From Catellatospora sp. IY07-71 (GTDB taxonomy: Bacteria > Actinomycetota > Actinomycetes > Mycobacteriales > Micromonosporaceae): a stretch of 64,000 nt of DNA. This document shows positions 1 through 64,000 of the stretch, piece by piece; within the stretch, counting starts at the first letter, position 1, and each line of letters begins with the position of its first letter. The notes beneath the pieces were generated by a model. That model saw only the letters and a list, made by a program, of their open reading frames with translations. It did no database searches and had not been told where the DNA came from. The position numbers were made by a program, and so were the translations under genes. The stretch lies in assembly GCF_018326265.1 (NCBI RefSeq), contig NZ_AP023360.1, forward strand, positions 2,967,501-3,031,500, given 5' to 3'.

Positions 1-232
1 GGCTGGCGCTCTCCGGCAGGACCAGGGCGATCGAGTCGGTGCGCTGGGTGACCAGGCTGCGGGCGGCCGCGTTGGGGATGTAGCCCAGCTCCTCGACCGC
101 GCGGCGCACCGCGGCGCGGATCGGCTCGGCGACCTTGGGTGAGCCGTTGACGACCCGGGAGACGGTGGCCCGGGAGACCCCGGCCAGGCGCGCCACGGCC
201 TCCAGCGTGGGCCGCTCGCCGCGCTCGCTCAT
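1..232 (-). CDS. LacI-family transcriptional regulator, N-terminal part (cut by window edge)
   Basis: Only the first 77 residues are in the window; the gene continues beyond position 1. They form a classic LacI helix-turn-helix, with VARLAGVSRATVSRVVNG as the recognition helix region, then the hinge segment (GYIPNAAARSL) and the start of the ligand-binding domain. LacI proteins bind palindromic operators and release them on binding a sugar. The gene diverges from a sugar importer and beta-glucosidase operon whose promoter carries LacI-type palindromes, so it is very likely that operon's local repressor. The inducer would be a beta-glucoside such as cellobiose; this is inferred from the neighbours. 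Confidence 0.9.
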   Translation of the reverse strand, partial: MSERGERPTLEAVARLAGVSRATVSRVVNGSPKVAEPIRAAVRRAVEELGYIPNAAARSLVTQRTDSIALVLPESAS

Positions 233-320
233 GCCTTCCCCCTTGCTGCACTCCGGCGGCCCGCGGAGCGGCGGGCCGAGATGACCTTACCGCCCGTACG
301 TTCCGGCGCGAAGTCGCACG

Positions 321-351
321 TGAGAGCGCTTTCTGTGTGAGAGCGTTTGCA
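321..351. promoter_or_regulatory. Two LacI-type operator-like sites in the divergent intergenic region
   Basis: TGAGAGCGCTTTCT (321-334) and TGAGAGCGTTTGCA (338-351) both carry the central CG and flanking GAGAGCG typical of LacI-family operators, and they resemble the perfect palindrome at 417-428. They lie between the lacI start (232) and the importer operon, so they could control either direction. Assignment to the adjacent LacI protein is inferred. Confidence 0.55.
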
Positions 352-380
352 CAGTTCGGTAACGCCCTGGAAATCATGCC

Positions 381-431
381 TTGACAGCACGCGAGAACGG
401 CCCGATGCTCTGCTGTGAGAGCGCTCTCTCA
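381..431 (+). promoter_or_regulatory. Promoter of the sugar-importer operon with overlapping LacI operator
   Basis: A perfect -35 TTGACA lies at 381-386, followed after 17 bp by GATGCT at 404-409 as a plausible -10. The predicted transcription start (about 416) falls on the palindrome GAGAGCGCTCTC (417-428). A LacI protein bound there would block initiation. The ribosome-binding site GAGGAGG lies at 482-488. Confidence 0.6.
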
Positions 432-496
432 GCCCGGCCGCGAACCGCCCTGATGAGCGGCCGGGTTCCTACTGACGCCCTGAGGAGGGTTGTCAC

Positions 497-1765
497 ATGC
501 GTACGTCCCTGCGCCGCATGCTGGCTCCGATCATGGTCGCCGGACTGCTGGCGACCGCGGCCTGCGGCTCCGAGGAGCAGCCGGCCGGCAACGAGAAGAT
601 CACTTTGAACGTCGCGCTGTTCGGCGACTTCGGCTTCAAGCCGCTGTACGAGGAGTACCAGAAGGCGCACCCGAACATCACGATCAAGGAGCGGATCTCC
701 GACTACGCCGCGCACCACCAGAGCCTGATCTCGCACCTGGCGACGAACAGCGGCGCGGCCGACATCGAGGCCGTCGAGATCGGCTACCTGTCCAGCTTCA
801 CCGCCACCCCGAACCGCTTCCACAACCTGCTCGACCTGGGCGCCGGGGAGCTGGAGAGCCAGTGGCTGCCGTGGAAGTGGCAGCAGGGCCTGTCCACCGA
901 CAAGAAGACCCTGATCGGCCTCGGCACCGACGTCGGCGGCATGGCCATGTGCTACCGCACCGACCTGTTCCAGGCGGCGGGCCTGCCCACCGACCGTGAC
1001 GAGGTGTCCAAGCTCTGGCCGACCTGGGAGGACTACGTCGCGACGGGCAAGCGGTACAAGGCCGCCGCGCCCAAGTCGTACTTCATGGAGGCCTCGGGCA
1101 ACATGTTCCGGGCCATGGTCGAGCAGGCCCCGACCGGCGTGTACGACGACGCGGACAAGCTGATCGTGGACGGCAACGCGTCCGTGAAGAAGGCGTGGGA
1201 CCTCACCGTCGACGCGATCAAGTCGGACCAGTCCGCCAAGCTGTCGGCCTGGACGCCGGAGTGGAGCGCCGCGTTCGGCAAGGGCACCTTCGCCACCATC
1301 GTGTGCCCGGCCTGGATGACGGCGTACATCGAGACCAACGCCAAGGACGCGGCCGGTAAGTGGGACGTCGCGGCGGTGCCCGGCGGCGCGGGCTCGATGG
1401 GCGGCTCGCACCTGGCGCTGCCCAAGCAGGGCAAGCACGCCAAGGAGGCGTACGAGCTGATCAAGTGGCTGACCGCGCCGGAGCAGCAGAAGAAGATCTT
1501 CAAGGCGACCGGCAACTTCCCGTCCACGCCGTCGCTCTACACCGACCCGGACCTGACCGGCTTCAGCAAGCCGTTCTTCAACAACGCGCCGCTGGGCAAG
1601 ATCTTCACCGCCTCGGCGCAGGCCGTGCAGCCGCAGCACCAGGGCCCCAAGCAGGGCGACGTGTTCAACACCATCGGCGCCGGCCTGGGCCGCATCGAGC
1701 AGGGCAAGCAGTCGCCCGAGGACGCCTGGAAGCAGGTCCTCGCCGACGTCGCCAAGCTCGCCTGA
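497..1765 (+). CDS. Sugar ABC transporter substrate-binding lipoprotein (CUT1 type)
   Basis: The 422-residue product begins with a lipoprotein signal peptide; the lipobox TAAC puts the lipidated cysteine at residue 23. The rest has the composition and length of an extracellular solute-binding protein of family 1, which captures oligosaccharides outside the membrane and delivers them to the permeases. Start chosen at ATG 497 because GAGGAGG lies 8 nt upstream. It is the first gene of an operon with two CUT1 permeases and a GH1 beta-glucosidase, which points to uptake of a beta-linked di- or oligosaccharide. A strong hairpin directly after the stop probably raises its mRNA level over the permeases. 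No ATPase gene is present nearby. Confidence 0.9.
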   Translation: MRTSLRRMLAPIMVAGLLATAACGSEEQPAGNEKITLNVALFGDFGFKPLYEEYQKAHPNITIKERISDYAAHHQSLISHLATNSGAADIEAVEIGYLSSFTATPNRFHNLLDLGAGELESQWLPWKWQQGLSTDKKTLIGLGTDVGGMAMCYRTDLFQAAGLPTDRDEVSKLWPTWEDYVATGKRYKAAAPKSYFMEASGNMFRAMVEQAPTGVYDDADKLIVDGNASVKKAWDLTVDAIKSDQSAKLSAWTPEWSAAFGKGTFATIVCPAWMTAYIETNAKDAAGKWDVAAVPGGAGSMGGSHLALPKQGKHAKEAYELIKWLTAPEQQKKIFKATGNFPSTPSLYTDPDLTGFSKPFFNNAPLGKIFTASAQAVQPQHQGPKQGDVFNTIGAGLGRIEQGKQSPEDAWKQVLADVAKLA

Positions 1766-1768
1766 CCC

Positions 1769-1804
1769 ACCGGGCCGGCCGGTTCCCTGGCCGGCCGGCC
1801 CGGT
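1769..1804 (+). terminator. Stem-loop between binding-protein and permease genes
   Basis: Perfect 14-bp arms ACCGGGCCGGCCGG (1769-1782) and 1791-1804 enclose an 8-nt loop, starting 4 nt after the stop codon. There is no T-run. In CUT1 operons such intercistronic hairpins stabilise the binding-protein mRNA or partly terminate transcription; either would explain excess binding protein over permease. Function inferred. Confidence 0.6.
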
Positions 1805-1885
1805 GACCTCCGACCTGCCCGCGGCCGGGTGGCGCACCCCGCTGCCCACCCGGTCGCCGGGCGTCACACAGAAGGGGAGCGCCCG

Positions 1886-2797
1886 GTGCGCACCTGGCTC
1901 TACAAAGCGGACACGCGGCTGTCGCCGTACCTCTACATCTCGCCGTTCTTCCTGCTCTTCGCGGTCTTCGGGCTGTTCCCGCTCGGCTACACCGCCTGGG
2001 TCTCGCTGCACGACTGGACGCTGCTCTCGGACGAGCACCCGTTCACCGGGCTGGCCAACTACCGCGAGCTGCTCGCCGACCCGTACTTCTGGAACGCCCT
2101 GCGCAACACGATCTCGATCCTGCTGCTGTCCACGGTGCCTCAGCTGATCTTCGCGCTGATCCTGGCCCACCTGGTGAACCGGCGGCTGCGCGCCAAGACG
2201 CTGTGGCGGCTCGGCATGCTGCTGCCGAATGTGACCAGCGTGGTCGCGGTCGTCGTCATCTTCAGCCAGCTCTTCGGCCGCGACTTCGGCCTGATCAACT
2301 GGCTGCTGGACAGCTTCGGCCTGGGCCGCATCGACTGGCAGGCGGGCGTGGCCTCCTCGCACGTGGCCATCGCCGCGATGATCACCTGGCGCTGGACCGG
2401 CTACAACGCGCTCATCTTCCTGGCCGCGATGCAGGCGGTGCCGAAGGAGCTGTACGAATCGGCGACGCTGGACGGGGCCACCCCCGGCCAGCAGCTGCGG
2501 AAGATCACCATCCCGTCGATCCGGCCCACCGTCATCTTCGTGGTCATCGTGTCCACCATCTACGGCCTGCAGGTCTTCGCCGAGCCGCAGCTGTTCGCCG
2601 GCAGTGGGCCCAACGGCATCATCGGCGGCCCCGACCGCCAGTTCCAGACGCTGACGCTCTACATGTACGAGCACGGCTTCAACCGCGGCTTCGAGTTCGG
2701 CTACGCCTCGGCCACCGCCTGGGTGATGTTCGGCCTGATCGTGCTCATCGCCGGCGCCAACTACCTGATCACGCGACGCATCCGGAGCTCCCGATGA
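1886..2797 (+). CDS. Sugar ABC transporter permease 1 (MalF-like, CUT1)
   Basis: The product is a 303-residue integral membrane protein with about six hydrophobic segments. It has the permease EAA loop at about residues 190-212 ([12 protein letters not shown]...ITIPSIRP), which docks onto the cytoplasmic ATPase. The GTG at 1886 is preferred over an ATG at 1829 because AAGGGGAG lies just upstream of it and the N-terminus then matches the family. The stop overlaps the next start (ATGA at 2794-2797), so the two permeases are translationally coupled, as expected for a heterodimeric channel. Confidence 0.9.
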
Positions 2798-3606
2798 CAC
2801 GACGGCTCGTCTACCTGACGCTCACCGGGGTCCTGCTGCTGACCGCGTTCCCGCTGTACTTCAGCTTCGTGGTGGCCAGCCAGGACAACTCCGCCCTGGC
2901 CCAGGTGCCGCCGCCGGTGCTGCCCGGCGAGAACCTGTTCGAGAACATCCGGCGCGTGTTCGAGACCGTGCCGTTCGACCAGGCGCTGCTCAACTCGGTC
3001 ATCGTGTCCTCGGCCAACACCGCGTCGGTGGTGCTGTTCTCCACGCTGGCCGGGTTCGCCTTCGCCAAGCTGAAGTTCAAGGGGCGCACCGCGCTGCTGC
3101 TCACCGTGGTCGGCACCATGATGGTGCCCACCCAGCTGGGCATCATCCCGCTGTTCATGCTGATCAACGAGCTGGAGTGGCACGACACGCTGCTCGCGGT
3201 GATCGTGCCGGCGCTGGTGAACGCGTTCGGCGTGTTCTTCATGACGCAGTACCTGTTCGAGGCGCTGCCGACCGAGCTGCTGGAGGCCGGGCGCATCGAC
3301 GGCGCCGCCACCCACCGGCTGTTCTGGCACGTGGTGCTGCCGGTGGCCCGGCCCGCCGCGGCCGTGCTCGGCATGCTCACCTTCCTCAACGTCTGGAACG
3401 ACTACCTGTGGCCGCTGGTGGTGCTCGCCTCGCCGGAGAACCAGACCGTGCAGGTGGCGCTGTCCCAGCTGCGGGCCGGTTACGTGCAGGACTACTCGCT
3501 GGCGCTGACCGGCACGATGCTGGCCACGCTGCCGCTGCTCATCGTGTTCGGCCTGCTCGGCAAGCAGCTCATCGGAGGCATCATGCAGGGCGCGGTGAAG
3601 GGATGA
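2794..3606 (+). CDS. Sugar ABC transporter permease 2 (MalG-like, CUT1)
   Basis: This 270-residue membrane protein is the partner of the preceding permease. It has an N-terminal signal-anchor helix, a periplasmic-side loop and about six membrane segments, with the EAA loop at residues 160-187 ([18 protein letters not shown] followed by VLPVARP). The start is fixed by ATGA overlap with the upstream gene, and its own stop overlaps the glucosidase start in the same way (ATGA at 3603-3606). The ATPase must be supplied from elsewhere, as is common for actinobacterial CUT1 systems using a shared MsiK-type ATPase. Confidence 0.9.
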
Positions 3607-5003
3607 CCATGAAGCAGATCGCTGAGGAGACCACCCAGGCGGCGCCGCTGCGCTTTCCGGAAGGGTTCCGGTGGGGCGCGGCGACGGCGGCGTACCAGAT
3701 CGAGGGCGCCGCCACGGCGGACGGACGGGGGCCGTCCATCTGGGACGGCTTCGCGCGGCGTCCCGGCCGGGTGCACGAGGGGCACACCGGGGACGTCGCC
3801 TGCGACCACTACCGGCGTTACCGCGAGGACGTCGGCCTGATGCGCGAGCTGGGCATCGGCACGTACCGCTTCTCGATCGCCTGGCCGCGGGTCAAGCCCG
3901 ACGGCACCGGCCCGGTCAACACCCGCGGCCTGGACTTCTACGACCGGCTGGTGGACGAGCTGCTCGCGGCCGGCATCGAGCCGATGGCCACGCTCTACCA
4001 CTGGGACCTGCCGCAGGCGCTGGAGCACGGCGGCCGCGACGGGTGGGGGAACCGCGACACCGCGGCGTACTTCGCCGAGTACGCCGCGGTGACCGTGGCC
4101 CGGCTCGGCGACCGCATCGGCACCTGGACCACGCTGAACGAGCCCTGGTGCGCCGCGTTCCTCGGCTACGCCAGCGGCGACCACGCCCCGGGCCGCACGG
4201 ACGACCAGACCGCCTTCCGCGCCGCGCACCACCTGATGCTCGGGCACGGCCTGGCCGCTCAGGCGCTGCGCGCGGCCGGGGTACGCGAGCTGTCGCTCAC
4301 CCTCAACCTGGCCCGGATCAGCCCCGCCGACCCCGCCGACCCGCACGACCGCGCCGCGGCGCGCCACGTCGACGGCGTACTGAACCGGATCTTCCTGGAC
4401 CCCGCCCTGCGCGGGGAGTATCCGGCCGACATGCTCGCCCTCTTCGACCGCTTCGGCGCCACCGACGCCATCCGCGACGGCGACCTGCCGGTCATCGCCA
4501 CCCCCATCGACCTGCTGGGCATCAACTACTACCAGCCCGCCCTGGTCAAAGCCCAGATCGGCGCCCCGGCAACGCCGATGTACCCCGGCACCGAGGGGGT
4601 CGCCTTCCTCCCCCTACCCGGCCCCGTCACCTACATGGGCTGGCACATCGACCCCACGGGCCTGTCCGACCTGCTCCTGCGCCTGTCCCACGACTACCCC
4701 GGCACCCCGCTGATGGTCACCGAGAACGGCGCCGCCTACTACGACGAACCCGACGGCGACCGCGTAGCCGACCCCGACCGCATCGCCTACCTAGACGGCC
4801 ACCTCCGCGCCGTCCACGCGGCCCTCACCGCCGGCGCCGACGTCCGCGGCTACCTGGCCTGGTCGTTCCTGGACAACTTCGAGTGGGCCTTCGGCTACGA
4901 CAAGCGCTTCGGCCTCGTCTACGTCGACTACCCCACCCAGCGCCGCATCCCCAAGGACTCGGCCCTCTGGTACCGCACCATCACCCGCACCAACACCCTC
5001 TAG
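3603..5003 (+). CDS. Glycoside hydrolase family 1 beta-glucosidase
   Basis: The 466-residue protein has the full GH1 length. TLNEP places the acid/base glutamate at residue 180, and VTENG places the nucleophile at Glu374. The N-terminal block [18 protein letters not shown] and the C-terminal WSFLDNFEW are also family hallmarks. There is no signal peptide, so it acts in the cytoplasm on imported beta-glucosides such as cellobiose. It is translationally coupled to permease 2 (4-nt overlap). The actinobacterial cebEFG-bglC layout is the closest known parallel; the exact substrate is not shown by sequence alone. Confidence 0.93.
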
Positions 5004-5021
5004 CCGCGCCCGCCCTCAAGT

Positions 5022-5098
5022 GCGTCGATCTTGCGTGAACTGTGGGTGCGACACGCCCGTTTCGGGCATATCCCTAACAGTTCGCGCAAGATCGACGC
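5022..5098. repeat. Hairpin repeat family A, copy 1
   Basis: Inverted arms of 22 bp (5022-5043 and 5077-5098, one mismatch) start with GCGTCGATCTTGCG and enclose a 33-nt loop. Copy 2 lies at 59995-60069 in the opposite orientation, and loop blocks are conserved as well (GACACGCCC, ATCCCTAACAGTTCG). It sits between two converging genes, so it could act as a bidirectional terminator, but there is no T-run and loop conservation goes beyond what a terminator needs. Confidence 0.85.
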
Positions 5099-5109
5099 GA
5101 TCTTGGGGG

Positions 5110-6108
5110 TCAGTAGACGGAGACGCCGTACTTGCTCAGGGCTTCTACGACGGGCTGGAAATACGTGATGCCGCCGGTGCGGCAGTTGCCGGAGCCGCCG
5201 GAGGTGAGGCCGAGCGCGGTGCTGCCGGAGTAGAGCGGGCCGCCGCTGTCGCCGCCCTCGGCGCAGATGTCGGTGCGGATCATGCCCTTGACCGTGCCCT
5301 CGGCGTAGTGGACGGTGGCGTTGAGGCCGGTCACCGTGCCGGTCTTGGTGCCGGTGGTGCTACCGCGGCGGGTGGCCGACTGGCCGACCACCGGGTTGGC
5401 GGCGGAGGAGAAGCCGCCGGTCTTGGTGATCGACGTGTTGGTGTACCGGACGATGCCGTAGTCGTTGCCGGGGAAGCTGGTGCCGGTCCGGTCGCCGAGC
5501 TTGGTGCTGTGCGTCGAGTTGGAGAACCACTCGGTGGCCAGGTCGGTGCAGTGCCCGGCGGTGAGGAAGTAGTACGTGCTGCCGCTGCGGACGTTGAAGC
5601 CGAGCGAGCAGCGGTAGCCGCCGCCGTAGATCGCGTCGCCCGCGCCGATGGTCGGGGTGAGGCGGCCCTCGACCTGCTGGAGGCGGGCGGCGCCGCCGGA
5701 GCGGGCCACGGCCTGTGCGAGCCCGGTGTAGCGGGCGCCGGTGACCGTGCTGTCCACGTCCACGACGATCTGGTTGGTGACCGGGTCGACCGACCAGGCG
5801 GTGCCGACGACGCCGCGGTCCAGCGCCGCCATCAGCCGGTCGAGCTGCCGCGCGCTGCGGCTGACCAGGCGCGGCTGCGCACCGGCGGCGCGTACCGCGT
5901 CGGCGGCGGCGTCGTCGGTGACGTTGACGACGGTGCGCCCGGCGGCGTCCACGTAGCTGCCCGCGGTGCGGTCGTCGCCGAGGGACGCGGCGATCGAGAC
6001 GCCGTCCACGCCGGACGGTGCCGCCTGCGCGGGTGCGGTGATGCCGGCGAGACCGGCCGCCACGGTGGCAGCGGTGGTGATCGCCAGGACTAGTCTGGTG
6101 GCCTTCAC
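5110..6108 (-). CDS. Secreted chymotrypsin-like serine protease precursor (S1, streptogrisin/alpha-lytic type)
   Basis: The 332-residue preproprotein has a signal peptide ending near APAQA (about residue 29), a propeptide of about 120 residues, and a mature domain starting near residue 153. The triad is His186 in TAGHC, Asp216 in GNDYGIV and Ser288 in GGDSGGP. Cysteine pairs fit the small bacterial S1 fold. GTG 6108 is chosen over an upstream ATG because AGGGGAGGAC precedes it and the signal peptide starts there. The gene converges with the beta-glucosidase across repeat A1. It is probably an exported nutritional protease. Confidence 0.92.
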
Positions 6109-6269
6109 ATGTCCTCCCCTGATGAGGCCGCCCGGTGGGGCGGCACCTGCATCGATTGATGGACATGGTTTCAAGCCGTTTATGTGCCGATCAACGACCT
6201 TTCGGCGGGTACGCCGTCACGCCGCCCGCGACACGGCACGTGTCACGGGCGGCGTGGGCGGGTCGGTGG

Positions 6270-6824
6270 TCAGGCGGCCGGTGCCTCGAAGATGAGGCAG
6301 GTCGACGTGGCGTGCGCGAGCAGGCGGCCCTGCTCGTCGGTGAGCTGGGCCTGGGCCAGCGCGGTGCGGCGGCCCCGGGAGATGACGGTGCCCTCGCAGC
6401 GCAGCACGCCGGAGCCGACGGTGACCGGGCGCAGGAACTTCGTGGTCAGATCCAGTGAGGTGTATCCGGTGCCGGCGGGCAGCGTGGTGTGCACCGCGCA
6501 GGCCGCGGCCGTGTCCAGCAGCGTGGCCAGGATCCCGCCGTGCACGCCGCCCAGCGGGTTGTAGTGGAACTCCTGGGCGCGCATGGTCACCAGGACGCGG
6601 CCCTCCTCGGCCTGCACGCTGTCCATGCCGAGCAGGTGCATCACCGGCGGGGCGGGCAGCTCGCCGCGGCCCATCGCGTGCAGCAGCTCCAGACCGGTCA
6701 TGGTGCCCAGCGCGGCGGCGTTGCGGAGCGGGTCGGACCAGCTGAAGGTGCGGGTGCGCGCCGCGTCCGCCACGGCGCCGGCCGGGGACTCGGGTGCGGT
6801 CGGCTCGGTCTGGGTCTGCGTCAT
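6270..6824 (-). CDS. PaaI-family hotdog thioesterase
   Basis: The 184-residue product has the hotdog-fold core: a glycine-rich HGGILATLLDTAAACAV segment and NPLGGVHGG, typical of PaaI/YigI acyl-CoA thioesterases. A proline/threonine-rich stretch of about 40 residues precedes it. Start set at ATG 6824, where CAGGCT lies 6 nt upstream in the leaderless spacing seen repeatedly in this window; an in-frame ATG at 6860 would overlap the divergent operator. It is divergent from an HxlR regulator, a common arrangement in which the regulator controls the enzyme. The substrate is unknown. Confidence 0.8.
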   Translation of the reverse strand: MTQTQTEPTAPESPAGAVADAARTRTFSWSDPLRNAAALGTMTGLELLHAMGRGELPAPPVMHLLGMDSVQAEEGRVLVTMRAQEFHYNPLGGVHGGILATLLDTAAACAVHTTLPAGTGYTSLDLTTKFLRPVTVGSGVLRCEGTVISRGRRTALAQAQLTDEQGRLLAHATSTCLIFEAPAA

Positions 6825-6847
6825 GGACTCAGCCTGGCAGCGGTTTG

Positions 6848-6870
6848 CTGAGTCTGTCAACGAGACTTAG
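6848..6870. promoter_or_regulatory. Inverted-repeat operator between PaaI and HxlR genes
   Basis: CTGAGTCT (6848-6855) and AGACTTAG (6863-6870) form an inverted repeat with 7 of 8 positions paired and a 7-nt spacer. The right arm runs into TAGCCT (6868-6873), the likely -10 of the hxlR gene 6 nt before its GTG. HxlR dimers bind such sites, so autoregulation and control of the divergent thioesterase are likely. Confidence 0.6.
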
Positions 6871-6879
6871 CCTGGAGTG

Positions 6880-7368
6880 GTGAGACCTACCGCACTCGAC
6901 TGGTCGACCGAGAACTGCACCGTCGCCCGTGCGATGGAGGTGCTCGGCGAACGCTGGACCCTGGTCGTGCTGCGGGAGGTGTTCAACGGCATCCGCCGCT
7001 TCGAGGAGATGCGCGAGCACAGCGGCATCCCGCGCCAGGTCCTCACCAACCGCCTGCACATGCTCGTCGAGGCCGGTGTGCTGCGCCGGGTGCCGTACCG
7101 GGAGCCCGGCGAGCGCGAGCGCCACGAGTACCGGCTCACCGAGAAGGGCTTCGACCTCTACCCGGTGCTCGTCGCCGTCCGCGAGTGGGGCGACCGCTAC
7201 CTCGCCGACCCCGCCGGCCCGCCCGTGGACATGGTGCACCGGGACTGCGGCTCGCCCGTACACACCCACCTGACCTGCGCCGAGGGCCACGAGATCGGCT
7301 CACCTCGCGAAGTCGCCACCCGCCCCGGCCCCGGCGCCGTCCCAAGGAAAGGAAGGGCACCTTCTTAA
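6880..7368 (+). CDS. HxlR-family winged-helix regulator
   Basis: The 162-residue product has the HxlR pattern from its N-terminus: a cysteine in the ENCTVARAMEVLGERW segment, LREVFNGIRRFEEM and the winged-helix element LTNRLHMLVEAGVL. A typical HxlR ends near residue 115; this one has about 45 extra C-terminal residues, including HRDCGSPVHTH and ending in RKGRAPS, which is encoded by repeat E1. GTG 6880 gives the 6-nt spacing from TAGCCT expected for a leaderless transcript; GTG 6877 is also possible. Related members often respond to electrophiles or disulfide stress through the cysteine. Confidence 0.85.
   Translation: MRPTALDWSTENCTVARAMEVLGERWTLVVLREVFNGIRRFEEMREHSGIPRQVLTNRLHMLVEAGVLRRVPYREPGERERHEYRLTEKGFDLYPVLVAVREWGDRYLADPAGPPVDMVHRDCGSPVHTHLTCAEGHEIGSPREVATRPGPGAVPRKGRAPS
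7349..7368. repeat. Repeat family E, half copy overlapping a stop codon
   Basis: AAGGAAGGGCACCTTCTTAA matches the left arm of the full hairpins at 30876-30923 and 58739-58786. The right arm is missing here. It supplies the last codons and the TAA stop of the hxlR gene. Confidence 0.7.
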
Positions 7369-7423
7369 CGCCTTACGGATACCCGGTCGCCCGGGTGGAC
7401 CAGGGCTGGCACCATGGCGGCTC

Positions 7424-8305
7424 GTGGAGCAAGTGCTGATCCTGCCGCCGCGAGTCACCGAGACCGGGCTCGCGTACGCCGACGCCGCCCGCCGTCGCGG
7501 TATGCGTGTCGAGACGGTGCACGGCTGGCGGCTGCCGGAGCACCTGGCCGGGCACCCCGGCGCGCATCTCTACGCCGGGCCGCTGTTCGCCGACGCCGTC
7601 GGTGCCGAACTGGGGATCGGGCTGCTCGAACCGGACCCGGACTGGCTCACTCGGCTGCCGCGTGCGCTCACCCGGCGCGGCGTCGTGTTCACCACCCTGG
7701 CGCGGGCGCGCGGGCTGGACCGGCCCGCGTTCGTGAAGCCGCCGGACGACAAGAGCTTCCCGGCGCGGGTGTACCCCTCGGGTGCGGCGCTGCCGGGCCC
7801 CGAGGTGCTGGAAGGCGACACTTCCGTGCTGGTCAGCGACGTGGTCGAGTTCCACGTCGAGTTCCGCTGCTTCGTCGCCGCGGGCGTGGTGCGGGCGGTC
7901 AGCCGGTACGCCGTCGGCGGTGAGCTCGACGTGGCATCGGCGGACGACGACGTGCGCAGCGCGGACGCAGCGGCCTTCGCCCAGACCGTCTGCGCGGTCT
8001 CGGCCCCCTTCGCAGGCTCCGCCCCACGCGGCGGCGCTGCTGCGGGTGCGGCGGTCGACGTCGACCGTGTCCGCAGGCCGGGGCTGCCGAGTGCGGTGGT
8101 GGTCGACGTCGGGCTGATCGCCGATCCGGGGAGCGGGCGTCCGGAGTGGGCGGTCATCGAGGCCAACGCGGCCTGGGCGAGCGGCCATTACGCGGCCGAT
8201 GCCGACGCTGCCCTGGACGTGGCCTTGCGCTCGGCGATGCCGCGTGCCGAGATCGCGCCGGCGGATGTGCCGTACCTGCGTGATCTGCCGTCGGTGGTGC
8301 GCTGA
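7424..8305 (+). CDS. ATP-grasp domain protein (DUF4343-like)
   Basis: The 293-residue product has a short N-terminal domain, then an ATP-grasp-like core: FVKPPDDKSFPARVY as the lysine-bearing nucleotide segment, SDVVEFHVEFRCFVAAG, and the C-terminal WAVIEANAAWASGHYA holding the metal-binding Glu/Asn pair. ATP-grasp enzymes join a carboxylate to an amine or thiol through an acylphosphate. This small group is usually of unknown substrate. GTG 7424 was taken as start. No RiPP-like small gene lies beside it. It converges with the next gene across a 2-nt gap. Confidence 0.7.
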   Translation: MEQVLILPPRVTETGLAYADAARRRGMRVETVHGWRLPEHLAGHPGAHLYAGPLFADAVGAELGIGLLEPDPDWLTRLPRALTRRGVVFTTLARARGLDRPAFVKPPDDKSFPARVYPSGAALPGPEVLEGDTSVLVSDVVEFHVEFRCFVAAGVVRAVSRYAVGGELDVASADDDVRSADAAAFAQTVCAVSAPFAGSAPRGGAAAGAAVDVDRVRRPGLPSAVVVDVGLIADPGSGRPEWAVIEANAAWASGHYAADADAALDVALRSAMPRAEIAPADVPYLRDLPSVVR

Positions 8306-8307
8306 CG

Positions 8308-8925
8308 TCAGCTGAGCCGGGACGGGCTGGGGGAGACGGGACCGCCGTTCTCGATGACGCCCAGGCAGATGTCCATGACCGAGATGCCTGTCGCGGGCAG
8401 GACGGTGGCGGCTTCGCGGACGGACACGACGACGGAGACGTGGCGCGGGTTGCCCCGGAAGTGGCGGCTCTCCAGCTTGGGCAGGGTCGCGCGGTAGAGG
8501 CCGCTCGCCGTGTCGTAGCGCAGCCGCACCTCGCCCTGGTATCCGGTGCCGCCGCTCAGGGCGTACTCGGCGATGACCTTGACCTTGGCGTCTGTGCCGT
8601 CGCGATTGGTGACCTTCGTGGACACGTGGAACGCGGCAGGTAGGGGCATGCCGCCGGCGCAGCGCGGGTCGTGAAAGGTGCCGGGCGAGACCAGCACGGT
8701 GCCGATGATGGGGCCGAGCGCCGTCTGCGGTGGGGGCGACACGCTCCCGGCCGGGCCGGTGGTCGTGGCCGGACGCGGCGAAGGCGACGGTGCGGCGGTC
8801 GGCGGGACGGGCTGGGCGGTGCTCGGGTCGTGCCGCCACGAGTCCCCGACACCTATGCATCCCTGCAGGCTGAGCATGGTCGCGATCGCGAGCGCCCCGG
8901 CCGCCAGCGCGCGGATGGTGATCAC
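8308..8925 (-). CDS. Putative lipoprotein, function unknown
   Basis: This 205-residue protein begins with a hydrophobic signal peptide ending in LSLQGC, a lipobox-like site with cysteine near residue 23. A Pro/Ser/Thr-rich linker follows, then about 130 residues that look like a small beta-rich extracellular domain. GTG 8925 was chosen because the signal peptide starts immediately there; an upstream ATG at 8976 would add 17 charged residues. I do not recognise the family. It lies downstream of the LysR gene, separated by repeat B1. Confidence 0.65.
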   Translation of the reverse strand: MITIRALAAGALAIATMLSLQGCIGVGDSWRHDPSTAQPVPPTAAPSPSPRPATTTGPAGSVSPPPQTALGPIIGTVLVSPGTFHDPRCAGGMPLPAAFHVSTKVTNRDGTDAKVKVIAEYALSGGTGYQGEVRLRYDTASGLYRATLPKLESRHFRGNPRHVSVVVSVREAATVLPATGISVMDICLGVIENGGPVSPSPSRLS

Positions 8926-9002
8926 CCGCGACAGCTTAGCCGCGCTCGCCCCCTCCCGCGGCCCTCCACTCGCCACTCTCGCGCGTCGCCGCAGCGAGAG
9001 TC

Positions 9003-9063
9003 GTCGATCATGAAGTTAGGGCAGCGACACGCCGTCGAACACGCCCATAAGTTCATGATCAAC
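9003..9063. repeat. Hairpin repeat family B, copy 1
   Basis: Read on the minus strand it begins GTTGATCATGAACTTATGG and ends in a matching inverted arm (GATCATGAAGTTAGGG read on plus, 9006-9021). It shares the internal block GTGTTCGACGGCGTGT with copies at 22949, 38686 and 38983. Its foot contains the TGA stop codon of the lysR-family gene. Confidence 0.85.
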
Positions 9064-10006
9064 GCGGTGGAGGGGGGTGGTGGGGGGAGAGGCGGACGGC
9101 TTCGGTGTAGGTGTCCTCGGCGTAGGCGATGAGGCGCGGGGAGACGTGGGCGGCGGGGGAGGAGGGGTGCCAGCCGATGAGGTGGCGCCAGCGGAGGGGG
9201 GTGCCGGCCAGGGGGACTACGCGGACGCCGGAGACCTCGCGGAAGGTGGGCTGGCACAGGGCCACCACGTTGCCGCCGCGGACCAGGTCGGTGCAGCCGC
9301 CGAGGTCGTTCTCGTGGATGGGGGTGGGGGTGAAGCCGGCGCGGGCGCAGGCGGCGGCGAAGCACTCGGCGAAGCAGCCGTCGCCCGGGGTGGCCGCCCA
9401 GCGCGAGCCGGCCAGGGCGGACAGCTCGACCTCGGCGGCGTCGGCGTACGGGTGGGACTCCGGCAGCAGTGCGCACACCGGGGCCATGGCGACGGTGTGC
9501 CAGGCCAGGCGTCCCTCCTCGGGCGGGGACGCGTCGCCGCAGGTGCCGATCAGCGCGAAGTCGAGCCGGGCGTCCAGCAGCATCGCGGCCAGCTCCGATG
9601 AGGACCAGGACGGGTACGTGCTCAGCTGGGCGCTGGGCTGCGCGGCGGCGAGCCGGTGCACCACCCCGCCGATGAGCGGGCCGTTGACCGCGCCGATGCG
9701 GTAGCCGGGCAGCCCGTCCTCGCCGCCGGCCTGCGCGGCCCCGGCGAACTGGGCCGCCTCCTCCTGCAGGCCCTGCACCGCGGGCAGCAACACCCGGGCG
9801 CGGGCCAGCACCAGGTCGCCGAGCGGGGTGGGCCGGGCGCCCCGGCGGTCGCGCTCGAACAGCTGCCCGCCGAAGGCGCGCTCGATGCGCTGCAGCTGGG
9901 TGGTGAGCGCGGGCGCGGCGAGGCCGAGCGCCGCCGCCGCCTTCGTGACGCTGCCGGCGTCGGCGATCGCGCAGACGACCCGCAGGTGCCGCAGCTCCAA
10001 CCTCAC
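9059..10006 (-). CDS. LysR-family transcriptional regulator
   Basis: The 315-residue protein has an N-terminal LysR winged helix (LRHLRVVCAIADAGSVTKAA, then LAAPALTTQLQRIERAFGGQ, LFERDRRG) and a C-terminal substrate-binding domain. The helix-turn-helix matches family consensus with slight differences (APALTTQL rather than QPALS). GTG 10006 is preceded by TAGCAT at 6 nt, a leaderless-type promoter. It is divergent from an MFS transporter, whose expression it probably controls. The stop codon lies inside repeat B1. Confidence 0.88.
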   Translation of the reverse strand: MRLELRHLRVVCAIADAGSVTKAAAALGLAAPALTTQLQRIERAFGGQLFERDRRGARPTPLGDLVLARARVLLPAVQGLQEEAAQFAGAAQAGGEDGLPGYRIGAVNGPLIGGVVHRLAAAQPSAQLSTYPSWSSSELAAMLLDARLDFALIGTCGDASPPEEGRLAWHTVAMAPVCALLPESHPYADAAEVELSALAGSRWAATPGDGCFAECFAAACARAGFTPTPIHENDLGGCTDLVRGGNVVALCQPTFREVSGVRVVPLAGTPLRWRHLIGWHPSSPAAHVSPRLIAYAEDTYTEAVRLSPHHPPPPR

Positions 10007-10109
10007 CCGCCGATGCTAAGGCCGCCCGTGGCACCCCGTGAAGGGCCCTTTCCAGGATGGACGGAGATCGAAACCCGTCGGTAGGGTGCGGGTGGAGCGG
10101 GAGGTCGGG

Positions 10110-11702
10110 ATGGAGAAGCGGCGCAGGGCTGCGCTGATCGGGCTGCTGGGCGCCGAGCTCGTGTCCACCGTCGGCTCGCGCATGTCCTTTCTGGCCATAC
10201 CGTGGCTGGTGCTGGTGACCACGGACGACCCCACCCTGGTCGGCGTCGTCGCGTTCGCGGAGGCGCTGCCCTACATCCTGGCGGGCATCTTCGGCACGCC
10301 GCTGGCGGACCGGTTCGGGGTGCGCGAGGTGTCCATCGTGACGGACCTCGGCAGCGCGCTGGTGATGGGCGCCGTGGCGGCCTTCGGCAGCGCCGACTTC
10401 ACCCTGCTGGTGGTGCTGATCGCGGTGCTGGGCGCGCTCCGCGGGGTGGGCGACAAGTCGAAGCGGGTGCTGCTCCCGCCGGTGGTCGAGGCGTCGGGTA
10501 CGCCGATGGCCAGGGTCACCGCGGTGTTCTCCGCCCTGAACCGCACCGCCATGGTGATCGGCGCGGCGCTGGCCGGGGTGCTCATCGCGTGGCTCGGGCC
10601 GGTGGGCGCGATCTGGGCCGACGCGGCGACGTTCGCCGGCTGCGCCGCGGTGGTGGCGGTGCTGGTCCGCATCACCAAGGAGCAGAACAGGCCGGCTCGG
10701 GCCGAGGGCGAGTCCTACCTGGACAGCCTCAAGGCCGGGTACGCCTTCCTGCGCGGGGAGCGGCTGCTGCGCAGCCTGGTCGGCATGATGTTCGTGACGA
10801 ACCTGTTCAACCAGGCCAGCGCGGTGGTGTTCATCCCGCTGTGGGTACGCGAGCACCTGGACTCGCCCGTGGCGCTGGGCTGGATCGGCGGGGCGTTCGC
10901 GCTGGGCGCGATCGCGGGCGGGGCGGCGTTCGCGGCGCTGGTCACCCGCCTGCCGCGCTACGCGTCGCTGGTGGCCGGGTATCTGGTGGGCGGCTCGCCG
11001 CGCTTCCTGGTGCTGGCGTTCAGCGACGACCTGCGGGTGGCGCTGGCGGTGACGTTCCTGTCCGGGGTGGCCATGTCGTCGGTGAACCCCACCTACGGCC
11101 TGCTGATGTTCCAGCGGGTGCCGCGCGGGATGCAGGCGCGGGTGTTCGGGCTGACCGGCGCGGTCACCTTCGGCGGCATCCCGCTCGGCGGCATGGTGGG
11201 CGCCTGGTCGGCGGAGGCGCTGGGCCTGGACGGCGGGCTGCTGCTGGCGGGCGCGGCGTACTTCGCGGCCACGCTGACGCCGGTCGTCGGCTGGCGCAGG
11301 TGGCGGCAGATCGACGACCTGAAGCCCGGCGCGGCCCCGGCGGAGCCGCCGCTGTGGCAGGAGTACCTGTCCGAGCTGGGCCGCCGGGCCGGGGTGCTGG
11401 ACACCGGCCCGGCGGTGCCGGTCTCGGTCACGCTCGCGTACGCCGACGGCGGCTGGACGGTGACCGCGCGGCGGGGCCGGCGCAGGCTGTCGCGGCCGGC
11501 CCCGATCTCGGCGGCGCAGGCGCTGCGGCACGTCGCGGTGCTGGACGTGCCCGCGGCGGCCGAGGCGGTGGCGCAGGTGCACACCGACGACCGGCGGCGG
11601 CTGGCGGTGGTGCGGGCCAACCTGGCCGCGGCCGAATCGGCGCTGGCGGAGCTGCGGGCGGCTCAGTGGCCGGGCGACCAGCCCGGGGAGCGGCCCAGGT
11701 AG
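10110..11702 (+). CDS. Major facilitator superfamily transporter with soluble C-terminal extension
   Basis: This 530-residue protein has about 12 membrane helices in its first 400 residues and resembles the MFS_3 / enterobactin-exporter-like group (VGVVAFAEALPYILAGIFGTPLADRFG). After the last helix there are about 120 soluble residues (from near DLKPGAAPAEPP) with no clear match, unusual for this family. ATG 10110 follows GGGAGG. It is divergent from the LysR regulator. Its 3' end overlaps the converging TIGR03086 gene by 40 bp. Drug or metabolite efflux is the likely role; the substrate is unknown. Confidence 0.85.
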   Translation: MEKRRRAALIGLLGAELVSTVGSRMSFLAIPWLVLVTTDDPTLVGVVAFAEALPYILAGIFGTPLADRFGVREVSIVTDLGSALVMGAVAAFGSADFTLLVVLIAVLGALRGVGDKSKRVLLPPVVEASGTPMARVTAVFSALNRTAMVIGAALAGVLIAWLGPVGAIWADAATFAGCAAVVAVLVRITKEQNRPARAEGESYLDSLKAGYAFLRGERLLRSLVGMMFVTNLFNQASAVVFIPLWVREHLDSPVALGWIGGAFALGAIAGGAAFAALVTRLPRYASLVAGYLVGGSPRFLVLAFSDDLRVALAVTFLSGVAMSSVNPTYGLLMFQRVPRGMQARVFGLTGAVTFGGIPLGGMVGAWSAEALGLDGGLLLAGAAYFAATLTPVVGWRRWRQIDDLKPGAAPAEPPLWQEYLSELGRRAGVLDTGPAVPVSVTLAYADGGWTVTARRGRRRLSRPAPISAAQALRHVAVLDVPAAAEAVAQVHTDDRRRLAVVRANLAAAESALAELRAAQWPGDQPGERPR

Positions 11703-12238
11703 GCGACGAGCTGGTCACCGGTGGCGGCGCCCGCGGGCGGCTCGACCATCACGCCGAACGCCTTGCTGGGCCGGTCGGTCGGCCAGCGCAGGGCGATCTT
11801 CATGGCCGCTGCGCTCAGCTCGGGGTCCAGCGCCGCGTCGGCGCCGATCGACTTGGCCACGTCCCACCCGTGCACCAGGAAGTCGACGAAGTGCATGCCG
11901 AGCACGGTCGGGGCGGTGAAGGTGCCGTAGCCGTACACCTCGATCTTGCGGTCGAGCAGGGTGCGGTCGCTGAAGGCCTTGGTGACCAGGGCTGCCGACT
12001 CGGCGTACGCCTTGCGCGGGTCGGCGGGCGGCGTCAGGTCGTCCCAGACCTCCGGCACCGTCGGCTTGCCCGCGGCGGCGGCGGCGAAGCCGCGGTTGTG
12101 GCCGATCATGTGCCCGAGCAGCTGGCCGAGGGTCCAGTCGCCGCACGGCGTGGGCCGGGCGAGGTCGGCGCGCTTGACGCGGTTGACGGCGGCGCCGGCC
12201 GCGGCGAGCGCGCGCCGGTCGAGGTCACGTAGGTCCAT
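11663..12238 (-). CDS. TIGR03086-family metal-binding protein (DinB / mycothiol-maleylpyruvate isomerase-like)
   Basis: The 191-residue protein carries the TIGR03086 signature PTPCGDWTLGQLLGHMIGHN near the N-terminus, where histidines of the four-helix DinB fold bind a divalent metal. FVDFLVHGWDVAKS is the second helix signature with the downstream histidine. Members are mostly of unknown activity; some related proteins use mycothiol. ATG 12238 lies 7 nt after TAGGGT, so a leaderless start is likely. It converges with the MFS gene, overlapping it by 40 bp. Confidence 0.83.
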   Translation of the reverse strand: MDLRDLDRRALAAAGAAVNRVKRADLARPTPCGDWTLGQLLGHMIGHNRGFAAAAAGKPTVPEVWDDLTPPADPRKAYAESAALVTKAFSDRTLLDRKIEVYGYGTFTAPTVLGMHFVDFLVHGWDVAKSIGADAALDPELSAAAMKIALRWPTDRPSKAFGVMVEPPAGAATGDQLVAYLGRSPGWSPGH

Positions 12239-12415
12239 GTGTCGAACCCTAGTGCCGCAGGTGGGCGCGCTCCAGTGGTGTCCCGTCCCCGTGACGAAAA
12301 CGCGCGGTCTGTCCAATCAGCTGAGTGAGCAGAAGTTGATTCATGCAAGGATCTCAGTGCCCACGATCCGCGACGGGCGTTCGGCGCAGCGCCGCGCCCA
12401 AGGAGGTTTCGCCCT

Positions 12416-13669
12416 GTGAAGCACCCCTCGACCCGCCGGCCGCTGCTCGCCGGCGTGGTGCTGGCCGCGACACTCGCCCTGCTGGCCGGTCCCGGTGGCG
12501 GCGCCACCGCCGGAAACAAGGACGCCTGGGTCGGCTCCTGGTCGGCCGCGCCCACCGGGGCGGGCGCGGGCCTGTCCGGCACCGGCTTCGCCGACCAGAC
12601 CATCCGCATGATCGTGCACACCTCGGTGGGCGGCAGCGCGGCCCGGATCCGGCTGTCCAACACCTTCGGCACGGGGGCGGTCACCATCGGGCACGCCACC
12701 CTGGCCCGGCCGGACGCCGCCACGCCCGCCCTGACCGACGTGCTGCCCGCCAGCGTCGCGGAGCTGACCTTCAACGGCGCGCCCGGCATCACCATCCCCA
12801 AGGGCGGCCAGGTCGTCAGCGACCCGCTGCCGGTGGCCGTGCCGGAGCTGTCCGACCTGGTGGTGAGCATCTACCTGCCGGTGCCGACCGGCCCGGCGAC
12901 CTGGCACTGGACCGCGCGCCAGGCGGCGTACTACGGCGCGGGCGACACCGCCGCGGAGCCGACCGGCGCGACCCTGACCGGCACCCGGAACTCGTGGTTC
13001 TTCCTCACCGGCGTCGACGTGCTGAGCCGCCGCTCGCCCGGCGCGGTGGCGGTGCTCGGCGACTCGATCACCGACGGCAGCCAGTCCACCCTCAACGGCA
13101 ACGCCCGCTGGACCGACCGGCTGGCCGCGCGGCTGCTGGCGGGGAACTCGCCGCACTCCGAGGTCGGTGTGCTCAACCAGGGCCTGGCCGGCAACACGGT
13201 CAACCACGACGGCACCGAGATCGGCTACGCCGAGCTGGGCGTCAACGGCCTGGCCCGGTTGCAGCGCGACGTGTTCAGCCAGACCGGGGTGCGCACGCTG
13301 GTGCTGGTGCTCGGCATCAACGACATCCAGATCCACGGCGACGCCCCCGACAAGATCGTTGGAGGGTTGCGGCAGCTCATCGCGCAGGGCCGGACCGCCG
13401 GGCTGGACGTGGTGGTGTCGACGGTGACCCCGTTCGAGGGCTTCTCGTCGTGGACGCCGGAGAAGGAGCAGACCCGGCTCGCCGTGAACGAGTGGCTGCG
13501 TACGCACCGGGGTGAGTTCAGCGGGCTGGTCGACTTCGACGAGCTGCTGCGCGACCCGGCGGCGCCGTCGAAGCTGCGCGCCGAGTGGGACAGCGGCGAC
13601 CACATCCACCCCAACGACGCCGGCTACCAGGCGATGGCGGACTTCGTGCCGCTGTGGCTGATCTCCTGA
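12416..13669 (+). CDS. Secreted SGNH/GDSL hydrolase
   Basis: The 417-residue product has a signal peptide (hydrophobic segment to about residue 32). AVLGDSITDG holds the nucleophile serine (block I), QGLAGNT gives block II glycine, GINDI gives block III asparagine, and DHIHPNDAGYQAMAD gives the Asp-His pair of block V. This set defines SGNH esterases acting on acylated sugars, lipids or polysaccharides outside the cell. The GTG start at 12416 is preceded by AAGGAGGT. An ATP-grasp gene follows after 12 nt with its own ribosome-binding site, probably in the same transcript. Confidence 0.88.
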   Translation: MKHPSTRRPLLAGVVLAATLALLAGPGGGATAGNKDAWVGSWSAAPTGAGAGLSGTGFADQTIRMIVHTSVGGSAARIRLSNTFGTGAVTIGHATLARPDAATPALTDVLPASVAELTFNGAPGITIPKGGQVVSDPLPVAVPELSDLVVSIYLPVPTGPATWHWTARQAAYYGAGDTAAEPTGATLTGTRNSWFFLTGVDVLSRRSPGAVAVLGDSITDGSQSTLNGNARWTDRLAARLLAGNSPHSEVGVLNQGLAGNTVNHDGTEIGYAELGVNGLARLQRDVFSQTGVRTLVLVLGINDIQIHGDAPDKIVGGLRQLIAQGRTAGLDVVVSTVTPFEGFSSWTPEKEQTRLAVNEWLRTHRGEFSGLVDFDELLRDPAAPSKLRAEWDSGDHIHPNDAGYQAMADFVPLWLIS

Positions 13670-13681
13670 CGGGAGGGTGAC

Positions 13682-14929
13682 ATGGCCGCGCACGACGACC
13701 GCCCGCTGCTGCTGATGGTCCGCACGGGCAAGCGCGAGTTCCGGGAGTACCTGCTGCGCTCGCTCGCCCCGGCGTACCGGGTGCACATGTTCACCGGGGT
13801 CGCGCCCACCTGGGAGCAGGAGTACATCGACGGCGCCACGGAGCTGGGGGCGCTGCTCGACGTGCCGGCCATGGCCGAGGCCGCCCGGCGGCTCGGTGCC
13901 ACCCCGGCGGGGGTGATGACCTGGGACGAGGCGCGTACGCCGCAGACCGCCGCGCTCGCCGCCGCGTTGGGCCTGCCCGGCGATCCGGCGGCCGTCGCGC
14001 GCTGCCGCGACAAGCAGCGCACCCGCCGCGCGCTGGCCGCGGCGGGCGTGCCGCAGCCGGAGTCGGTGCCGGTGGGCTCGCTGGAGCAGGCCGGTGCCGA
14101 GGCGGCCCGGATCGGCTACCCCGTGGTCCTCAAGCCGAGCGACCTCGCGCTCAGCGTCGGCGTGATCAAGGTGGACGGTCCGGAGCAGCTGGCCCCGGCG
14201 TGGGAGTTCACCACCGGCGTCCGGCACGGCGCGCTGCCCGACTGGCGGCCGCAGGTGCTGCTGGAGGAGTACGTCTCCGGCGAGGAGATCAGCGTCGACG
14301 CGGCCGTGCACCGGGGCGAGGTGACCCCGCTCTGCGTGGCCCGCAAGGAGCTGGGGCACCGGCCGTACTGCATCGAGATCGGACACTACGTGCACGGCGA
14401 CGACCCGCTGCGCCACGACGAGGACCTGCGGCGGCTGCTGCGGGACGCGCACGCGGCGCTGGGGTTCACCGACGGGGTGACCCATACCGAGATCATGCTC
14501 ACCGCGCGCGGGCCCCGGATCATCGAGGTCAACGCGCGGCTGGGCGGCGACATGATCCCGTACCTGGGGCTGCGCGCCACCGGCGTGGACACGGCGCTCG
14601 CCGCCGCCGCGACGGCCTGCGGCAAACCGCCGCAGGCGGTCGCGGACCGCAAGCTCGTCGCGGGGGTGCGCTTCTTCTACCCGGCCCGGCCCGGCACGGT
14701 GATCGAGTCGCTCGGCTTCGACCGGGCCGGGCTGCCCCCGGCCGTCGACGAGCTGGCGCTGCTGGCCGAGCCGGGCGACCGGCGCTCACCGCCGCCCGAG
14801 GGCACGGTCAACGGCCGCGTCGCCTTCGCCACCGCGGTCGCGCCGACCGCGGAGGAGTGCCGCGAGGCGCTGGACGCCGCGGGGGCCGCGCTGCGGGTCA
14901 ACGGCGAGCCTCCGGCTCCGCACGCCTGA
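13682..14929 (+). CDS. ATP-grasp carboxylate-amine/thiol ligase-like enzyme
   Basis: The 415-residue protein has a pre-ATP-grasp domain (to about 105) and a full ATP-grasp domain: YPVVLKPSDLALSVGV (lysine and glycine-rich loop), VLLEEYVSGEEISVD, THTEIMLTARGPRIIEVNARLGG with the Mg-binding Glu/Asn. It resembles carnosine-synthase/BL00235-like ligases that couple amino acids. It lies directly behind a secreted SGNH hydrolase, but I see no functional link. ATG 13682 follows GGGAGGG. The product is unknown; dipeptide or amide synthesis is the most likely chemistry. Confidence 0.78.
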   Translation: MAAHDDRPLLLMVRTGKREFREYLLRSLAPAYRVHMFTGVAPTWEQEYIDGATELGALLDVPAMAEAARRLGATPAGVMTWDEARTPQTAALAAALGLPGDPAAVARCRDKQRTRRALAAAGVPQPESVPVGSLEQAGAEAARIGYPVVLKPSDLALSVGVIKVDGPEQLAPAWEFTTGVRHGALPDWRPQVLLEEYVSGEEISVDAAVHRGEVTPLCVARKELGHRPYCIEIGHYVHGDDPLRHDEDLRRLLRDAHAALGFTDGVTHTEIMLTARGPRIIEVNARLGGDMIPYLGLRATGVDTALAAAATACGKPPQAVADRKLVAGVRFFYPARPGTVIESLGFDRAGLPPAVDELALLAEPGDRRSPPPEGTVNGRVAFATAVAPTAEECREALDAAGAALRVNGEPPAPHA

Positions 14930-14963
14930 ACGGGCGACGGCTCGGCCACCGGCCGGGCACCGG

Positions 14964-15007
14964 CGAAGCGCCCGCCGAGCCGCTCCGGCGGCCGGGCGGG
15001 CGCTTCG
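14964..15007. terminator. Bidirectional terminator-like hairpin
   Basis: Perfect 13-bp arms CGAAGCGCCCGCC (14964-14976) and 14995-15007 enclose an 18-nt loop between two converging genes. No T-run is present, as is usual in high-GC actinobacteria. Confidence 0.65.
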
Positions 15008-15024
15008 AGATCACCGGCCGGGGG

Positions 15025-15888
15025 TCACCACTCGTAGCCGAGGTGCTCCACGAGGTTGCCGTAGCGGTCGCGGAGGGCGGCCAGGTGGGTGGCGGTCAGG
15101 TGGTTGCGCCAGTCCCCGGCCACGCCCCGGCGGTAGTGGCTGTGCACATCCTCCTGGCCGCGCTCGCGGCCCTTGGCCAGCCGGCTGAACGAGAACCGGG
15201 CGCACGCGTTGGCCGGATACGCACCCGGCAGCCGGTGGATCGGCAGCCGGGGCAGCACCATGCGCGGGTAGGCCAGCACCTTGGGCGTCTCGCGGCGGGC
15301 GGCGAGGTTCCACTTCACCGCGGCCCTGCGCAGCCGCTCCGGGCCGGAGCCGTCCGGGGTGAGCAGGTCCAGGTGGCCGAGGATGGTGGACCAGCTCTTC
15401 ACCGGATCGGCGATGGCGTCCTCCATGCGCACCTCGAGGATGCTCGGGTGGGTGTAGTCCCACTCCGCCATCGGGTCCAGGAACATCGAGCTGAACTCCA
15501 CCTCGGCCAGCAGGCCGTCCGCCTCGTCGAGGTGGCGCAGGTTGCGCCGGTGCTCCACCAGCGCGGGCCAGGGCAGGCCGCCGACCACCTCGGGATGGCT
15601 GTTGAGGTGGCTGAAGTAGCCGGACACGATGATGTCGCGCGGGTCGCGGATCAGGTGGAACGCCCGCATCTCGGGCAGCGTATCGACCCATGCCCGCTGC
15701 GCGTTGGTCATGATCAGCAGGTCGGGCCGGGTGGCGCGGATCATGTCGCCGAGCGAGTCGTACGGCGCCCACTGCTCGGGCACGTGGATCGTGACGACCT
15801 TGAGGTCCAGCGCGTACGCCGCCTCGTGCAGGATGGATCTGGCCCAGGTCGACGCGGACTTGTGCCGCCCGAAATACGCCCGAAGCAA
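15025..15888 (-). CDS. PAPS-dependent sulfotransferase-like protein
   Basis: The 287-residue protein fits the sulfotransferase fold. FGRHKSASTW at the N-terminus matches the 5'-phosphosulfate loop, RDPRDIIVSGYFS the 3'-phosphate loop, and YRRGVAGDWRNHLT the late RKGxxGDWK-like motif. It transfers sulfate from PAPS to an unknown acceptor. I chose TTG 15888: GGGAG lies 6 nt upstream and conserved sequence begins at once. The in-frame ATG at 15963 lies inside the likely -10 box of this gene's own promoter, so it cannot be the start. No PAPS-synthesis genes are nearby. Confidence 0.72.
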   Translation of the reverse strand: MLRAYFGRHKSASTWARSILHEAAYALDLKVVTIHVPEQWAPYDSLGDMIRATRPDLLIMTNAQRAWVDTLPEMRAFHLIRDPRDIIVSGYFSHLNSHPEVVGGLPWPALVEHRRNLRHLDEADGLLAEVEFSSMFLDPMAEWDYTHPSILEVRMEDAIADPVKSWSTILGHLDLLTPDGSGPERLRRAAVKWNLAARRETPKVLAYPRMVLPRLPIHRLPGAYPANACARFSFSRLAKGRERGQEDVHSHYRRGVAGDWRNHLTATHLAALRDRYGNLVEHLGYEW

Positions 15889-15920
15889 GGTTGGCTCCCG
15901 ATTAAAGTCCTGATGGGACG

Positions 15921-15990
15921 CATTGTCGACGCAGCGCGATTGCTGCGTTGACAATGAGTACATCTATCCAGAGCGGATCAGGACTGTCAA
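15921..15990 (-). promoter_or_regulatory. Sulfotransferase promoter with a palindromic operator at the transcription start
   Basis: On the minus strand, TTGACA (15990-15985) is a perfect -35 and TAGATG (15966-15961) an acceptable -10 with an 18-bp spacer. Just downstream, CATTGTCGACGCAG (15921-15934) and CTGCGTTGACAATG (15943-15956) form 14-bp arms with one mismatch. The palindrome covers the predicted start of transcription, so a dimeric repressor is likely. It would lie in a leader of about 65 nt. Confidence 0.6.
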
Positions 15991-16017
15991 TGGAGCCCGG
16001 TCGATGACCGGCCTGGC

Positions 16018-16758
16018 TCAGGTCGCCGTACCGGCCGCCGGCAGCGGCCCGGTCGCGGTGCTGCCGCCCGAGCAGGGCGCCCCCGGCTCCGGCGCCGCGT
16101 TGAGCCGTGCGGCCGCGATGAACGCCGTCAGGCGCGAGTCGTCGGCGCGGTCCAGCTTGAGCTGGTAACCCCACGCCTGCACGGAGATCGGGGCGTCCTG
16201 CCCGGGGAACGGGCTGAGCATCAGGTAGTCGCGCGCGGACACCAGCCCGGCCAGCGCCTGCACGTCGGCGTCGGCCAGCCCGGGACGGTAGGTGATCCAC
16301 ACCGCACCGTGCTCCAGGCTGTGCACCGCCCGCTCCGAGGCGATCGGTTCGGTGTAGACCATGCCGGTGCAGGTCTGCCACTCCATGTAGTGCTCCCCGC
16401 CCACCGGCGGCTGCTGCGGGTAGTCCACCGGGCCGGGCGCGTGGTTCTGGCTCAGCGTGCCGGGGGAGAAGTAGTCGCGTACGCCCTCGATCGAGGTGAG
16501 CACGTCACGCCAGTTGTCCGCGGTGATCGGCGGCAGCGTCTGCCCGGCCGCCGGCCCGGACGGGGCGTTCTCGCGCGCCTGGTACACCAGGTAGCCGCCC
16601 ACGCCGAGGCCGGAGCAGGCGCACAGCAGCAGCACCAGGCCGCCCACCAGCCACGGCCACACCGCCTTCGACTGCTGCGGCTGAGCGTACGGCGGCAGCT
16701 GCTGCGGCTGGCCGTACGGCTGGCCCTGCGGCTCGTGCTGCGGCTGGAACTCCACCAT
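16018..16758 (-). CDS. DUF3105 membrane-anchored protein
   Basis: The 246-residue protein has a Gln/Pro-rich cytoplasmic N-terminus (to about 30), one membrane helix (WPWLVGGLVLLLCACSGLGVGGYLV) and an extracellular DUF3105 domain with PPVGGEHYMEWQTCTGMVY and SLEHGAVWITYRPGL. The histidine and cysteine in this domain are conserved in the family, whose function is unknown. GGGAGG precedes ATG 16758. A Pro/Gly/Ala-rich tail follows the domain. Confidence 0.78.
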   Translation of the reverse strand: MVEFQPQHEPQGQPYGQPQQLPPYAQPQQSKAVWPWLVGGLVLLLCACSGLGVGGYLVYQARENAPSGPAAGQTLPPITADNWRDVLTSIEGVRDYFSPGTLSQNHAPGPVDYPQQPPVGGEHYMEWQTCTGMVYTEPIASERAVHSLEHGAVWITYRPGLADADVQALAGLVSARDYLMLSPFPGQDAPISVQAWGYQLKLDRADDSRLTAFIAAARLNAAPEPGAPCSGGSTATGPLPAAGTAT

Positions 16759-16798
16759 GGCGGGCCTCCCCGGGACTCGTCTCGCCCCGGCGATCCTG

Positions 16799-17074
16799 TC
16801 AGACGGTGGGCCGGATGTCGAAGCCGGACAGGCCCTCGGGCGTCTCGTCGAAGACCGCGACGTCGTCGACGATCGCCAGTTCGGGCCCCTGCCGGGTCCA
16901 CGCGACCAGGCGGTCCACCTGCTCCGGCGCACCCTCGAACACCGCCTCGACGGTGCGGTCGGCCCGGTTGCGCACCCAGCCGCCCAGCCCGGCGTCCCGG
17001 GCCAGCCTGCGGCAGGTGTCGCGGTAGTAGACGCCCTGGACCTCGCCGGAGATCACAACCCGCTTGCGGATCAT
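16799..17074 (-). CDS. acyP: Acylphosphatase
   Basis: The 91-residue protein is the standard acylphosphatase length. SGEVQGVYYRDTCRRLA holds the phosphate loop and catalytic arginine (Arg18), and GGWVRNRADRTVEAVFEG holds the catalytic asparagine (Asn36). It hydrolyses carboxyl-phosphate bonds in the cytoplasm. ATG 17074 lies 6 nt from TACGGT, a -10 that overlaps the -10 of the divergent polX gene. Confidence 0.92.
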   Translation of the reverse strand: MIRKRVVISGEVQGVYYRDTCRRLARDAGLGGWVRNRADRTVEAVFEGAPEQVDRLVAWTRQGPELAIVDDVAVFDETPEGLSGFDIRPTV

Positions 17075-17097
17075 CCCTGAACCGTAGACTGGACCGT
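17075..17097. promoter_or_regulatory. Compact bidirectional leaderless promoter (acyP / polX)
   Basis: The two start codons are 23 bp apart. Leftward, TACGGT (17086-17081) sits 6 nt before the acyP ATG. Rightward, TAGACT (17085-17090) sits 7 nt before the polX ATG. The two -10 boxes share the TA at 17085-17086, so each gene should be transcribed without a leader and the two promoters should compete. Confidence 0.6.
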
Positions 17098-18825
17098 ATG
17101 GCCCGGCCAAACGAGGTCGTCGCGGCGGCGCTGCAGGAGTACGCCGATCTCATCTCGATCACGGGAGGCGACCCGTTCCGGGCCCGCACCTATGAGAAGG
17201 CCGCCCGGGGCGTCGCGGGGCACTCCGCCGACGTGGCCACGCTCGATCTGAAGGGCCTGGCCCAGATCCCCGGGATCGGGAAGTCCACCGCGGAGAAGAT
17301 CGTCGAGCTGCTCGGCACCGGCCGGATGGCGGCGCTGGAGGAACTGCGGGCCGAGGTGCCCGCCGGGGTGCGCGAGCTGATGGCCATCCCCGGCCTGGGC
17401 CCGGCCAAGGCCATGACGCTGCACCGCGAGCTGGGCATCGCCTCCGTCGACGAGCTGGTCGCGGCGATCGAGGCGGGACGGCTGTCCGGGCTGCGCGGCT
17501 TCGGCGCGAAGACCGCGGCGAACATCCTGCACGGCATCGAGGTGCTCCGGCACAGCGGCGGCCGGGTGCTGATCTCCGCCGCGCTGGCGGTGGCCGAGGA
17601 GATCGTCGCCGCGCTGTCGGCGCTGCCGGGCTGCGCGCAGTGCACGTACGCGGGCTCGCTGCGGCGCGGCCGGGACAGCATCGGCGACGTCGACATCCTC
17701 GCCGCGTCCCGGGAGCCGGAGCCGATCATGGCGGCGTTCGCGGAGCTGCCGCTGGTCGGCGAGGTCATCGCGCGCGGCCCGGCGAAGACCTCGATCCGCA
17801 CGAACGACGGCCTTCAGGTGGACCTGCGGGTGGTGCCGCCCGAGTCGTGGGGCGCGGCGATGCAGTACTTCACCGGCTCGAAGGAGCACAACATCCGGGT
17901 CCGCGAGATCGCCGTGCGCAAGGGCCTCAAGCTGTCCGAGTACGGCCTGTTCCGTACCGAGGACGACGAGCTGGTGGTCTCGGCGACCGAGGAGGAGGTG
18001 TACGGGCGGCTCGGCCTGCCCTGGATCCCGCCCACCCTGCGCGAGGACCGGGGCGAGGTGGCCGCGGCCCGCGAGGGGCGGCTGCCCGAGCTGGTCACCG
18101 AGGCGGACATCCGCGGCGACCTGCACACCCACACCGACCTCACCGACGGCGTGTCCACGCTGGAGGAGATGCTGGCCGCGGCCCGCAAGCGGGGCTACCG
18201 CTACTACGCGGTCACCGACCACGCCAAGAACATGCCCATGCAGCGGATGACCGACGCGAAGATGCTCGCCCAGCGGCGGCGGCTGCGCGAGCTGGCCGAG
18301 ACGGGGCGGATGGCGCTGCTGCACGGCACCGAGCTGAACATCGATCCGGACGGCGGCGTGGACTGGGACGCCGACTTCCTGGCCGGGTTCGACATCTGCG
18401 TCGCCTCGATCCACTCGCACTTCACCCAGACCCCGGCCGAGCTGACGAACCGGCTGGTCAAGGCCTGCGAGAACCCGTACGTCAACATCATCGGGCACCC
18501 CACCACGCGCCTCATCGGGCGGCGCGCGCCGATCGAGCCGGACTGGGACGCGGTGTTCGACGCGGCCGCGGCCACGGGCACCGCGCTGGAGGTCAACGCC
18601 TTCCCGGACCGGCTCGACCTGAACGACGAGCTGATCATGCGGGCGCGCGAGCGCGGCGTGAAGTTCGCGATCGACACCGACGCGCACTCCACCGTGCACC
18701 TGGATGTGCTGCGCTTCGGCATCGGGGTGGCCCAGCGCGGCTGGCTCACCCCCGCCGACGTCGTCAACACCTGGAGTCTCGCCAAGCTGAGGTCCTTCGT
18801 CGCGGCCAAGCGCCGCGCCGCCTGA
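17098..18825 (+). CDS. polX: DNA polymerase X family protein with PHP domain
   Basis: This 575-residue protein has the bacterial PolX order: N-terminal helix-hairpin-helix region with IPGIGKSTAEKIVELLGTG, second HhH (IPGLGPAKAMTLHRELG), a nucleotidyltransferase palm with SIGDVDIL (Asp197 and Asp199), and a C-terminal PHP domain starting at DLHTHTDLTDG (His343, His345) with metal ligands such as DTDAHS. Such enzymes fill short gaps and trim 3' ends in base excision repair. The start is probably leaderless. The gene ends 4 nt before the converging dienelactone hydrolase gene. Confidence 0.93.
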   Translation: MARPNEVVAAALQEYADLISITGGDPFRARTYEKAARGVAGHSADVATLDLKGLAQIPGIGKSTAEKIVELLGTGRMAALEELRAEVPAGVRELMAIPGLGPAKAMTLHRELGIASVDELVAAIEAGRLSGLRGFGAKTAANILHGIEVLRHSGGRVLISAALAVAEEIVAALSALPGCAQCTYAGSLRRGRDSIGDVDILAASREPEPIMAAFAELPLVGEVIARGPAKTSIRTNDGLQVDLRVVPPESWGAAMQYFTGSKEHNIRVREIAVRKGLKLSEYGLFRTEDDELVVSATEEEVYGRLGLPWIPPTLREDRGEVAAAREGRLPELVTEADIRGDLHTHTDLTDGVSTLEEMLAAARKRGYRYYAVTDHAKNMPMQRMTDAKMLAQRRRLRELAETGRMALLHGTELNIDPDGGVDWDADFLAGFDICVASIHSHFTQTPAELTNRLVKACENPYVNIIGHPTTRLIGRRAPIEPDWDAVFDAAAATGTALEVNAFPDRLDLNDELIMRARERGVKFAIDTDAHSTVHLDVLRFGIGVAQRGWLTPADVVNTWSLAKLRSFVAAKRRAA

Positions 18826-18829
18826 CCGG

Positions 18830-19735
18830 TCAGGTGAGGTACTCGCCGAACCAGGCGGTGAGCTTGGTCCAGGCCTGGGCGGCGGCCTCGGGGTCGAAGC
18901 GGGCGCCGGTGTCGTTGAAGAAGGCGTGGTTGACGCCGGGATAGGTGACGATCTCGAAGGTCAGCCCGGCTTTGCGCAGCGCGTCGCGGGCCGCGTCCCG
19001 GCTCGCATTGACCCGGTCGTCGAGCTGCGCGTACACGCCGAGCACGGCCGCGTTCGGCGAGCCGGACAGGGACGCGCCGTCCGGGAACGGACCGTAGAAC
19101 GGCACCGCCGCGTGCAGCCGGGGTTCGCCCGCGGCCAGCAGCGACCACACCGCGCCGCCGCCGAAGCAGAAGCCCATCGCGCCCACGGTGTGCCCCGGGT
19201 TGCGCCGCAGCAGCTCGTCGATGCCGGCCTTCATATCGGCGACGAAACGGCCCGGTGGGGCCGCGTTGAGTGCGGCGGTGGCCTGGGCCGGGTCGGTGAA
19301 CTTCGCCGTGCCGCCCTCCTCGGACAGCAGGTCGATCGCCAGCGCCGACCAGCCAGCGGCGGCCAGGCGGCCCGCGACGGAGGCGATGTGCGGGGTCAGG
19401 CCCTTGTTCTCGTGTACGACCAGCACGGCGCCGCGCGGGGTGGCCGCCGCGGCCCAGGCGCCCTGCAGCGTGCGGCCCTGCGGTCCGGCGAAGGTGATCG
19501 GCTGCGTCGGGAGCGGGGTGGGCCCGGCCGGGCCGGTCGGGGCGGGGGAGGGCGATCCGGTCGGGGCGGCGGCCGTGTCCGCCCGCTGCGCGTCGCAGGC
19601 GGCCAGCAGCGGAGCCGCCATCGCGGCGCCCACCCCGAGCAGGGCCAGGCGGTGCAGCGCTTCCCGCCGCGAGATCAGCCCGTCGGCGTAGTCGACGACG
19701 ACCTCGCTGGACAGGTACTCGCTGAACTCAGACAT
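18830..19735 (-). CDS. Dienelactone-hydrolase family lipoprotein
   Basis: The 301-residue protein starts with a cytoplasmic tail, a Tat-like SRREALHRL segment and a lipobox (LLAAC, Cys47). It is therefore probably exported by Tat and lipid-anchored. After a Pro/Ser/Thr linker comes an alpha/beta hydrolase domain with GFCFGGG (nucleophile Cys190) and NHAFFNDTG (His270), typical of dienelactone hydrolase. The family opens lactones, but an exported version is likely to have another ester substrate. Confidence 0.87.
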   Translation of the reverse strand: MSEFSEYLSSEVVVDYADGLISRREALHRLALLGVGAAMAAPLLAACDAQRADTAAAPTGSPSPAPTGPAGPTPLPTQPITFAGPQGRTLQGAWAAAATPRGAVLVVHENKGLTPHIASVAGRLAAAGWSALAIDLLSEEGGTAKFTDPAQATAALNAAPPGRFVADMKAGIDELLRRNPGHTVGAMGFCFGGGAVWSLLAAGEPRLHAAVPFYGPFPDGASLSGSPNAAVLGVYAQLDDRVNASRDAARDALRKAGLTFEIVTYPGVNHAFFNDTGARFDPEAAAQAWTKLTAWFGEYLT

Positions 19736-19795
19736 CCCTCATTGATACCGCGTCAGCCAGGCATCGTCGGGGAGCCGGGCGTGACCGCTCCTTGA

Positions 19796-19849
19796 ATGAT
19801 CAAGGCTCCCGCCATGCTGTCGGAACAGCATGGCGGGAGCTTCGATCAT
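19796..19849. repeat. Hairpin repeat family F, copy 1
   Basis: Arms 19798-19820 and 19825-19847 (21 of 23 paired) have GATC at the foot and a 4-nt loop. The stem core is GCTCCCGCCATGCTGT. Copy 2 at 53972-54021 has A:T where this copy has G:C in the stem (CCCGCC/GGCGGG against CCCACC/GGTGGG). It lies downstream of the CU044_5270-type gene. Confidence 0.85.
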
Positions 19850-19864
19850 GGGAGGGGTGGCGGG

Positions 19865-20941
19865 TCAGCGCTCGTCGACGCTGTTCACCAGGTGCTGGGT
19901 CCAGGTGACGTGGTAGCCGACGAGGGGGTCGAAGCGCGGGCCGCCGTCCGGCGGGATCAGGGTGATCTCGCTGCCGGCGTACATGGTGCGCCGGCCGACG
20001 GCCGAGGCGGTCAGCGGATCGAACAGGATCTCGATGCCGGCACGGTCGTCGGTCTGGCGGATCGCGATCAGGCGCCACCCGTCCACCACGACCTCGCCCG
20101 CGGTCAGGCCGTCCATGCCCCGGAAGGCGCGCAGCAGCCCGGCCCGCAGCTCCGGGCTGAGCAGCAGATCGGCGTTGAGATAGAACTCGCCCATCGCGTC
20201 CCACAGCTGGTGGTCCGCGGTCCACTTCTCGTTGTCGTCGACGTCGTCGCGGAGCCTGGCCAGCAGCGCCGCCGGGTCGCCTGCGGGCAGCTGCGCCAGC
20301 CACTCCGGCGTGGGCCGGCGCAGGTTCGGCCCGAACTGCTCCAGGTCACCGCGCTGCACCGCGTCCGGGGTGGGCTCGGCCTTCGGGCCCTGCAGCAGGT
20401 CCTCCTCCCCGGACAGCAGCCGGACGATGATCATGCCCTGCGGATCCACCCACCTCTCACGGCCCTGGTACTCGATCTGCGCCGTCGCTTCGTTCCCGCG
20501 CTGGCTGGACGCCCAGCCGTCGGCCCGTACATGGATCAGCTGCCCCGGGCCGAGCGTCACGGCGCTCGCGGTCGTCGCGGTGCGGGCCAGCTCGTCCAGC
20601 GCCGCGAGCGCCTCCGGGGTGGAGCGGGAGAGGGCCGGGTTCGTGCCGCGCTCGGCGGGCAGCGGCTGGTGCGAGGCGAGCACCTCGGCCGTGCGCGGCG
20701 CGCCGAACTGGGCATTGCCGCCGCCGAGGCCGTTGAGCAGGATCGCGCCAACGGTGACGGCGGCGACCACCGCGGCCGCGCCGACCGGGATGAGCAGCCG
20801 GGACAGGCGGCGCGGGGCGCGGCCGCGGCCGGCGGTGTGCCGCCTGTTGAGCAGGTGCCAGGTGCGGGAGACCGACGCGTCGGTCGGCTCGGCGGCGGGC
20901 AGGTCGAGGACCGCCCGCAGCTCGGGGTCGGTATGCGTCAT
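19865..20941 (-). CDS. CU044_5270-family membrane protein, partner of the ECF sigma factor
   Basis: The 358-residue protein has a short cytoplasmic N-terminus (about 50 residues with the motif RTWHLLNRR), one membrane helix (LLIPVGAAAVVAAVTVGAILL) and a large extracellular part. This layout, and a start codon overlapping the upstream ECF sigma gene by 4 nt, match the CU044_5270 family commonly found behind such sigma factors. It may act as anti-sigma or as sensor. There is no classical zinc-binding ZAS motif. Its C-terminal gene end is followed by repeat F1. Confidence 0.78.
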   Translation of the reverse strand: MTHTDPELRAVLDLPAAEPTDASVSRTWHLLNRRHTAGRGRAPRRLSRLLIPVGAAAVVAAVTVGAILLNGLGGGNAQFGAPRTAEVLASHQPLPAERGTNPALSRSTPEALAALDELARTATTASAVTLGPGQLIHVRADGWASSQRGNEATAQIEYQGRERWVDPQGMIIVRLLSGEEDLLQGPKAEPTPDAVQRGDLEQFGPNLRRPTPEWLAQLPAGDPAALLARLRDDVDDNEKWTADHQLWDAMGEFYLNADLLLSPELRAGLLRAFRGMDGLTAGEVVVDGWRLIAIRQTDDRAGIEILFDPLTASAVGRRTMYAGSEITLIPPDGGPRFDPLVGYHVTWTQHLVNSVDER

Positions 20942-21501
20942 CGGGAACCTCCGGAGAGCGCGGATTTGATCTTCGTACGGGCGCGGTGCAGGGCGGACCG
21001 GACCGAGCCGAGCGGGATGCCGAGCGCGGACGCGATCTCGGCGTACTCCAGCTCCGCCACGGCGAACAGGAGCAGCACCTCGCGCTGGCGGCGGGGCAGC
21101 CGGGCCAGCGCGGTGGCGACGCGGGCCACGGTCCGCTGCGCGTCGACCCGCTCCGCCGAGCGGGCGTCCGGCGCGTCCTCGTCAGCGGTCGCGGCCAGCG
21201 CCGCCGCGGCGGTCGCCCGCAGCGCGCGCTTCTCGGCGCGGTGCTCGCGGCGCAGCAGGTTGCTGCAGATGCCGTACAGCCAGGGCAGCAGATCGCCGCG
21301 CGTGGCGTCGAAGCGGTGGCGCTGCTCGTACGCGACCAGGAAGGTCTGCGCCACCACGTCCTCGGCCAACTGCTCGCCGACCCGGCGGGTGGCGTAGCGC
21401 AGCAGGTCGCGGGCGTACGCGTCGAACATCGCGCCCAGGTCGCCGGGGTCCGGCGGCGCTGCCGTCGGCGCTGGCGGGTCGTGCTCTGTCGTCACGGTCA
21501 T
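20938..21501 (-). CDS. ECF (sigma-70 family) RNA polymerase sigma factor
   Basis: The 187-residue protein has region 2 (AEDVVAQTFLVAYEQRHRF and WLYGICSNLLRREHR) and region 4 (LPRRQREVLLLFAVAELEYA, EIASALGIPLGSVRSALHRA). It lacks regions 1.1 and 3. ATG 21501 is taken; an in-frame ATG 18 nt upstream cannot be excluded. It is coupled to the membrane protein that follows, so the pair is probably an envelope-signal response unit. The regulon is unknown. Confidence 0.9.
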   Translation of the reverse strand: MTVTTEHDPPAPTAAPPDPGDLGAMFDAYARDLLRYATRRVGEQLAEDVVAQTFLVAYEQRHRFDATRGDLLPWLYGICSNLLRREHRAEKRALRATAAAALAATADEDAPDARSAERVDAQRTVARVATALARLPRRQREVLLLFAVAELEYAEIASALGIPLGSVRSALHRARTKIKSALSGGSR

Positions 21502-21664
21502 GCCTGTTCTTGCCCGCACCCGTCCGCCGGGTTCCCGGCCGCCGGCCCGCGTTCGTCCGAGTCGCGTTCGTCCGGCGGGAGGGTGAGGCTATCGCGCGCG
21601 GAAAACGCGGACGACTGCCGCGTTTCGATGGACCGGGAAGCGCGTTTGCGCGAGGCTTGGGGTC

Positions 21665-22936
21665 ATGAGTGCGGACGAGCGGGTATTCGTCATCGTCGGT
21701 GCGTCGCTGGCCGGGGCCAGGGCTGCCGAGACACTGCGGGCCGAGGGCTTCACCGGCCGGGTGCTGCTGATCGGGCAGGAGGACGAGGTGCCGTACGAGC
21801 GCCCGCCGCTGTCCAAGGGCTTCCTGCAGGGCAAGGACGCGCGCGAGAAGGCCTACGTGCACCCGCGCGAGTGGTACGCCGAGAAGGACGTCGAGCTGCT
21901 GCTCGGACGGCGCGCGGTGGCGGTGCACCCCCAGGCGCGCACGGTCACCCTCGACGGGGGCGAGCAGCTCGCGTACGACAAGCTCCTGCTGGCCACCGGC
22001 TCGCGGGTGCGCACCCTGGACGTGCCCGGCGCGGACGCGTCCGGTGTCCGCTACCTGCGTACCTTCCCCGACTCCGAGGCGCTGCGGGCCGCGCTGTCCC
22101 GCGACCCGAGCCCGCAGGTGCTGGTCGTCGGCTCGGGCTGGATCGGGATGGAGATCGCGGCCGCCGCGCGCGGCTACGGCTGCCCGGTGACCGTGGTCGG
22201 CACCGACCGCGCCCCGCTGCGCAAGGTGCTCGGCGACGAGCTGGCCGCCGTGTTCCGGAAGCTGCACGAGGCCAACGGGGTCGAGTTCCGGTTCGAGTCG
22301 GGGGTGCGCGAGTTCGGCTCCCTCGACGGGGCGGTGCGCAGCGCGGTCCTCGACGACGGCACCGAGCTGGCGGTGGACCTGGTCGCGGTCGGGGTGGGCA
22401 TCCGGCCCGACACGGCGCTGGCCGAGCACGCCGGGCTGGCCGTGGACGACGGCGTGGTCGTGGACGCGAGCCTGCGCACGTCCGACCCGGACATCTACGC
22501 CTGCGGGGACGTGGCCTCGGCGTACCATCCGCTGCTGGGCCGCCACCTGCGCACCGAGCACTGGGCCAACGCGCGGGCCGGGGGCAAGGCCGCCGCGAAG
22601 GCGATGCTGGGGCAGGACGTGAGCTACGAGCAGGTGCCGTACTTCTTCACCGACCAGTACGACTTGGGCATGGAGTACTGCGGCTGGGCGGGTCCCGGCG
22701 ACTACGCCCGGGTGGTGTTCCGCGGCTCCACCGAGATCGTCGACGGGAAGACGCCGGAGTTCATCGCCTTCTGGCTCACCGAGGACGACCGCGTGGTCGC
22801 CGCGATGAACGTCAACATCTGGGACGTCCAGGACGACCTCTCCGCCCTGGTCAAAACCGGCTTCTCCGGCACCCCCGCCGACCCCGCCCGCCTCACGGAT
22901 CCCGCCGTCCCCCTGTCGGCCATCCTCCCGGGGTGA
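21665..22936 (+). CDS. FAD-dependent pyridine nucleotide-disulfide oxidoreductase (ferredoxin reductase-like)
   Basis: The 423-residue protein has an N-terminal FAD Rossmann motif (IVGASLAGARAAETLR), PYERPPLSKGFL typical of ferredoxin/rubredoxin reductases of oxygenase systems, an NAD-binding motif (VLVVGSGWIGMEIAAAARG) and the second FAD motif DIYACGDVA, then a Reductase_C domain. It moves electrons from NAD(P)H to a ferredoxin. No ferredoxin or P450 gene is adjacent, so the partner lies elsewhere. GAGGCT lies 7 nt before the ATG. Confidence 0.9.
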   Translation: MSADERVFVIVGASLAGARAAETLRAEGFTGRVLLIGQEDEVPYERPPLSKGFLQGKDAREKAYVHPREWYAEKDVELLLGRRAVAVHPQARTVTLDGGEQLAYDKLLLATGSRVRTLDVPGADASGVRYLRTFPDSEALRAALSRDPSPQVLVVGSGWIGMEIAAAARGYGCPVTVVGTDRAPLRKVLGDELAAVFRKLHEANGVEFRFESGVREFGSLDGAVRSAVLDDGTELAVDLVAVGVGIRPDTALAEHAGLAVDDGVVVDASLRTSDPDIYACGDVASAYHPLLGRHLRTEHWANARAGGKAAAKAMLGQDVSYEQVPYFFTDQYDLGMEYCGWAGPGDYARVVFRGSTEIVDGKTPEFIAFWLTEDDRVVAAMNVNIWDVQDDLSALVKTGFSGTPADPARLTDPAVPLSAILPG

Positions 22937-22948
22937 CCCCTGCCCGTC

Positions 22949-23009
22949 GTTGATCATGAACTTATGGCAGGGTTCGGCGGCGTGTCGCGACCCTGGGGCC
23001 GTGATCGAC
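22949..23009. repeat. Hairpin repeat family B, copy 2
   Basis: It begins GTTGATCATGAACTTATGG and ends CCGTGATCGAC. It shares the head and the GGCGGCGTGT block with the other B copies, but its centre differs. It starts 12 nt after the flavoprotein stop. Confidence 0.8.
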
Positions 23010-23025
23010 ATCGGGTGGCGTGGGA

Positions 23026-23087
23026 GATCCGTTTCTGTGGACGCTGGATGTCGCCATGGCGACGCTGGACGTCCACAAAAACGGATC
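23026..23087. repeat. Nested GATC-bounded hairpin, single copy in window
   Basis: Arms GATCCGTTTCTGTGGACG (23026-23043) and 23070-23087 pair with one mismatch. Inside is the perfect palindrome GTCGCCATGGCGAC (23050-23063). It lies just after repeat B2 and before the phosphatase gene. Confidence 0.75.
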
Positions 23088-23160
23088 ATGGCAGGGGTGA
23101 GCCGGGCCCACGGTGGGAAAGCGCGCCTCGGCATGGCGGTGGGCCGCCTACCATGCGGCG

Positions 23161-23778
23161 ATGCAGACGCGGCTGATCTTCGTACGGCACGGCGAGTCCG
23201 TGCATACCGTCCAGCGGTTCATCGGCGGGCGCAACGGGTGCCGCGGGCTCACCGCCACCGGCCATGAGCAGGCCGCGCGGCTGGCGGAACGGCTCGCGGC
23301 CGAGCTGGCCGGCGCCGGGCCGGTGGCCCTGTACCACTCCGAGCTGCGCCGGGCCGTGGAGACGGCCGAGCCGATCGCGGCGGCGCTCAGCGTCCCGGCC
23401 GAGGCGGACTGCGGGCTGTGCACCTGGCACTACCCGGCATACGCGGACGGGCAGCCGGTGGAGGTGCTGAAGAACGCCCCGCTGCCGGGCGGTGGCGTGC
23501 ACCGGCCGTTCCAGGCCGGGAACGAGACCTGGGCGGAACTGGTGGTGCGGACCGGGCGGTCCATCATGGACATCGCGCACCGGCACGCGGGCGAGATCGC
23601 GGTGCTGGTCGGGCACAGCGAGACGGTGAACGCCGCGTTCCACACGCTGGGCGCGCAGCCGCTGCTGCGCGCGTTCGACACGGTCGTCGCCCCGGCCTCG
23701 ATCACCGAGTGGACCGTGGACGAGCACCCGACGGAGTCCCCGTACACCCGCTGGACCCTGCGCCGCTTCAGCGCCTGA
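23161..23778 (+). CDS. Histidine phosphatase family protein
   Basis: The 205-residue protein has FVRHGES with the phospho-accepting His10, LTATGHEQAARLAERL, a Glu-containing segment and LVGHSETV with the second histidine (His152). This is the phosphoglycerate-mutase-like phosphatase core. Substrates in this superfamily range from sugar phosphates to phosphoproteins; none can be assigned. ATG 23161 lies 6 nt after TACCAT, a likely leaderless start; an in-frame ATG at 23113 is less favoured. Confidence 0.87.
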   Translation: MQTRLIFVRHGESVHTVQRFIGGRNGCRGLTATGHEQAARLAERLAAELAGAGPVALYHSELRRAVETAEPIAAALSVPAEADCGLCTWHYPAYADGQPVEVLKNAPLPGGGVHRPFQAGNETWAELVVRTGRSIMDIAHRHAGEIAVLVGHSETVNAAFHTLGAQPLLRAFDTVVAPASITEWTVDEHPTESPYTRWTLRRFSA

Positions 23779-23819
23779 CCCGCCGGCCGCGCCTGTGCGT
23801 CCGGCGGTGGGCCGTGCGC

Positions 23820-23881
23820 TGCAGTTTCGGGGAAAGTGCGGCTTCGGTCGGCCTGGTGGGTGCAGTTTCCCCGAAACTGCA
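23820..23881. repeat. Double palindrome between converging genes
   Basis: The arms 23820-23839 and 23862-23881 pair at 19 of 20 positions. The right part alone (TGCAGTTTC, CCC, GAAACTGCA at 23861-23881) is also a perfect hairpin, and the left part nearly so. So either one long hairpin or two short ones can form. It lies between the phosphatase and the VOC gene, where it may end both transcripts. Confidence 0.75.
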
Positions 23882-23895
23882 CCCTGGTCGGCCGG

Positions 23896-24336
23896 TCAGT
23901 CGCGGGGGTATTCGAAGTCCTCGGGGTGCCATTGCCTGGGTTCGACGAGGACGAGCCAGTTGCCGGAGTTGTCGCGCATGACCGCCTCGACGCCGTACGG
24001 GCGGTCGGCGGGCTCCTGGAGGAACACCACGCCCTTGGCGCTCAGGTCCTCGAACGTCCTGCGGCAGTCGTCCACGTTCAGGCCGAGGCCGCCCATCGCG
24101 CCCTTCTCCAGCTGGCGGCGTACGAAATCGGCGGCGTCCGGATCCAGCGGCGGGCCCGGCGTCATCAGCGTCACCTGGATCTCGGGCTGGGTCGGGTGCG
24201 AAATGGTCACCCAGCGGAAGCCCTCGCCCATGGTGATGTCGGTGACCGCCTTGAAGCCGAGCACATCCACGTAGAAGTCGCGCGCCTTGTCCTGGTCGAG
24301 GCAGTAGACCGTGACCAGCGAGATGTTTGTGATCAT
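23896..24336 (-). CDS. VOC-superfamily (glyoxalase/bleomycin-resistance-like) protein
   Basis: The 146-residue protein has two beta-alpha-beta-beta-beta halves: N-terminal SLVTVYCLDQDKARDFYVDVLGFK and C-terminal VEAVMRDNSGNWLVLVEPRQW. The family includes glyoxalase I, dioxygenases and drug-binding proteins; the metal-ligand pattern here does not single out one. ATG 24336 lies 6 nt after TAGGCT, whose TAG is also the stop codon of the upstream AraC gene. It is probably co-regulated with that regulator. Confidence 0.85.
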   Translation of the reverse strand: MITNISLVTVYCLDQDKARDFYVDVLGFKAVTDITMGEGFRWVTISHPTQPEIQVTLMTPGPPLDPDAADFVRRQLEKGAMGGLGLNVDDCRRTFEDLSAKGVVFLQEPADRPYGVEAVMRDNSGNWLVLVEPRQWHPEDFEYPRD

Positions 24337-24345
24337 GCCTCAAGC

Positions 24346-24813
24346 CTAGGACGGCCCGGTGACCTGCGGCTTCTCCGAGATTGCGGTTCCCGTCGTGCCG
24401 CCGAGATCGAGCACGCCGCGCATGAACAGGAAGCACCCGGGCACGTGCGGCCCCCCGCGGGCCGCCCAGCGGTCCCGGTACGCCGTCGGGGTCTCGCCGG
24501 TCAGCGCCGCGAACCGGGTCGAGAACGAGCCCAGGCTGGCGAAGCCGACCACCATGCACACCTCGGTCACCGTCAGGTTGGCCAGGCGCAGCAGGTCCTG
24601 GGCGCGCTCGATGCGGCGGCGGGTCAGGTAGCGGATCGGGGTCTCGCCGTACGCCGCCTCGAAGCTGCGTACGAAATGGAACTTGGACACCCTCGCGACC
24701 CGGGAAAGCCGGTCCAGATCAAGCGGCTCGGCGTAATGCCGGTCGATATGGTCGCGCGCCCGCCGCAGCTGGGGCAGCAGCTCCACCGGGACCGGCCGGG
24801 GCACCCTCGCCAT
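24346..24813 (-). CDS. AraC-family transcriptional regulator (DNA-binding domain only)
   Basis: The 155-residue protein consists mainly of an AraC double helix-turn-helix: DRLSRVARVSKFHFVRSFEA, then LTVTEVCMVVGFASLGSFST and RFAALTGETPTAYRDRW. There is no N-terminal ligand-binding domain; a short C-terminal tail follows. ATG 24813 is 7 nt after TAGGCT, a leaderless-type promoter. The VOC gene starts 10 nt after its stop, so it is the obvious candidate target. Confidence 0.87.
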   Translation of the reverse strand: MARVPRPVPVELLPQLRRARDHIDRHYAEPLDLDRLSRVARVSKFHFVRSFEAAYGETPIRYLTRRRIERAQDLLRLANLTVTEVCMVVGFASLGSFSTRFAALTGETPTAYRDRWAARGGPHVPGCFLFMRGVLDLGGTTGTAISEKPQVTGPS

Positions 24814-24905
24814 GCCGCCGAGCCTAGGCCCGGCCTCCGACACCGCGGCCACGTGCCACGCGGACGGCGCCCGTACCCGCAGACGGCGGTTTCGCAGGCG
24901 GGGCG

Positions 24906-25409
24906 TCAGCTTTGGAGGGCGGCCGCGAGCAGATCGTGGGTATGCCGGTCGAAGGCCACCAGGCGGACGCGCTGGACGCGGCTCGGGGTCGCGCGCAGGG
25001 TCGCCACGGCGATGCGAGCGGCGCGGTCGGCGGGGAAGCCGTACACGCCGGTCGCGATCGCGGGGAACGCGACGCTGACCGCGCCCAGCTCGTCGGCGAC
25101 CTCCAGGCTGCGGCGGTAGCAGGAGGCGAGGGTGTCGTCCTCGCCGTACGTGCCGCCCTCCCAGACCGGGCCGACCGTGTGGATGACGTGGCGGACCGGC
25201 GGATCCAGGTCGAACGCCGGGGTGGCCTTGGCGTCCCCGGGGTCGCAGGGCGCGATCGCGCCGCCCGCGCGGGCCAGGCCCGGACCTGCCGCGCGGTGGA
25301 TCGCGCCGTCCACCCCGCCCCCGCCGAGCAGGGACTCGTTGGCCGCCGTCACGATCGCGTCCACGTCCTCGGCGGTGATGTCGCCGAGCACGACCTCGAT
25401 GACCGTCAT
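24906..25409 (-). CDS. Macro-domain protein (O-acetyl-ADP-ribose deacetylase-like)
   Basis: The 167-residue protein starts MTVIEVVLGDITAEDVDAIV and has VTAANESLLGGGGVDGAIHR (ADP-ribose-binding Asn and glycine-rich loop) and VSVAFPAIATGVYGFPADRA, the second binding loop. This matches YmdB/MacroD deacetylases, which remove acetyl from O-acetyl-ADP-ribose or ADP-ribose from proteins. An ADP-ribosylglycohydrolase is encoded at 56705-57601 in this window. ATG 25409 gives the canonical N-terminus. Confidence 0.9.
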   Translation of the reverse strand: MTVIEVVLGDITAEDVDAIVTAANESLLGGGGVDGAIHRAAGPGLARAGGAIAPCDPGDAKATPAFDLDPPVRHVIHTVGPVWEGGTYGEDDTLASCYRRSLEVADELGAVSVAFPAIATGVYGFPADRAARIAVATLRATPSRVQRVRLVAFDRHTHDLLAAALQS

Positions 25410-25510
25410 GCGCCCGATGATGTCACCGCCGCCGACCTTCCCGCGCCTCGCCGGCGTTCGCCCACCGCGGACAGGACTGCGGACAGCCCGCCGCCCGGCG
25501 GGGCACGCAA

Positions 25511-25585
25511 GATCGTCCGACTTGCCGGGCAGGCGGGCGTATCTTGAGCCGGGATACGCCCACCTGCCGGGCAAGTCGGATGATC
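25511..25585. repeat. Hairpin repeat family C, copy 1
   Basis: Arms 25511-25543 and 25553-25585 pair at 30 of 33 positions and begin GATCGTCCGACTTGCC, with a 9-nt loop. Copy 2 is at 62316-62393 in the opposite orientation. It lies downstream of the DUF5522 gene. Confidence 0.88.
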
Positions 25586-25593
25586 GAGGGCGG

Positions 25594-25839
25594 TCAGGTG
25601 ACGTACGGGCAGTGGCGGCAGCCGCGGGTGCAGCAGAAGCCGCGCTTGGCCAGGAACGCCGCGCTGAGGACGAACAGGCCGGTGGCCGGGTCGAGGTAGC
25701 CGGGGGTGCCGTCGCGCAGCGCCTCGGCGTGCTTCGCGAGGATCTCGGCGCGGCCGGGGTGATCGGGGCGCAGCCGGGACGGGTGCGGTTCGTCGAGCTC
25801 GCGCGGCGCCAGGGTCCACCGGCTGCGGGGTTCGGCCAT
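25594..25839 (-). CDS. Small cysteine-rich DUF5522 protein
   Basis: The 81-residue protein has the DUF5522 signature near its C-terminus: GYLDPATGLFVLSAAFLAKR followed by GFCCTRGCRHCPY. The cysteine cluster looks like a metal- or cluster-binding site. The function is unknown. ATG 25839 lies 6 nt after TATCGT, a leaderless-type start. Repeat C1 follows its stop closely. Confidence 0.78.
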   Translation of the reverse strand: MAEPRSRWTLAPRELDEPHPSRLRPDHPGRAEILAKHAEALRDGTPGYLDPATGLFVLSAAFLAKRGFCCTRGCRHCPYVT

Positions 25840-25930
25840 CCGGCGACGATACCCGCACCCGCGCCCCGGCCCGGTGCCTGCCGAATGCCTTCCGCCGCCG
25901 GGCCGGGGCGTTCCGCCCCCCCCATCGATA

Positions 25931-25989
25931 GACGCTGGCCTATCACGTCGCCTGGCTCGAGATCGAATGCGATGTGATAGGCCAACGTC
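25931..25989. repeat. Hairpin in divergent intergenic region, single copy
   Basis: GACGCTGGCCTATCACGTCGC (21 nt, 25931-25951) pairs with 25969-25989 at 19 of 21 positions around a 17-nt loop. It lies between the divergent DUF5522 and GNAT genes, so it is not a terminator for either and could be an operator or a repeat relative. Confidence 0.7.
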
Positions 25990-26041
25990 AATGGCAAAAC
26001 GCGGCGGATGCGCAGCGGGGCGGGCGGGTAGCGTGCCGGGC

Positions 26042-26521
26042 GTGATCGAGGCGCGGGGTGCGGTGGCGGCGGATGCGGTGGAGCTGGTCAGGCTGCGGGC
26101 GGTGATGCTCGGGTCGATGCACGGGCGGCCGCCGGAGCCGGGCGCGTGGCAGGACGAGGCCGTCGCCACGCTGCGGGAGCGGCTGGACCGCCCGGCCGCG
26201 ACGATGGCGGCGTACGTGGTGGACGCGCCGGACGGCCCCGGGCTGGCGGCTTGTGCCGTGGGCACGATCGACCGGCGGCTGGGCGGCCCGGAGAACCCGT
26301 CGGGGCTGACCGGCTACGTGTTCAACGTGGTGACCGACGAGGCGTACCGGCGGCGCGGGTACTCGCGCGCCTGCATGACCGCGCTGCTGGGCTGGTTCGC
26401 CGAGCGTGGGGTGCCGAAGGTGGACCTGCGGGCGTCGCCGGACGGCGAGCCGCTCTACCTCTCGCTGGGCTTCGTGCCGATGACGGGCCCGATGCTGCGC
26501 CTGTCCGCCGGGCGGAGCTGA
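26042..26521 (+). CDS. GNAT-family N-acetyltransferase
   Basis: The 159-residue protein has the GNAT core: GYVFNVVTDEAYRRRGYSRA is beta-4 followed by the acetyl-CoA pyrophosphate loop (RRRGYS), and DGEPLYLSLGFVPM is the C-terminal part. It transfers acetyl from acetyl-CoA to an unknown amine. GTG 26042 lies 7 nt after TAGCGT, so the mRNA is probably leaderless. Confidence 0.85.
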   Translation: MIEARGAVAADAVELVRLRAVMLGSMHGRPPEPGAWQDEAVATLRERLDRPAATMAAYVVDAPDGPGLAACAVGTIDRRLGGPENPSGLTGYVFNVVTDEAYRRRGYSRACMTALLGWFAERGVPKVDLRASPDGEPLYLSLGFVPMTGPMLRLSAGRS

Positions 26522-26675
26522 TCCCCCGAAGCCCGTTCGCGCATGTGCGGTCGGAGGACGCGGCGATAACGGCCGGGTGTGATGATGTCGCCAGATCTCA
26601 GCCGCGCCGGCGGAGGGGTCCCACGAGGTCCCCGCACGCGGCGCAACGACGCTGGGCACGACCTGGAGCGTCGGG

Positions 26676-26709
26676 CGGGACCTGTCTCTGCATGGTGAGG
26701 CAGGTCCCG
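26676..26709. terminator. Hairpin terminator between converging genes
   Basis: Arms CGGGACCTG (26676-26684) and CAGGTCCCG (26701-26709) are perfect, extended inwards by CTC/GAG after one mismatch. It lies in a 258-bp gap between converging genes; I see nothing else in that gap. Confidence 0.55.
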
Positions 26710-26779
26710 GTCCGTACCCGCCCCGCGACCATCCGGCAGCGCGTTGAGCAGGCTCTTCCTCCACGGAGAACGCGCCGGG

Positions 26780-27568
26780 CTACGGCTCGTCGCGCTGCGC
26801 GAGCCGGCGAAGGTGCCCACCCTTGCGGGGACGGGGGAGGGTGCCGGGTTGCAGGCCGAGTCTGCCGGTGAGCACGGCACGGGCGTGCAGGCGGGTGCCG
26901 GGGGCGGGCACGGCGGGCAGGGCCGCGGCGGGGGCGGCCACGTCGAGTTCCAGGCCGGGGCGGATGCGCAGGCGCAGCCAGTGGAAGCTGTCGCCGGTGA
27001 GGCCGTTGGTACGCAGTTCGGCGGCGCGCACCGTGCCGCGCAGCGCGGTGCGCGGGCTCGGGGTCCAGGTCGCGGGGGCGTGCGCGGGCCGCACCAGATC
27101 GTCGCAGACCAGGCCGAGGTGGGGCGGGAGGTCGGCGGCCGGTTCCGGCGGGCGGTCCGGGGCGGACGAGGCGGTCTCGGCGAGCGCGGACAACACGATC
27201 TGTCCGCGGGCCAGCCAGCCACCGGCGACGTGCAGCACCGAGTGGTCCTCCAGGTGCACCGCGATCGGGCAGATCAGGTCGCCGTCGGCGTCGTCGAGCA
27301 GGTCCATCACCGCGGTGCGGTCGTCGATGAGCCGGATGTTGCCGCAGGGCACCGCGACCGCGCCGCCTGCCAGCGAGGGCTGCACCTGGTGGACGCGGCC
27401 CCAGCGGGAACGGGCGACCACCCGCGCGCCGGACGGGTCGGTCCAGACATGGTCGCAGTGGCGGCGGTTGATGGGCACGGCCACCGCCGCGGAGACGACC
27501 GACATCGTGAAGCGGGACAGGTCCTCCCGCGCGAGGTCGACGCCGATCGACGCGAAATGGGTCGTCAC
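26780..27568 (-). CDS. Hypothetical protein
   Basis: I do not recognise this 262-residue protein. It has no signal peptide or membrane helix. The N-terminal half is beta-rich with DPSGARVVARSRWGRVHQVQ, then an acidic stretch DLLDDADGDLICP, and a C-terminal half from about 150 (FHWLRLRIRPGLELDVAAP) that might be a second small beta domain. GTG 27568 is preceded by GAGAGGG. Codon usage is like its neighbours. The tail is basic. Confidence 0.6.
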   Translation of the reverse strand: MTTHFASIGVDLAREDLSRFTMSVVSAAVAVPINRRHCDHVWTDPSGARVVARSRWGRVHQVQPSLAGGAVAVPCGNIRLIDDRTAVMDLLDDADGDLICPIAVHLEDHSVLHVAGGWLARGQIVLSALAETASSAPDRPPEPAADLPPHLGLVCDDLVRPAHAPATWTPSPRTALRGTVRAAELRTNGLTGDSFHWLRLRIRPGLELDVAAPAAALPAVPAPGTRLHARAVLTGRLGLQPGTLPRPRKGGHLRRLAQRDEP

Positions 27569-27684
27569 CTTGCCCTCTCCGATGCGTTCGCACGATCCTC
27601 CAACGTACCCCGCGACCGAGGGCTGTCACGGTAACCGCGCCACGTTAGGGTGGGCGTCGGCGTACGCGGGAAACGGAGGCAGAG

Positions 27685-27924
27685 ATGTTCTGGTGGAGGA
27701 GGCGAAAGGCGGCCGCCGGCAAGTGGATTGTCGTGGTCAGCAGCGTTCGTCCGCTTGACCCGAATGGCGGTGGCCGGGACGAACTGCGCTGGCCGGAGCA
27801 GCGTTCCGCAGAGCACACCGCGGACTCCCGCGACGCCGCGGACGACATCGCCGCCCGGCTCGTCGCCGGGCAGGGCGTCCAGCAGGGCCGGGACCGGGTG
27901 AAGGTGCTCTTCACGGGCCACTGA
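27685..27924 (+). CDS. Small hypothetical protein
   Basis: The 79-residue product starts MFWWRRRKAAAGKWIVVVSS and continues with an acidic, helix-prone middle (SRDAADDIAARLVAGQGVQ). GGAGG at 27676-27680 precedes ATG 27685 at good spacing, which supports translation. I do not recognise a family. Confidence 0.5.
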   Translation: MFWWRRRKAAAGKWIVVVSSVRPLDPNGGGRDELRWPEQRSAEHTADSRDAADDIAARLVAGQGVQQGRDRVKVLFTGH

Positions 27925-27953
27925 CCCGTCCGGAAGGGACGGTCCGCGGGCGG

Positions 27954-28187
27954 CTAGCGGGCGGGGCGCAGCCGCCGCGGATCCGGGTCGCGTCCGGGGA
28001 ACCGGTGCAGGAACTCGCTCTCCAGCTCCCGGCTGCGCTGGTCATGGTTGGCCAGCGCGTGCGCCGAGCCGTGCACGAACGTGTCGTGCCGGGTCCGGTG
28101 CAGCGAGGCCAGCTCCCGGTTGAGGTCATGGTTGCTGAGCGCGGCGGCCGGTATGCCGCTGCGGTCGGCGACGTCGCTCCTCGTCAT
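27954..28187 (-). CDS. DUF6158-like small protein
   Basis: The 77-residue protein has LNRELASLHRTRHDTFVHGS, then ALANHDQRSRELESEFLHRF and PGRDPDPRR, which matches a small actinobacterial family I know as DUF6158. It is helical, charged and probably cytoplasmic; the function is unknown. CCGGAGG lies 6 nt before ATG 28187. It is divergent from the CBS-domain gene. Confidence 0.7.
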   Translation of the reverse strand: MTRSDVADRSGIPAAALSNHDLNRELASLHRTRHDTFVHGSAHALANHDQRSRELESEFLHRFPGRDPDPRRLRPAR

Positions 28188-28343
28188 CGGGCACCTCCGG
28201 TTGTCTCGACCGTCCCGGCCGGCCGCGGTCGGCTCGGTAGGATCACAGATGGGTCCCTACCCGCCTGGCCGCGGTGTCTCACCTCCAGTCTGGCGGGTGC
28301 GGACGCCCCGTGGCGGCGCTCTGGGCGATGAGGGGGTACGCCG

Positions 28344-29102
28344 ATGACGGGCCGGATCGTGCACGACGTGATGTCGGCGCCCGTCGTGAGCGTGGGCGTG
28401 GCGACGCCGTACCGGGAGATCGTCGATCTGCTCGCCGAGCACGGGGTGAGCGCGGTCCCGGTGCTGGACCCGGGCGGGACCGTGGTCGGCATCGTCTCCG
28501 AGGCGGACCTGCTGCACAAGCTGGCCCTGGGCGGTGAGGAGCCGCAGCGGCGGCTGTTCGAGCGCCGGCAGCGCGCGGTGCGGCGGGCCAAGGCCGAGGG
28601 CGACACCGCCGGGGATCTGATGACCAGCCCGGTGGTGACCGTCCCGGCCGCCGCGAGCGTGGTGCAGGCCGCCAAGATCATGGAGAACGAGCAGCTCAAG
28701 CGGCTGCCGGTGGTGGACGCCGACGGCAGCCTGGTCGGCATCGTGTCCCGGCGGGACCTGCTGCGCACCTACCGCCGGTCCGACGAGGCGATCCGGCACG
28801 ACGTCCTGCACGACATCATCCAGGGCATGCTGTTCACCGGGCCGCCGGAGATGGACGTGGCGGTGGCCGACGGCATCGTGACGCTGACCGGCCGCACCGA
28901 CCGGCGCAGCACCGCGCAGATCGCCGAGCGGCTGGTGCACGGCGTGCCCGGTGTGGTCGACGTGTCGAGCGAGCTGATCTACGAGTACGACGACACTCCC
29001 GACCTGAAGCGCCACTACGACTTCGACGCCGAGGTCGGCGGCCCTAAGCAGCCCCGCGACGGCACGGTCTGGGTGAAGGCGCCGGGCGAACGCAACGATT
29101 GA
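28344..29102 (+). CDS. CBS-domain pair with C-terminal BON domain
   Basis: This 252-residue protein has two CBS domains (about 8-62 and 93-145; VLDPGGTVVGIVSEADLL and VVDADGSLVGIVSRRDLL) and a BON domain (about 155-215, VADGIVTLTGRTDRRSTAQI). CBS pairs bind adenine nucleotides, and BON domains are thought to contact membranes or lipids. This combination is common in actinobacteria near stress and dormancy genes. GAGGGGG precedes ATG 28344. Confidence 0.88.
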   Translation: MTGRIVHDVMSAPVVSVGVATPYREIVDLLAEHGVSAVPVLDPGGTVVGIVSEADLLHKLALGGEEPQRRLFERRQRAVRRAKAEGDTAGDLMTSPVVTVPAAASVVQAAKIMENEQLKRLPVVDADGSLVGIVSRRDLLRTYRRSDEAIRHDVLHDIIQGMLFTGPPEMDVAVADGIVTLTGRTDRRSTAQIAERLVHGVPGVVDVSSELIYEYDDTPDLKRHYDFDAEVGGPKQPRDGTVWVKAPGERND

Positions 29103-29132
29103 GTGGCGGCCGCGAGTGAGCAGGAGAGCGTG

Positions 29133-29321
29133 ATGCCGATCCAGCGCGAGATGCGCAGCAAGCTGCGCTACCAGTCCGCCGAGACCAAGGATCAGCTGCT
29201 GGGCATGGCCAAGCGGCTGAACATCAGCGGTCGCTGGCACATGACCAAGGCGGAGCTGGTACGCGCCATCGAGAAGGCCAATAATCAGGCAAAACGCCGT
29301 AACACCCGCGAGAGGGACTGA
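29133..29321 (+). CDS. Small Rho_N/SAP-like domain protein
   Basis: The 62-residue protein contains KDQLLGMAKRLNISGRWHMT and KAELVRAIEKA, a helix-extended loop-helix like the Rho N-terminal or SAP fold, with basic ends (KAN..AKRRNTRER). It probably binds nucleic acid. ATG 29133 is chosen for the GGAGA ahead of it; a GTG at 29103 adds 10 residues and would abut the CBS stop. It is probably cotranscribed with the CBS-BON gene. Confidence 0.75.
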   Translation: MPIQREMRSKLRYQSAETKDQLLGMAKRLNISGRWHMTKAELVRAIEKANNQAKRRNTRERD

Positions 29322-29341
29322 TCAGGGCGTAACCTCAGGCC

Positions 29342-29857
29342 GTGCTCAACCCACTGCGGACCTGGGACCTGAGTCCCAGCTCGCCCGTGCTGGCCGAGCT
29401 GGCCGAGCTGTACGCCGGCAACGCCGACTACCACCGGCTCAGCGGCGACTTCGGCGACCGCCCGGAAGAGGTGACCGCGGCGCAGGTCGCCGCGGCGCTG
29501 GATGCCGAGCTGGCCGAGCCCGGGGTGGAGGTGCTGCTGGCCCGCACCGGCGGGGACGGCGGCGGGCCGCTGACCGGCGTGGTGGCGGTGCTGGACACCC
29601 ATCCCGCCGACGGCCTGCCCTGGATCGGGCTGCTGCTGGTCGACGCCCGGCGGCGGGGCCGCGGGCTGGGCCGGGCGGTGGCCGAGGAGGTGCACGACCG
29701 GTTGCGCGGGCAGGGCCGCCCCGCGGTGCGCCTGGCCGTGCTGGAGAACAACGCCGCGGCGCTGGCGTTCTGGAGCGCGCTGGGCTACGCCGAGATCGAC
29801 CGGCGGCCCGACCGGCAGGCGGGGCGCGACTGCGTCGTCATGCACCGGCCCCTGTAA
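29342..29857 (+). CDS. GNAT-family N-acetyltransferase
   Basis: The 171-residue protein has a typical GNAT core: WIGLLLVDARRRGRGLGRAV with the acetyl-CoA loop RRRGRGLG, then VRLAVLENNAAALAFWSALG and YAEIDRR. The substrate is unknown. GTG 29342 lies 6 nt after TAACCT (29330-29335), so it likely has its own leaderless promoter although it follows the Rho_N-like gene closely. Confidence 0.88.
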   Translation: MLNPLRTWDLSPSSPVLAELAELYAGNADYHRLSGDFGDRPEEVTAAQVAAALDAELAEPGVEVLLARTGGDGGGPLTGVVAVLDTHPADGLPWIGLLLVDARRRGRGLGRAVAEEVHDRLRGQGRPAVRLAVLENNAAALAFWSALGYAEIDRRPDRQAGRDCVVMHRPL

Positions 29858-29880
29858 GCGCTCTCCCGTAGGCTGATCCG

Positions 29881-30867
29881 GTGCAGCAACGAATCCTCGG
29901 CCGGACCGGCCGGAACGTGGGCGTGATCGGGCTCGGCGCGTGGCAGCTCGGCGCGGACTGGGGCAGCGTCAGCGAGGACGACGCCCTGGCGGTGCTCGAC
30001 GCGGCGGTCGCCGCGGGCGTGAACTTCATCGACACCGCGGACGTGTACGGCGACGGCCGCAGCGAGCAGCTGATCGGCCGCTTCGTCCGTGAGCGGGGAG
30101 CGGGTGTGCCGCTCACCGTGGCCACCAAGATGGGCCGCCGGGTCGCCCAGGAGCCCGGCAACTACGTGATGGACAACTTCCGGGCCTGGAACGACCGGTC
30201 GCGGGCCAACCTCGGCGTGGACACGCTGGACCTGGTCCAGCTGCACTGCCCGCCGACGGCCGTGTACTCGGCCGACGCCGTCTTCGACGCCCTGGACACC
30301 CTCGTCGAGGAGAAGCGTTTCGCCGCGTACGGCGTCAGCGTGGAGACCTGCGACGAGGCGCTGGCCGCGATCGCCCGGCCGAACGTGGCCAGCGTCCAGA
30401 TCATCCTCAACGCGCTGCGGCTCAAGCCGCTGGAGCGGGTGCTGCCCGCCGCCGCGGCCGCCGGGGTGGGCATCATCGCCCGGGTGCCGCTGGCCAGCGG
30501 CCTGCTGTCCGGGCGCTACGACGAGCACACCACGTTCGGGCCGGACGACCACCGCACGTACAACCGGCACGGCGAGGCGTTCGACGTCGGCGAGACCTTC
30601 TCCGGCGTGGACTTCGCGACCGGTCTGGCGGCGGTGCGCCGCCTCGCCCCGCTGGTCCCGCCCGGCGCCACCATGGCCCAGTTCGCGCTGCGCTGGATCA
30701 TCGACCAGCCCGGCGTCAGCGTGGTCATCCCCGGCGCCCGCAACGCCGGCCAGGCCCGCGCCAACGCCGCCGCCGCCGACCTGCCCGCCCTCACCCCCGA
30801 CCAGTTCGCCCTGGTCACCGAGGTCTACGACGACCTCATCCGCCCCCAGCTCCACCACCGCTGGTAA
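29881..30867 (+). CDS. Aldo/keto reductase
   Basis: The 328-residue protein has the AKR pattern: FIDTADVYGDGRSEQLIGRF with catalytic Asp and Tyr, TVATKMGRR with the catalytic Lys, VQLHCPP with the catalytic His, and a C-terminal NADPH-binding segment (SVVIPGARNAGQARANAAA). It reduces carbonyls with NADPH; the substrate is not evident. GTG 29881 is 6 nt after TAGGCT (leaderless). Family E hairpin E2 follows the stop. Confidence 0.9.
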   Translation: MQQRILGRTGRNVGVIGLGAWQLGADWGSVSEDDALAVLDAAVAAGVNFIDTADVYGDGRSEQLIGRFVRERGAGVPLTVATKMGRRVAQEPGNYVMDNFRAWNDRSRANLGVDTLDLVQLHCPPTAVYSADAVFDALDTLVEEKRFAAYGVSVETCDEALAAIARPNVASVQIILNALRLKPLERVLPAAAAAGVGIIARVPLASGLLSGRYDEHTTFGPDDHRTYNRHGEAFDVGETFSGVDFATGLAAVRRLAPLVPPGATMAQFALRWIIDQPGVSVVIPGARNAGQARANAAAADLPALTPDQFALVTEVYDDLIRPQLHHRW

Positions 30868-30875
30868 CTGATGAA

Positions 30876-30923
30876 AGGAAGGGCACCTTCTTATCGCTTT
30901 GCGATGTAGAAGGTGCCCTTCCT
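30876..30923. repeat. Hairpin repeat family E, copy 2
   Basis: Perfect 16-bp arms AGGAAGGGCACCTTCT (30876-30891) and 30908-30923 enclose an inner stem ATCGC/GCGAT with a TTT loop. It lies between two converging genes, and its right edge overlaps the TAG stop (30924-30922) of the ABC exporter gene. On its position it is a good bidirectional terminator. Confidence 0.88.
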
Positions 30924-32724
30924 AACTCACCTGGTAGCCGGCGGCCTGGCGGGCGAACAGCCGTGCGTACTCGCCATCCGTCGTGACCAGGCCGTCGTGG
31001 GTGCCCCGCTCGGCGATCTCGCCGTCGCGCAGCACCACGATGAGGTCGGCCTCGCGGACGGTGTTGAGCCGGTGCGAGATCAGCAGGCTGGTGCGCCCGG
31101 CGCGGTGCGCGCGCAGCCGATCGGTGATCTCGGCCTCGGCCTCGGCGTCCAGGCCGGAGCTGGGCTCGTCCAGAATGAGCAGGTCGCTGTCCTCGCGCAG
31201 CAGCGCGCGGGCGAGCGCGACCCGCTGCCACTGCCCGCCGGACAGCTCCACCCCGGTGTCGGGATCGTCCCGGTCTGCGGCGTCCAGATAAACCCTGGTC
31301 AGCAGAGTGTCGTAGCCGTTCGGCAGGGCGGTGAGGAGCTCGTGCGCCCCCGCTCGGCGGGCCGCCCCGGTGACGGCGGCGCGGTCGCCGAGCCGCGGCA
31401 GGTCGCCGAGGCCGATGTTCTCGGCGGCGCTGAGGTCGTACGCCATGAAGTCCTGGAACGCGACGCCCAGCCGCCGCCGCAGCTCGTCCAGCGGCAGGTC
31501 ACGCAGGTCGACCCCGTCCCAGCGGATCGCGCCGCGGGTCGGGTCGTAGAACCGGCACAGCAGCTTGACCAGGGAACTCTTGCCCGCGCCGTTGCGCCCG
31601 ACCAGCGCGACGGCCTGCCCGGCGGGCAGGGTGAGGCTCACCCCGCGCAGCACCCAGGGCAGGTCCTCCTCGTACCGGAACCACACGTCGTCGAACTCGA
31701 CGCCCTGCCGCAGCGGCGGTACGGCGGCCACGGGATGGTCCCCGGCGGGCAGGTCGGGCGGGGCCTCGGTGACGAAGCGGTAGTGCTCGAACAGCAGCAG
31801 CGCCTCGTGCGCCCGGCCCAGATTGGCGCTGGCGGCGCTCACCCCGGCCTGCACTCCGGCCAGCGCGGCGACGAACACCGACACGTCCCCGACGGTCAGC
31901 CGCCCGGCGCGCGCCGCGTCGGCCGCCCAGACCAGCCCGGCCCCCGCGACGGCCGCCCCGAGCACCCCCTGCAGGCACTGCACGGCCAGCTCGCGGCGCT
32001 CCATGCGGCGGTGTCCGGCGTGGATGCGGCGCAGCTCGCCGAGCATGCGCGCGCCGAACAGCCCGGCCAGCCCGAACAGGCGTACCTCCTTGGCGGCGGT
32101 GACGCTGGTCATCAGCTGCGCGTAGAAGAACTCGCGCCGGGTGCTGCGGCCCAGCTCGCCGAGGGTCTGCGCGCGGTGGCGGCTGAGTTTCAGCTCCGCG
32201 CGCAGCGTGGGCAGCGCGGCGGCGAGCACCACCAGCAGCATCCACGGGTTGATCGTGAGCAGCGCGGCCAGGAACGCGGCGGCGGTGGCCGCCCCGGTGG
32301 CGACGCCGATCGCGCTGGTCACGGCCTCGGCGGGGCCGGTGGGCCCGACCTCGGCGGCCAGCGACAGCCGGTCGTGGAAGCGCGGGTTCTCGAACGCGCG
32401 CAGCCCGCCCATCCGGCCCACCGCCGCGTACAGGCGTTCCCGCGCGGTCAGCCCGATCCGGCGCTGGAGTTCGGCGTCGGCATACCGGCCCAGCTCGGGT
32501 ACCAGCACCGCGGCCACCCCGGACAGGGCGAGCAGCAGCACGGGTCCGACCACCGGCGCGCCCGGCGCGACGACGCGGTCCAGCACCGTCTTCATCAGCC
32601 ACGCGGCCAGCACCGGCACGCCCGCGGCCGCGGCGGCGAGCGTGATCCGCGCGGCGAGCCAGCGGGGCGCGGCGGTGGCGGCCAGTCGCCCGGCCGCGCC
32701 GAGGGAGGCGCGCATCGCGGTCAC
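30922..32724 (-). CDS. ABC exporter (fused membrane and ATPase domains) of the graspetide-like operon
   Basis: The 600-residue protein has an N-terminal membrane domain (about 1-320) and a C-terminal ATPase: Walker A LVGRNGAGKSS, Q-loop FQDF, signature ELSGGQWQRVALARAL, Walker B LLILDEPSSGLD, H-loop ISHRLNT. There is no C39 peptidase domain, so it does not cut a leader itself. GTG 32724 overlaps the upstream stop (GTGA), showing translational coupling to the MauE-thioredoxin gene. Export of the modified peptide is the likely job. The stop overlaps hairpin E2. Confidence 0.88.
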   Translation of the reverse strand: MTAMRASLGAAGRLAATAAPRWLAARITLAAAAAGVPVLAAWLMKTVLDRVVAPGAPVVGPVLLLALSGVAAVLVPELGRYADAELQRRIGLTARERLYAAVGRMGGLRAFENPRFHDRLSLAAEVGPTGPAEAVTSAIGVATGAATAAAFLAALLTINPWMLLVVLAAALPTLRAELKLSRHRAQTLGELGRSTRREFFYAQLMTSVTAAKEVRLFGLAGLFGARMLGELRRIHAGHRRMERRELAVQCLQGVLGAAVAGAGLVWAADAARAGRLTVGDVSVFVAALAGVQAGVSAASANLGRAHEALLLFEHYRFVTEAPPDLPAGDHPVAAVPPLRQGVEFDDVWFRYEEDLPWVLRGVSLTLPAGQAVALVGRNGAGKSSLVKLLCRFYDPTRGAIRWDGVDLRDLPLDELRRRLGVAFQDFMAYDLSAAENIGLGDLPRLGDRAAVTGAARRAGAHELLTALPNGYDTLLTRVYLDAADRDDPDTGVELSGGQWQRVALARALLREDSDLLILDEPSSGLDAEAEAEITDRLRAHRAGRTSLLISHRLNTVREADLIVVLRDGEIAERGTHDGLVTTDGEYARLFARQAAGYQVS

Positions 32725-33722
32725 CCGGCGCTGCTGCTCGGCACCTTGTCCAGCACGAAGTGGCTGGCCACCACGGTGTGCCCGGACAGCAGCGCGAACG
32801 CGGGGTAGCCGTCCACACCGAAGGCGCGCGACACCGGCCCGCGCTCGGGCTCGTTGACCACCCGCGCCACCGGCGTGATGCGCTCGCACAGCGCGTCGGC
32901 GGCGCTGCCCTGCCCGAGCACGACGGCCAGCGCGTGCTCGCGCCCGCCGATCGCCTCGGCGCGGGCGAGGAAGCCGGGCAGGCTTTCGGCGCAGGCCGGG
33001 CAGCTGGGGGAGAGGAAGCCGACCAGGGTGTCGCCGTCGAGCAGGTCCGCGCTGAGCGGCTCCCCGTCCACGGTGACCGCGGTGAAGGCGGCGACCCGGC
33101 CGCCGCCGGCCGTCATGATCGGCTCGGGGTTGGCCACGCCCTCGATGCTGGCCCGCACCAGCGCCGACTGCTGCCGCAGCAGGCGCAGCACCAGCACGAT
33201 CAGTGCGGTGTTCAGCACGCAGACGCCCGCGAGCAGGGCGAGGATCGCGGGCAGGTGCGGCATGGCGGCTCCGTTCGGGGCGGGCGGGGGCGGCGGCGCG
33301 GGCCAGGCCGTCGCGGTCGCGCCCGCGGACACCGCGAGCAGCACCAGGTTGCGGACCACGTCGGCGGAGCCGGGCGGGCGGGTGGCGGTGCCGAAGCAGT
33401 GACACGCCTGGCGTACGCCGCCGCGCACCATCGCCGCGAGCACGGCCGTGAACGCGGCCAGCAGCGCGGTCGTGGCGAGCAGCGCCCCGGGCGCGAGCGC
33501 GGGCACCACCACGGCGAGCGCCAGCAGCACGGCCAGCGTCGCCTCGGCGGTGACCACGGCCGCCGCGAGCGGCCCGGCGAGCCGCTCGGGCAGCCGCAGG
33601 TTGGCGGGCAGCGAGGCGCGGAACGCGGCGTACGCGCCCGGGTCCAGCAGCTTCGCCCCGGCCGAGAAACCCAGCACACCGGCCAGCAGGAGCTGGCCGG
33701 TGACGAGCAGCTCCCAGGCCAC
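32721..33722 (-). CDS. MauE-like membrane protein fused to a thioredoxin-fold (TlpA/MauD-like) domain
   Basis: The 333-residue protein joins two redox modules. Residues 1-145 are a MauE/DoxX-like four-helix membrane domain with CHCFG (Cys107, Cys109). A further helix (about 155-180) leads to an extracytoplasmic thioredoxin-like domain with CPAC (Cys241, Cys244) and a probable cis-proline in GYP (Pro308). In methylamine-dehydrogenase systems, separate MauE and MauD proteins assist disulfide formation. Here the fusion sits 2 nt after the ATP-grasp gene and overlaps the ABC gene. It probably makes or reshuffles disulfides in the exported peptide. Confidence 0.82.
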   Translation of the reverse strand: MAWELLVTGQLLLAGVLGFSAGAKLLDPGAYAAFRASLPANLRLPERLAGPLAAAVVTAEATLAVLLALAVVVPALAPGALLATTALLAAFTAVLAAMVRGGVRQACHCFGTATRPPGSADVVRNLVLLAVSAGATATAWPAPPPPPAPNGAAMPHLPAILALLAGVCVLNTALIVLVLRLLRQQSALVRASIEGVANPEPIMTAGGGRVAAFTAVTVDGEPLSADLLDGDTLVGFLSPSCPACAESLPGFLARAEAIGGREHALAVVLGQGSAADALCERITPVARVVNEPERGPVSRAFGVDGYPAFALLSGHTVVASHFVLDKVPSSSAG

Positions 33723-33724
33723 GG

Positions 33725-34741
33725 TCAGTAGCCGACCTGGGTCACCGGGCCGCGCCGGAACTCCCCGCCCGCGCAGAGCAGGTCGGCGACGGCCTCGCTG
33801 AGCGGCAGCTGCAGGTCGTGCTGCATCCACATGAACTGGCCGCCCGGGTTGACCTCCAGGAACACGTGTTCCCCGTCCGGCGTGACGATGAAGTCGATCG
33901 CGGCGTAGACGATGCCCAGCTCCGCCAGCAGCCGCTGGGTGCGCTCCACGACGTCGTCGGGCAGCGGCCGGTAGGGCCCGTAGGGCAGGTGGTTCTCGCC
34001 GCGCCAGTCGACGGCCGTGGTCGGCATGGACTGCGAGTCGATGACCACGGGGAAGTAGGTGTTGCCCACGACGGTCAGGCGCACCTCGTACGCCTTGTCG
34101 ACGTACTCCTGGAACATGCACATGGTGTGGCGGACGCGGTCGGCGTGCTCCAGCACCTCGTCGCCGACGACGGTGGTGAACAGGCCGCTCGGGAACGCGC
34201 CCGGGTAGTGGATGACGCCGCCGGTCAGCGCCTTGTAGACGACGGGCCGGTCGGTGGCCTTGACCAGGGCGGCGACCTCCTGCGGGTCGTTGGTGAGCAG
34301 CGTGCGCGGGGTGCGGAAGCCGTGCCGCTTGGCCACCTGCAGCTGGTACGGCTTCAGCTCGGCGACGGCGTCCACGTCGGGCCGGTTGATCCACAGGCAG
34401 TCGGTGGCCCGCATGATGCCGCCGATGCCGTGCAGCGCCTCGTTGCGGGCGAACTGCTGCTCGGCCTCGCTCATGGCCGGGTCGAACGCGAACGCGGTGG
34501 GGCGGCGATACCACACCCCGGACAGCGAATCGAGATCGACCCGCCGCCCGCGGTGCAGCAGCTCGCGCCGCTCGCCGTCGAAGTCCGAGGTGGTGAAGGT
34601 CAGCGTCGTGGGGAAGTAGCTGAGGTCGACGCGGACCAGCTCGGCGCCGCGCGCCTTGAGGCTGTGCACCACGGGATCGACGGTCGGATCGAACTCCTGG
34701 GTCAGGATCAGCACCCGCGGGGTCGACGGCGAGTCGGGCAT
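33725..34741 (-). CDS. MvdC/MvdD-family ATP-grasp peptide ligase (graspetide maturase)
   Basis: The 338-residue protein fits the MvdC/MvdD family. The N-terminal precursor-contact domain has SGVWYRRPTAF; then NRPDVDAVAELKPYQLQVAK, TLLTNDPQEVAAL, VVYKALTGGVIHY (ATP-binding Lys), MFQEYVDKAYEVRLTVVG and IDFIVTPDGEHVFLEVNPGG with metal-binding Glu/Asn. These enzymes activate Asp/Glu side chains with ATP and link them to Ser/Thr (ester) or Lys (amide) in a core peptide. It follows the small Cys-rich gene by 9 nt; the ribosome-binding site AGGAG overlaps that gene's stop. Only one ligase is present. Confidence 0.85.
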   Translation of the reverse strand: MPDSPSTPRVLILTQEFDPTVDPVVHSLKARGAELVRVDLSYFPTTLTFTTSDFDGERRELLHRGRRVDLDSLSGVWYRRPTAFAFDPAMSEAEQQFARNEALHGIGGIMRATDCLWINRPDVDAVAELKPYQLQVAKRHGFRTPRTLLTNDPQEVAALVKATDRPVVYKALTGGVIHYPGAFPSGLFTTVVGDEVLEHADRVRHTMCMFQEYVDKAYEVRLTVVGNTYFPVVIDSQSMPTTAVDWRGENHLPYGPYRPLPDDVVERTQRLLAELGIVYAAIDFIVTPDGEHVFLEVNPGGQFMWMQHDLQLPLSEAVADLLCAGGEFRRGPVTQVGY

Positions 34742-34750
34742 GCCGGTCTC

Positions 34751-35041
34751 CTAGGCGCAGACGTCGTCGGTGACGCAGTCGCCGCAGCCGGAGCCGGACG
34801 TGCGGGTCTTGGTGTAGACGCCCATGGTGATGTCGCCCGAGGGGGTCACCCAGACCTGCTCCTCGACGTCGTAGTGGCCGAGCTCGGCGGCCACCTCGTC
34901 GGCGGTGCCGGGCTGCCAGTCGGCGAACAGGTAACCGAACGGCTGCCGCTCGTGGTCGGCGGGCAGCGGCTGGTCGAAGTCGTGCCCATGCGTCATCGAC
35001 AGGGACGTCCGCAGTGGATTGCGGGTCAGGGTGGTCGTCAT
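34751..35041 (-). CDS. Candidate graspetide precursor peptide with Cys-rich core
   Basis: The 96-residue protein has a leader-like part with PFGYLFADWQPG and GHYDVEEQVWVTPSGD (about 34-70), then a tail of about 20 residues: YTKTRTSGSGCGDCVTDDVC plus a final Ala. The tail holds Ser/Thr donors, three Asp acceptors and Cys86, Cys89 and Cys95. The leader pattern (aromatic-x-x-Q-V-W-V) resembles TgmA-type precursors, and the gene precedes the ligase. Its ATG overlaps the previous stop (ATGA), with GAGGAGAGG ahead. The core boundary and any cleavage site are inferred. Confidence 0.78.
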   Translation of the reverse strand: MTTTLTRNPLRTSLSMTHGHDFDQPLPADHERQPFGYLFADWQPGTADEVAAELGHYDVEEQVWVTPSGDITMGVYTKTRTSGSGCGDCVTDDVCA

Positions 35042-35403
35042 GGGACCTCTCCTCTGGTCGGGGCCGGCGAGTCGCCGGCCGCGGTCGTGGGCTGGGTCAG
35101 CCCGATGATCCCGTCCACCTCTCCGGAGAACACCCACACCAGATCCACCTCGTCGTAGTGGCCGATCGACAGGGTCAGGTCGGCCGGAGGCGCATCGGGA
35201 TCGGGGCGCTCGTAGAGGTATGCCAGCGGCGAGAAGGCGCCGGTCCGGCGGTGCTCGCGCAGCCCCGGGTCGACGGCGCCGCGGACCACGAGCCGTGCGG
35301 ATGCGTCCAGCTCAGGACGGTCCAGCCGCAGCACGGTGGCGGGCACGACGTCCGGGGGCGGGCTGCTGTCGCCGGTCCGGACATCGGTCATCTTCAACAT
35401 CAT
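35038..35403 (-). CDS. Second precursor-like protein, paralogue of the adjacent peptide
   Basis: The product of about 121 residues shares with the next gene the block LAYLYE...(about 20 residues)...SIGHYDEVDLVWVFSGEVDG, matching GYLF...ELGHYDVEEQVWVTPSGDIT there. Its tail (IIGLTQPTTAAGDSPAPTRG then EVP) has Thr, Ser, Asp and Glu but no Cys. It could be a second precursor, or an accessory protein that presents the first to the ligase. Three in-frame ATGs (35403, 35400, 35391) are possible. An AT-rich region upstream with TATCTT at 35430-35425 is the likely operon promoter. Confidence 0.65.
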   Translation of the reverse strand: MMLKMTDVRTGDSSPPPDVVPATVLRLDRPELDASARLVVRGAVDPGLREHRRTGAFSPLAYLYERPDPDAPPADLTLSIGHYDEVDLVWVFSGEVDGIIGLTQPTTAAGDSPAPTRGEVP

Positions 35404-35466
35404 AGAGATGACCAGAGACATGTAAAGATAGAAATTAATGCAGCCGTCGCGCGCTTGCGCCTGCCT

Positions 35467-35529
35467 TGATCGGGAGTTCGTGTCAGAAAGTGGGGTCTGG
35501 CCTTAGGTTTGGACACGAACTGGCGATCA
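35467..35529. repeat. Hairpin repeat family D, copy 1
   Basis: Arms 35467-35484 and 35512-35529 pair at 16 of 18 positions with TGATCG at the foot and GTTCGTGTC in the stem. D2 and D3 have CTCGTGTC/GACACGAG where this copy has TTCGTGTC/GACACGAA, a compensatory pair change. It lies between the LPXTG gene and the RiPP operon promoter. Confidence 0.8.
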
Positions 35530-35586
35530 TCGGCATGGAAAGGCGCGGGGCAGGAGAGTTCCTGCCCCGCGTACCAGGTGATGGGG

Positions 35587-36090
35587 TCAGCGGCGGGGGC
35601 GGGGGCTCGGGCGGCGGCGCAGGGCGGCGACCGCACCGGCGGCTTGCGTGTGCAGGCGGGTGCCCTCCAGGCGGCGGGAGAGTGCGCTGGCCAGCCACAG
35701 CACGCCGCCGCCGAGCAGCAGCACGCCCAGCCCGGTCAGCGCCGTGGCCCCCGCGGACGGGCCGGACGTGCCCGTGCGCGGCAGTTCGTCGTCGCCACCG
35801 CCGCCGCCGTGGTCGCCGCCGTCATCCCCGCCGTCGTCGTGCCGGCGGCTGGTGGCGGACTTGGAGGGGGCCGGGTCCTTGCGCGACGGGCCGACGGACG
35901 GCGCGGTGCTGGGGGCGGCCGACGGCGTCGCCGAGTGCGTGCCGTAGCCGCGGTGCTTGGGGCGGTCGTCGGGCCGGGCACCGGCGGGCCCGGCGACCAG
36001 CAGCATCACCGCGGCGGCCGCCAGCGCCAGCAGCGCCGCGGCGAGCGCGGCGAGGGGGGCCTTGGGGGAATGCTGCCGCGTCATGTGCAT
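35587..36090 (-). CDS. LPXTG-type cell-wall-anchored protein
   Basis: The 167-residue protein has a signal peptide (hydrophobic 12-38), a low-complexity Ser/Pro/Ala then Asp/Gly/His-rich region, a sortase motif LPRTG (103-107), a membrane helix (about 113-135) and a basic tail. The tail is about 28 residues, longer than the usual few charged residues. The short mature region suggests a stalk or small surface protein. ATG 36090 follows GAAGGA at good spacing. No sortase gene is nearby. Confidence 0.82.
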   Translation of the reverse strand: MHMTRQHSPKAPLAALAAALLALAAAAVMLLVAGPAGARPDDRPKHRGYGTHSATPSAAPSTAPSVGPSRKDPAPSKSATSRRHDDGGDDGGDHGGGGGDDELPRTGTSGPSAGATALTGLGVLLLGGGVLWLASALSRRLEGTRLHTQAAGAVAALRRRPSPRPRR

Positions 36091-36333
36091 GGGTCGTCCT
36101 TCGTGACCGCCCGGGGGCGGGTAGGTGGGCACGTCCGCGAAGCCCCGAGCCGGGCTGCGGCACCAACCTCTCAACGCGGCTGACCTGTGACGGATACGGG
36201 AATGTGGCGATTTGGGCTGATTAGCGGATCGGCCCGCCAGGCGTCCGTCCAGTTTAGAGCTTCATCAATCTGGCATGGACATTAACAGTTAAGAGAGTTA
36301 ATAATCAGGGCCATCCATTCACGAGGAGGGCCC

Positions 36334-38634
36334 GTGATCAGAAGATCCCGCATCGTCTCCGCCGCCCTGTCGCTGCTGGTCGCGGGCGGTATCCTCGCCG
36401 TCGCCAGCCCGGCGTCCGCGGCCAACCTGCTGGCCAACCCCGGCTTCGAGAGCGGCGCGCTGTCGCCGTGGGCGTGCACCGGCGGCCTCGGCTCCGTGGT
36501 GAGCACGCCGGTGCGCTCGGGCACCAAGGCGCTGCAGGGCGCCGCGTCCGCCTCGGACAACGCGAAGTGCACGCAGACCGTCTCGGTGCAGCCGAGCACG
36601 GCGTACGTGCTCACCGGCTGGGTGCGCGGCAACTACGTCTACCTCGGCGTCACCGGCGGCGCGTCCACCTGGACCCCGGGCGCGGCCGCGTTCACGTCTC
36701 TGAGCGTCTCCTTCACCACCGGCGCGTCGCAGACCAGCGTCGAGGTGTACACCCACGGCTGGTACGGCCAGGGCACCTACTTCGCCGACGACCTGAGCCT
36801 GGACGGCCCCGGCGGCACCGGCGTGCCCGGCGTGCCCGGCAACCCGGCCGCGGGCACGATCACCAACACCTCCATCGCGCTGTCCTGGGGCGCCGCCAGC
36901 GGCACGGTGACCGGCTACCGGGTGTACGAGGGCACCACCGTGCGGGCCACCGTCACCGGCACCTCGGCCACCATCTCGGGCCTGGCGGCGTGCTCGGCGC
37001 ACACGTACACGGTCGCCGCGTACAACTCGACCGGCGAGTCCGCCAAGAGCGGCGCGGTCAGCGCCACCACCACCGGCTGCACCAGCGTGCCGCCGACCCC
37101 GGGCGGGCTGGCCGTCACCGGCATCACCAACACCTCGATCGCGCTGTCCTGGAACGCCTCCTCCGGCGCCACCGGCTACCGCGTGTACGAGGGCACCACC
37201 CAGGTCGCCTCCGGCACCGGCACCAGCGCGACGATCAGCGGCCTGGCCGCCTGCTCGGGGCACAGCTACACGGTCGCCGCGTACAACGCCTCGGGTGAGT
37301 CGGCCAAGAGCGGGGCGGTCAGCGCCACCACCACGGGCTGCACCACGGTGCCGCCGACGCCGGGCAACCTGCGGACCACCGCGACCGCGAACAACTCCGT
37401 GTCGCTGGCCTGGAACGCGTCCACCGGCGCCACCGGCTACAAGGTGTACGAGGGCAGCACCGTCGTCGCCACGGTCACCGGCACCACGGCCACGATCAGC
37501 GGCCTGGGCACCTGCTCGACGCACGGCTACCAGGTGAGCGCGACCAACGCGGCGGGCGAGTCGCCCAAGAGCGGAGTGCTCAGCGTGACCACCACCGGCT
37601 GCGTGAACACCGGCCTGCCCAAGCACGCGCTGATCGGCTACCTGCACGCCAGCTTCGCCAACGGCTCCGGCTACCTGCGCATGGCCGACGTGCCCGCGTC
37701 CTGGGACATCATCAACCTCGCCTTCGGCGAGCCGACCTCGGTGACCTCTGGCGACATCCGGTTCCGGCAGTGCCCCGCGGCCGAGTGCCCGGGGGTGGAG
37801 AGCGAGGCGGACTTCATCGCCGCCATCCGCGCCAAGCAGGCCCAGGGCAAGAAGGTGCTGATCTCCATCGGCGGCGCCAACGGCCAGGTCCAGCTCACCA
37901 GCACCGCGGCCCGGGACACGTTCGTCAGCTCGGTCAGCGCCATCATCGACAAGTACGGCCTGAACGGCCTCGACATCGACTTCGAGGGCCACTCGCTGTA
38001 CCTGAACCCCGGTGACGGCGACTTCCGCAACCCGACCACCCCGGTCATCGTCAACCTGATCTCGGCGCTGCGCACGCTCAAGTCGCGCTACGGCTCGAAC
38101 TTCATCCTGACGATGGCGCCCGAGACGTTCTTCGTGCAGCTCGGGTACCAGTTCTACGGCGGCACCTGCAGCGGCTGCGACAACCGCGCGGGCTCCTACC
38201 TGCCGGTCATCCACGCCCTGCGCAACGACATCACCGTGCTGCACGTGCAGGACTACAACTCGGGCCCGATCATGGGCCTGGACAACCAGTACCACAACAT
38301 GGGCGCCGCCGACTTCCACATCGCGATGACCGACATGCTCAAGGCCGGCTTCACCGTCGCCAACACCGGCATCACGTTCCCGGCCCTGCGCCAGGACCAG
38401 ATCGCCTTCGGCGTCCCCGCGGCCGTCAGCGCCGGCGGCGGCTACACCACCCCCGCCCAGGTCCAGCAGGCGGTGAACTGCCTGGTCAAGAACCAGACCT
38501 GCGGCGGCTACACCCTCCGCGGCGGCACCAGCCCCGACTTCCGCGGCCTGATGACCTGGTCCATCAACTGGGACAAGTACTACGGCTGGGAGTTCTCCAA
38601 CTCCCACGAAACCTTCCTCAACGCCCTCCCGTAA
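36334..38634 (+). CDS. Secreted multidomain GH18 chitinase
   Basis: The 766-residue enzyme has a signal peptide (to about 29), an N-terminal carbohydrate-binding-like domain (about 30-163, NLLANPGFESGALSPW), three fibronectin type III domains (about 165-423), and a GH18 catalytic domain with NGLDIDFEG, giving the catalytic acid Glu551. It degrades chitin outside the cell. GTG 36334 is preceded by GAGGAGG. The 243-bp upstream gap is AT-richer near 36285-36310, where AGTTAAGAG and AGTTAATAA form a near direct repeat that may be regulatory. A strong terminator follows. Confidence 0.93.
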   Translation: MIRRSRIVSAALSLLVAGGILAVASPASAANLLANPGFESGALSPWACTGGLGSVVSTPVRSGTKALQGAASASDNAKCTQTVSVQPSTAYVLTGWVRGNYVYLGVTGGASTWTPGAAAFTSLSVSFTTGASQTSVEVYTHGWYGQGTYFADDLSLDGPGGTGVPGVPGNPAAGTITNTSIALSWGAASGTVTGYRVYEGTTVRATVTGTSATISGLAACSAHTYTVAAYNSTGESAKSGAVSATTTGCTSVPPTPGGLAVTGITNTSIALSWNASSGATGYRVYEGTTQVASGTGTSATISGLAACSGHSYTVAAYNASGESAKSGAVSATTTGCTTVPPTPGNLRTTATANNSVSLAWNASTGATGYKVYEGSTVVATVTGTTATISGLGTCSTHGYQVSATNAAGESPKSGVLSVTTTGCVNTGLPKHALIGYLHASFANGSGYLRMADVPASWDIINLAFGEPTSVTSGDIRFRQCPAAECPGVESEADFIAAIRAKQAQGKKVLISIGGANGQVQLTSTAARDTFVSSVSAIIDKYGLNGLDIDFEGHSLYLNPGDGDFRNPTTPVIVNLISALRTLKSRYGSNFILTMAPETFFVQLGYQFYGGTCSGCDNRAGSYLPVIHALRNDITVLHVQDYNSGPIMGLDNQYHNMGAADFHIAMTDMLKAGFTVANTGITFPALRQDQIAFGVPAAVSAGGGYTTPAQVQQAVNCLVKNQTCGGYTLRGGTSPDFRGLMTWSINWDKYYGWEFSNSHETFLNALP
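36826..37602 (+). repeat. Three tandem FnIII-coding repeats inside the chitinase gene
   Basis: Three units of about 255-261 bp (36826-37080, 37081-37341, 37342-37602) encode near-identical FnIII domains, each ending TTTGC. Units 1 and 2 share long stretches such as KSGAVSATTTGC. High nucleotide identity makes the region prone to copy-number change. Confidence 0.85.
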
Positions 38635-38647
38635 CGCGCCCCACCCC

Positions 38648-38680
38648 GGCCCGGCCCGCACCCTCCGCGCGGGCCGGGCC
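38648..38680 (+). terminator. Chitinase terminator
   Basis: Perfect 12-bp arms GGCCCGGCCCGC (38648-38659) and 38669-38680 with a 9-nt loop, followed by TTCT, start 14 nt after the chitinase stop. Confidence 0.8.
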
Positions 38681-38685
38681 TTCTA

Positions 38686-38749
38686 CTGCGTTGATCATGA
38701 ACTTATGGACGTGTTCGACGGCGTGTTACCACCCCGGCGCCGTGATCAG
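38686..38749 (+). repeat. Hairpin repeat family B, copy 3
   Basis: The first 42 bp (38686-38727, CTGCGTTGATCATGAACTTA and onward) are identical to the reverse complement of copy 4 (39007-39048). It ends CCGTGATCAG. The two copies form inverted ends of a 363-bp segment. Confidence 0.9.
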
Positions 38750-38958
38750 TCGAGGAGGCGGCGGCGTTTCATGTCCATGCCGCCGAGGCCGAGCGGGATG
38801 TCCGGGTCTGAGTGCTTGTCCTCGCCGGCGCTGACGGCCTCGCTGGTGCTGGTCCGCGAGTGCTCACTCGCGAAGTCGGGCTCGTCCTCCAGTGGGTCGG
38901 CCAACGCCGGCAGCGCTGTCTGTTCGGGCTGCATGTGGTCATTGTCGGCCCGCCACAT
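38746..38958 (-). CDS. Possible small acidic protein between mirrored repeats
   Basis: This 70-residue frame begins MWRADNDHMQPEQTALPALA, is rich in Asp, Glu and Ser, and ends DIPLGLGGMDMKRRRLLD. GGTGGGCGGGG precedes the ATG. Its stop is formed by TGATCA in repeat B3. I do not recognise a family, and the frame may not be translated. Confidence 0.35.
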   Translation of the reverse strand: MWRADNDHMQPEQTALPALADPLEDEPDFASEHSRTSTSEAVSAGEDKHSDPDIPLGLGGMDMKRRRLLD

Positions 38959-38982
38959 CCCCGCCCACCTGCGGTATCCGCA

Positions 38983-39048
38983 TGTTGATCACGGTCTGGG
39001 GGTAGCAACACGCCGTCGAACACGTCCATAAGTTCATGATCAACGCAG
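38983..39048 (-). repeat. Hairpin repeat family B, copy 4 (inverted)
   Basis: Inverted relative to copy 3, with 42 identical bases (39007-39048) and a similar far end (GTTGATCACGG). It lies just upstream of egtA, 79 bp before its start. Confidence 0.9.
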
Positions 39049-39126
39049 AGAAGGCGGGGTGGGGGTGGTGGGGAGGGGGTAGGTTGGGCGGTCTGGTGAC
39101 TCAGGGTGTTGGGGGGTGGGCGGAGC

Positions 39127-40344
39127 GTGTGGGAGCAGGGGACGTTGGCGGTGGAGGCCCGGATCGCGGATCGGGCGGAGGCCGAGGGGTATGTCGCGAA
39201 GGTGTGCTTCAAGACGGGGCCGCCGGGGCGGGTGGGGATCGAGCTGGAGTGGACCACGCACCACCGGGGGGATCCGGCACGGCCGGTGGATCCGGGGGTT
39301 CTCGGCTCGGCGCTGGGGGAGCATGCCCCGCGCAGTCTGGTGCCGGACAGCCCGCAGGCTCCGCTGCCGTTCGGCGGCCGGGTCACCCTCGAACCGGGTG
39401 GGCAGGTGGAGATATCCACCGATACCAGTGACTCTCTTGCCGGTCTGCTCGACGCCACCACGGCAGATCTGGAGCAGCTGACCGGCCTTCTGGATCGTGC
39501 GGGCCTGGTGCTCGCGGGGCAGGGTTGCGACGCCCACCGGGCCGCCCGCCGGATCCTCGACACGCCGCGTTACGCGACGATGGAGCGCGTCTTCGACCGC
39601 TTCGGGCCGTACGGCAGGCAGTGGATGTGCGGCACGGCCAGCGTGCAGGTGTGCCTGGACGCGGGGCTGCCGGAGCGGGTGGGCGCGCGCTGGCGGGCGC
39701 TGCACGCGGTGGGCCCGGCGCTGGTCGCCGTGTTCGCGACCTCGCGCCGCTACGCCGGGGTGGACACGGGCTGGGCGTCCAACCGGATGCGCGCCTGCCT
39801 GGCGGCCGATCCGATGCGCAACGGGCCGCCCGCCGCCGACGGTGCGGACCCGGTGGCGGCCTGGGCCCGCCGGGTGCTGGACACCCCCCTGCTGTGTGTA
39901 CGCCGCGACGGCCCGTGGGACGCGCCGGCGGGCCTGACCTTCGCCGACTGGATCGGCGGCGCGCTGAACCCGGCACCGACCTATCCGGACCTCGACTACC
40001 ACCTGAGCACGATGTTCCCGCCGGTCCGGGCGCGCGGCTACTTCGAGGTGCGTTACCTGGACATGCAGCCGGGCATGGACTGGGTGGCGCCGGTGGCGCT
40101 GCTGACCGCCCTGTTCGCTCGGGAAGAGACGGTGGACGAGGCGATCGCGGTGGCGGCTCCGGCCGAGGGGCGCTGGATCCAGGCGGCCCGGCACGGGCTG
40201 GCCGACCCGGCGATCGCGGCGGTGGCCCCGCGCCTGCTGGACCTGGCCGTCGGCGCGCTGGGGCACACGGACCTGCCGGCCGCGACCGCTGAGGCGGTGA
40301 AGCAAGGGGCCGCACGGCGGCTCGGGGAGGGGAGGCTGAGATGA
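39127..40344 (+). CDS. egtA: Ergothioneine biosynthesis glutamate-cysteine ligase EgtA
   Basis: The 405-residue protein is a glutamate-cysteine ligase 2 family member of actinobacterial EgtA type: GIELEWTTHH near the start, GGQVEISTDTSDSLAGLLDA and RMRACLAADPMRNGP. It makes gamma-glutamylcysteine, the sulfur donor for EgtB. The start is uncertain: GTG 39127 or GTG 39106, neither with an ideal ribosome-binding site. The stop overlaps egtB (ATGA). First gene of a four-gene operon. Confidence 0.9.
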   Translation: MWEQGTLAVEARIADRAEAEGYVAKVCFKTGPPGRVGIELEWTTHHRGDPARPVDPGVLGSALGEHAPRSLVPDSPQAPLPFGGRVTLEPGGQVEISTDTSDSLAGLLDATTADLEQLTGLLDRAGLVLAGQGCDAHRAARRILDTPRYATMERVFDRFGPYGRQWMCGTASVQVCLDAGLPERVGARWRALHAVGPALVAVFATSRRYAGVDTGWASNRMRACLAADPMRNGPPAADGADPVAAWARRVLDTPLLCVRRDGPWDAPAGLTFADWIGGALNPAPTYPDLDYHLSTMFPPVRARGYFEVRYLDMQPGMDWVAPVALLTALFAREETVDEAIAVAAPAEGRWIQAARHGLADPAIAAVAPRLLDLAVGALGHTDLPAATAEAVKQGAARRLGEGRLR

Positions 40345-41645
40345 CGACGGGACTGCGGGAGCGGGCGGCGGCGGAGCTGGCCCGGACCCGGGAGCGCAGC
40401 ATCGGCCTGACCGACGCGGTGGACGACGACGACCTGGTCCGCCAGCACTCCCGGCTGATGTCGCCGCTGGTGTGGGACCTGGCGCACGTCGGCAACCAGG
40501 AGGAGCTGTGGCTGGTGCGCGACGTGGGCGGCCGGGAGCCGGTCCGCGCCGACATCGACCAGCTCTACGACGCGTTCAAGCACGCCCGCGCCGACCGCCC
40601 CGAGCTGCCGCTGCTCGGCCCCGCCGAGGCGCGGGCGTACGTGCGGCGGGTGCGTGAGCAGGTGCTGGACCTGCTGGACACGGTGGACCTGGCGGGGCGG
40701 CCGCTGGTGGAGCAGGGCTTCGCCTTCGGCATGATCATCCAGCACGAGCAGCAGCACGACGAGACCATGCTGGCCACCCACCAGCTGCGGCAGGGCGACC
40801 CGGTGCTGGTCGCGCCGCCGCCCCCGCCGTCGCGGCAGCCGGTGGCCGGGGAGGCGTTCGTCCCCGGCGGGGCGTTCGAGATGGGCACCTCGCTGGAGGC
40901 GTGGGCGCTGGACAACGAGCGCCCGGCGCACCCGGTGCACGTGCCGCCGTTCTTCCTCGACCGCGCCCCGGTGACCAACGCGCAGTACCAGGCGTTCGTC
41001 GACGCGGGCGGGTACGCCGATCCGCGCTGGTGGAGCGTGGCGGGCTGGGCGCACCGGCAGGCGGCGGGGCTGACCGGGCCGGGGCACTGGCACGGCGACG
41101 GCACGTACACCCGGTTCGGGCGGCGGGAGCCGATCGTGCCGGACGAGCCGGTGGTGCACGTGTCCTGGCACGAGGCGAGCGCGTACGCCGCCTGGGCCGG
41201 GAAACGCCTGCCCACGGAGGCGGAGTGGGAGAAGGCGGCCCGGCACGACCCGGCGACGGGGCGCTCGCGCCGCTTCCCGTGGGGCGACGACGATCCGGCG
41301 CCCGAGCACGCCAACCTGGGCCAGCACCACCTGAGCCCGGCACCGGTGGGCGCGTACCCGGCGGGGGCGTCGCCGTACGGGGTGCACCAGCTGATCGGGG
41401 ACGTGTGGGAGTGGACCGCGTCGCCGTTCGGCGGGTATCCGGGCTTCGCCGCGTTCCCCTACCGGGAGTACTCGGAGGTCTTCTTCGGCGACGAGTACCG
41501 GGTGCTGCGCGGCGGCTCGTTCGGCACCGACGCGGCGGCCTGCCGGGGCACGTTCCGCAACTGGGACTACCCGATCCGGCGGCAGATCTTCAGCGGCTTC
41601 CGCTGCGCCCGCGACCCCCGCCCCGAGGAGCTGGAGCGCCGCTGA
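40341..41645 (+). CDS. egtB: Ergothioneine sulfoxide synthase EgtB
   Basis: The 434-residue enzyme has an N-terminal DinB-like helical domain and a C-terminal FGE-sulfatase domain (MGTSLEAWALDNERPAHPVH to SGFRCARDP). The iron ligands are His49 (WDLAHVGNQEE), His135 and His139 (QHEQQHDETM), closely matching known EgtB spacing. It joins gamma-glutamylcysteine to trimethylhistidine with oxygen. It is translationally coupled to egtA. Confidence 0.95.
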   Translation: MTTGLRERAAAELARTRERSIGLTDAVDDDDLVRQHSRLMSPLVWDLAHVGNQEELWLVRDVGGREPVRADIDQLYDAFKHARADRPELPLLGPAEARAYVRRVREQVLDLLDTVDLAGRPLVEQGFAFGMIIQHEQQHDETMLATHQLRQGDPVLVAPPPPPSRQPVAGEAFVPGGAFEMGTSLEAWALDNERPAHPVHVPPFFLDRAPVTNAQYQAFVDAGGYADPRWWSVAGWAHRQAAGLTGPGHWHGDGTYTRFGRREPIVPDEPVVHVSWHEASAYAAWAGKRLPTEAEWEKAARHDPATGRSRRFPWGDDDPAPEHANLGQHHLSPAPVGAYPAGASPYGVHQLIGDVWEWTASPFGGYPGFAAFPYREYSEVFFGDEYRVLRGGSFGTDAAACRGTFRNWDYPIRRQIFSGFRCARDPRPEELERR

Positions 41646-41646
41646 C

Positions 41647-42381
41647 ATGTGCCGCCACCTGGTGTACCTCGGACCGCCGGTGCCGCTCGCGGCGCTGCTG
41701 GTGGAGCCGCCGTACGGGCTGCAGCACCAGACCTGGGCGCCGCGGGACATGCGCGGTGGCGGGACGATCAACGTGGACGGCTTCGGGGCGGGCTGGTACA
41801 CCCCCGCCGGCCCGATGCGCTACCGGCGCGCGGTGCCGATCTGGACGGACAAGAACTTCGCCGCGCTGGCCCGGGTCACCGCGGTCGGCGCGGTGCTGGC
41901 GGCGGTGCGCTCGGCGACGCCGGGCATGACGGTGACCGACGACGCGTGCGCGCCGTTCACCGCCGACGGCTGGTTCTTCAGCCACAACGGGTTCGTCGCG
42001 GGCTGGCCGGACACCATGGCCAAGCTGGCCGAGCGGCTGCCGGTGACGGACCTGCTGACCATGGACGCGCCCACGGACGCCGCGTTCGTGTGGACGCTGG
42101 TGCGTGACCGCCTGCGCGCCGGGTACGGCCCGGCCGAGGCGCTGCGCGCGACGGTGGCGGAGGTGAGCGCCGCCGCGGCCGGTTCCCGGCTGAACCTGCT
42201 GCTCACCGACGGGGAGAAGGCGTACGCGACGACCTCCGGGCACGCGCTGGCGGTGCACCACGCCGTCGGGCGGGTCCTGGTCGCCTCGGAACCCTTCGAC
42301 GACGATCCAGGCTGGGTGCAGGTGCCCGACCGCCGCCTCGTGGTGGCCGGCCCTGCCGCGTACACCGTGGAGGAGCTGTGA
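41647..42381 (+). CDS. egtC: Gamma-glutamyl hercynylcysteine sulfoxide amidase EgtC
   Basis: The 244-residue protein is a class II glutamine amidotransferase-like hydrolase. It starts MCRHLVYLG, so after Met removal Cys2 is the N-terminal nucleophile; NVDGFGAGWY and FSHNGFVAGW are substrate-loop motifs. It removes glutamate from the EgtB product. It follows egtB after 1 nt and overlaps egtD by 4 nt (GTGA). Confidence 0.93.
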   Translation: MCRHLVYLGPPVPLAALLVEPPYGLQHQTWAPRDMRGGGTINVDGFGAGWYTPAGPMRYRRAVPIWTDKNFAALARVTAVGAVLAAVRSATPGMTVTDDACAPFTADGWFFSHNGFVAGWPDTMAKLAERLPVTDLLTMDAPTDAAFVWTLVRDRLRAGYGPAEALRATVAEVSAAAAGSRLNLLLTDGEKAYATTSGHALAVHHAVGRVLVASEPFDDDPGWVQVPDRRLVVAGPAAYTVEEL

Positions 42382-43343
42382 GACTCGACGTCTACCTCAC
42401 ACCCGACGACCTGAGCGAACAGCTGCGGGTGGACGCCCGCGAGGGCCTCACCGCGAAGCCGAAGTGGCTGCCGCCGAAGTGGTTCTACGACGCGTACGGC
42501 AGCGACCTGTTCGAACGCATCACGAAGCTGCCCGAGTACTACCCGACCCGGGCCGAACGCGCGGTGCTGGCCGCGCACGCCGCCGACATCGCCCACGAGA
42601 CCGGCGTGAAGACGCTGGTGGAGCTGGGTTCCGGCTCGTCGGACAAGACCCGGCTGCTGCTGGACGCCATGCACGAGGAGGGCACGCTGGCCCGGTTCGT
42701 GCCGCTGGACGTCTCGGAGTCGGCGCTGCGCTCGGCGGCCAAGGCGATCGACGGCGACTACCCGGAGCTGGAGGTGCACGGCATCGTCGGCGACTTCAGC
42801 CACGACCTGGACCGCATCCCGGGCGGCGGCGGCCGGATGATCGTGTTCCTGGGCGGCACCATCGGCAACCTGGCGCCGGCCGAGCGCGCGGCGTTCCTGG
42901 CCGAGGTGCGCGACGTGCTCAACGAGGGCGAGTGGCTGCTGCTCGGCACCGACCTGGTGAAGGACCCGCAGACGCTGGTCGCGGCGTACGACGACGCGGA
43001 CGGGGTGACCGCCGAGTTCAACCTGAACGTGCTGCGGGTGCTCAACCGCAGCCTCGGCGCCGACTTCGACCTGACCGCGTTCGAGCACGTGGCGGTGTGG
43101 GACCCGCGGCACAGCTGGATCGAGATGCGGCTGCGGGCGCTGCGGGACATGCGGGTCGAGGTGCCCGCGCTGGAGCTGGAGGTGGGCTTCCGGGCCGGTG
43201 AGGAGATCCGCACCGAGATCTCGGCGAAGTTCGACCGGCACCGGGTGGAGGCGGAGCTGGCCAAGGCCGGGTTCGCGGCGGAGCACTGGTGGACCGACCC
43301 GCAGGGCCGGTTCGCGGTGACGCTGGCGCGCGCCGTGGAGTAG
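42378..43343 (+). CDS. egtD: Histidine N-alpha-methyltransferase EgtD
   Basis: The 321-residue protein matches EgtD: KWFYDAYGSDLFERITKLPE, YYPTRAERAVL, the SAM site LVELGSGSSDKTRLLL and FLGGTIGNL. It makes hercynine from histidine with three SAM molecules. GTG 42378 overlaps the egtC stop. No egtE-like lyase follows, so the last step must be done by an enzyme encoded elsewhere. Confidence 0.95.
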   Translation: MRLDVYLTPDDLSEQLRVDAREGLTAKPKWLPPKWFYDAYGSDLFERITKLPEYYPTRAERAVLAAHAADIAHETGVKTLVELGSGSSDKTRLLLDAMHEEGTLARFVPLDVSESALRSAAKAIDGDYPELEVHGIVGDFSHDLDRIPGGGGRMIVFLGGTIGNLAPAERAAFLAEVRDVLNEGEWLLLGTDLVKDPQTLVAAYDDADGVTAEFNLNVLRVLNRSLGADFDLTAFEHVAVWDPRHSWIEMRLRALRDMRVEVPALELEVGFRAGEEIRTEISAKFDRHRVEAELAKAGFAAEHWWTDPQGRFAVTLARAVE

Positions 43344-43359
43344 CCGGCTCGTCCCCGGC

Positions 43360-43389
43360 GGCGGTGGCGGTGATCTCACCGCCACCGCC
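43360..43389 (+). terminator. Terminator-like hairpin after egtD
   Basis: Perfect 14-bp arms GGCGGTGGCGGTGA (43360-43373) and 43376-43389, with only 2 nt between them, so the top pairs must open. It lies 16 nt after the egtD stop. Confidence 0.7.
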
Positions 43390-43444
43390 CTGTCGTCGGC
43401 CCTGGCGGGTGAGAGGGCTCACCGCCGCGCGCAATTCAACGCTG

Positions 43445-43505
43445 TTGACTTAAGCCCCAGCGGTGGGGCTATGCTTGTGTTCACGCATTAGTTGCGGATC
43501 CGCAA
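43445..43505 (+). promoter_or_regulatory. marR-rph promoter with two palindromic operators
   Basis: TTGACT (43445-43450) and TATGCT (43470-43475) give -35 and -10 with a long 19-bp spacer. The spacer holds AGCCCCA-GCGG-TGGGGCT (43453-43470). Downstream of the expected start lies the perfect palindrome TTGCGGATCCGCAA (43492-43505), a MarR-type operator. It is not the rifamycin-associated element known from other rph genes. Confidence 0.65.
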
Positions 43506-43520
43506 GCAAATGGAGTCGCC

Positions 43521-43991
43521 GTGGCCACCCAGCACGATCGGCTCGCCGAGGACATCGGCCTGTTCCGGCGGGCGCTCATCCCGGACTTCCTGCTCGGCCT
43601 GCTGCGCCGGATGGGCGACACCGAGCCCAACCTGCTCCAGATGGCCACGCTGTACGTGCTCGACACCGGCCCGTACCCGACCGTGCGCGATCTCGCCGGT
43701 CAGCTCGGCCGGTCGATGTCGGTGACCAGCCGGCTGATCGACCAGATGGTGCGGCGGGGCTGGGTGGCCCGGGACGAGGACGCCGCCGACCGGCGCGCGA
43801 AGCGGCTGCGGATCACCGACCCGGGCCGGGACTACCTGCGCTCCTTCGAGCGGGTGCGGGCCCAGGCCCAGCGCGAGCTGATGACGTATCTGACCGACGA
43901 GGAGCAGCGCGTGGTCACCGAGGCCATGGCGCTGCTGGGCAAGGCTTCCAGGAGGCACCTCGATGAGCGAGCGCACCATGCCGGCCGCTGA
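43521..43991 (+). CDS. MarR-family transcriptional regulator
   Basis: The 156-residue protein is a winged-helix MarR member: YPTVRDLAGQLGRSMSVTSR (recognition region), LIDQMVRRGWVARDEDAADR with the wing DRRAKRLRITDPG, and a C-terminal dimer helix. The GTG start follows GGAG. A 14-bp palindrome lies 15 nt upstream, so it is probably autoregulated. The rph-like gene overlaps its 3' end by 29 bp, so the two are made from one mRNA. Confidence 0.88.
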   Translation: MATQHDRLAEDIGLFRRALIPDFLLGLLRRMGDTEPNLLQMATLYVLDTGPYPTVRDLAGQLGRSMSVTSRLIDQMVRRGWVARDEDAADRRAKRLRITDPGRDYLRSFERVRAQAQRELMTYLTDEEQRVVTEAMALLGKASRRHLDERAHHAGR

Positions 43992-46680
43992 CACCCCGAC
44001 CGGCGGCCCGGCCGGGCTGGTCCTCGACTTCGCCGGCATCGACGCGGGCATGCTCGCCGTGGTCGGCGGCAAGGCCGCCAACCTGGGCGTGCTCACCCGG
44101 GCCGGGCTGCCCGTCCCGCCGGGCCTGTGCCTGACCACCGAGGCGTACCGGGTGGTCGCCGCGTCGGCGCACCTCGACGAGGTGTACGCGGCGCTGGCGC
44201 GTACCGCCAAGGAGGACGTGCCCGCGCTGACCGCGCTGGCGGGACGGGCCCGCGCGGCGCTGCTGGCCGCACCCATCCCGGCGGAGATCGCCGACGCGGT
44301 GGCGGCCGGCTACGCCCGGCTCGGCGACGACGTGCCGGTGGCGGTGCGCTCCTCCGCCACCGCCGAGGACCTGCCGTTCGCCAGCTTCGCCGGGCAGCAG
44401 GACACCTACCTCAACATCGTCGGCGAGGACGCGGTGCTCGACGCCGTATGCCGCTGCTGGGCGTCGCTGTGGACCGACCGGGCCGTGGTCTACCGGGCCG
44501 TCAACGGCATCGACGACCGCACCGTGCGGCTGGCGGTGGTGGTGCAGCGCATGGTCGACTCGGCCGTGGCGGGCGTCATGTTCACCGCCGACCCGGTCAC
44601 CGGCCACCGGCACCGGGCCGTCATCGACGCCGGCCCCGGCCTCGGCGAGGCGGTCGTGTCCGGGGCGGTCAACCCCGACCACTTCGTGGTGGACACCCCG
44701 CGGCGGGCCATCCTCGACCGGCGCCTCGGCGACAAGCGGCTCGCGATCCGCTCGCTGCCCGGCGGCGGCACCGAGCACGTCACCCTGGACGGCGGAGCGG
44801 ACCAGGCGTGCCTGTCGGACGCGCAGGTGCTGGCCCTGGCCGAGCTGGGCGAGCGGGTCGAGGCGCACTACGGCGCGCCGCAGGACACCGAGTGGGCGGT
44901 CGACGGCGGGGGCACGCTGTGGCTGACCCAGGCCCGTCCGGTGACCACGCTGTTCCCGCTGCCGGAAGGGGCGCCCGCGGCCGGCGCGGACACCAGGGTC
45001 TACTTCTGCTTCAGCGTCGCGCAGGGCGTGTTCCGCCCGATCACGCCGATGGGCATGGCCGCGTTCCGGGTCATCGCCTCCGGCGGGGCGGGGCTGTTCG
45101 GGTTCCCGGTGGCCGATCCGCTGGCCGGACCGGCCGTGTTCGCCCCGGCGGGGCAGCGGGTGTTCCTCGACGTGACCACGGCGGTGCGCAGCACCATGGG
45201 CCGCACGCTCATCCCGAAGATCCTCGGGGTGATGGAGGCCCGCTCCGGTGCGGCGATCAGCGGCCTGTTCGGCGACCCGAGGCTGTCGAACACCCGCCGC
45301 TCGCGGCTGCCGTTCGTACGCCGGGTGGGCCGGGTGGCGGTGAAGTACCGCATCCCGCTGCGGCTGCTGCGCACGCTGGCCAAGCCCGGGCGCGGCCTGG
45401 CCGACGTGGACGCCGTCGGCGGCGAGCTGGACCGGCTGCTCACCGTGCCGCCGGGCGCCACGGCCGCGCAGCGGCTGGACTTCGTGCAGCGCACCCTGCA
45501 GGCGGAGGTGGTGCACCTGGTGCCGCGGGTGATGCCGGTGGCCGCGGCCGGGTTCGTCGCACTCGGGATCGCCGACCGGCTGCTCGGCGCGGACGCCGCC
45601 GTCGGCGACGTGCAGGCGGTGCTGCGGGGCATCCCCAACAACGTCACCACCGACATGGACCTGGAGCTGTGGGCGCTGGCCGTGCGGCTGCGCGCCGACG
45701 CGCCGTCGGCGGCCCTGTTCGCCGGGTCCACGGTGGACGAGCTGGCGCACCGGTACACGGCGGGCACGATGCCGCCGGTGGCGCGGGACGGCGTCGCCGC
45801 GTTCCTGGCGCGCTACGGCCACCGTGCCGTGGCCGAGATCGACCTCGGCATGCCGCGCTGGTCCGACGACCCGCGCTACATCCTCGGCGTGCTCGCCAAC
45901 TACCTGCGCATGGACCCCGGCGACCCCGCGGTGCTGACCCCGGACCGGCTGTTCGCGCAGGGTGCGGCCGAGGCCGAGGCGATGGTGGAGACCCTGGCGG
46001 GGCGCGCCTCGCGCCGGGGGCGGCTGCGCGGCCGGGCGGTCCGTACGCTGCTCGGCCGGGCACGTGCCCTGGCGGGCGTACGCGAGCTGCCGAAGTACTA
46101 CATGGTGCGGGTGATCGCCGCGTGCCGGGCGCAGCTCGCCCTGGTCGGGGCGGAGCTGGCCAAGGAGGGGCGGCTGGCCGAGGCGGGCGACGTGTACTTC
46201 GTCGACCTCGCCGAGGCGCGCGCCGGGCTGGCCGGCACCGACCTGCGGGACCTGGTCGCGCGGCGGCGCCACGCGTACGACGAGGAACTGCGCCGCAGGC
46301 ACATCCCCCGGGTGCTGCTGTCCGACGGCACCGAACCCGGGGTGGCCCCGGCGGCGGCCGCCGACGGCGCGCTGACCGGCACCCCGGCCTCGGCCGGGCA
46401 GGTCACCGGCGTGGCCCGGGTGATCATGGATCCGGTCGGCGCCCACCTGGAGCCCGGCGAGATCCTCGTCGCCCCGTCCACCGACCCCGGCTGGACCCCG
46501 CTGTTCCTCACCGCGGGCGGCCTGGTCATGGAGATGGGCGGGGCGAACTCGCACGGCGCCGTGGTGGCCCGCGAATACGGCATCCCCGCCGTGGTCGGGG
46601 TGCCGGACGCGACCGGCCGGATCACGACCGGGCAGCTGATCACCGTCGACGGCGCGGCGGGCACCGTCACGCCGTCCTGA
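43963..46680 (+). CDS. Rifampicin phosphotransferase-like dikinase
   Basis: The 905-residue protein has an N-terminal PPDK-type ATP-binding domain (about 25-330: VGGKAANLGVLTRAGLPVPP, VAVRSSATAEDLPFASFAGQ, QARPVTTL), a long middle helical domain, and a C-terminal swivelling domain with GGANSHGAVVAREYGIPAVV, giving the phospho-histidine His864. This order, with no TIM barrel, fits rifampicin phosphotransferase rather than PEP synthase. RPH uses ATP to phosphorylate the rifamycin ring. AGGAGG precedes the ATG. The true substrate may be another aromatic antibiotic. Confidence 0.75.
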   Translation: MSERTMPAADTPTGGPAGLVLDFAGIDAGMLAVVGGKAANLGVLTRAGLPVPPGLCLTTEAYRVVAASAHLDEVYAALARTAKEDVPALTALAGRARAALLAAPIPAEIADAVAAGYARLGDDVPVAVRSSATAEDLPFASFAGQQDTYLNIVGEDAVLDAVCRCWASLWTDRAVVYRAVNGIDDRTVRLAVVVQRMVDSAVAGVMFTADPVTGHRHRAVIDAGPGLGEAVVSGAVNPDHFVVDTPRRAILDRRLGDKRLAIRSLPGGGTEHVTLDGGADQACLSDAQVLALAELGERVEAHYGAPQDTEWAVDGGGTLWLTQARPVTTLFPLPEGAPAAGADTRVYFCFSVAQGVFRPITPMGMAAFRVIASGGAGLFGFPVADPLAGPAVFAPAGQRVFLDVTTAVRSTMGRTLIPKILGVMEARSGAAISGLFGDPRLSNTRRSRLPFVRRVGRVAVKYRIPLRLLRTLAKPGRGLADVDAVGGELDRLLTVPPGATAAQRLDFVQRTLQAEVVHLVPRVMPVAAAGFVALGIADRLLGADAAVGDVQAVLRGIPNNVTTDMDLELWALAVRLRADAPSAALFAGSTVDELAHRYTAGTMPPVARDGVAAFLARYGHRAVAEIDLGMPRWSDDPRYILGVLANYLRMDPGDPAVLTPDRLFAQGAAEAEAMVETLAGRASRRGRLRGRAVRTLLGRARALAGVRELPKYYMVRVIAACRAQLALVGAELAKEGRLAEAGDVYFVDLAEARAGLAGTDLRDLVARRRHAYDEELRRRHIPRVLLSDGTEPGVAPAAAADGALTGTPASAGQVTGVARVIMDPVGAHLEPGEILVAPSTDPGWTPLFLTAGGLVMEMGGANSHGAVVAREYGIPAVVGVPDATGRITTGQLITVDGAAGTVTPS

Positions 46681-46694
46681 CCATTCCTGCCTGC

Positions 46695-46727
46695 AGGGCG
46701 GCCGTCCACCCCTGGTACGGCCGCCCT
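46695..46727 (+). terminator. Terminator hairpin after the rph-like gene
   Basis: Perfect 10-bp arms AGGGCGGCCG (46695-46704) and 46718-46727 with a 13-nt loop, starting 15 nt after the stop. Confidence 0.7.
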
Positions 46728-47108
46728 GTCACCGTTGCGAACGAGTGTGCTTTGGCGAGCACGCCCTCCCACAGTCCGCCGTTACCGACAGACGCTCCCC
46801 GTCTGATCCGCCGAAACGGAGCGGGGTTGACGCTTCACCGACCACAGCCGGCACACGTGCCGGTCTTACGCCGTCTCCACGTCCGTTCGACCCCGAGGGT
46901 CAGGTTCCCGAGGCACTCCCGGTACCGGCGTTTTTCACCTGCCGCCGCAGGACCCGCAAGTGCCGGACGAGTTCGGGTCTCGCCCGCCCGGCACCACGAA
47001 CTTACCATCAGCACTGTCGCAAGTGGACTCTCATGTAGGTGTCACCCATCGGCTGGCAGCCCGCCCTCGCGGCATGGCCCCGGGGTGACTCTGACGGACA
47101 GCAGGGTC
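46728..47108. other. Intergenic stretch without a convincing gene
   Basis: About 380 bp between converging genes, somewhat lower in GC than its surroundings. It has one short hairpin (CCGGCA-CACG-TGCCGG, 46848-46863, followed by TCTTAC). A 97-codon plus-strand frame at 46745-47038 has atypical composition and no ribosome-binding site. I see no repeat-family member here. A small RNA or a gene remnant is possible but not supported. Confidence 0.4.
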
Positions 47109-47606
47109 TCAATGGCCGAGGGCGCGTTGCAGGGCGCGGTAGATCTTCCCGAAGCGGGTCGCGTCGTCGCAGCGCATCAGCAGGATCTGGGTGGTGTCCG
47201 TCTCGGCCCAGATCTCGTAGATGGCGTTGCCCCGGTCGTAGCTGTCGTCGACCCGGTGCAGCGCCCACTCCCACACCAGCGGCACCAGCCCGACCACCAG
47301 CAGCAGCACCGCGACCAGCAGCAGCGTGTTGCGGGGGACGGGCAGCCGACCCACCGCGGCGGCCAGCCTGGTCTCGCCGTACGCCGAGGCGGCCAGCCCC
47401 ACGAGCGCGACCAGCCCGGCCACGGCGCTCAGCAGCATCAGGGTGTTCAGCACCCCGCGGCCGGCCGTGCGACGGCGGACGCGCCAGTCCGGGCGTTCCT
47501 GGCGGTGCCAGACGTAGCGCAGCTCGGCCAGCCGGAACCGGCGGCCCTCGATCTGCACGTACGTCGAGGTCACCGCCACCGTCTCGTCGCGGTAGTAGGT
47601 GAGCAC
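47109..47606 (-). CDS. DUF6232-family membrane protein
   Basis: The 165-residue protein starts with the family pattern YYRDETVAVTSTYVQIEGRR, FRLAELRYVWHRQERPDWR, has two membrane helices (about 50-75 and 93-112), then a cytoplasmic tail (EIWAETDTTQILLMRCDDAT). The family is of unknown function and common in actinobacteria. It lies downstream of an empty 380-bp gap. Confidence 0.78.
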   Translation of the reverse strand: MLTYYRDETVAVTSTYVQIEGRRFRLAELRYVWHRQERPDWRVRRRTAGRGVLNTLMLLSAVAGLVALVGLAASAYGETRLAAAVGRLPVPRNTLLLVAVLLLVVGLVPLVWEWALHRVDDSYDRGNAIYEIWAETDTTQILLMRCDDATRFGKIYRALQRALGH

Positions 47607-47804
47607 GTCCCCTCCGACGCTTCAGCGTTCTCTAAGGGTCGCGCAGAGTGACGGAGTCGTACGTGAGTGAATGTCACTCCTCCGCTGCGCGACCGTCCGG
47701 ACCGGATGATCCACGCGGCGCTGCGGAGGCCGGCCCCGCGTGGCGAGGGCGCGCCGACCGTGGCGGGCGCGGCCGCCGGGCGCGGCTCCGACATACTGGT
47801 GGCC

Positions 47805-48155
47805 ATGTTCACGCTCGACGAAGCGCGCGCCCGCCTGGCGGAACTGCTGCCCCGGCTGGAGGAGCTGGTCGGCGTCCGCGCCGACCTGGCCGAGCTGCGG
47901 GCCGATCTGGACACCGGCGCGCAGAGCGAGCTGGGCGGCCTGGCCGAGGCCAAGGCGCTGGAGGCGCGGCTCTACGCCGGGCTGGAGGAGATCGCCGAGC
48001 AGGACATCGAGGTCAAGGGCTTCGCCCCGCTGCTGCTCGACTTCCCCGGCGAGCTGGACGGCCGCCCGGTGCGCTGGTGCTGGCTGGAGGGCGACACCGG
48101 CATCGACTGGTATCACCGCAGCGACACCGGCTTCGCCGGCCGCAGGCCCTGCTGA
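47805..48155 (+). CDS. DUF2203-family protein
   Basis: The 116-residue protein matches DUF2203: MFTLDEARARLAELLPRLEE at the start, an Ala/Leu-rich coiled-coil helix, then KGFAPLLLDFPGELDGRPVR and WCWLEGDTGIDWYHRSDTGF at the end. Members are small cytoplasmic proteins of unknown function. ATG 47805 was chosen by alignment to the family start; upstream in-frame residues look non-coding. Confidence 0.8.
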   Translation: MFTLDEARARLAELLPRLEELVGVRADLAELRADLDTGAQSELGGLAEAKALEARLYAGLEEIAEQDIEVKGFAPLLLDFPGELDGRPVRWCWLEGDTGIDWYHRSDTGFAGRRPC

Positions 48156-48159
48156 CCCG

Positions 48160-50445
48160 TCAGCGGGCGTTGCGGGCGCGGGCGGGCATCTGCTCCTGGG
48201 GGCGGAGCAGCAGCCCGGCCTGGGCCGCGGGCAGCGGGCGGGAGAGCAGGTAGCCCTGGCCGAGGCGGCAGCCGAGGGCACGCAGGGCGGTGCGCTGCTC
48301 CTCGGTCTCGATGCCCTCGGCGATGGCGACCAGGCCGAGCGAGTCGGCGATGGCCAGGATCGCCCGCACGATGCTGAGGTCGAGGTGGCCGCCGGTGACG
48401 CCGCTGACGAACGACTTGTCGATCTTCAGGATCTCGATCGGCAGGCGCTTCAGGTAGGCCAGGTTCGAGTACGCCGTGCCGAAGTCGTCCAGCACCAGGT
48501 GCACCCCGGCCGCGCCGAGCGCGGAGGCGTACTCGGTGACCTCGTGGCGCAGGTAGCTGTGCTCGGTGATCTCCAGCCAGATGTCGGCGGGGTGCAGCCC
48601 GGCGGCGCGGATGACGCCGAGGGTGCGCTCGGCCGCGTGCGCCTGGTGCAGCTGCACGGGCGACAGGTTGACGCTCATGCCCAGGCCGCGGCCCTCGGGC
48701 AGGCGGTGCCACTGGGCGAGCTGGCGGCAGGCCTGCTCCATGACCCACTGGCCGATCTCGACGATCGCGCCGCTCTCCTCGGCCAGCGGGATGAACACGT
48801 CGGGCGGCACGTTGCCGTGGTGCGGGTGGGTCCAGCGCAGCAGCGCCTCGAAGGCGACGATCGCCCGGCTGTCCAGCGCGAAGATCGGCTGGTACGCCAG
48901 GTGCAGCTGGCCGCGGTCACGGGCGAGCAGCAGCTCGGAGCGCAGGTCGAGGCGGTCCCGGGAACGGTGTGAGGCGTCCTCGTCGAACACCTCGACCTGG
49001 CCGCTGCCGCGGCCCTTGGCCACGTACATGGCGGCGTCGGCGTCGCGCAGCATGGCGCTGGGCGTGGTGCCGCCGCGTACGCCGAGCACGCCGCCGATGC
49101 TGCAGGAGACGTGCACCCGCTCGCCGCTGACCGTGAACAGGTCGTTGAGGTCGGCGCAGACGCGGCCGCCGATCTCGGCGACCTCGGCCAGCTGCTTGAT
49201 CCGGTCGAGCACGATGACGAACTCGTCGCCGCCGAAGCGCGCGAGCAGGTCCTCGGGCCGGATGCCGCGCCGCAGCCGCTCGGCGACCTGGAGCAGCAGC
49301 TCGTCGCCGGCCTCGTGGCCGAGCAGGTCGTTGACCGCCTTGAACCCGTCCAGGTCGCAGAACAGCACGCCGACCCGGGACCGGTCCTCGGCGCTCAGCA
49401 GCCGGTCCAGGTGGGACACCAGGGCGCTGCGGTTGGCCAGGCCGGTGAGCGGATCGCGGGTCGCCCGCTCGGCGAGCGTGCGGTAGAGCTCGGCGTTGGT
49501 CAGCGCGACGCCGAGATGGTTCCCGAAGATCGTCATTATCTCCAGGGTGCCGCGGGCGAACGGGCGGGGCCGCTCGCGCCCGGCATAGAGCAGCGCGGTC
49601 GGCCCGTGCTCGCAGGTGACGGCGACCCGCAGCACCTCGGCCAGCCCGGCGCCGCAGCCGGGCGGCTCGTCGACGGCGGCGGCCGGGCGCGGCCAGCCCT
49701 GCACCTGCGCCGCGGGCAGCCCGCGGTGGGCGCGCAGCTGCGCCTGGGTGCCCTCGACGGTCACCACCCAGGACCGGTCGGCCCGGGTGAGGCGGAGCAG
49801 CAGATCGGCGGCGGCGCTCAGCAGCGGCTCGGCCTCCAGGTGCCGGGTGAGCAGGTGGCCGAAATGGGCGAGCTGCTCGATGGTGGCGTTGTGCTCGCGC
49901 TCCTGCAGCGCCAGGTGCAGCCGGCCCGCGACCGACGACAGGATGCGCAGGTCGGCCACGGCGAACGGGCGGTCGCTGGTGCGGAACAGGATGAGCAGGG
50001 TGTCGGCGTAGGGCTCGCTGGACAGCGGGATCCAGGCCGCCGAGCGGATGCCGAGCCGGCTCACCGAGCCGGGCGCGTCCGCGCCGCGTACGCCGCCGCC
50101 GACGGCGACCGGGGCGGCTCCCGACAGCGCGGCCAGGGCGGACTCGCCGGCCGTCCAGCCGTCGGTGAAGCCCGGGTCGTCCTCGGGCAGCCCGCACGAT
50201 CCGGTGACCACGAGCCGGTCGCCGGCCAGCTGCGCCATGCAGACCACGTCCGTGAAGAAGACGTCGGACAGGACGGCGAGCAGGTCCTCCATCAGCTCAT
50301 CCGGGCCGCCGGGCTGGCCGAGCAGCGCGAGCAGCTGGATGAGGCGGGTGGTGTCGCGGTACGCGTCGCGCGCCGCCTCGGACGCGGCGGCCAGCTGCCG
50401 TTTGAGTTCCTGGACCTCGTTCTCGCCGGTCACAGGCGCCCTCAC
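48160..50445 (-). CDS. GAF-containing GGDEF-EAL protein (cyclic-di-GMP turnover)
   Basis: The 761-residue protein has a short coiled-coil start, two GAF-like regions (about 30-320), a GGDEF domain (RFGGDEF intact, with the inhibitory-site RxxD as RPED five residues before it) and an EAL domain (EALLRW, VNLSP, EITEHS, DDFGTAYSN, KIDKSFV, AEGIETEEQ). Both catalytic sets look intact, so it could make and break cyclic-di-GMP. GTG 50445 overlaps the stop of the FIST gene (GTGA). Confidence 0.9.
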   Translation of the reverse strand: MRAPVTGENEVQELKRQLAAASEAARDAYRDTTRLIQLLALLGQPGGPDELMEDLLAVLSDVFFTDVVCMAQLAGDRLVVTGSCGLPEDDPGFTDGWTAGESALAALSGAAPVAVGGGVRGADAPGSVSRLGIRSAAWIPLSSEPYADTLLILFRTSDRPFAVADLRILSSVAGRLHLALQEREHNATIEQLAHFGHLLTRHLEAEPLLSAAADLLLRLTRADRSWVVTVEGTQAQLRAHRGLPAAQVQGWPRPAAAVDEPPGCGAGLAEVLRVAVTCEHGPTALLYAGRERPRPFARGTLEIMTIFGNHLGVALTNAELYRTLAERATRDPLTGLANRSALVSHLDRLLSAEDRSRVGVLFCDLDGFKAVNDLLGHEAGDELLLQVAERLRRGIRPEDLLARFGGDEFVIVLDRIKQLAEVAEIGGRVCADLNDLFTVSGERVHVSCSIGGVLGVRGGTTPSAMLRDADAAMYVAKGRGSGQVEVFDEDASHRSRDRLDLRSELLLARDRGQLHLAYQPIFALDSRAIVAFEALLRWTHPHHGNVPPDVFIPLAEESGAIVEIGQWVMEQACRQLAQWHRLPEGRGLGMSVNLSPVQLHQAHAAERTLGVIRAAGLHPADIWLEITEHSYLRHEVTEYASALGAAGVHLVLDDFGTAYSNLAYLKRLPIEILKIDKSFVSGVTGGHLDLSIVRAILAIADSLGLVAIAEGIETEEQRTALRALGCRLGQGYLLSRPLPAAQAGLLLRPQEQMPARARNAR

Positions 50446-51656
50446 AGCGCGATCGCGGTCAGCGTGGCGTTGTGGTATCCGGCGACCCGGGTGGTCCGGG
50501 CGAACTCGCCGTAGGTGTAGAAGCCGAACGTGGTGACGTCGCCCGCGGCGGCCTGGATGCGGGCGGCCTCGACGGGCCCGCGCTCGGCCAGCACGTCGAG
50601 GCGCGCCACGCAGCTGAACGCGAGCAGCACCGTGGCGTCGCGGCCGGCCACCGCCTGCTCGACCACGTCCTCGGTGACGCGCAGCAGGTCGTCCGGGGCG
50701 CAGGCGACGATCTGGACCGGCGCGTACGGCGGCAGCGGCGTGAACGAGCGCAGCCGCCCCTCGGGGTCGATGTACGCGCCGCGGATGAGCTTGCCGCCGT
50801 CCGGCTCGATCAGGCCGAACGCGTACGCCGACAGGTAGCCGGGGGCGGGCCGGACCAGGCCGGGCCGCTCGTAGTTGACGTCGTCGTGGAAGTGCTCGCG
50901 GAACACCTCGGCCGCGGGCCGCCCGGCGATCTCCTCGATGACCAGGCCGTCCGATCTGGTCACCAGCAGCGGCAGGCTCACGTCGTGCCAGCCGTGCTCG
51001 GCGACGACGGTGAGCGGCTCGGGCGCGGCGATCCACACCGCGGTGGCGCCGCCGTCGGTGTAGACCTGGTCGCCCTCGAACACGCAGGTCCGCACGAGCA
51101 GCCGGTCGTCGCCCGCGCCGCCGCCGACCACCGGCACGGCCGCGCCGACCACCTTGTGCACGCCGGTGAGCAGCTCCTGCTGGTGCCCGGCCAGCCCGGT
51201 GGTGAGCAGCAGCACCGCGGCGTGCGGGGACGGCTCGGGTCCGGCCGCCGCGCGTGCGGCGCGGGCCAGGCGCTGCCCGGCGCCGACCGGCTCGTCGCGG
51301 ACCCCGGTGACCGAGGCGACGCCGAACCGGTACGGCCCACCGGTGAGGGCCAGCACGGACACCCCGATGCCGGGCGTGATCAGGCGGCCGTCGTGGAACT
51401 GCCCGCTGGTGGTGCAGCCGACCAGCGGCGCCTGCCCGGTCTCGGCGCGCACCGCGTGCAGCAGGGCGATCAGGTCGTAGGAGACGGAGGCGTACACGAT
51501 GAACAGCGCGGCGGGCTGCCCGCCGAGCGCGGCGACGGCGGTACGTACGGCCGTCCCGCCCGCCTCGGCCGGGTCCGCGGACTCGCTGAAGCCCACTCCC
51601 GCTCGCAGCCGCGTGTCCGGCTGCGATGTCACGGAATCGTGATCGAGCCGCCTCAC
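50442..51656 (-). CDS. FIST-domain sensor protein
   Basis: The 404-residue protein has FIST N and C domains: ALFIVYASVSYDLIALLHAV, PLVGCTTSGQFHDGRLITPG, VVGGGAGDD, and the C-terminal AYIDPEGRLRSFTPLPP and VLLAFSCVARLDVLAERGP. FIST domains are thought to bind small ligands such as amino acids. It is translationally coupled to the GGDEF-EAL gene, so it probably feeds a signal to it. GTG 51656 lies 6 nt after TATCGT (leaderless). Confidence 0.88.
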   Translation of the reverse strand: MRRLDHDSVTSQPDTRLRAGVGFSESADPAEAGGTAVRTAVAALGGQPAALFIVYASVSYDLIALLHAVRAETGQAPLVGCTTSGQFHDGRLITPGIGVSVLALTGGPYRFGVASVTGVRDEPVGAGQRLARAARAAAGPEPSPHAAVLLLTTGLAGHQQELLTGVHKVVGAAVPVVGGGAGDDRLLVRTCVFEGDQVYTDGGATAVWIAAPEPLTVVAEHGWHDVSLPLLVTRSDGLVIEEIAGRPAAEVFREHFHDDVNYERPGLVRPAPGYLSAYAFGLIEPDGGKLIRGAYIDPEGRLRSFTPLPPYAPVQIVACAPDDLLRVTEDVVEQAVAGRDATVLLAFSCVARLDVLAERGPVEAARIQAAAGDVTTFGFYTYGEFARTTRVAGYHNATLTAIAL

Positions 51657-51703
51657 ACAGTGACGATAACGCGGCGGCGGGGCGTCCAGCCATGGATCAT
51701 CGC

Positions 51704-53395
51704 TCAAGGCAGCGCCCCGGTGAGCGCCACGATGACCGGTCCGAGCAGCGGCAGGATCACCGCGGAGAAGGCGTACACGATGGTGTAGGACAGCAGCGGG
51801 GTGTTGTTGCCCGCCTCCTTCTGCGCCCCGGTCACGGCCGGGGTGCTGCACTGCTGGCCCGCGATCACCCCGGCGACCAGCGGCGCGGGCAGGTGCATCA
51901 GCTTCACCGCGACCCACACGCTCAGCAGCGCGGGAAGCGCCGTCACCAGCACCGCCACCACCGGCAGCAGCACGCCGTACTGCTTGATCAGGACCAGCGC
52001 GGAGGGGCCGGCGCTCAACCCGACCGCGCACACGAAGGTGGCCAGCCCGAACTGGCTGATCATCTGCGCGGCGGCCGGGTGGTACTGCCCGTAGGTGGGG
52101 CGGCGGGCCCGCAGCCAGCCGCAGAGCAGCCCGGTGAACAGGCAGCCGCCGCCGAGCCCGAGCGACAGCGGCACCCCGCCCACGGACACCGACAGCTGCC
52201 CCAGCAGCAGCCCGGCGACGACGCCCAGCGAGATGAAGGCCAGGTCGGCCTTGACCGAGGCGTCCACGCGCACGCCCAGCCGGGAGGCGTGCGCGGCGAG
52301 GTCCGCCGCGGCCCCGGTCAGCCGCAGGGTGTCGCCGGGGTTCACGCCGGTGTACGGCTTCACCGGCAGCTCGTGCTCCATCCGGGAGACGCCCGTGATG
52401 AACACGCCGTGCCGGTCCTTCGGCGGGATCTCCTCGTGCAGCCGGTCCAGCGTCCAGCCGCGGAAGCGCGGGTCGGTGATGACGACGTCGGCCGTCTCCA
52501 GGGTCATCGGGTGGCCGCCGCGGCCCAGCGTCTCCGGGCCGAGCACGTGCTCGCCGTGCAGCAGCGCCGACCGGTGGCCCACGACCAGCACATGGTCGCC
52601 GGTGCGCAGCACGGTCTCGGGGCCGTGCACGACGATGTCCTCACCGCGGCGCAGCCGCTCCACCGCCGCCTCCGCGCCGAGTGCCTGCTCGGCGGTGGCG
52701 ACGGTCATGCCGTCCCCGGCGGTGATCCGGAAGATCCGCCCGACGAAGCCGGGCAGTGCGGCGACCGAGCCCTCCGGGCGGTCCCCGCCGCCCAGCTGCT
52801 CCCACAGCCGGGCCGCCTCCTCGCGCATGCCCACCCGCATCAGCAGCGGCACGCCCTGCGCGGTGAGCAGCACGATCGTGATCAGGCTGAAGATGTAGAC
52901 CACCGAGTACGCCGTGGCGAGGTTCGCCTGCAGCTGATGGATCTGCGCCGGAGGAAGGTTCAGCGCGCCGAGCGCCTCGCCCGCGGTGCCCAGCGTCGAC
53001 GACGACGTGGTGGCCCCGGCCAGCAGCCCGGCCGCGGTGCCCCGGTCCAGTCCCATCAGCACGGTCGCCAGGCAGGTCAGCGCGATCAGGGTGAGCATCT
53101 GGATCGCGGTGAACACGGCGTAGCGCAGCGCCTTGCGGTTCAGGCTCGCGAAGAACGACGGCCCCGCCATGTAGCCGAGGGTGAAGATGAACAGCGCGAA
53201 CGCGACGTTGCGCAGCTCCGGGTCGAGCGTGACGCCGAGCTGGCCGATCACCAGCGCGACCAGCAGGGTGCCCGCGATGCCGCCGAGGCTGAGCTTCCAC
53301 ACGCGCAGCCGGCCGAGCGCGAAGCCGAGCCCGAGGCAGATGAACAGAGCCAGCCCGGGAGTGCTGCGCAGCAGTTCGGTGACCCTGTCGAGCAC
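51704..53395 (-). CDS. AspT/YbjL-like transporter (AAE family) with two RCK_C domains
   Basis: The 563-residue membrane protein has two membrane halves, each with the duplication signature (TLGYMAGPSFFASLNRKALR; VCAVGLSAGPSALVLIKQYG), flanking two cytoplasmic RCK_C domains (VVITDPRFRGWTLDRL; VNPGDTLRLTG). It matches aspartate:alanine exchanger-type proteins of unknown substrate. GTG 53395 is preceded by GGTGGAG. The FIST gene lies 47 nt downstream. Confidence 0.88.
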   Translation of the reverse strand: MLDRVTELLRSTPGLALFICLGLGFALGRLRVWKLSLGGIAGTLLVALVIGQLGVTLDPELRNVAFALFIFTLGYMAGPSFFASLNRKALRYAVFTAIQMLTLIALTCLATVLMGLDRGTAAGLLAGATTSSSTLGTAGEALGALNLPPAQIHQLQANLATAYSVVYIFSLITIVLLTAQGVPLLMRVGMREEAARLWEQLGGGDRPEGSVAALPGFVGRIFRITAGDGMTVATAEQALGAEAAVERLRRGEDIVVHGPETVLRTGDHVLVVGHRSALLHGEHVLGPETLGRGGHPMTLETADVVITDPRFRGWTLDRLHEEIPPKDRHGVFITGVSRMEHELPVKPYTGVNPGDTLRLTGAAADLAAHASRLGVRVDASVKADLAFISLGVVAGLLLGQLSVSVGGVPLSLGLGGGCLFTGLLCGWLRARRPTYGQYHPAAAQMISQFGLATFVCAVGLSAGPSALVLIKQYGVLLPVVAVLVTALPALLSVWVAVKLMHLPAPLVAGVIAGQQCSTPAVTGAQKEAGNNTPLLSYTIVYAFSAVILPLLGPVIVALTGALP

Positions 53396-53459
53396 CCCGC
53401 ACGCTCCACCCTGTCCCGAGGCCTGAGTTCACCTCATATTAGGACAAAGCGGATCAGGG

Positions 53460-53951
53460 TCACGGCATCTCCACCGTCTCCGCCCGCGCGATCTCCGCGA
53501 ACGCCGCGGCCAGGTACGGCTCGAAGCGCCGCCCCGACCCCGTCAGCAGGTATGCCAGCAGCACCGGCGCGTGCCAGGCGAGCAGGCGCGGGTCCGGCCG
53601 AGCCGCGCCGTCCTCCTGCTGGTGTACGCCCAGCGCGCCCGTCAGCACCACGACCAGGCTGTCCACGTCCAGCTCGGCGGTCCACGCCAGGGTGTCGCGC
53701 ACGCAGCGCTCCAGCACGTCCTGCACGTCCTCCCCGGACAGCCCGTCCGGATGCAGATCCTCCAGCAGCGCCCGGACCGTGCTGCCCAGCACCACGCCGA
53801 CGTGCTCCGGATCGCAGGCCGCCAGCTCGTCGGCGGCCTCGCGCAGCCCCTGCTCGTCGCGCGCCCGAGCCGCGTCCACGGCCGCGACCGCCGCCTCCGC
53901 GATCCGGCGCGCCGCCGACGGCAGCCGCCGCAACTCCCCGCTCAGGCCCAT
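53460..53951 (-). CDS. Hypothetical helical protein
   Basis: I do not recognise this 163-residue protein. It is alpha-helical, acidic and cytoplasmic, with LREAADELAACDPEHVGVVL and DGLSGEDVQDVLERCVRDTL. It lies between the transporter and repeat F2. Confidence 0.55.
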   Translation of the reverse strand: MGLSGELRRLPSAARRIAEAAVAAVDAARARDEQGLREAADELAACDPEHVGVVLGSTVRALLEDLHPDGLSGEDVQDVLERCVRDTLAWTAELDVDSLVVVLTGALGVHQQEDGAARPDPRLLAWHAPVLLAYLLTGSGRRFEPYLAAAFAEIARAETVEMP

Positions 53952-53971
53952 CCCGAGATCCCCTCATTCAT

Positions 53972-54021
53972 GATCGAAGCTCCCACCCCGCTGTTCTAAC
54001 AGCATGGTGGGAGCTTCGATC
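53972..54021. repeat. Hairpin repeat family F, copy 2
   Basis: Arms 53972-53995 and 53998-54021 pair at 22 of 24 positions, with GATC at the foot and a 2-nt loop. One base pair differs from copy 1 in a compensatory way (A:T for G:C). It lies downstream of the VWA protein gene. Confidence 0.88.
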
Positions 54022-54036
54022 AAGGGCGGCGCGGGG

Positions 54037-55791
54037 TCAGCTGCCGGTCTGGGCGGAGCGGAGGGAGATGGCCTTGAGGAAGACGTCACCGATCTTGGCG
54101 GGGTCCTTGGCGGAGAAGACGCCGCCACCGGTGACCTTCGTGATCTTCTGCAACGGCTCGGCCTTGACGTCGCCGATGGTCAGGATGATCACCTGGATCG
54201 GCCGCTGCGGGTCGGCGGTGTCCTTCAGCTTCGCCAGCAGCGCCTCCAGCGAGATGCCGTTGTCGTCGTCGTTGTCGCCGTCGGTCATCAGCACGATCGA
54301 GTTGACCCGGCCCGGGTCCCAGTCCTTCTGCACGGCCTGGTACGCGGCGAGGATCGTGTCGTACATGCCGGTGTCGCCGTCGGGCTTGGGTGTGATGGAC
54401 CCCAGCGCCTGGAGCATCCGCGTCCGCTGCGAGGACAGCGGGCCGATCGGCACCTGCTGCTTGTAGTCCTTCGCGCCGTCCAGCTCGGTGGAGAAGGTCC
54501 ACAGGCCGACCGCCCACGAGTCGTCGAACAGCCCCAGGCCGCGCCGCGACGCCTCCAGGGTGATCTGGGCACGGGTGGCGCCACCGGCGGTGGGCACCTT
54601 GGTCAGCATCGAGCCGGACACGTCGATGACGGCCAGCATCCGGGCGGGCAGCGTGACCGCGACCCAGGTCGAGAGCACCCGGTCCACGGCGGCGGTGGCG
54701 GCCGGGGCGGTCGGCGACGCGGCGGGCGCGGGCACCGTGGCGACCTCGGGCGCGCCGGTCGGGGTGGTCACCCCGGCGCCGAACGAGCCGTCCGGGCCAC
54801 GCAGACCGATCTTGGCGAGCCGGTCGCGGAACGCGGGCTCGCGCAGCGCCTCCAGGAAGCGGCCGGCCGCGGCCTGCCGCTTGGCATCGATGCCGGGCAT
54901 CATCGCGTACGGGTAGTCCAGCGCGATCGGCGCGGGCTCCAGGTAGAGACCGGCCAGCGGCACCGGCGGCTGCGCCGCGTTGTACGCGATGACGGCCTGC
55001 TCCGACAGCGGCGCCGCGCCCAGTGCGGAGGCGACCGCGGCGGGGTCGTTGGAGCGCGGGAAGCGGGCCAGCACGTCCTGGCGCAGCGCGGAGCGCCCCG
55101 CGGCGAGCGTGCGCAGCGCGCCGGTGGTGGCGGCCTGCGCGTTGGGCGAGGAGTTGGCGGTGCTCGCGAGCGCCAGCAGTCCGGACAGGCCGGCGGCGTC
55201 GCGGGTCGGCTCCACGATGCCCACGCGCATCTTGGTGCCGGAGGTCATCTGCTGGAGCAGCGCCTGCCAGGTCAGCTTGGCCGTCGGCCAGCCCAGCGCC
55301 TTGGCGGCGGGCTCGGCCATGGCCACCACGACGGGGCTGCGCGCGATGGACGGCGCCTCCTGGACCGCGGTGTTGGGCGAGGCGGCGGTGACCCGGGCCA
55401 GCCAGGTGGCCGAGTCCGGGATCCACACGTCCGGCACCTGCGTGCTGCCGTTGGGCTGGCCCACCCCGGTCAGCGTCAGCCCGCGCAGCGACGCGACGGC
55501 CGCGGCGACGTCGGCCGGGTCGGCGGTGACCACGTCCACGGCCACGCAGGCGCCGTCGACGGCGGCCTTCTGCTCGGTGAGCGCGGCAGCGGTGTCCTTC
55601 AGCGCCGGAGCGATCTCGGCGGGTGCGGCGACCGTCAGCGAGGCGGACCCGGAACACCCGGGCTCGGCGAGCTGGTCGTACACGATGAAGGCACCCGAGA
55701 CCACGAGCGCGACCGCGAACACTGCGGCGACGGCGCTGAGGGCGGGGTGGATACGGCGAACGTTGCGATGGCGGCCCGGCACAGCAGACAT
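54037..55791 (-). CDS. Membrane-anchored substrate-binding/VWA hybrid protein
   Basis: The 584-residue protein has an N-terminal membrane anchor (about 17-38), an extracellular solute-binding-like domain (about 47-350, SGSASLTVAAPAEIAPALKD; LDYPYAMM) and a C-terminal VWA domain with the MIDAS motif DVSGSM and VLMTDGDNDDDNG. The pair is seen in actinobacterial surface proteins of unknown function; the VWA domain binds ligands through a metal ion. There is no clear ribosome-binding site at ATG 55791. Repeat F2 follows the stop. Confidence 0.85.
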   Translation of the reverse strand: MSAVPGRHRNVRRIHPALSAVAAVFAVALVVSGAFIVYDQLAEPGCSGSASLTVAAPAEIAPALKDTAAALTEQKAAVDGACVAVDVVTADPADVAAAVASLRGLTLTGVGQPNGSTQVPDVWIPDSATWLARVTAASPNTAVQEAPSIARSPVVVAMAEPAAKALGWPTAKLTWQALLQQMTSGTKMRVGIVEPTRDAAGLSGLLALASTANSSPNAQAATTGALRTLAAGRSALRQDVLARFPRSNDPAAVASALGAAPLSEQAVIAYNAAQPPVPLAGLYLEPAPIALDYPYAMMPGIDAKRQAAAGRFLEALREPAFRDRLAKIGLRGPDGSFGAGVTTPTGAPEVATVPAPAASPTAPAATAAVDRVLSTWVAVTLPARMLAVIDVSGSMLTKVPTAGGATRAQITLEASRRGLGLFDDSWAVGLWTFSTELDGAKDYKQQVPIGPLSSQRTRMLQALGSITPKPDGDTGMYDTILAAYQAVQKDWDPGRVNSIVLMTDGDNDDDNGISLEALLAKLKDTADPQRPIQVIILTIGDVKAEPLQKITKVTGGGVFSAKDPAKIGDVFLKAISLRSAQTGS

Positions 55792-55975
55792 GTTTCGTCA
55801 ACGTGAAGGCGGCTCGCCACATACGTTCGGCCGAATGTTACCGGTCGGGAATGACGGGACCCGGCCTGCTGGGCTGCGGTTCGGTGCTAACTCGGCGGAA
55901 AGATCAACCGTTACTCCTTCCGACGGACGGGGAAAACGCCCGTCCCGTCCCATTACTTGGGAGTAGCTGGGGGAT

Positions 55976-56563
55976 ATGTCGATGTGGGCGGGTCGGCGGG
56001 GGCATGCCGCCGGGAGCGGCGGGGGTGACGGGGTTGGCCGCGCGGCAACGATGGTCGTCGATGACCCTCCGTATAGTGACATTCGTCACGATGGCCTGGT
56101 CGCGCCGGAGACCGACCACGCAGAGTCACCAGACGCGAGCGCAGGGTTCGGTGAGCCGGCCGCCGTCGAGACGACCCGGGCCCGGCTGCTCAGCTTCACG
56201 CCGTACCAGCCCAAACGCGACCGGCTGTGCACCGACACGGCCGCGCTGCTGCGGCCGCTGGTCCGGGCCGGGGTCATCGACACCTGGGCCACCGACCACA
56301 GCTATCCCAGCCACCGCGCGTGGCGGCTGCTGCCCTCCCGGCTGGCCCTGCCCCGGCAGCTGCCGCTCGACGGCTACGTCGAGCCCGACGGCGGCATCAC
56401 CCTGTTCCCGCTGCCCGAGGCGTACGACGAGGCGCCGCTGTGCATGCTCGACTGGGTCATCGACTGGACCGCCACCGGTGGCCTGGACAGCCACTGGTGG
56501 ACCACCGCCGTCCACGTCACCACCTCCGTCGGCCTCCCCGCCACCGGCACCGTCCGTCCCTGA
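55976..56563 (+). CDS. Hypothetical protein
   Basis: The product of up to 195 residues is not recognised. A conserved-looking part begins near residue 70 (RARLLSFTPYQPKRDRLCTD) and has AWRLLPSRLALPRQLPLDGY and LCMLDWVIDWTATGGLDSHW. The start is uncertain: ATG 55976 or ATG 56051. GTGAC-N4-GTCAC at 56077-56090 lies within the frame. The upstream 184 bp hold no gene that I can support. Confidence 0.5.
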   Translation: MSMWAGRRGHAAGSGGGDGVGRAATMVVDDPPYSDIRHDGLVAPETDHAESPDASAGFGEPAAVETTRARLLSFTPYQPKRDRLCTDTAALLRPLVRAGVIDTWATDHSYPSHRAWRLLPSRLALPRQLPLDGYVEPDGGITLFPLPEAYDEAPLCMLDWVIDWTATGGLDSHWWTTAVHVTTSVGLPATGTVRP

Positions 56564-56613
56564 CCCACCCGGCCTGATCCGCCCGGCGGCCTCGGCCCGC
56601 GGGGGGCTTGGCC

Positions 56614-56678
56614 AAGATCGGTGTCTCGTGTCAGAACCTGAGGTTGAGCCCCAGGTTCTGACACGAGGCAGCGATCTT
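56614..56678. repeat. Hairpin repeat family D, copy 2
   Basis: Arms 56614-56641 and 56651-56678 pair at 25 of 28 positions, with AAGATCG at the foot and TCTCGTGTCAGAACCTG in the stem. It lies between converging genes. Confidence 0.85.
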
Positions 56679-56704
56679 GCCCCTATGTGCGTGGCGGGGG
56701 TGGA

Positions 56705-57601
56705 TCAGGAAGGCTGGGTCACCCAGGTGGGGAGGGGTTCGCAGGCGGTCAGCCAAGGGGTGGGCACGGCGTCGAGGCCGGTGCGGGCGGCGACGATGCC
56801 CCCGACGATGGCGCAGGTGGTGTCGATGTCGCCGCCGGCCGACGCGGTCGCCCAGAGCGCCTCGGGCAGGTCGTCGAGGTGGCGGGCGGCGCACCAGATC
56901 GCGTACGGCACCGTGTCCGGCGCGGAGATGCGCAGGCCACAGCCCACCTGCCCGGCCACCCACGCCGGCGCGCGGTCGAACGGCAGCCGGGTCACCTGCC
57001 GCAGGCCCGCAGCGACCTCGCCGTCGGGGGTACGCGCCAGCACGCTCTCGATCAAATCGGCGGCGCAGGTGCCGGTCGCGGCCAGTGCGGCGGCCACGGC
57101 CACCGCGACGGCCCCGGCGGCGGCCTCCGGGTGGGCGTGGGTGACCTCGGCGGACTCCCGCGCCTGGGCCACGACCAGGTCCAGGTCGCCGCTGAACCAG
57201 GCGCCCAGTGGCGCGACCCGCATCGCCGTGCCGTTGCCCCACGAGCCCTGCCCGCCGAACTGCCGCCGGGTGACCTCGTGCCAGTGCTCGCCCTCGTGCA
57301 CGGCACGCAGCACGCCGTGCATGGACGGGCCGTAGTTGCGGTACGGGTCGGCGTCGTACGCGCTCGCGAAGGCGGCGGCCAGCTCGTCCTGGCGTACCTC
57401 GCCGTGTTCGGTGAGCATCCGGTACAGCGACAGGGCCATGGCGGTGTCGTCGGTCCAGGGCCACGGGCCGGGGCGCAGGTGCCGTTCGCGCAGCAGCTCC
57501 TCGACCCGGTCGGCGGGCTGGAAGAACCACGTCTCGCCGAAGGCGTCGCCCAGGGCGAGGCCGCGCAGCGAGTCCAGCGCGGCAGTCCGGTGCGGGGTCA
57601 T
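56705..57601 (-). CDS. ADP-ribosylglycohydrolase family protein
   Basis: The 298-residue protein has the family metal-binding sites WTDDTAMAL and SAGGDIDTTCAIVGGI, plus LRGLALGDAFG at the start. Such enzymes remove ADP-ribose from proteins or nucleic acid, or act on related N-glycosidic bonds. ATG 57601 is chosen at the family start; CGGAGG lies just upstream. Confidence 0.88.
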   Translation of the reverse strand: MTPHRTAALDSLRGLALGDAFGETWFFQPADRVEELLRERHLRPGPWPWTDDTAMALSLYRMLTEHGEVRQDELAAAFASAYDADPYRNYGPSMHGVLRAVHEGEHWHEVTRRQFGGQGSWGNGTAMRVAPLGAWFSGDLDLVVAQARESAEVTHAHPEAAAGAVAVAVAAALAATGTCAADLIESVLARTPDGEVAAGLRQVTRLPFDRAPAWVAGQVGCGLRISAPDTVPYAIWCAARHLDDLPEALWATASAGGDIDTTCAIVGGIVAARTGLDAVPTPWLTACEPLPTWVTQPS

Positions 57602-57709
57602 CCTCCGATGATCTCCTGCGCCGCAACCGGTTTGCCCCACTCCGCGCTAGGCGCCCGGCCCTCGTCGCCCGGCCCTCGTCGCCCGGCCGTCGGCGCCCGG
57701 CGCTGGGCC

Positions 57710-57774
57710 AAGATCGCGGTCTCGTGTCCAAACGTCGGGTCCAGCCGCACTTTTCGACACGAGATCGCGATCTT
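57710..57774. repeat. Hairpin repeat family D, copy 3
   Basis: Arms 57710-57728 and 57756-57774 pair at 18 of 19 positions, starting AAGATCGCGGTCTCGTGTC, with a 27-nt loop. It lies between divergent genes, so it cannot be a terminator for either. Confidence 0.85.
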
Positions 57775-57845
57775 CGCGCCGGGCCGCGGGTGGCGAAGCG
57801 GCGATCTTGGCTGGTCAGGGGTGTGTGCGGCGGCAGAATCGAGCC

Positions 57846-58739
57846 GTGGACTTGGTGCTGGCGGAGCCGGAGCGGGTCGGGCAGGTGGGGCTGGCGGACG
57901 GGCGGCGTCTCGGCTGGGCCGAGTGGGGGCCGGCCGGCGGCGTCCCGGTGCTGTTCTGCCCGGGGGCGGGCACGAGCCGCCGGCTCGGGTTCGGGGCGGA
58001 CGTGGCGGACGCGCTCGGCGTACGCCTGATCTCGCTGGACCGGCCCGGGCTGGGCGCCTCGGATCCGGCGCCGGGGCGGACGCTGACCGATTGGGCCGCG
58101 GATGTGGCCGGGTTCGCGGCGGCCAGCGGGGCGGCCCGCCCGGCGGTGGTCGGCTTCTCGCAGGGTGCGCCGTTCGCGCTGGCCTGCGCCGCGGCCGGGG
58201 TGGTGAGCGCGGCCGCGCTCGTGTCCGGCACGGACGAGCTGGCCCGGCCGGAGGTCGCGGCCCGGCTGGAGCCGCAGCTGCGCTGGCTGGTGAGCTCGGC
58301 CGACGACGATCCGGACGAGGCCGAGGCCTATTTCGCGCAGCTGGACGCCGGGCGCCTGCGGCACCTGGTGACGTCGATGAGCGGCGACGCCGACCGCGCC
58401 GTGTACGAGGATCCGGCGTTCGCCGCGGCGTTCCGGCGCGCGCTGGCCGAGGGCTTCGCGCAGGGCCCGGCTGGGTACGCCCGGGACGCGCTGCTGGCGA
58501 TGCGCCCGTGGCCGTTCGACCCGGCCATGATCGAGGTGCCGGTCGAGTTCTGGTACGGCGGGCAGGACACCAGCCCCGTGCACTCACCCGACTTCGGCGA
58601 GTCGCTGGCCGCCCGGATCCCGCACGCGCGCCGCCACCTGCTCGCCGAGGCGGGCGGGGCGCTGCTGTGGACCCACGCCGAACGCATCCTCACCTCCCTG
58701 CTCCGCCTCACCGGCGCCCTCCCACCCGCCGACCAGTAA
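57846..58739 (+). CDS. Alpha/beta hydrolase
   Basis: The 297-residue protein has the alpha/beta-hydrolase fold: LISLDRPGLGASDPAPGRTL, nucleophile elbow GFSQGAP with the serine, an acidic residue in EFWYGGQDTSPVHS, and a late histidine near LLAEAGGALLWTHAE. No signal peptide; the substrate is unknown. GTG 57846 lies 6 nt after CAGAAT. The stop overlaps the beginning of hairpin E3. Confidence 0.85.
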   Translation: MDLVLAEPERVGQVGLADGRRLGWAEWGPAGGVPVLFCPGAGTSRRLGFGADVADALGVRLISLDRPGLGASDPAPGRTLTDWAADVAGFAAASGAARPAVVGFSQGAPFALACAAAGVVSAAALVSGTDELARPEVAARLEPQLRWLVSSADDDPDEAEAYFAQLDAGRLRHLVTSMSGDADRAVYEDPAFAAAFRRALAEGFAQGPAGYARDALLAMRPWPFDPAMIEVPVEFWYGGQDTSPVHSPDFGESLAARIPHARRHLLAEAGGALLWTHAERILTSLLRLTGALPPADQ

Positions 58740-58786
58740 GGAAGGGCACCTTCTTATCGCTTTCCGTAGAAGAAGGTGCCCTTCTT
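58739..58786. repeat. Hairpin repeat family E, copy 3
   Basis: AGGAAGGGCACCTTCTT (58739-58755) pairs with 58770-58786 at 16 of 17 positions. It abuts the TAA stop of the hydrolase gene and lies between two genes on the same strand. Confidence 0.85.
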
Positions 58787-58833
58787 AACCAGGCCGGGTC
58801 GTGCGCGCGCCGGGGAGGCGGGATGCTGGTCGG

Positions 58834-59940
58834 GTGGACCTCACCCTGAGCGACGTCAGCCGTCCCGGCCGCCTGGCCGCACCCGACGAGGGCATCAGCG
58901 CCGAGGAGCTGGCGCTGGCCGCGCGCAACCACGGCATGCCGCTGGAGGCGCTGCGCTACGACGTGACCCCGGCCGGCCTGCACTACCTGCTGATCCACTA
59001 CGACATCCCGTACGCCGAGGAGGCGTCCTGGCGGGTCGCGGTCGACGGCCTGGTCGGCACGCCGCTGGAGCTGGACCTGGCAACGCTGCGCGCGCTGCCC
59101 CGCCGCACGGTCCGGGTGACCATGGAGTGCGCCGGCAACGGCCGTGCCCGGCTGCTGCCGCGCCCGGTCAGCCAGCCGTGGCTGGTCGAGGCGGTGGGCA
59201 CGGCGGAGTGGACCGGCGTCGCGCTGCGCGACGTGCTCGCGGCGGCCGGGGTGGACCCGGCGGCGGTCGAGGTCGTGTTCACCGGGGCCGATCACGGCGT
59301 CGAGCGCGGGGTCGAGCAGGACTACCAGCGCAGCCTGCCGGTGCGCGAGGCGCTGGGCGAGGACGTGCTGCTCGCGTACGAGATGAACGGCGCGCCGCTG
59401 CTGCCGCAGCACGGGTTTCCGCTGCGGCTGGTGGTGCCCGGCTGGTACGGCATGGCGCACGTGAAGTGGCTGCGGCAGATCACGCTCACGGCGACGCCGT
59501 TCACCGGGTTCCAGCAGGTGGTGGCGTACCGGATGCGGCAGAGCGCGGACGATCCGGGCGAGCCGGTGACCCGGATCGCGCCGCGGGCGCTGCTGGCCCC
59601 GCCCGGGTTCCCGGACTTCATGTCCCGGGCGCGCGTGGTGCGTCCCGGGCCGGTGCTGCTGGAAGGCCGGGCCTGGTCGGGCCGGGCGCCGGTGGAGTCG
59701 ATCGAGGTCAGCGTGGACGGCGGCGAGACGTGGGCGGCGGCGGAGCTGGCACCGGCCGACGGGCACCGGTGGGCGTGGCGGCGCTTCACGTACGCCTGGG
59801 ACGCGGTGCCCGGGCAGCACCTGCTGACGGCCCGCGCCACGGACGCCGAGGGCGGCGTGCAGCCGGTGGACCAGCCCTGGAATCGGGGCGGCTTCGCCAA
59901 CAACGCGGTCCAGCTCGTCCCCGTCGCCTGCCTGGACTGA
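58834..59940 (+). CDS. Sulfite-oxidase-like molybdopterin oxidoreductase
   Basis: The 368-residue protein has the sulfite-oxidase molybdenum domain: VTMECAGNGRARL with the Mo-ligand Cys99, ADHGVERG and PLRLVVPGWYGMAHVKWLRQ, and a C-terminal Mo-co dimerisation domain (VESIEVSVDGGETW). No haem or signal peptide. Actinobacterial relatives are cytoplasmic and of uncertain substrate. GTG 58834 lies 6 nt after GATGCT. Confidence 0.9.
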   Translation: MDLTLSDVSRPGRLAAPDEGISAEELALAARNHGMPLEALRYDVTPAGLHYLLIHYDIPYAEEASWRVAVDGLVGTPLELDLATLRALPRRTVRVTMECAGNGRARLLPRPVSQPWLVEAVGTAEWTGVALRDVLAAAGVDPAAVEVVFTGADHGVERGVEQDYQRSLPVREALGEDVLLAYEMNGAPLLPQHGFPLRLVVPGWYGMAHVKWLRQITLTATPFTGFQQVVAYRMRQSADDPGEPVTRIAPRALLAPPGFPDFMSRARVVRPGPVLLEGRAWSGRAPVESIEVSVDGGETWAAAELAPADGHRWAWRRFTYAWDAVPGQHLLTARATDAEGGVQPVDQPWNRGGFANNAVQLVPVACLD

Positions 59941-59994
59941 TCGCGGTCGCTTCGCTCGGCTTCGCCGCACCCGGCCGCACTACCACCGCCCCGC

Positions 59995-60069
59995 CGTCGA
60001 TCTTGCACGAACTGTTAGGGATTTGTCCGATAGGGGCGTGTCATCCCCACAGTTCGCGCAAGATCGACG
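59995..60069. repeat. Hairpin repeat family A, copy 2
   Basis: Arms 59995-60015 and 60049-60069 pair with one mismatch, opposite in orientation to copy 1 at 5022-5098. It lies between converging genes. Confidence 0.88.
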
Positions 60070-60114
60070 CCGCGGGCGGGGCGCCGCGGGCGGGTGCCCC
60101 GGGGCGGGGTGGGG

Positions 60115-62169
60115 TCAGGGGCGGGAGGGCCACCAGGCGCGGGGGCCGGTGTGGTGGATCAGGGCGGGGACGAGCAGGGAGCGGACCACGAAGGTGTCCA
60201 AAAGGACGCCGAGGCCGACGAGGATGCCGACCTGCATCATGAAGACGATCGGCATCAGGGACAGGACCGCGAAGGTGGCCGCCAGGACGACGCCGGCGCT
60301 GGTGATGACGCCGCCGGTGACGGCCAGCGCGTGGGACATGCCCCGGTGGTGGCCGAGCGCGGCGCTCTCCTCACGGGCCCGGGTCATCAGGAAGATGGTG
60401 TAGTCGACGCCCAGCGCGACCAGGAACAGGAAGCCGTGCAGCAGCACGGACCGGTCGATCGCGGGGAAGCCGATGGCGTGGAACACCAGCGCCGAGGCGC
60501 CCAGCGCCGCCCCGAACGACAGCAGCACGCTGGCCAGCAGCAGCAACGGCGCGACCAGCGCGCGCAGCAGCACGATCAGCACACCGAGCACCACCACCAG
60601 GATCAGCGGGATGATCAGGCGCAGGTCGGCGTCCATGGTGGTGTTCTGGTCGAGTTCCTGCGCGGTCGCGCCGCCGACCAGGGCGGACGGGTCGGCTTCG
60701 CGGGCCGTCTCGCGCAGCCGCAGCACGGTCTGCTCGGCCCGGTCGCTGGACGGCGGGTCGGCCAGCACGATGCGCAGCCGGGTCCAGCCGCCCGCGACCG
60801 ACGGCTCGGCGGGGCCGACCTCGGCGACGCCGGGCAGCGCGCGTACGGCGGCGGCGACCGCGTCGGCGTGCCGGGTGTTCGCGTACAGCTCGGTCGGGTC
60901 GCCGGCCCCGGCGGGGTAGTGCGCGGCGAGCGCCTCGAAGCCGCGCACCGAATCGGGCTTGCTGGTGAAGGACTCGCTCTGGCGTACGCCGGTGGTCAGG
61001 GTGGTGGCGCCGAGGCTGAGTGCGGCCAGCCCGAGCGCGGTGAGGATCCAGATCGGGCGGTAGTGCCGGGCGACGAACCCGGCGGTGCGCGCCCAGGGCC
61101 CGGGCCTGCGGTCCGGCACGGGCTCGGTGCGCACCGCGGGGATCAGCGGCCAGAACACGCGACGGCCGCAGATCACCAGCAGCGCGGGCAGCAGGGTGGT
61201 CATGGCCAGCAGGGCGGAGAGGATGCCGAGCGCGGCGACCGGGCCCAGGCCGCGGGTGGAGTTGAGCCCGGCGAAGAGCAGCGTGAGCAGGGCCAGGATC
61301 ACGGTCACGGCGGAAGCGATGATCGCGGGCAGGCTGTGCCGCAGCGCCAGGCGCATGGCGTGGCGGTGGTCGGCGTGCCGGGTCAGCTCCTCGCGGTAGC
61401 GGGAGATCAGCAGCAGCGCGTAGTCGGTGCCCGCGCCGAAGACGAGCACGGTGAGGATGCCCGCGCTGGCCCCGTTGACGACCAGGCCGAGGTGCTCGGC
61501 CCCGAGCTGCACCAGCCATTCGGCGAGGCGGCTGGCCACGCCGACGGCGAACAGCGGGATCAGCAGCAGCACCGGGCTGCGGTAGGTGAGCAGCAGCAGG
61601 ACGGCGACCACGCCGACGGTCACCGCCAGCAGCGTGATGTCGAGGGAGTCGAACGCGGCGTCGAAGTCCGCCCCGGCGGCCGGGCCGCCGGTGACCCAGG
61701 CGCCCAGCCCGGCGGGCAGGCCGTCGGCCTGCGCTTCGCGTACCTGCGCCAGCACCGGCCCGATCGCCTCCTCGGCCGCCTGCGCCGGGCTCAGCGGCAC
61801 GGCGAGCAGCAGGGCGGCCCCGTCCCGCGACGGGACCGGCTCCGGGATCGGGCCCGCGGCCAGGGCGGCCAGCGCGGTGGCGTCGGCGGTCGCGGCGGCG
61901 CGGTCGGCGTCGGTCAGGCCGCCGTCGCGGGCGTACACCAGCAGTAGCTGGTCGGGTTCGGCGGCGGGGAACTCGGCGGTGGCCAGTTCCAGCGCGCGGG
62001 TGGACTCGGCGGCGGCGGGCAGCCAGGAGCTGACGTCGTTGGTCTCCACGTCGCCGAGGTTCGTGAACATGACGGCGCAGACGGCGACGAGCAGCCAGCC
62101 GGTCAGCAGGGACCAGGCGGTGCGGCGGCCGGCGGGCGCGGTGGAGATCCGCTGCCAGACGGTGGGCAT
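60115..62169 (-). CDS. MMPL-family transporter (RND superfamily)
   Basis: The 684-residue protein has about 12 membrane helices in two halves, each with a loop outside and the RND/MMPL sequence blocks (LVFGAGTDYALLLISRYREE and FLFLVALGVDYTIFLMTRAR). Such pumps export lipids or antibiotics with the proton gradient. AGGAAGG precedes ATG 62169. The next gene is a two-component system, a possible regulator. Confidence 0.9.
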   Translation of the reverse strand: MPTVWQRISTAPAGRRTAWSLLTGWLLVAVCAVMFTNLGDVETNDVSSWLPAAAESTRALELATAEFPAAEPDQLLLVYARDGGLTDADRAAATADATALAALAAGPIPEPVPSRDGAALLLAVPLSPAQAAEEAIGPVLAQVREAQADGLPAGLGAWVTGGPAAGADFDAAFDSLDITLLAVTVGVVAVLLLLTYRSPVLLLIPLFAVGVASRLAEWLVQLGAEHLGLVVNGASAGILTVLVFGAGTDYALLLISRYREELTRHADHRHAMRLALRHSLPAIIASAVTVILALLTLLFAGLNSTRGLGPVAALGILSALLAMTTLLPALLVICGRRVFWPLIPAVRTEPVPDRRPGPWARTAGFVARHYRPIWILTALGLAALSLGATTLTTGVRQSESFTSKPDSVRGFEALAAHYPAGAGDPTELYANTRHADAVAAAVRALPGVAEVGPAEPSVAGGWTRLRIVLADPPSSDRAEQTVLRLRETAREADPSALVGGATAQELDQNTTMDADLRLIIPLILVVVLGVLIVLLRALVAPLLLLASVLLSFGAALGASALVFHAIGFPAIDRSVLLHGFLFLVALGVDYTIFLMTRAREESAALGHHRGMSHALAVTGGVITSAGVVLAATFAVLSLMPIVFMMQVGILVGLGVLLDTFVVRSLLVPALIHHTGPRAWWPSRP

Positions 62170-62315
62170 GGAACGGCCTTCCTGTTCGGGTCGAGGTCCC
62201 GCCCAGGCTCGCCGCCGAGCCCCGTCGCGCGCGTCACCTCCAGCGCGTATCCGCCCCTACGCACCCGCGCGGCCCACCCACCCGCGCGCCGCGCCGCGCC
62301 GCGCGTGCCCCGCCC

Positions 62316-62393
62316 AAGATCGCGCAACTTGCCTGGCACATGGGGGAATGCGGCTCAAGATACGCCCGTCTGCCCGGCAAGTCGGACGATCTT
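62316..62393. repeat. Hairpin repeat family C, copy 2
   Basis: Arms 62316-62338 and 62371-62393 pair well, with opposite orientation to copy 1 at 25511-25585. It lies directly after the response regulator stop and overlaps it by one base. Confidence 0.85.
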
Positions 62394-63043
62394 CAGCGGG
62401 GGATGGGTACGCCGGACTGGTAGGCGATGACCACGAGCTGGGCGCGGTCGCGCGCGCCGAGTTTGATCAGGGCGCGGCTGACGTGGGTGCGCACCGTGGC
62501 GGGGCTGACCACGAGACCGGCCGCGATCTCGTCGTTGGACAGGCCGGTGGCGACCCAGCCGACGATCTCCCGTTCCCGCTCGGTGAGCAGATGCAGATCA
62601 GGGTGTACGCGCAGCGGCGGCGCCGCGCCGGGTGCCGCGCCGAACCGCTCGATCACCCGGCGGGTGACCGCGGGCGAGAGCAGCGAGTCGCCGTTCGCCA
62701 CCACCCGGATCGCGCGCAGCAGCTCGGCGGGCTCGGCGTCCTTGGTGAGGAAGCCGGAGGCCCCCGCCCGCAGCGCCTCGAACACGTACTCGTCCAGTTC
62801 GAACGTGGTGAGCACGATGACGCGGGTGGGGCCGTCGAGGCGGCGCAGCACCTCCAGCCCGTCCAGCCGTGGCATGCGGATGTCGAGCAGCAGCACGTCC
62901 GGCTGCCGGGCGGCGACCAGGTCGAGCGCGGCGGCGCCGTCCTCGGCCTCCCCGACCAGCTCCAGGTCGGGTTCGCAGTCGATGAGCGTGCGCATGGCCA
63001 GCCGCAGCAGCGCCTGGTCGTCGGCGAGCGCGACCCTGATCAT
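62393..63043 (-). CDS. NarL/FixJ-type response regulator
   Basis: The 216-residue protein has a receiver domain (VALADDQALLRLAM, phospho-accepting Asp54 in LLLDIRMPRLDG, conserved Thr and Lys in VIVLTTFE and FLTKDAEP) and a C-terminal LuxR helix-turn-helix (LTEREREIVGWVATGLSNDE). ATG 63043 overlaps the kinase stop (ATGA). It probably controls the MMPL gene. Confidence 0.93.
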   Translation of the reverse strand: MIRVALADDQALLRLAMRTLIDCEPDLELVGEAEDGAAALDLVAARQPDVLLLDIRMPRLDGLEVLRRLDGPTRVIVLTTFELDEYVFEALRAGASGFLTKDAEPAELLRAIRVVANGDSLLSPAVTRRVIERFGAAPGAAPPLRVHPDLHLLTEREREIVGWVATGLSNDEIAAGLVVSPATVRTHVSRALIKLGARDRAQLVVIAYQSGVPIPR

Positions 63044-64000
63044 GCGGCGGCCCCGGCGGCTTCGGCCGATCGTGCGGGTTCGGCGGCAGGTCCCCGATCA
63101 GGCTCGCCTTGGCGCACCGGTCTCGGGTCGGGTGCGGGCCGGCGCCCGGGGTCGGAGGTGGGGTTCGGGTCTGATCCGGCCAGGTGCGCGGGTCTGGGGG
63201 CAGGTTCCGGGTCGCGTCGTGCCGGGCAGGGGAGCGCGGCGTGGACCTGGAAGCCGCCGCCGGGGAGCGGTCCGGCGGTCAGCGTGCCGGACAGGGCGCG
63301 GGCGCGTTCGCGCATGCTGTCCAGGCCGGAGCCGCCGGGCTGGGGGGCGCCGCCGCGGCCGTCGTCGGTGACGGTCAGCTCGACGCCGTCCGGGGTGTAG
63401 GCGAGCACGACCGCGGCCCGGCGCGCCCCGGCGTGGCGCAGCACGTTGGTCAGCGCCTCCTGGGCGATCCGGAAGGCGGCGAGGTCGGCGGCGGGCGGCA
63501 CGGGCCGGGCCGTCCCGGTGACCGTGAGCTCGACCGCGAGCCGCTCGGAGCGGGTGGCCGCGACCAGACCGGGCAGCAGGGAGAGCCCGGCGGCGGGCCG
63601 GTCGGGCGCGGCGACCGCGCCGGTGAACGTGGACAGGGCGACCCGCAGCTCGTCCAGGGCGGCGGTGCTGGTCTGGCGGATGGCCCGCAGCGACTCCTCC
63701 ACCTGCGGCGCGCCCGGCCGGCGGCTGAGCACGTGCAGGGCGGCGCCGGCGTTCATGCTGATCACGGCCAGGCTGTGCCCGACGACGTCGTGCACCTCCT
63801 GGGCCATGCGCAGGCGCTCCTCGTACGCGTGGCGGCGGCGCTCCTCGACCAGCGTCTGCTCCAGGCCCTCGCGCCGCAGCCGCACCGCGATGCCGGTGAC
63901 CAGCGGGGTGGCCAGCCAGAACGAGGTGGTGACCAGGTTGAAGAACAGCCCGTCCGGCTCCCGCTCGACCCAGGCGCTCAGGCCCAGGTAGCAGGCGATC
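63040..64000 (-). CDS. Two-component sensor histidine kinase, C-terminal part (cut by window edge)
   Basis: About 319 C-terminal residues are present; the start lies beyond position 64000. The visible part has the end of a membrane domain (IACYLGLSAWVEREPDGLFF... TPLVTGIAVRLRR), a HisKA_3 dimerisation domain (AQEVHDVVGHSLAVISM with the phospho-His) and a HATPase domain (NVLRHAGARRAAVVLAYTPD, DDGRGGAPQPGGSGLDSMRE). It is a DesK/NarX-like kinase for the adjacent regulator. A Pro/Arg-rich tail follows the ATPase domain. Confidence 0.92.
   Translation of the reverse strand, partial: IACYLGLSAWVEREPDGLFFNLVTTSFWLATPLVTGIAVRLRREGLEQTLVEERRRHAYEERLRMAQEVHDVVGHSLAVISMNAGAALHVLSRRPGAPQVEESLRAIRQTSTAALDELRVALSTFTGAVAAPDRPAAGLSLLPGLVAATRSERLAVELTVTGTARPVPPAADLAAFRIAQEALTNVLRHAGARRAAVVLAYTPDGVELTVTDDGRGGAPQPGGSGLDSMRERARALSGTLTAGPLPGGGFQVHAALPCPARRDPEPAPRPAHLAGSDPNPTSDPGRRPAPDPRPVRQGEPDRGPAAEPARSAEAAGAAA

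Follow-up and report, generated by a model that had tools for sequence, protein, structure and literature searches.

The operon studied here raises the question of whether a single peptide can be destined both for ester-ring chemistry and for disulfide formation, as in the window, the whole stretch of 64,000 nucleotides of DNA from the soil actinobacterium Catellatospora sp. IY07-71 that was analysed, an ATP-grasp graspetide synthetase is encoded together with a MauE-thioredoxin protein and an ABC exporter. The genes themselves, their recurrence in relatives, the kinship of the exporter and the cysteine pattern of the precursor moderately incline us to the view that the peptide made here is a graspetide destined to bear a disulfide as well.

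Organization of the operon

The five ORFs and their joints were verified from the sequence, confirming the five tightly packed minus-strand genes of the preliminary description, joined by an ATGA overlap, 9 nt, 2 nt and a GTGA overlap. PRE1 (35421-35038 in its longest form) is followed by PRE2 (35041-34751), the ligase (34741-33725), a MauE-thioredoxin ORF with a GTG start (33722-32721) and the exporter ORF, also starting with GTG (32724-30922). Domain and family searches agree with the earlier view of a graspetide-type operon having a single ligase, a redox module and an exporter devoid of a peptidase domain, and likewise no leader protease is found within the operon. In the flanks, where ORFs of at least 90 aa in families present in at least five loci were considered, no conserved leader protease was recognised, four proteins having been read and part of the families identified. 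Catellatospora bangladeshensis has a closely related genome, and in comparison with that species dN is lower than dS for all five genes, the contrast being least marked for the MauE-thioredoxin gene (0.033 vs 0.065).

At the upstream end, a promoter-like site, TTTACA-16-TATGAT (35399..35426, minus strand), matches the consensus only, with one site found against 0.1 expected in shuffled sequences. PRE1 has in-frame ATGs at 35421, 35403, 35400 and 35391, and because the promoter-like site overlaps the first three, its start may be 35391. At the other end, a perfect 15-bp inverted repeat with a loop of 16 nt (30877..30922) lies between the exporter gene and a convergent aldo/keto reductase gene, and is probably a terminator common to both. 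It was found by reading the sequence, since its loop is beyond the limit of the repeat scanner and it is hence absent from the scan output.

The graspetide synthetase and its clade

The ligase (33725..34741, minus strand) is an ATP-grasp graspetide synthetase of the tgmB type. It scores 307 bits against TIGR04187 (GRASP_SAV_5884, tgmB; E 1.1e-91), which is below the curated cut-off of 350 but still the best family, and 49 bits against PF21068, above the cut-off of 27. Moreover, it is homologous to characterised graspetide synthetases of known structure, with CdnC (PDB 7mgv, E 6e-42) and also with 5ig8, 5ig9 and 7m4s (AMdnB). It had been described as an MvdC/MvdD enzyme; however, its scores are far below the equivalog cut-offs for MvdD (202 of 475 bits) and MvdC (189 of 425 bits), so that it falls outside that group, yet among graspetide synthetases, and a microviridin-type system was discarded.

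In the phylogenetic tree, the ligase sits in a clade of 24 loci (100/100). A survey of genome neighbourhoods, as the preliminary description had proposed, reveals that the gene set does recur beside the ligase in relatives, all five parts being present in 11 of these 24 loci. In a phylum-wide sample of 396 genomes, the only match at E up to 1e-80 comes from the genome of the window itself, and therefore the clade is considered rare outside Micromonosporaceae and Thermomonosporaceae. Searches of viral contigs with the ligase gave no relative and, among plasmids, nothing matched the precursor at E values up to 1. As to whether MauE is general to tgmB loci, it was seen within 10 kb of two of 40 ligase places (E up to 3.2e-25) in a Micromonosporaceae sample, both belonging to this clade, and of none of the 36 places outside it (compared by eye, some contigs being short), so this idea was rejected.

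The precursor and its coreless paralogue

PRE2 (34751..35041, minus strand; 96 aa) has the core VYTKTRTSGSGCGDCVTDDVCA and is the graspetide precursor, with relatives in 23/24 loci. Its core follows the pattern TxT...DxxxDDxCx: all 24 precursors of the clade end in DDxCx, and Tx(T/S)...DxxxDDxCx is present in 23, which thus combine a leader with TxT or TxS hydroxyl donors and DxxxDD acidic acceptors, as graspetide precursors do. Weak TIGR04186 matches occur in five of 17 relatives scanned (best E 0.0053), the PRE2 of the window itself being without a match.

A comparison of profiles shows PRE1 (35038..35391, minus strand; 117 aa when started at the 35391 ATG) to be homologous to PRE2 (95% probability, E 3e-8, 39 columns). 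The two small proteins had been regarded as paralogous and precursor-like, and the paralogy stands, but only PRE2 has a core, as the DDxCx end is absent from all 15 PRE1 sequences scanned. Lack of conservation of the small genes beside the ligase, which would have spoken against the reading, was not seen, PRE1 being kept in 22/24 loci. PRE1 would then be a leader without a core, retained as a partner of the ligase, and its simplest role would be that of a leader acting in trans. The leader stretch shared with PRE2 would also suit a second or decayed precursor lacking a function of its own; this is improbable, however, for a gene that is without the core end in every sequence scanned and is nevertheless maintained across the clade with dN below dS (0.016 and 0.075, respectively, against L065).

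The MauE-thioredoxin protein and the exporter

The fourth gene (32721..33722, minus strand) encodes a MauE part (CHCFG; PF07291, E 3.7e-20, 73 bits with a cut-off of 27) that continues, in one polypeptide, into a TlpA-like thioredoxin (CPAC) anchored in the membrane. Taken alone, the C-terminal thioredoxin half gives weak matches (Redoxin, E 0.024, below the cut-off; PDB 3kcm, E 0.002), and it possesses CPAC and the YP turn. The CxCFG and CxxC motifs are kept in 10/10 aligned MauE loci, L119 having been left out of the alignment. The covalent fusion had been put forward as the distinctive trait of the operon, but it is not a defining one and was dropped as the key feature: 11 of the 24 clade loci have MauE and thioredoxin genes, which form one ORF in three (the window, L051 and L065) and two separate ORFs in eight (L053-L058, L060 and L119). 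Judged from these ORFs, the fusion is lineage-specific.

The exporter (30922..32724, minus strand) comprises membrane and ATPase parts (ABC_tran, 107 bits), with no peptidase domain listed. In the exporter tree, those of the 12 MauE-clade loci (L052 among them) cluster with 10 from thioredoxin-ABC modules outside the clade (97/91; 100/98 for the nearest), while 13 from other graspetide loci are placed on a branch of their own (100/98). As in such modules, a TlpA-like thioredoxin gene and an exporter gene of that ABC lineage stand side by side in the window, and by this kinship the back half of the operon looks borrowed. The direction from modules to graspetide exporters, rather than the reverse, rests on the midpoint root of the exporter tree, and the thioredoxin tree is weakly supported (83/84). 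Exporter and redox pair may have been gained jointly, but a single donor with all three genes can at most be inferred, because MauE was detected in 6/13 outside loci but not in L130, the locus of the nearest exporter relative.

A thioredoxin of this kind is encoded in the 13 outside loci examined, 10 of which, all six with MauE included, have a nearby cysteine-rich small ORF, mostly with a leader resembling LLERFVP..ASA; S26 peptidase genes are present in 10 of the 13. In the window and the clade loci, there was no match to three reference cysteine-rich precursors with LxxFVP-like leaders, nor to S26 signal peptidase; elsewhere in the genome, a distant S26 signal peptidase match was obtained (E 1.8e-5).

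Core cysteines and the proposed pathway

The number of core cysteines varies with the presence of the redox module. All 11 MauE loci have three, and among the 11 relatives lacking both MauE and the module exporter, ten have one and one has two. L052 has the module exporter with no MauE-thioredoxin beside it, and its cores carry three and four cysteines; its genome holds another MauE-thioredoxin module elsewhere, which might or might not serve this locus. Since the module and the two additional cysteines were gained on one branch, counting as one evolutionary event (n = 1), the association is suggestive and allows no statistical test. The penultimate cysteine requires another explanation, because three is an odd number and this residue is invariant in 24/24 precursors, including those of loci without MauE.

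In the proposed pathway, the ligase would act on PRE2 and join the TxTxT side chains to the acidic DxxxDD segment, forming ester rings as expected for its family. The ABC transporter that would then export the peptide has kin serving thioredoxin-ABC modules beside cysteine-rich peptides, and the tethered thioredoxin (CPAC) would oxidise the two extra core cysteines, which flank the first acceptor Asp, passing the electrons on to MauE (CHC). The product may thus carry ester rings and a disulfide. The earlier suggestion of ester or amide links together with disulfides in one peptide gains support from the three-cysteine cores and the exporter kinship. The redox proteins could also act as reductants instead of oxidants.

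It is unlikely, though worth weighing, that the MauE-thioredoxin pair was a passenger gained with the exporter, serving the latter or the redox balance of the envelope, while the cysteines of the product, an ordinary graspetide, stay free. Thioredoxin and exporter adjoin in the outside modules, making a joint gain possible, and L052 keeps the exporter without the pair; nevertheless, the two extra cysteines arise on the very branch of the module and are kept in every MauE locus, and the same kind of module adjoins cysteine-rich ORFs in most outside loci. The cysteines might instead be donors for the ligase, through a thioester or with the penultimate cysteine as nucleophile, the thioredoxin keeping the thiols reduced during export. 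The invariance of that cysteine even where MauE is missing would fit, as would the ability of ester-forming ATP-grasp enzymes, described in part of PMC12291112, to yield amides and thioesters from substituted nucleophiles. However, TxT or TxS donors are also present in nearly all precursors, and the cysteine of ThfA was removed to avoid disulfides, according to the relevant part of PMC13003496, so that a precursor cysteine need not be a donor, and this explanation appears very unlikely. Returning to the graspetide with a disulfide, a more specific version is tentatively conceivable, although somewhat short of an even chance: a hybrid class in which ester closure occurs in the cytoplasm under a trans-acting stand-alone leader, and a borrowed oxidising export module then encloses the first acceptor with a disulfide.

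Comparison with known systems

Actinobacterial tgm clusters, which comprise a precursor (tgmA), a ligase (tgmB) and a methyltransferase (tgmC), share the same best ligase family, TIGR04187, and resemble this clade in the precursor leader, with a PFG/PLAY-like motif besides the weak TIGR04186 matches. However, tgmC is present in 13/16 other tgmB loci and has no match by any clade ligase, that of the window included; among three outgroups, only L127 has it. This clade has instead the coreless paralogue, the ABC exporter and, in the MauE loci, the MauE-thioredoxin, as well as the invariant penultimate cysteine in the core.

MauE has been reported in three candidate RiPP families found by decRiPPter, whose precursors have at least eight cysteines, and a role in disulfide formation was speculated (PMC7794033). 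Those families are alike in having MauE, in one case MauD too, and cysteine-containing precursors, but no graspetide ligase is named in the part of that article dealing with them, whereas here three core cysteines coincide with a graspetide synthetase in the operon. Rosaritide and corallotide, graspetides dependent on a partner protein, also have, next to the ligase, a further conserved protein, which for rosaritide is described in part of PMC13097080 as a PpiC-type isomerase domain protein and not a leader paralogue; a word search of the main text of that article found none of the terms MauE, DoxX, thioredoxin, cysteine and disulfide. The fuscimiditide precursor ThfA likewise has a cysteine (C76), but the passages on ThfA/ThfB in PMC13003496 and PMC12291112 mention no redox module, unlike the present operon. 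Among the papers searched, none combines 'graspetide' and 'MauE'. In addition, the pertinent section of PMC13003496 describes the activation of RiPP tailoring enzymes by leaders in trans solely in vitro, with leader peptides supplied separately.

The operon would be a case of an oxidative export module swapped into a graspetide pathway, the core gaining two cysteines on the same branch. Two questions would become directly testable: do the MauE-thioredoxin pairs of RiPP clusters form disulfides, and does a coreless leader paralogue act in trans to activate a graspetide synthetase? If the hybrid class is real, ring-chemistry and oxidative-export modules would be interchangeable units as RiPPs evolve.

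The operon and its ligase

The layout given in the preliminary description, five minus-strand genes with their short joints, was confirmed by ORF listing and the sequence of the window. The first gene, PRE1, has four possible in-frame ATG starts (35421, 35403, 35400 and 35391), of which the first three are overlapped by a minus-strand promoter-like site, TTTACA-16-TATGAT (35426-35399; motif scan, one found against 0.1 expected), so that 35391 is preferred. A perfect 15-bp inverted repeat (30922-30877), seen by sequence inspection, separates the stop codon of the exporter gene from an aldo/keto reductase gene that converges on it. On the plus strand, 36334-38634 encodes a 766 aa protein with, by eye, fibronectin-like repeats and a chitinase-like end. 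The genome is a single 8.6-Mb contig. Among named relatives, Catellatospora bangladeshensis is the closest, its ligase being 99% identical to that of the window.

The ligase had been assigned to MvdC/MvdD, which did not hold, as it scores only 189 and 202 bits against the respective equivalog cut-offs of 425 and 475. Its top NCBIfam model, at 307 bits (cut-off 350), is that of the tgmB family, TIGR04187, and PF21068 exceeds its cut-off; these profiles thus place it on the tgm side of the graspetide synthetases, as a divergent member. Related solved structures include CdnC, two ATP-grasp ligases, AMdnB and an MvdD-like protein.

Recurrence of the gene set

Scanning genome contigs with a three-ligase alignment profile gave 17 loci, and among 298 genomes of the Actinomadura family, 15 matched with an E-value no higher than 1e-80, and 12 of these belong to the clade. 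After merging duplicates, 24 usable loci (window included) and one fragment (L067) were obtained. In the ligase tree the 24 form a single group (100/100) that excludes three outgroups and 10 further tgmB ligases belonging to the window's family. As predicted, the small genes are conserved beside the ligase: PRE1 in 22 loci (L064 has neither small gene; the contig of L062 begins too near for assessment) and PRE2, the second gene, in 23, L052 carrying two copies. An exporter gene was found in 23, none adjoining the L124 ligase, and the complete set with MauE and thioredoxin recurs in 11. The covalent fusion is less general, since one ORF is present in the window, L051 and L065, whereas the other eight MauE loci have two.

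Some genomes carry several clade loci, Actinomadura kijaniata three (L053, L064, L124) and Thermomonospora echinospora two (L058, L120), including both with and without MauE. In eight of the 11 MauE loci (L055, 5945-8215; L053, 5977-8319; six others), though not in the window, PRE1 has a regulator of the AfsR/SARP type upstream on its own strand; in the two checked by Pfam, BTAD and NB-ARC were found, NB-ARC falling under the cut-off in L053.

Precursors and core cysteines

PRE1 and PRE2 share the leader stretch P(L/F)xYLY...GHYDxxxxxW, and their profiles match over 39 columns (95%, E 3e-8), supporting the proposed paralogy, but only PRE2 has a core, as PRE1 ends ahead of that region. The core pattern Tx(T/S)...DxxxDDxCx is present in 23 of the 24 clade PRE2 precursors (exception L059), and DDxCx forms the extreme C-terminus in all 24; it is absent from the 15 PRE1 sequences scanned, a count without the seven from L119-L125. 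The precursor of an outgroup graspetide locus with tgmC (L127, 5443-9699) ends in TTDDAC, so the terminal DDxC may be older than the clade. PRE1 is conserved and appears to be under constraint (dN 0.016 and dS 0.075 against L065, rough values from only 11 nucleotide differences). Most simply, it would be a leader acting in trans or a ligase partner, comparable to the separate leader peptides that can activate RiPP tailoring enzymes in vitro (PMC13003496).

All 11 MauE loci have exactly three cysteines within the last 28 precursor residues, the two extra ones flanking the first acceptor Asp. Eleven other loci have precursors but neither MauE nor a module-type exporter (ten carry another exporter type, and none was found in L124); of these 11 loci, ten have one core cysteine and one (L059) has two. 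The penultimate cysteine is invariant in both sets. This clean split in cysteine number coincides with one branch of the ligase tree (95/92, L052 inside), and hence counts as one event, not 22 independent observations. L052 from Catelliglobosispora koreensis (8372-8967) has the module exporter and no adjoining MauE-Trx, yet its precursors bear three and four core cysteines; elsewhere in that genome, L129 is a distinct MauE-Trx-ABC-S26 module with a cysteine-rich ORF.

Origin of the exporter and redox pair

MauE-Trx matches occur in 15 of 16 clade genomes searched, the operons' own copies included, with 19 in Virgisporangium aurantiacum. Three of 11 matched plasmid records (L116-L118) and ten chosen stretches of genome matches (L129-L138) gave 13 loci outside the clade. 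The three annotated Streptomyces plasmids share the order small gene, MauE, TlpA-like protein, ABC transporter and S26 signal peptidase (MauE of L116 was unannotated but found by search; the small gene of L117 is unannotated); near the L117 module lies an annotated BTAD regulator on the opposite strand. A cysteine-rich small ORF, mostly with a leader like MLxxLExxGxxLLERFVPxxxASA, is present in ten loci (not found in L132, L134, L137), a related ABC exporter in ten (not in L133, L134, L138) and MauE in six, five of which had served to build the detecting model; all six have the cysteine-rich ORF. An actinobacterial family of cysteine-rich peptide modules is thereby outlined, with an LLERFVP-like-leader precursor, a TlpA-like thioredoxin and often exporter, S26 peptidase and MauE (L116, 6979-10860; L118, 6961-10857; L117, 7047-10879; L135, 6570-9719; L136, 6290-9278; further L129, L130, L131, L133 and L138). 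No NCBIfam family was found for five of the small peptides, nor a Pfam family for two. An S26-like gene accompanies ten of the 13 outside loci (not L132, L134, L138), unlike the window operon, with no match in the window or clade loci.

In the exporter tree, the 12 MauE-clade exporters (L052 included) group with ten module exporters (97/91), the nearest being L130 of Virgisporangium (100/98), while 13 exporters of other graspetide loci form a separate branch (100/98) and L128 stands apart on a long branch. Midpoint rooting nests the graspetide exporters within those of the modules, and the thioredoxin tree is compatible but weak (83/84). On these trees, a cysteine-rich peptide module is the most likely source of the exporter, the redox pair probably being acquired along with it. 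A single donor of all three genes is not supported, as no MauE was found near the L130 module.

Proposed function and novelty

Together with its partner PRE1, the ligase would form the ester rings of PRE2, and the ABC exporter, as known for its family, would carry the peptide outward. The tethered thioredoxin would then oxidise a cysteine pair of the peptide and pass electrons to MauE, as suggested by the CxxC and CxC motifs (each in 10/10 aligned) and by MauE's part in the maturation of methylamine dehydrogenase (PMC7794033); the redox flow may also run in the opposite direction. The MauE-Trx protein has no further match in the window's genome, although other MauE-family genes exist (six PF07291 matches in all), and one distant S26 match was found there. 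We lean towards a graspetide that also receives a disulfide on export via thioredoxin and MauE, a preference slightly lowered by the lack of MauE near L130.

MauE was already reported by the decRiPPter authors in candidate RiPP families whose precursors have at least 8 cysteines (PMC7794033). The words MauE, thioredoxin and DoxX are absent from the main texts of a 2022 graspetide survey (PMC8939145) and a 2026 survey (PMC13097080), and a search covering few subscription papers found no literature joining graspetides with MauE. Within these sources, the association of a graspetide synthetase with MauE and thioredoxin is a new combination, and thus a new variation on known systems.
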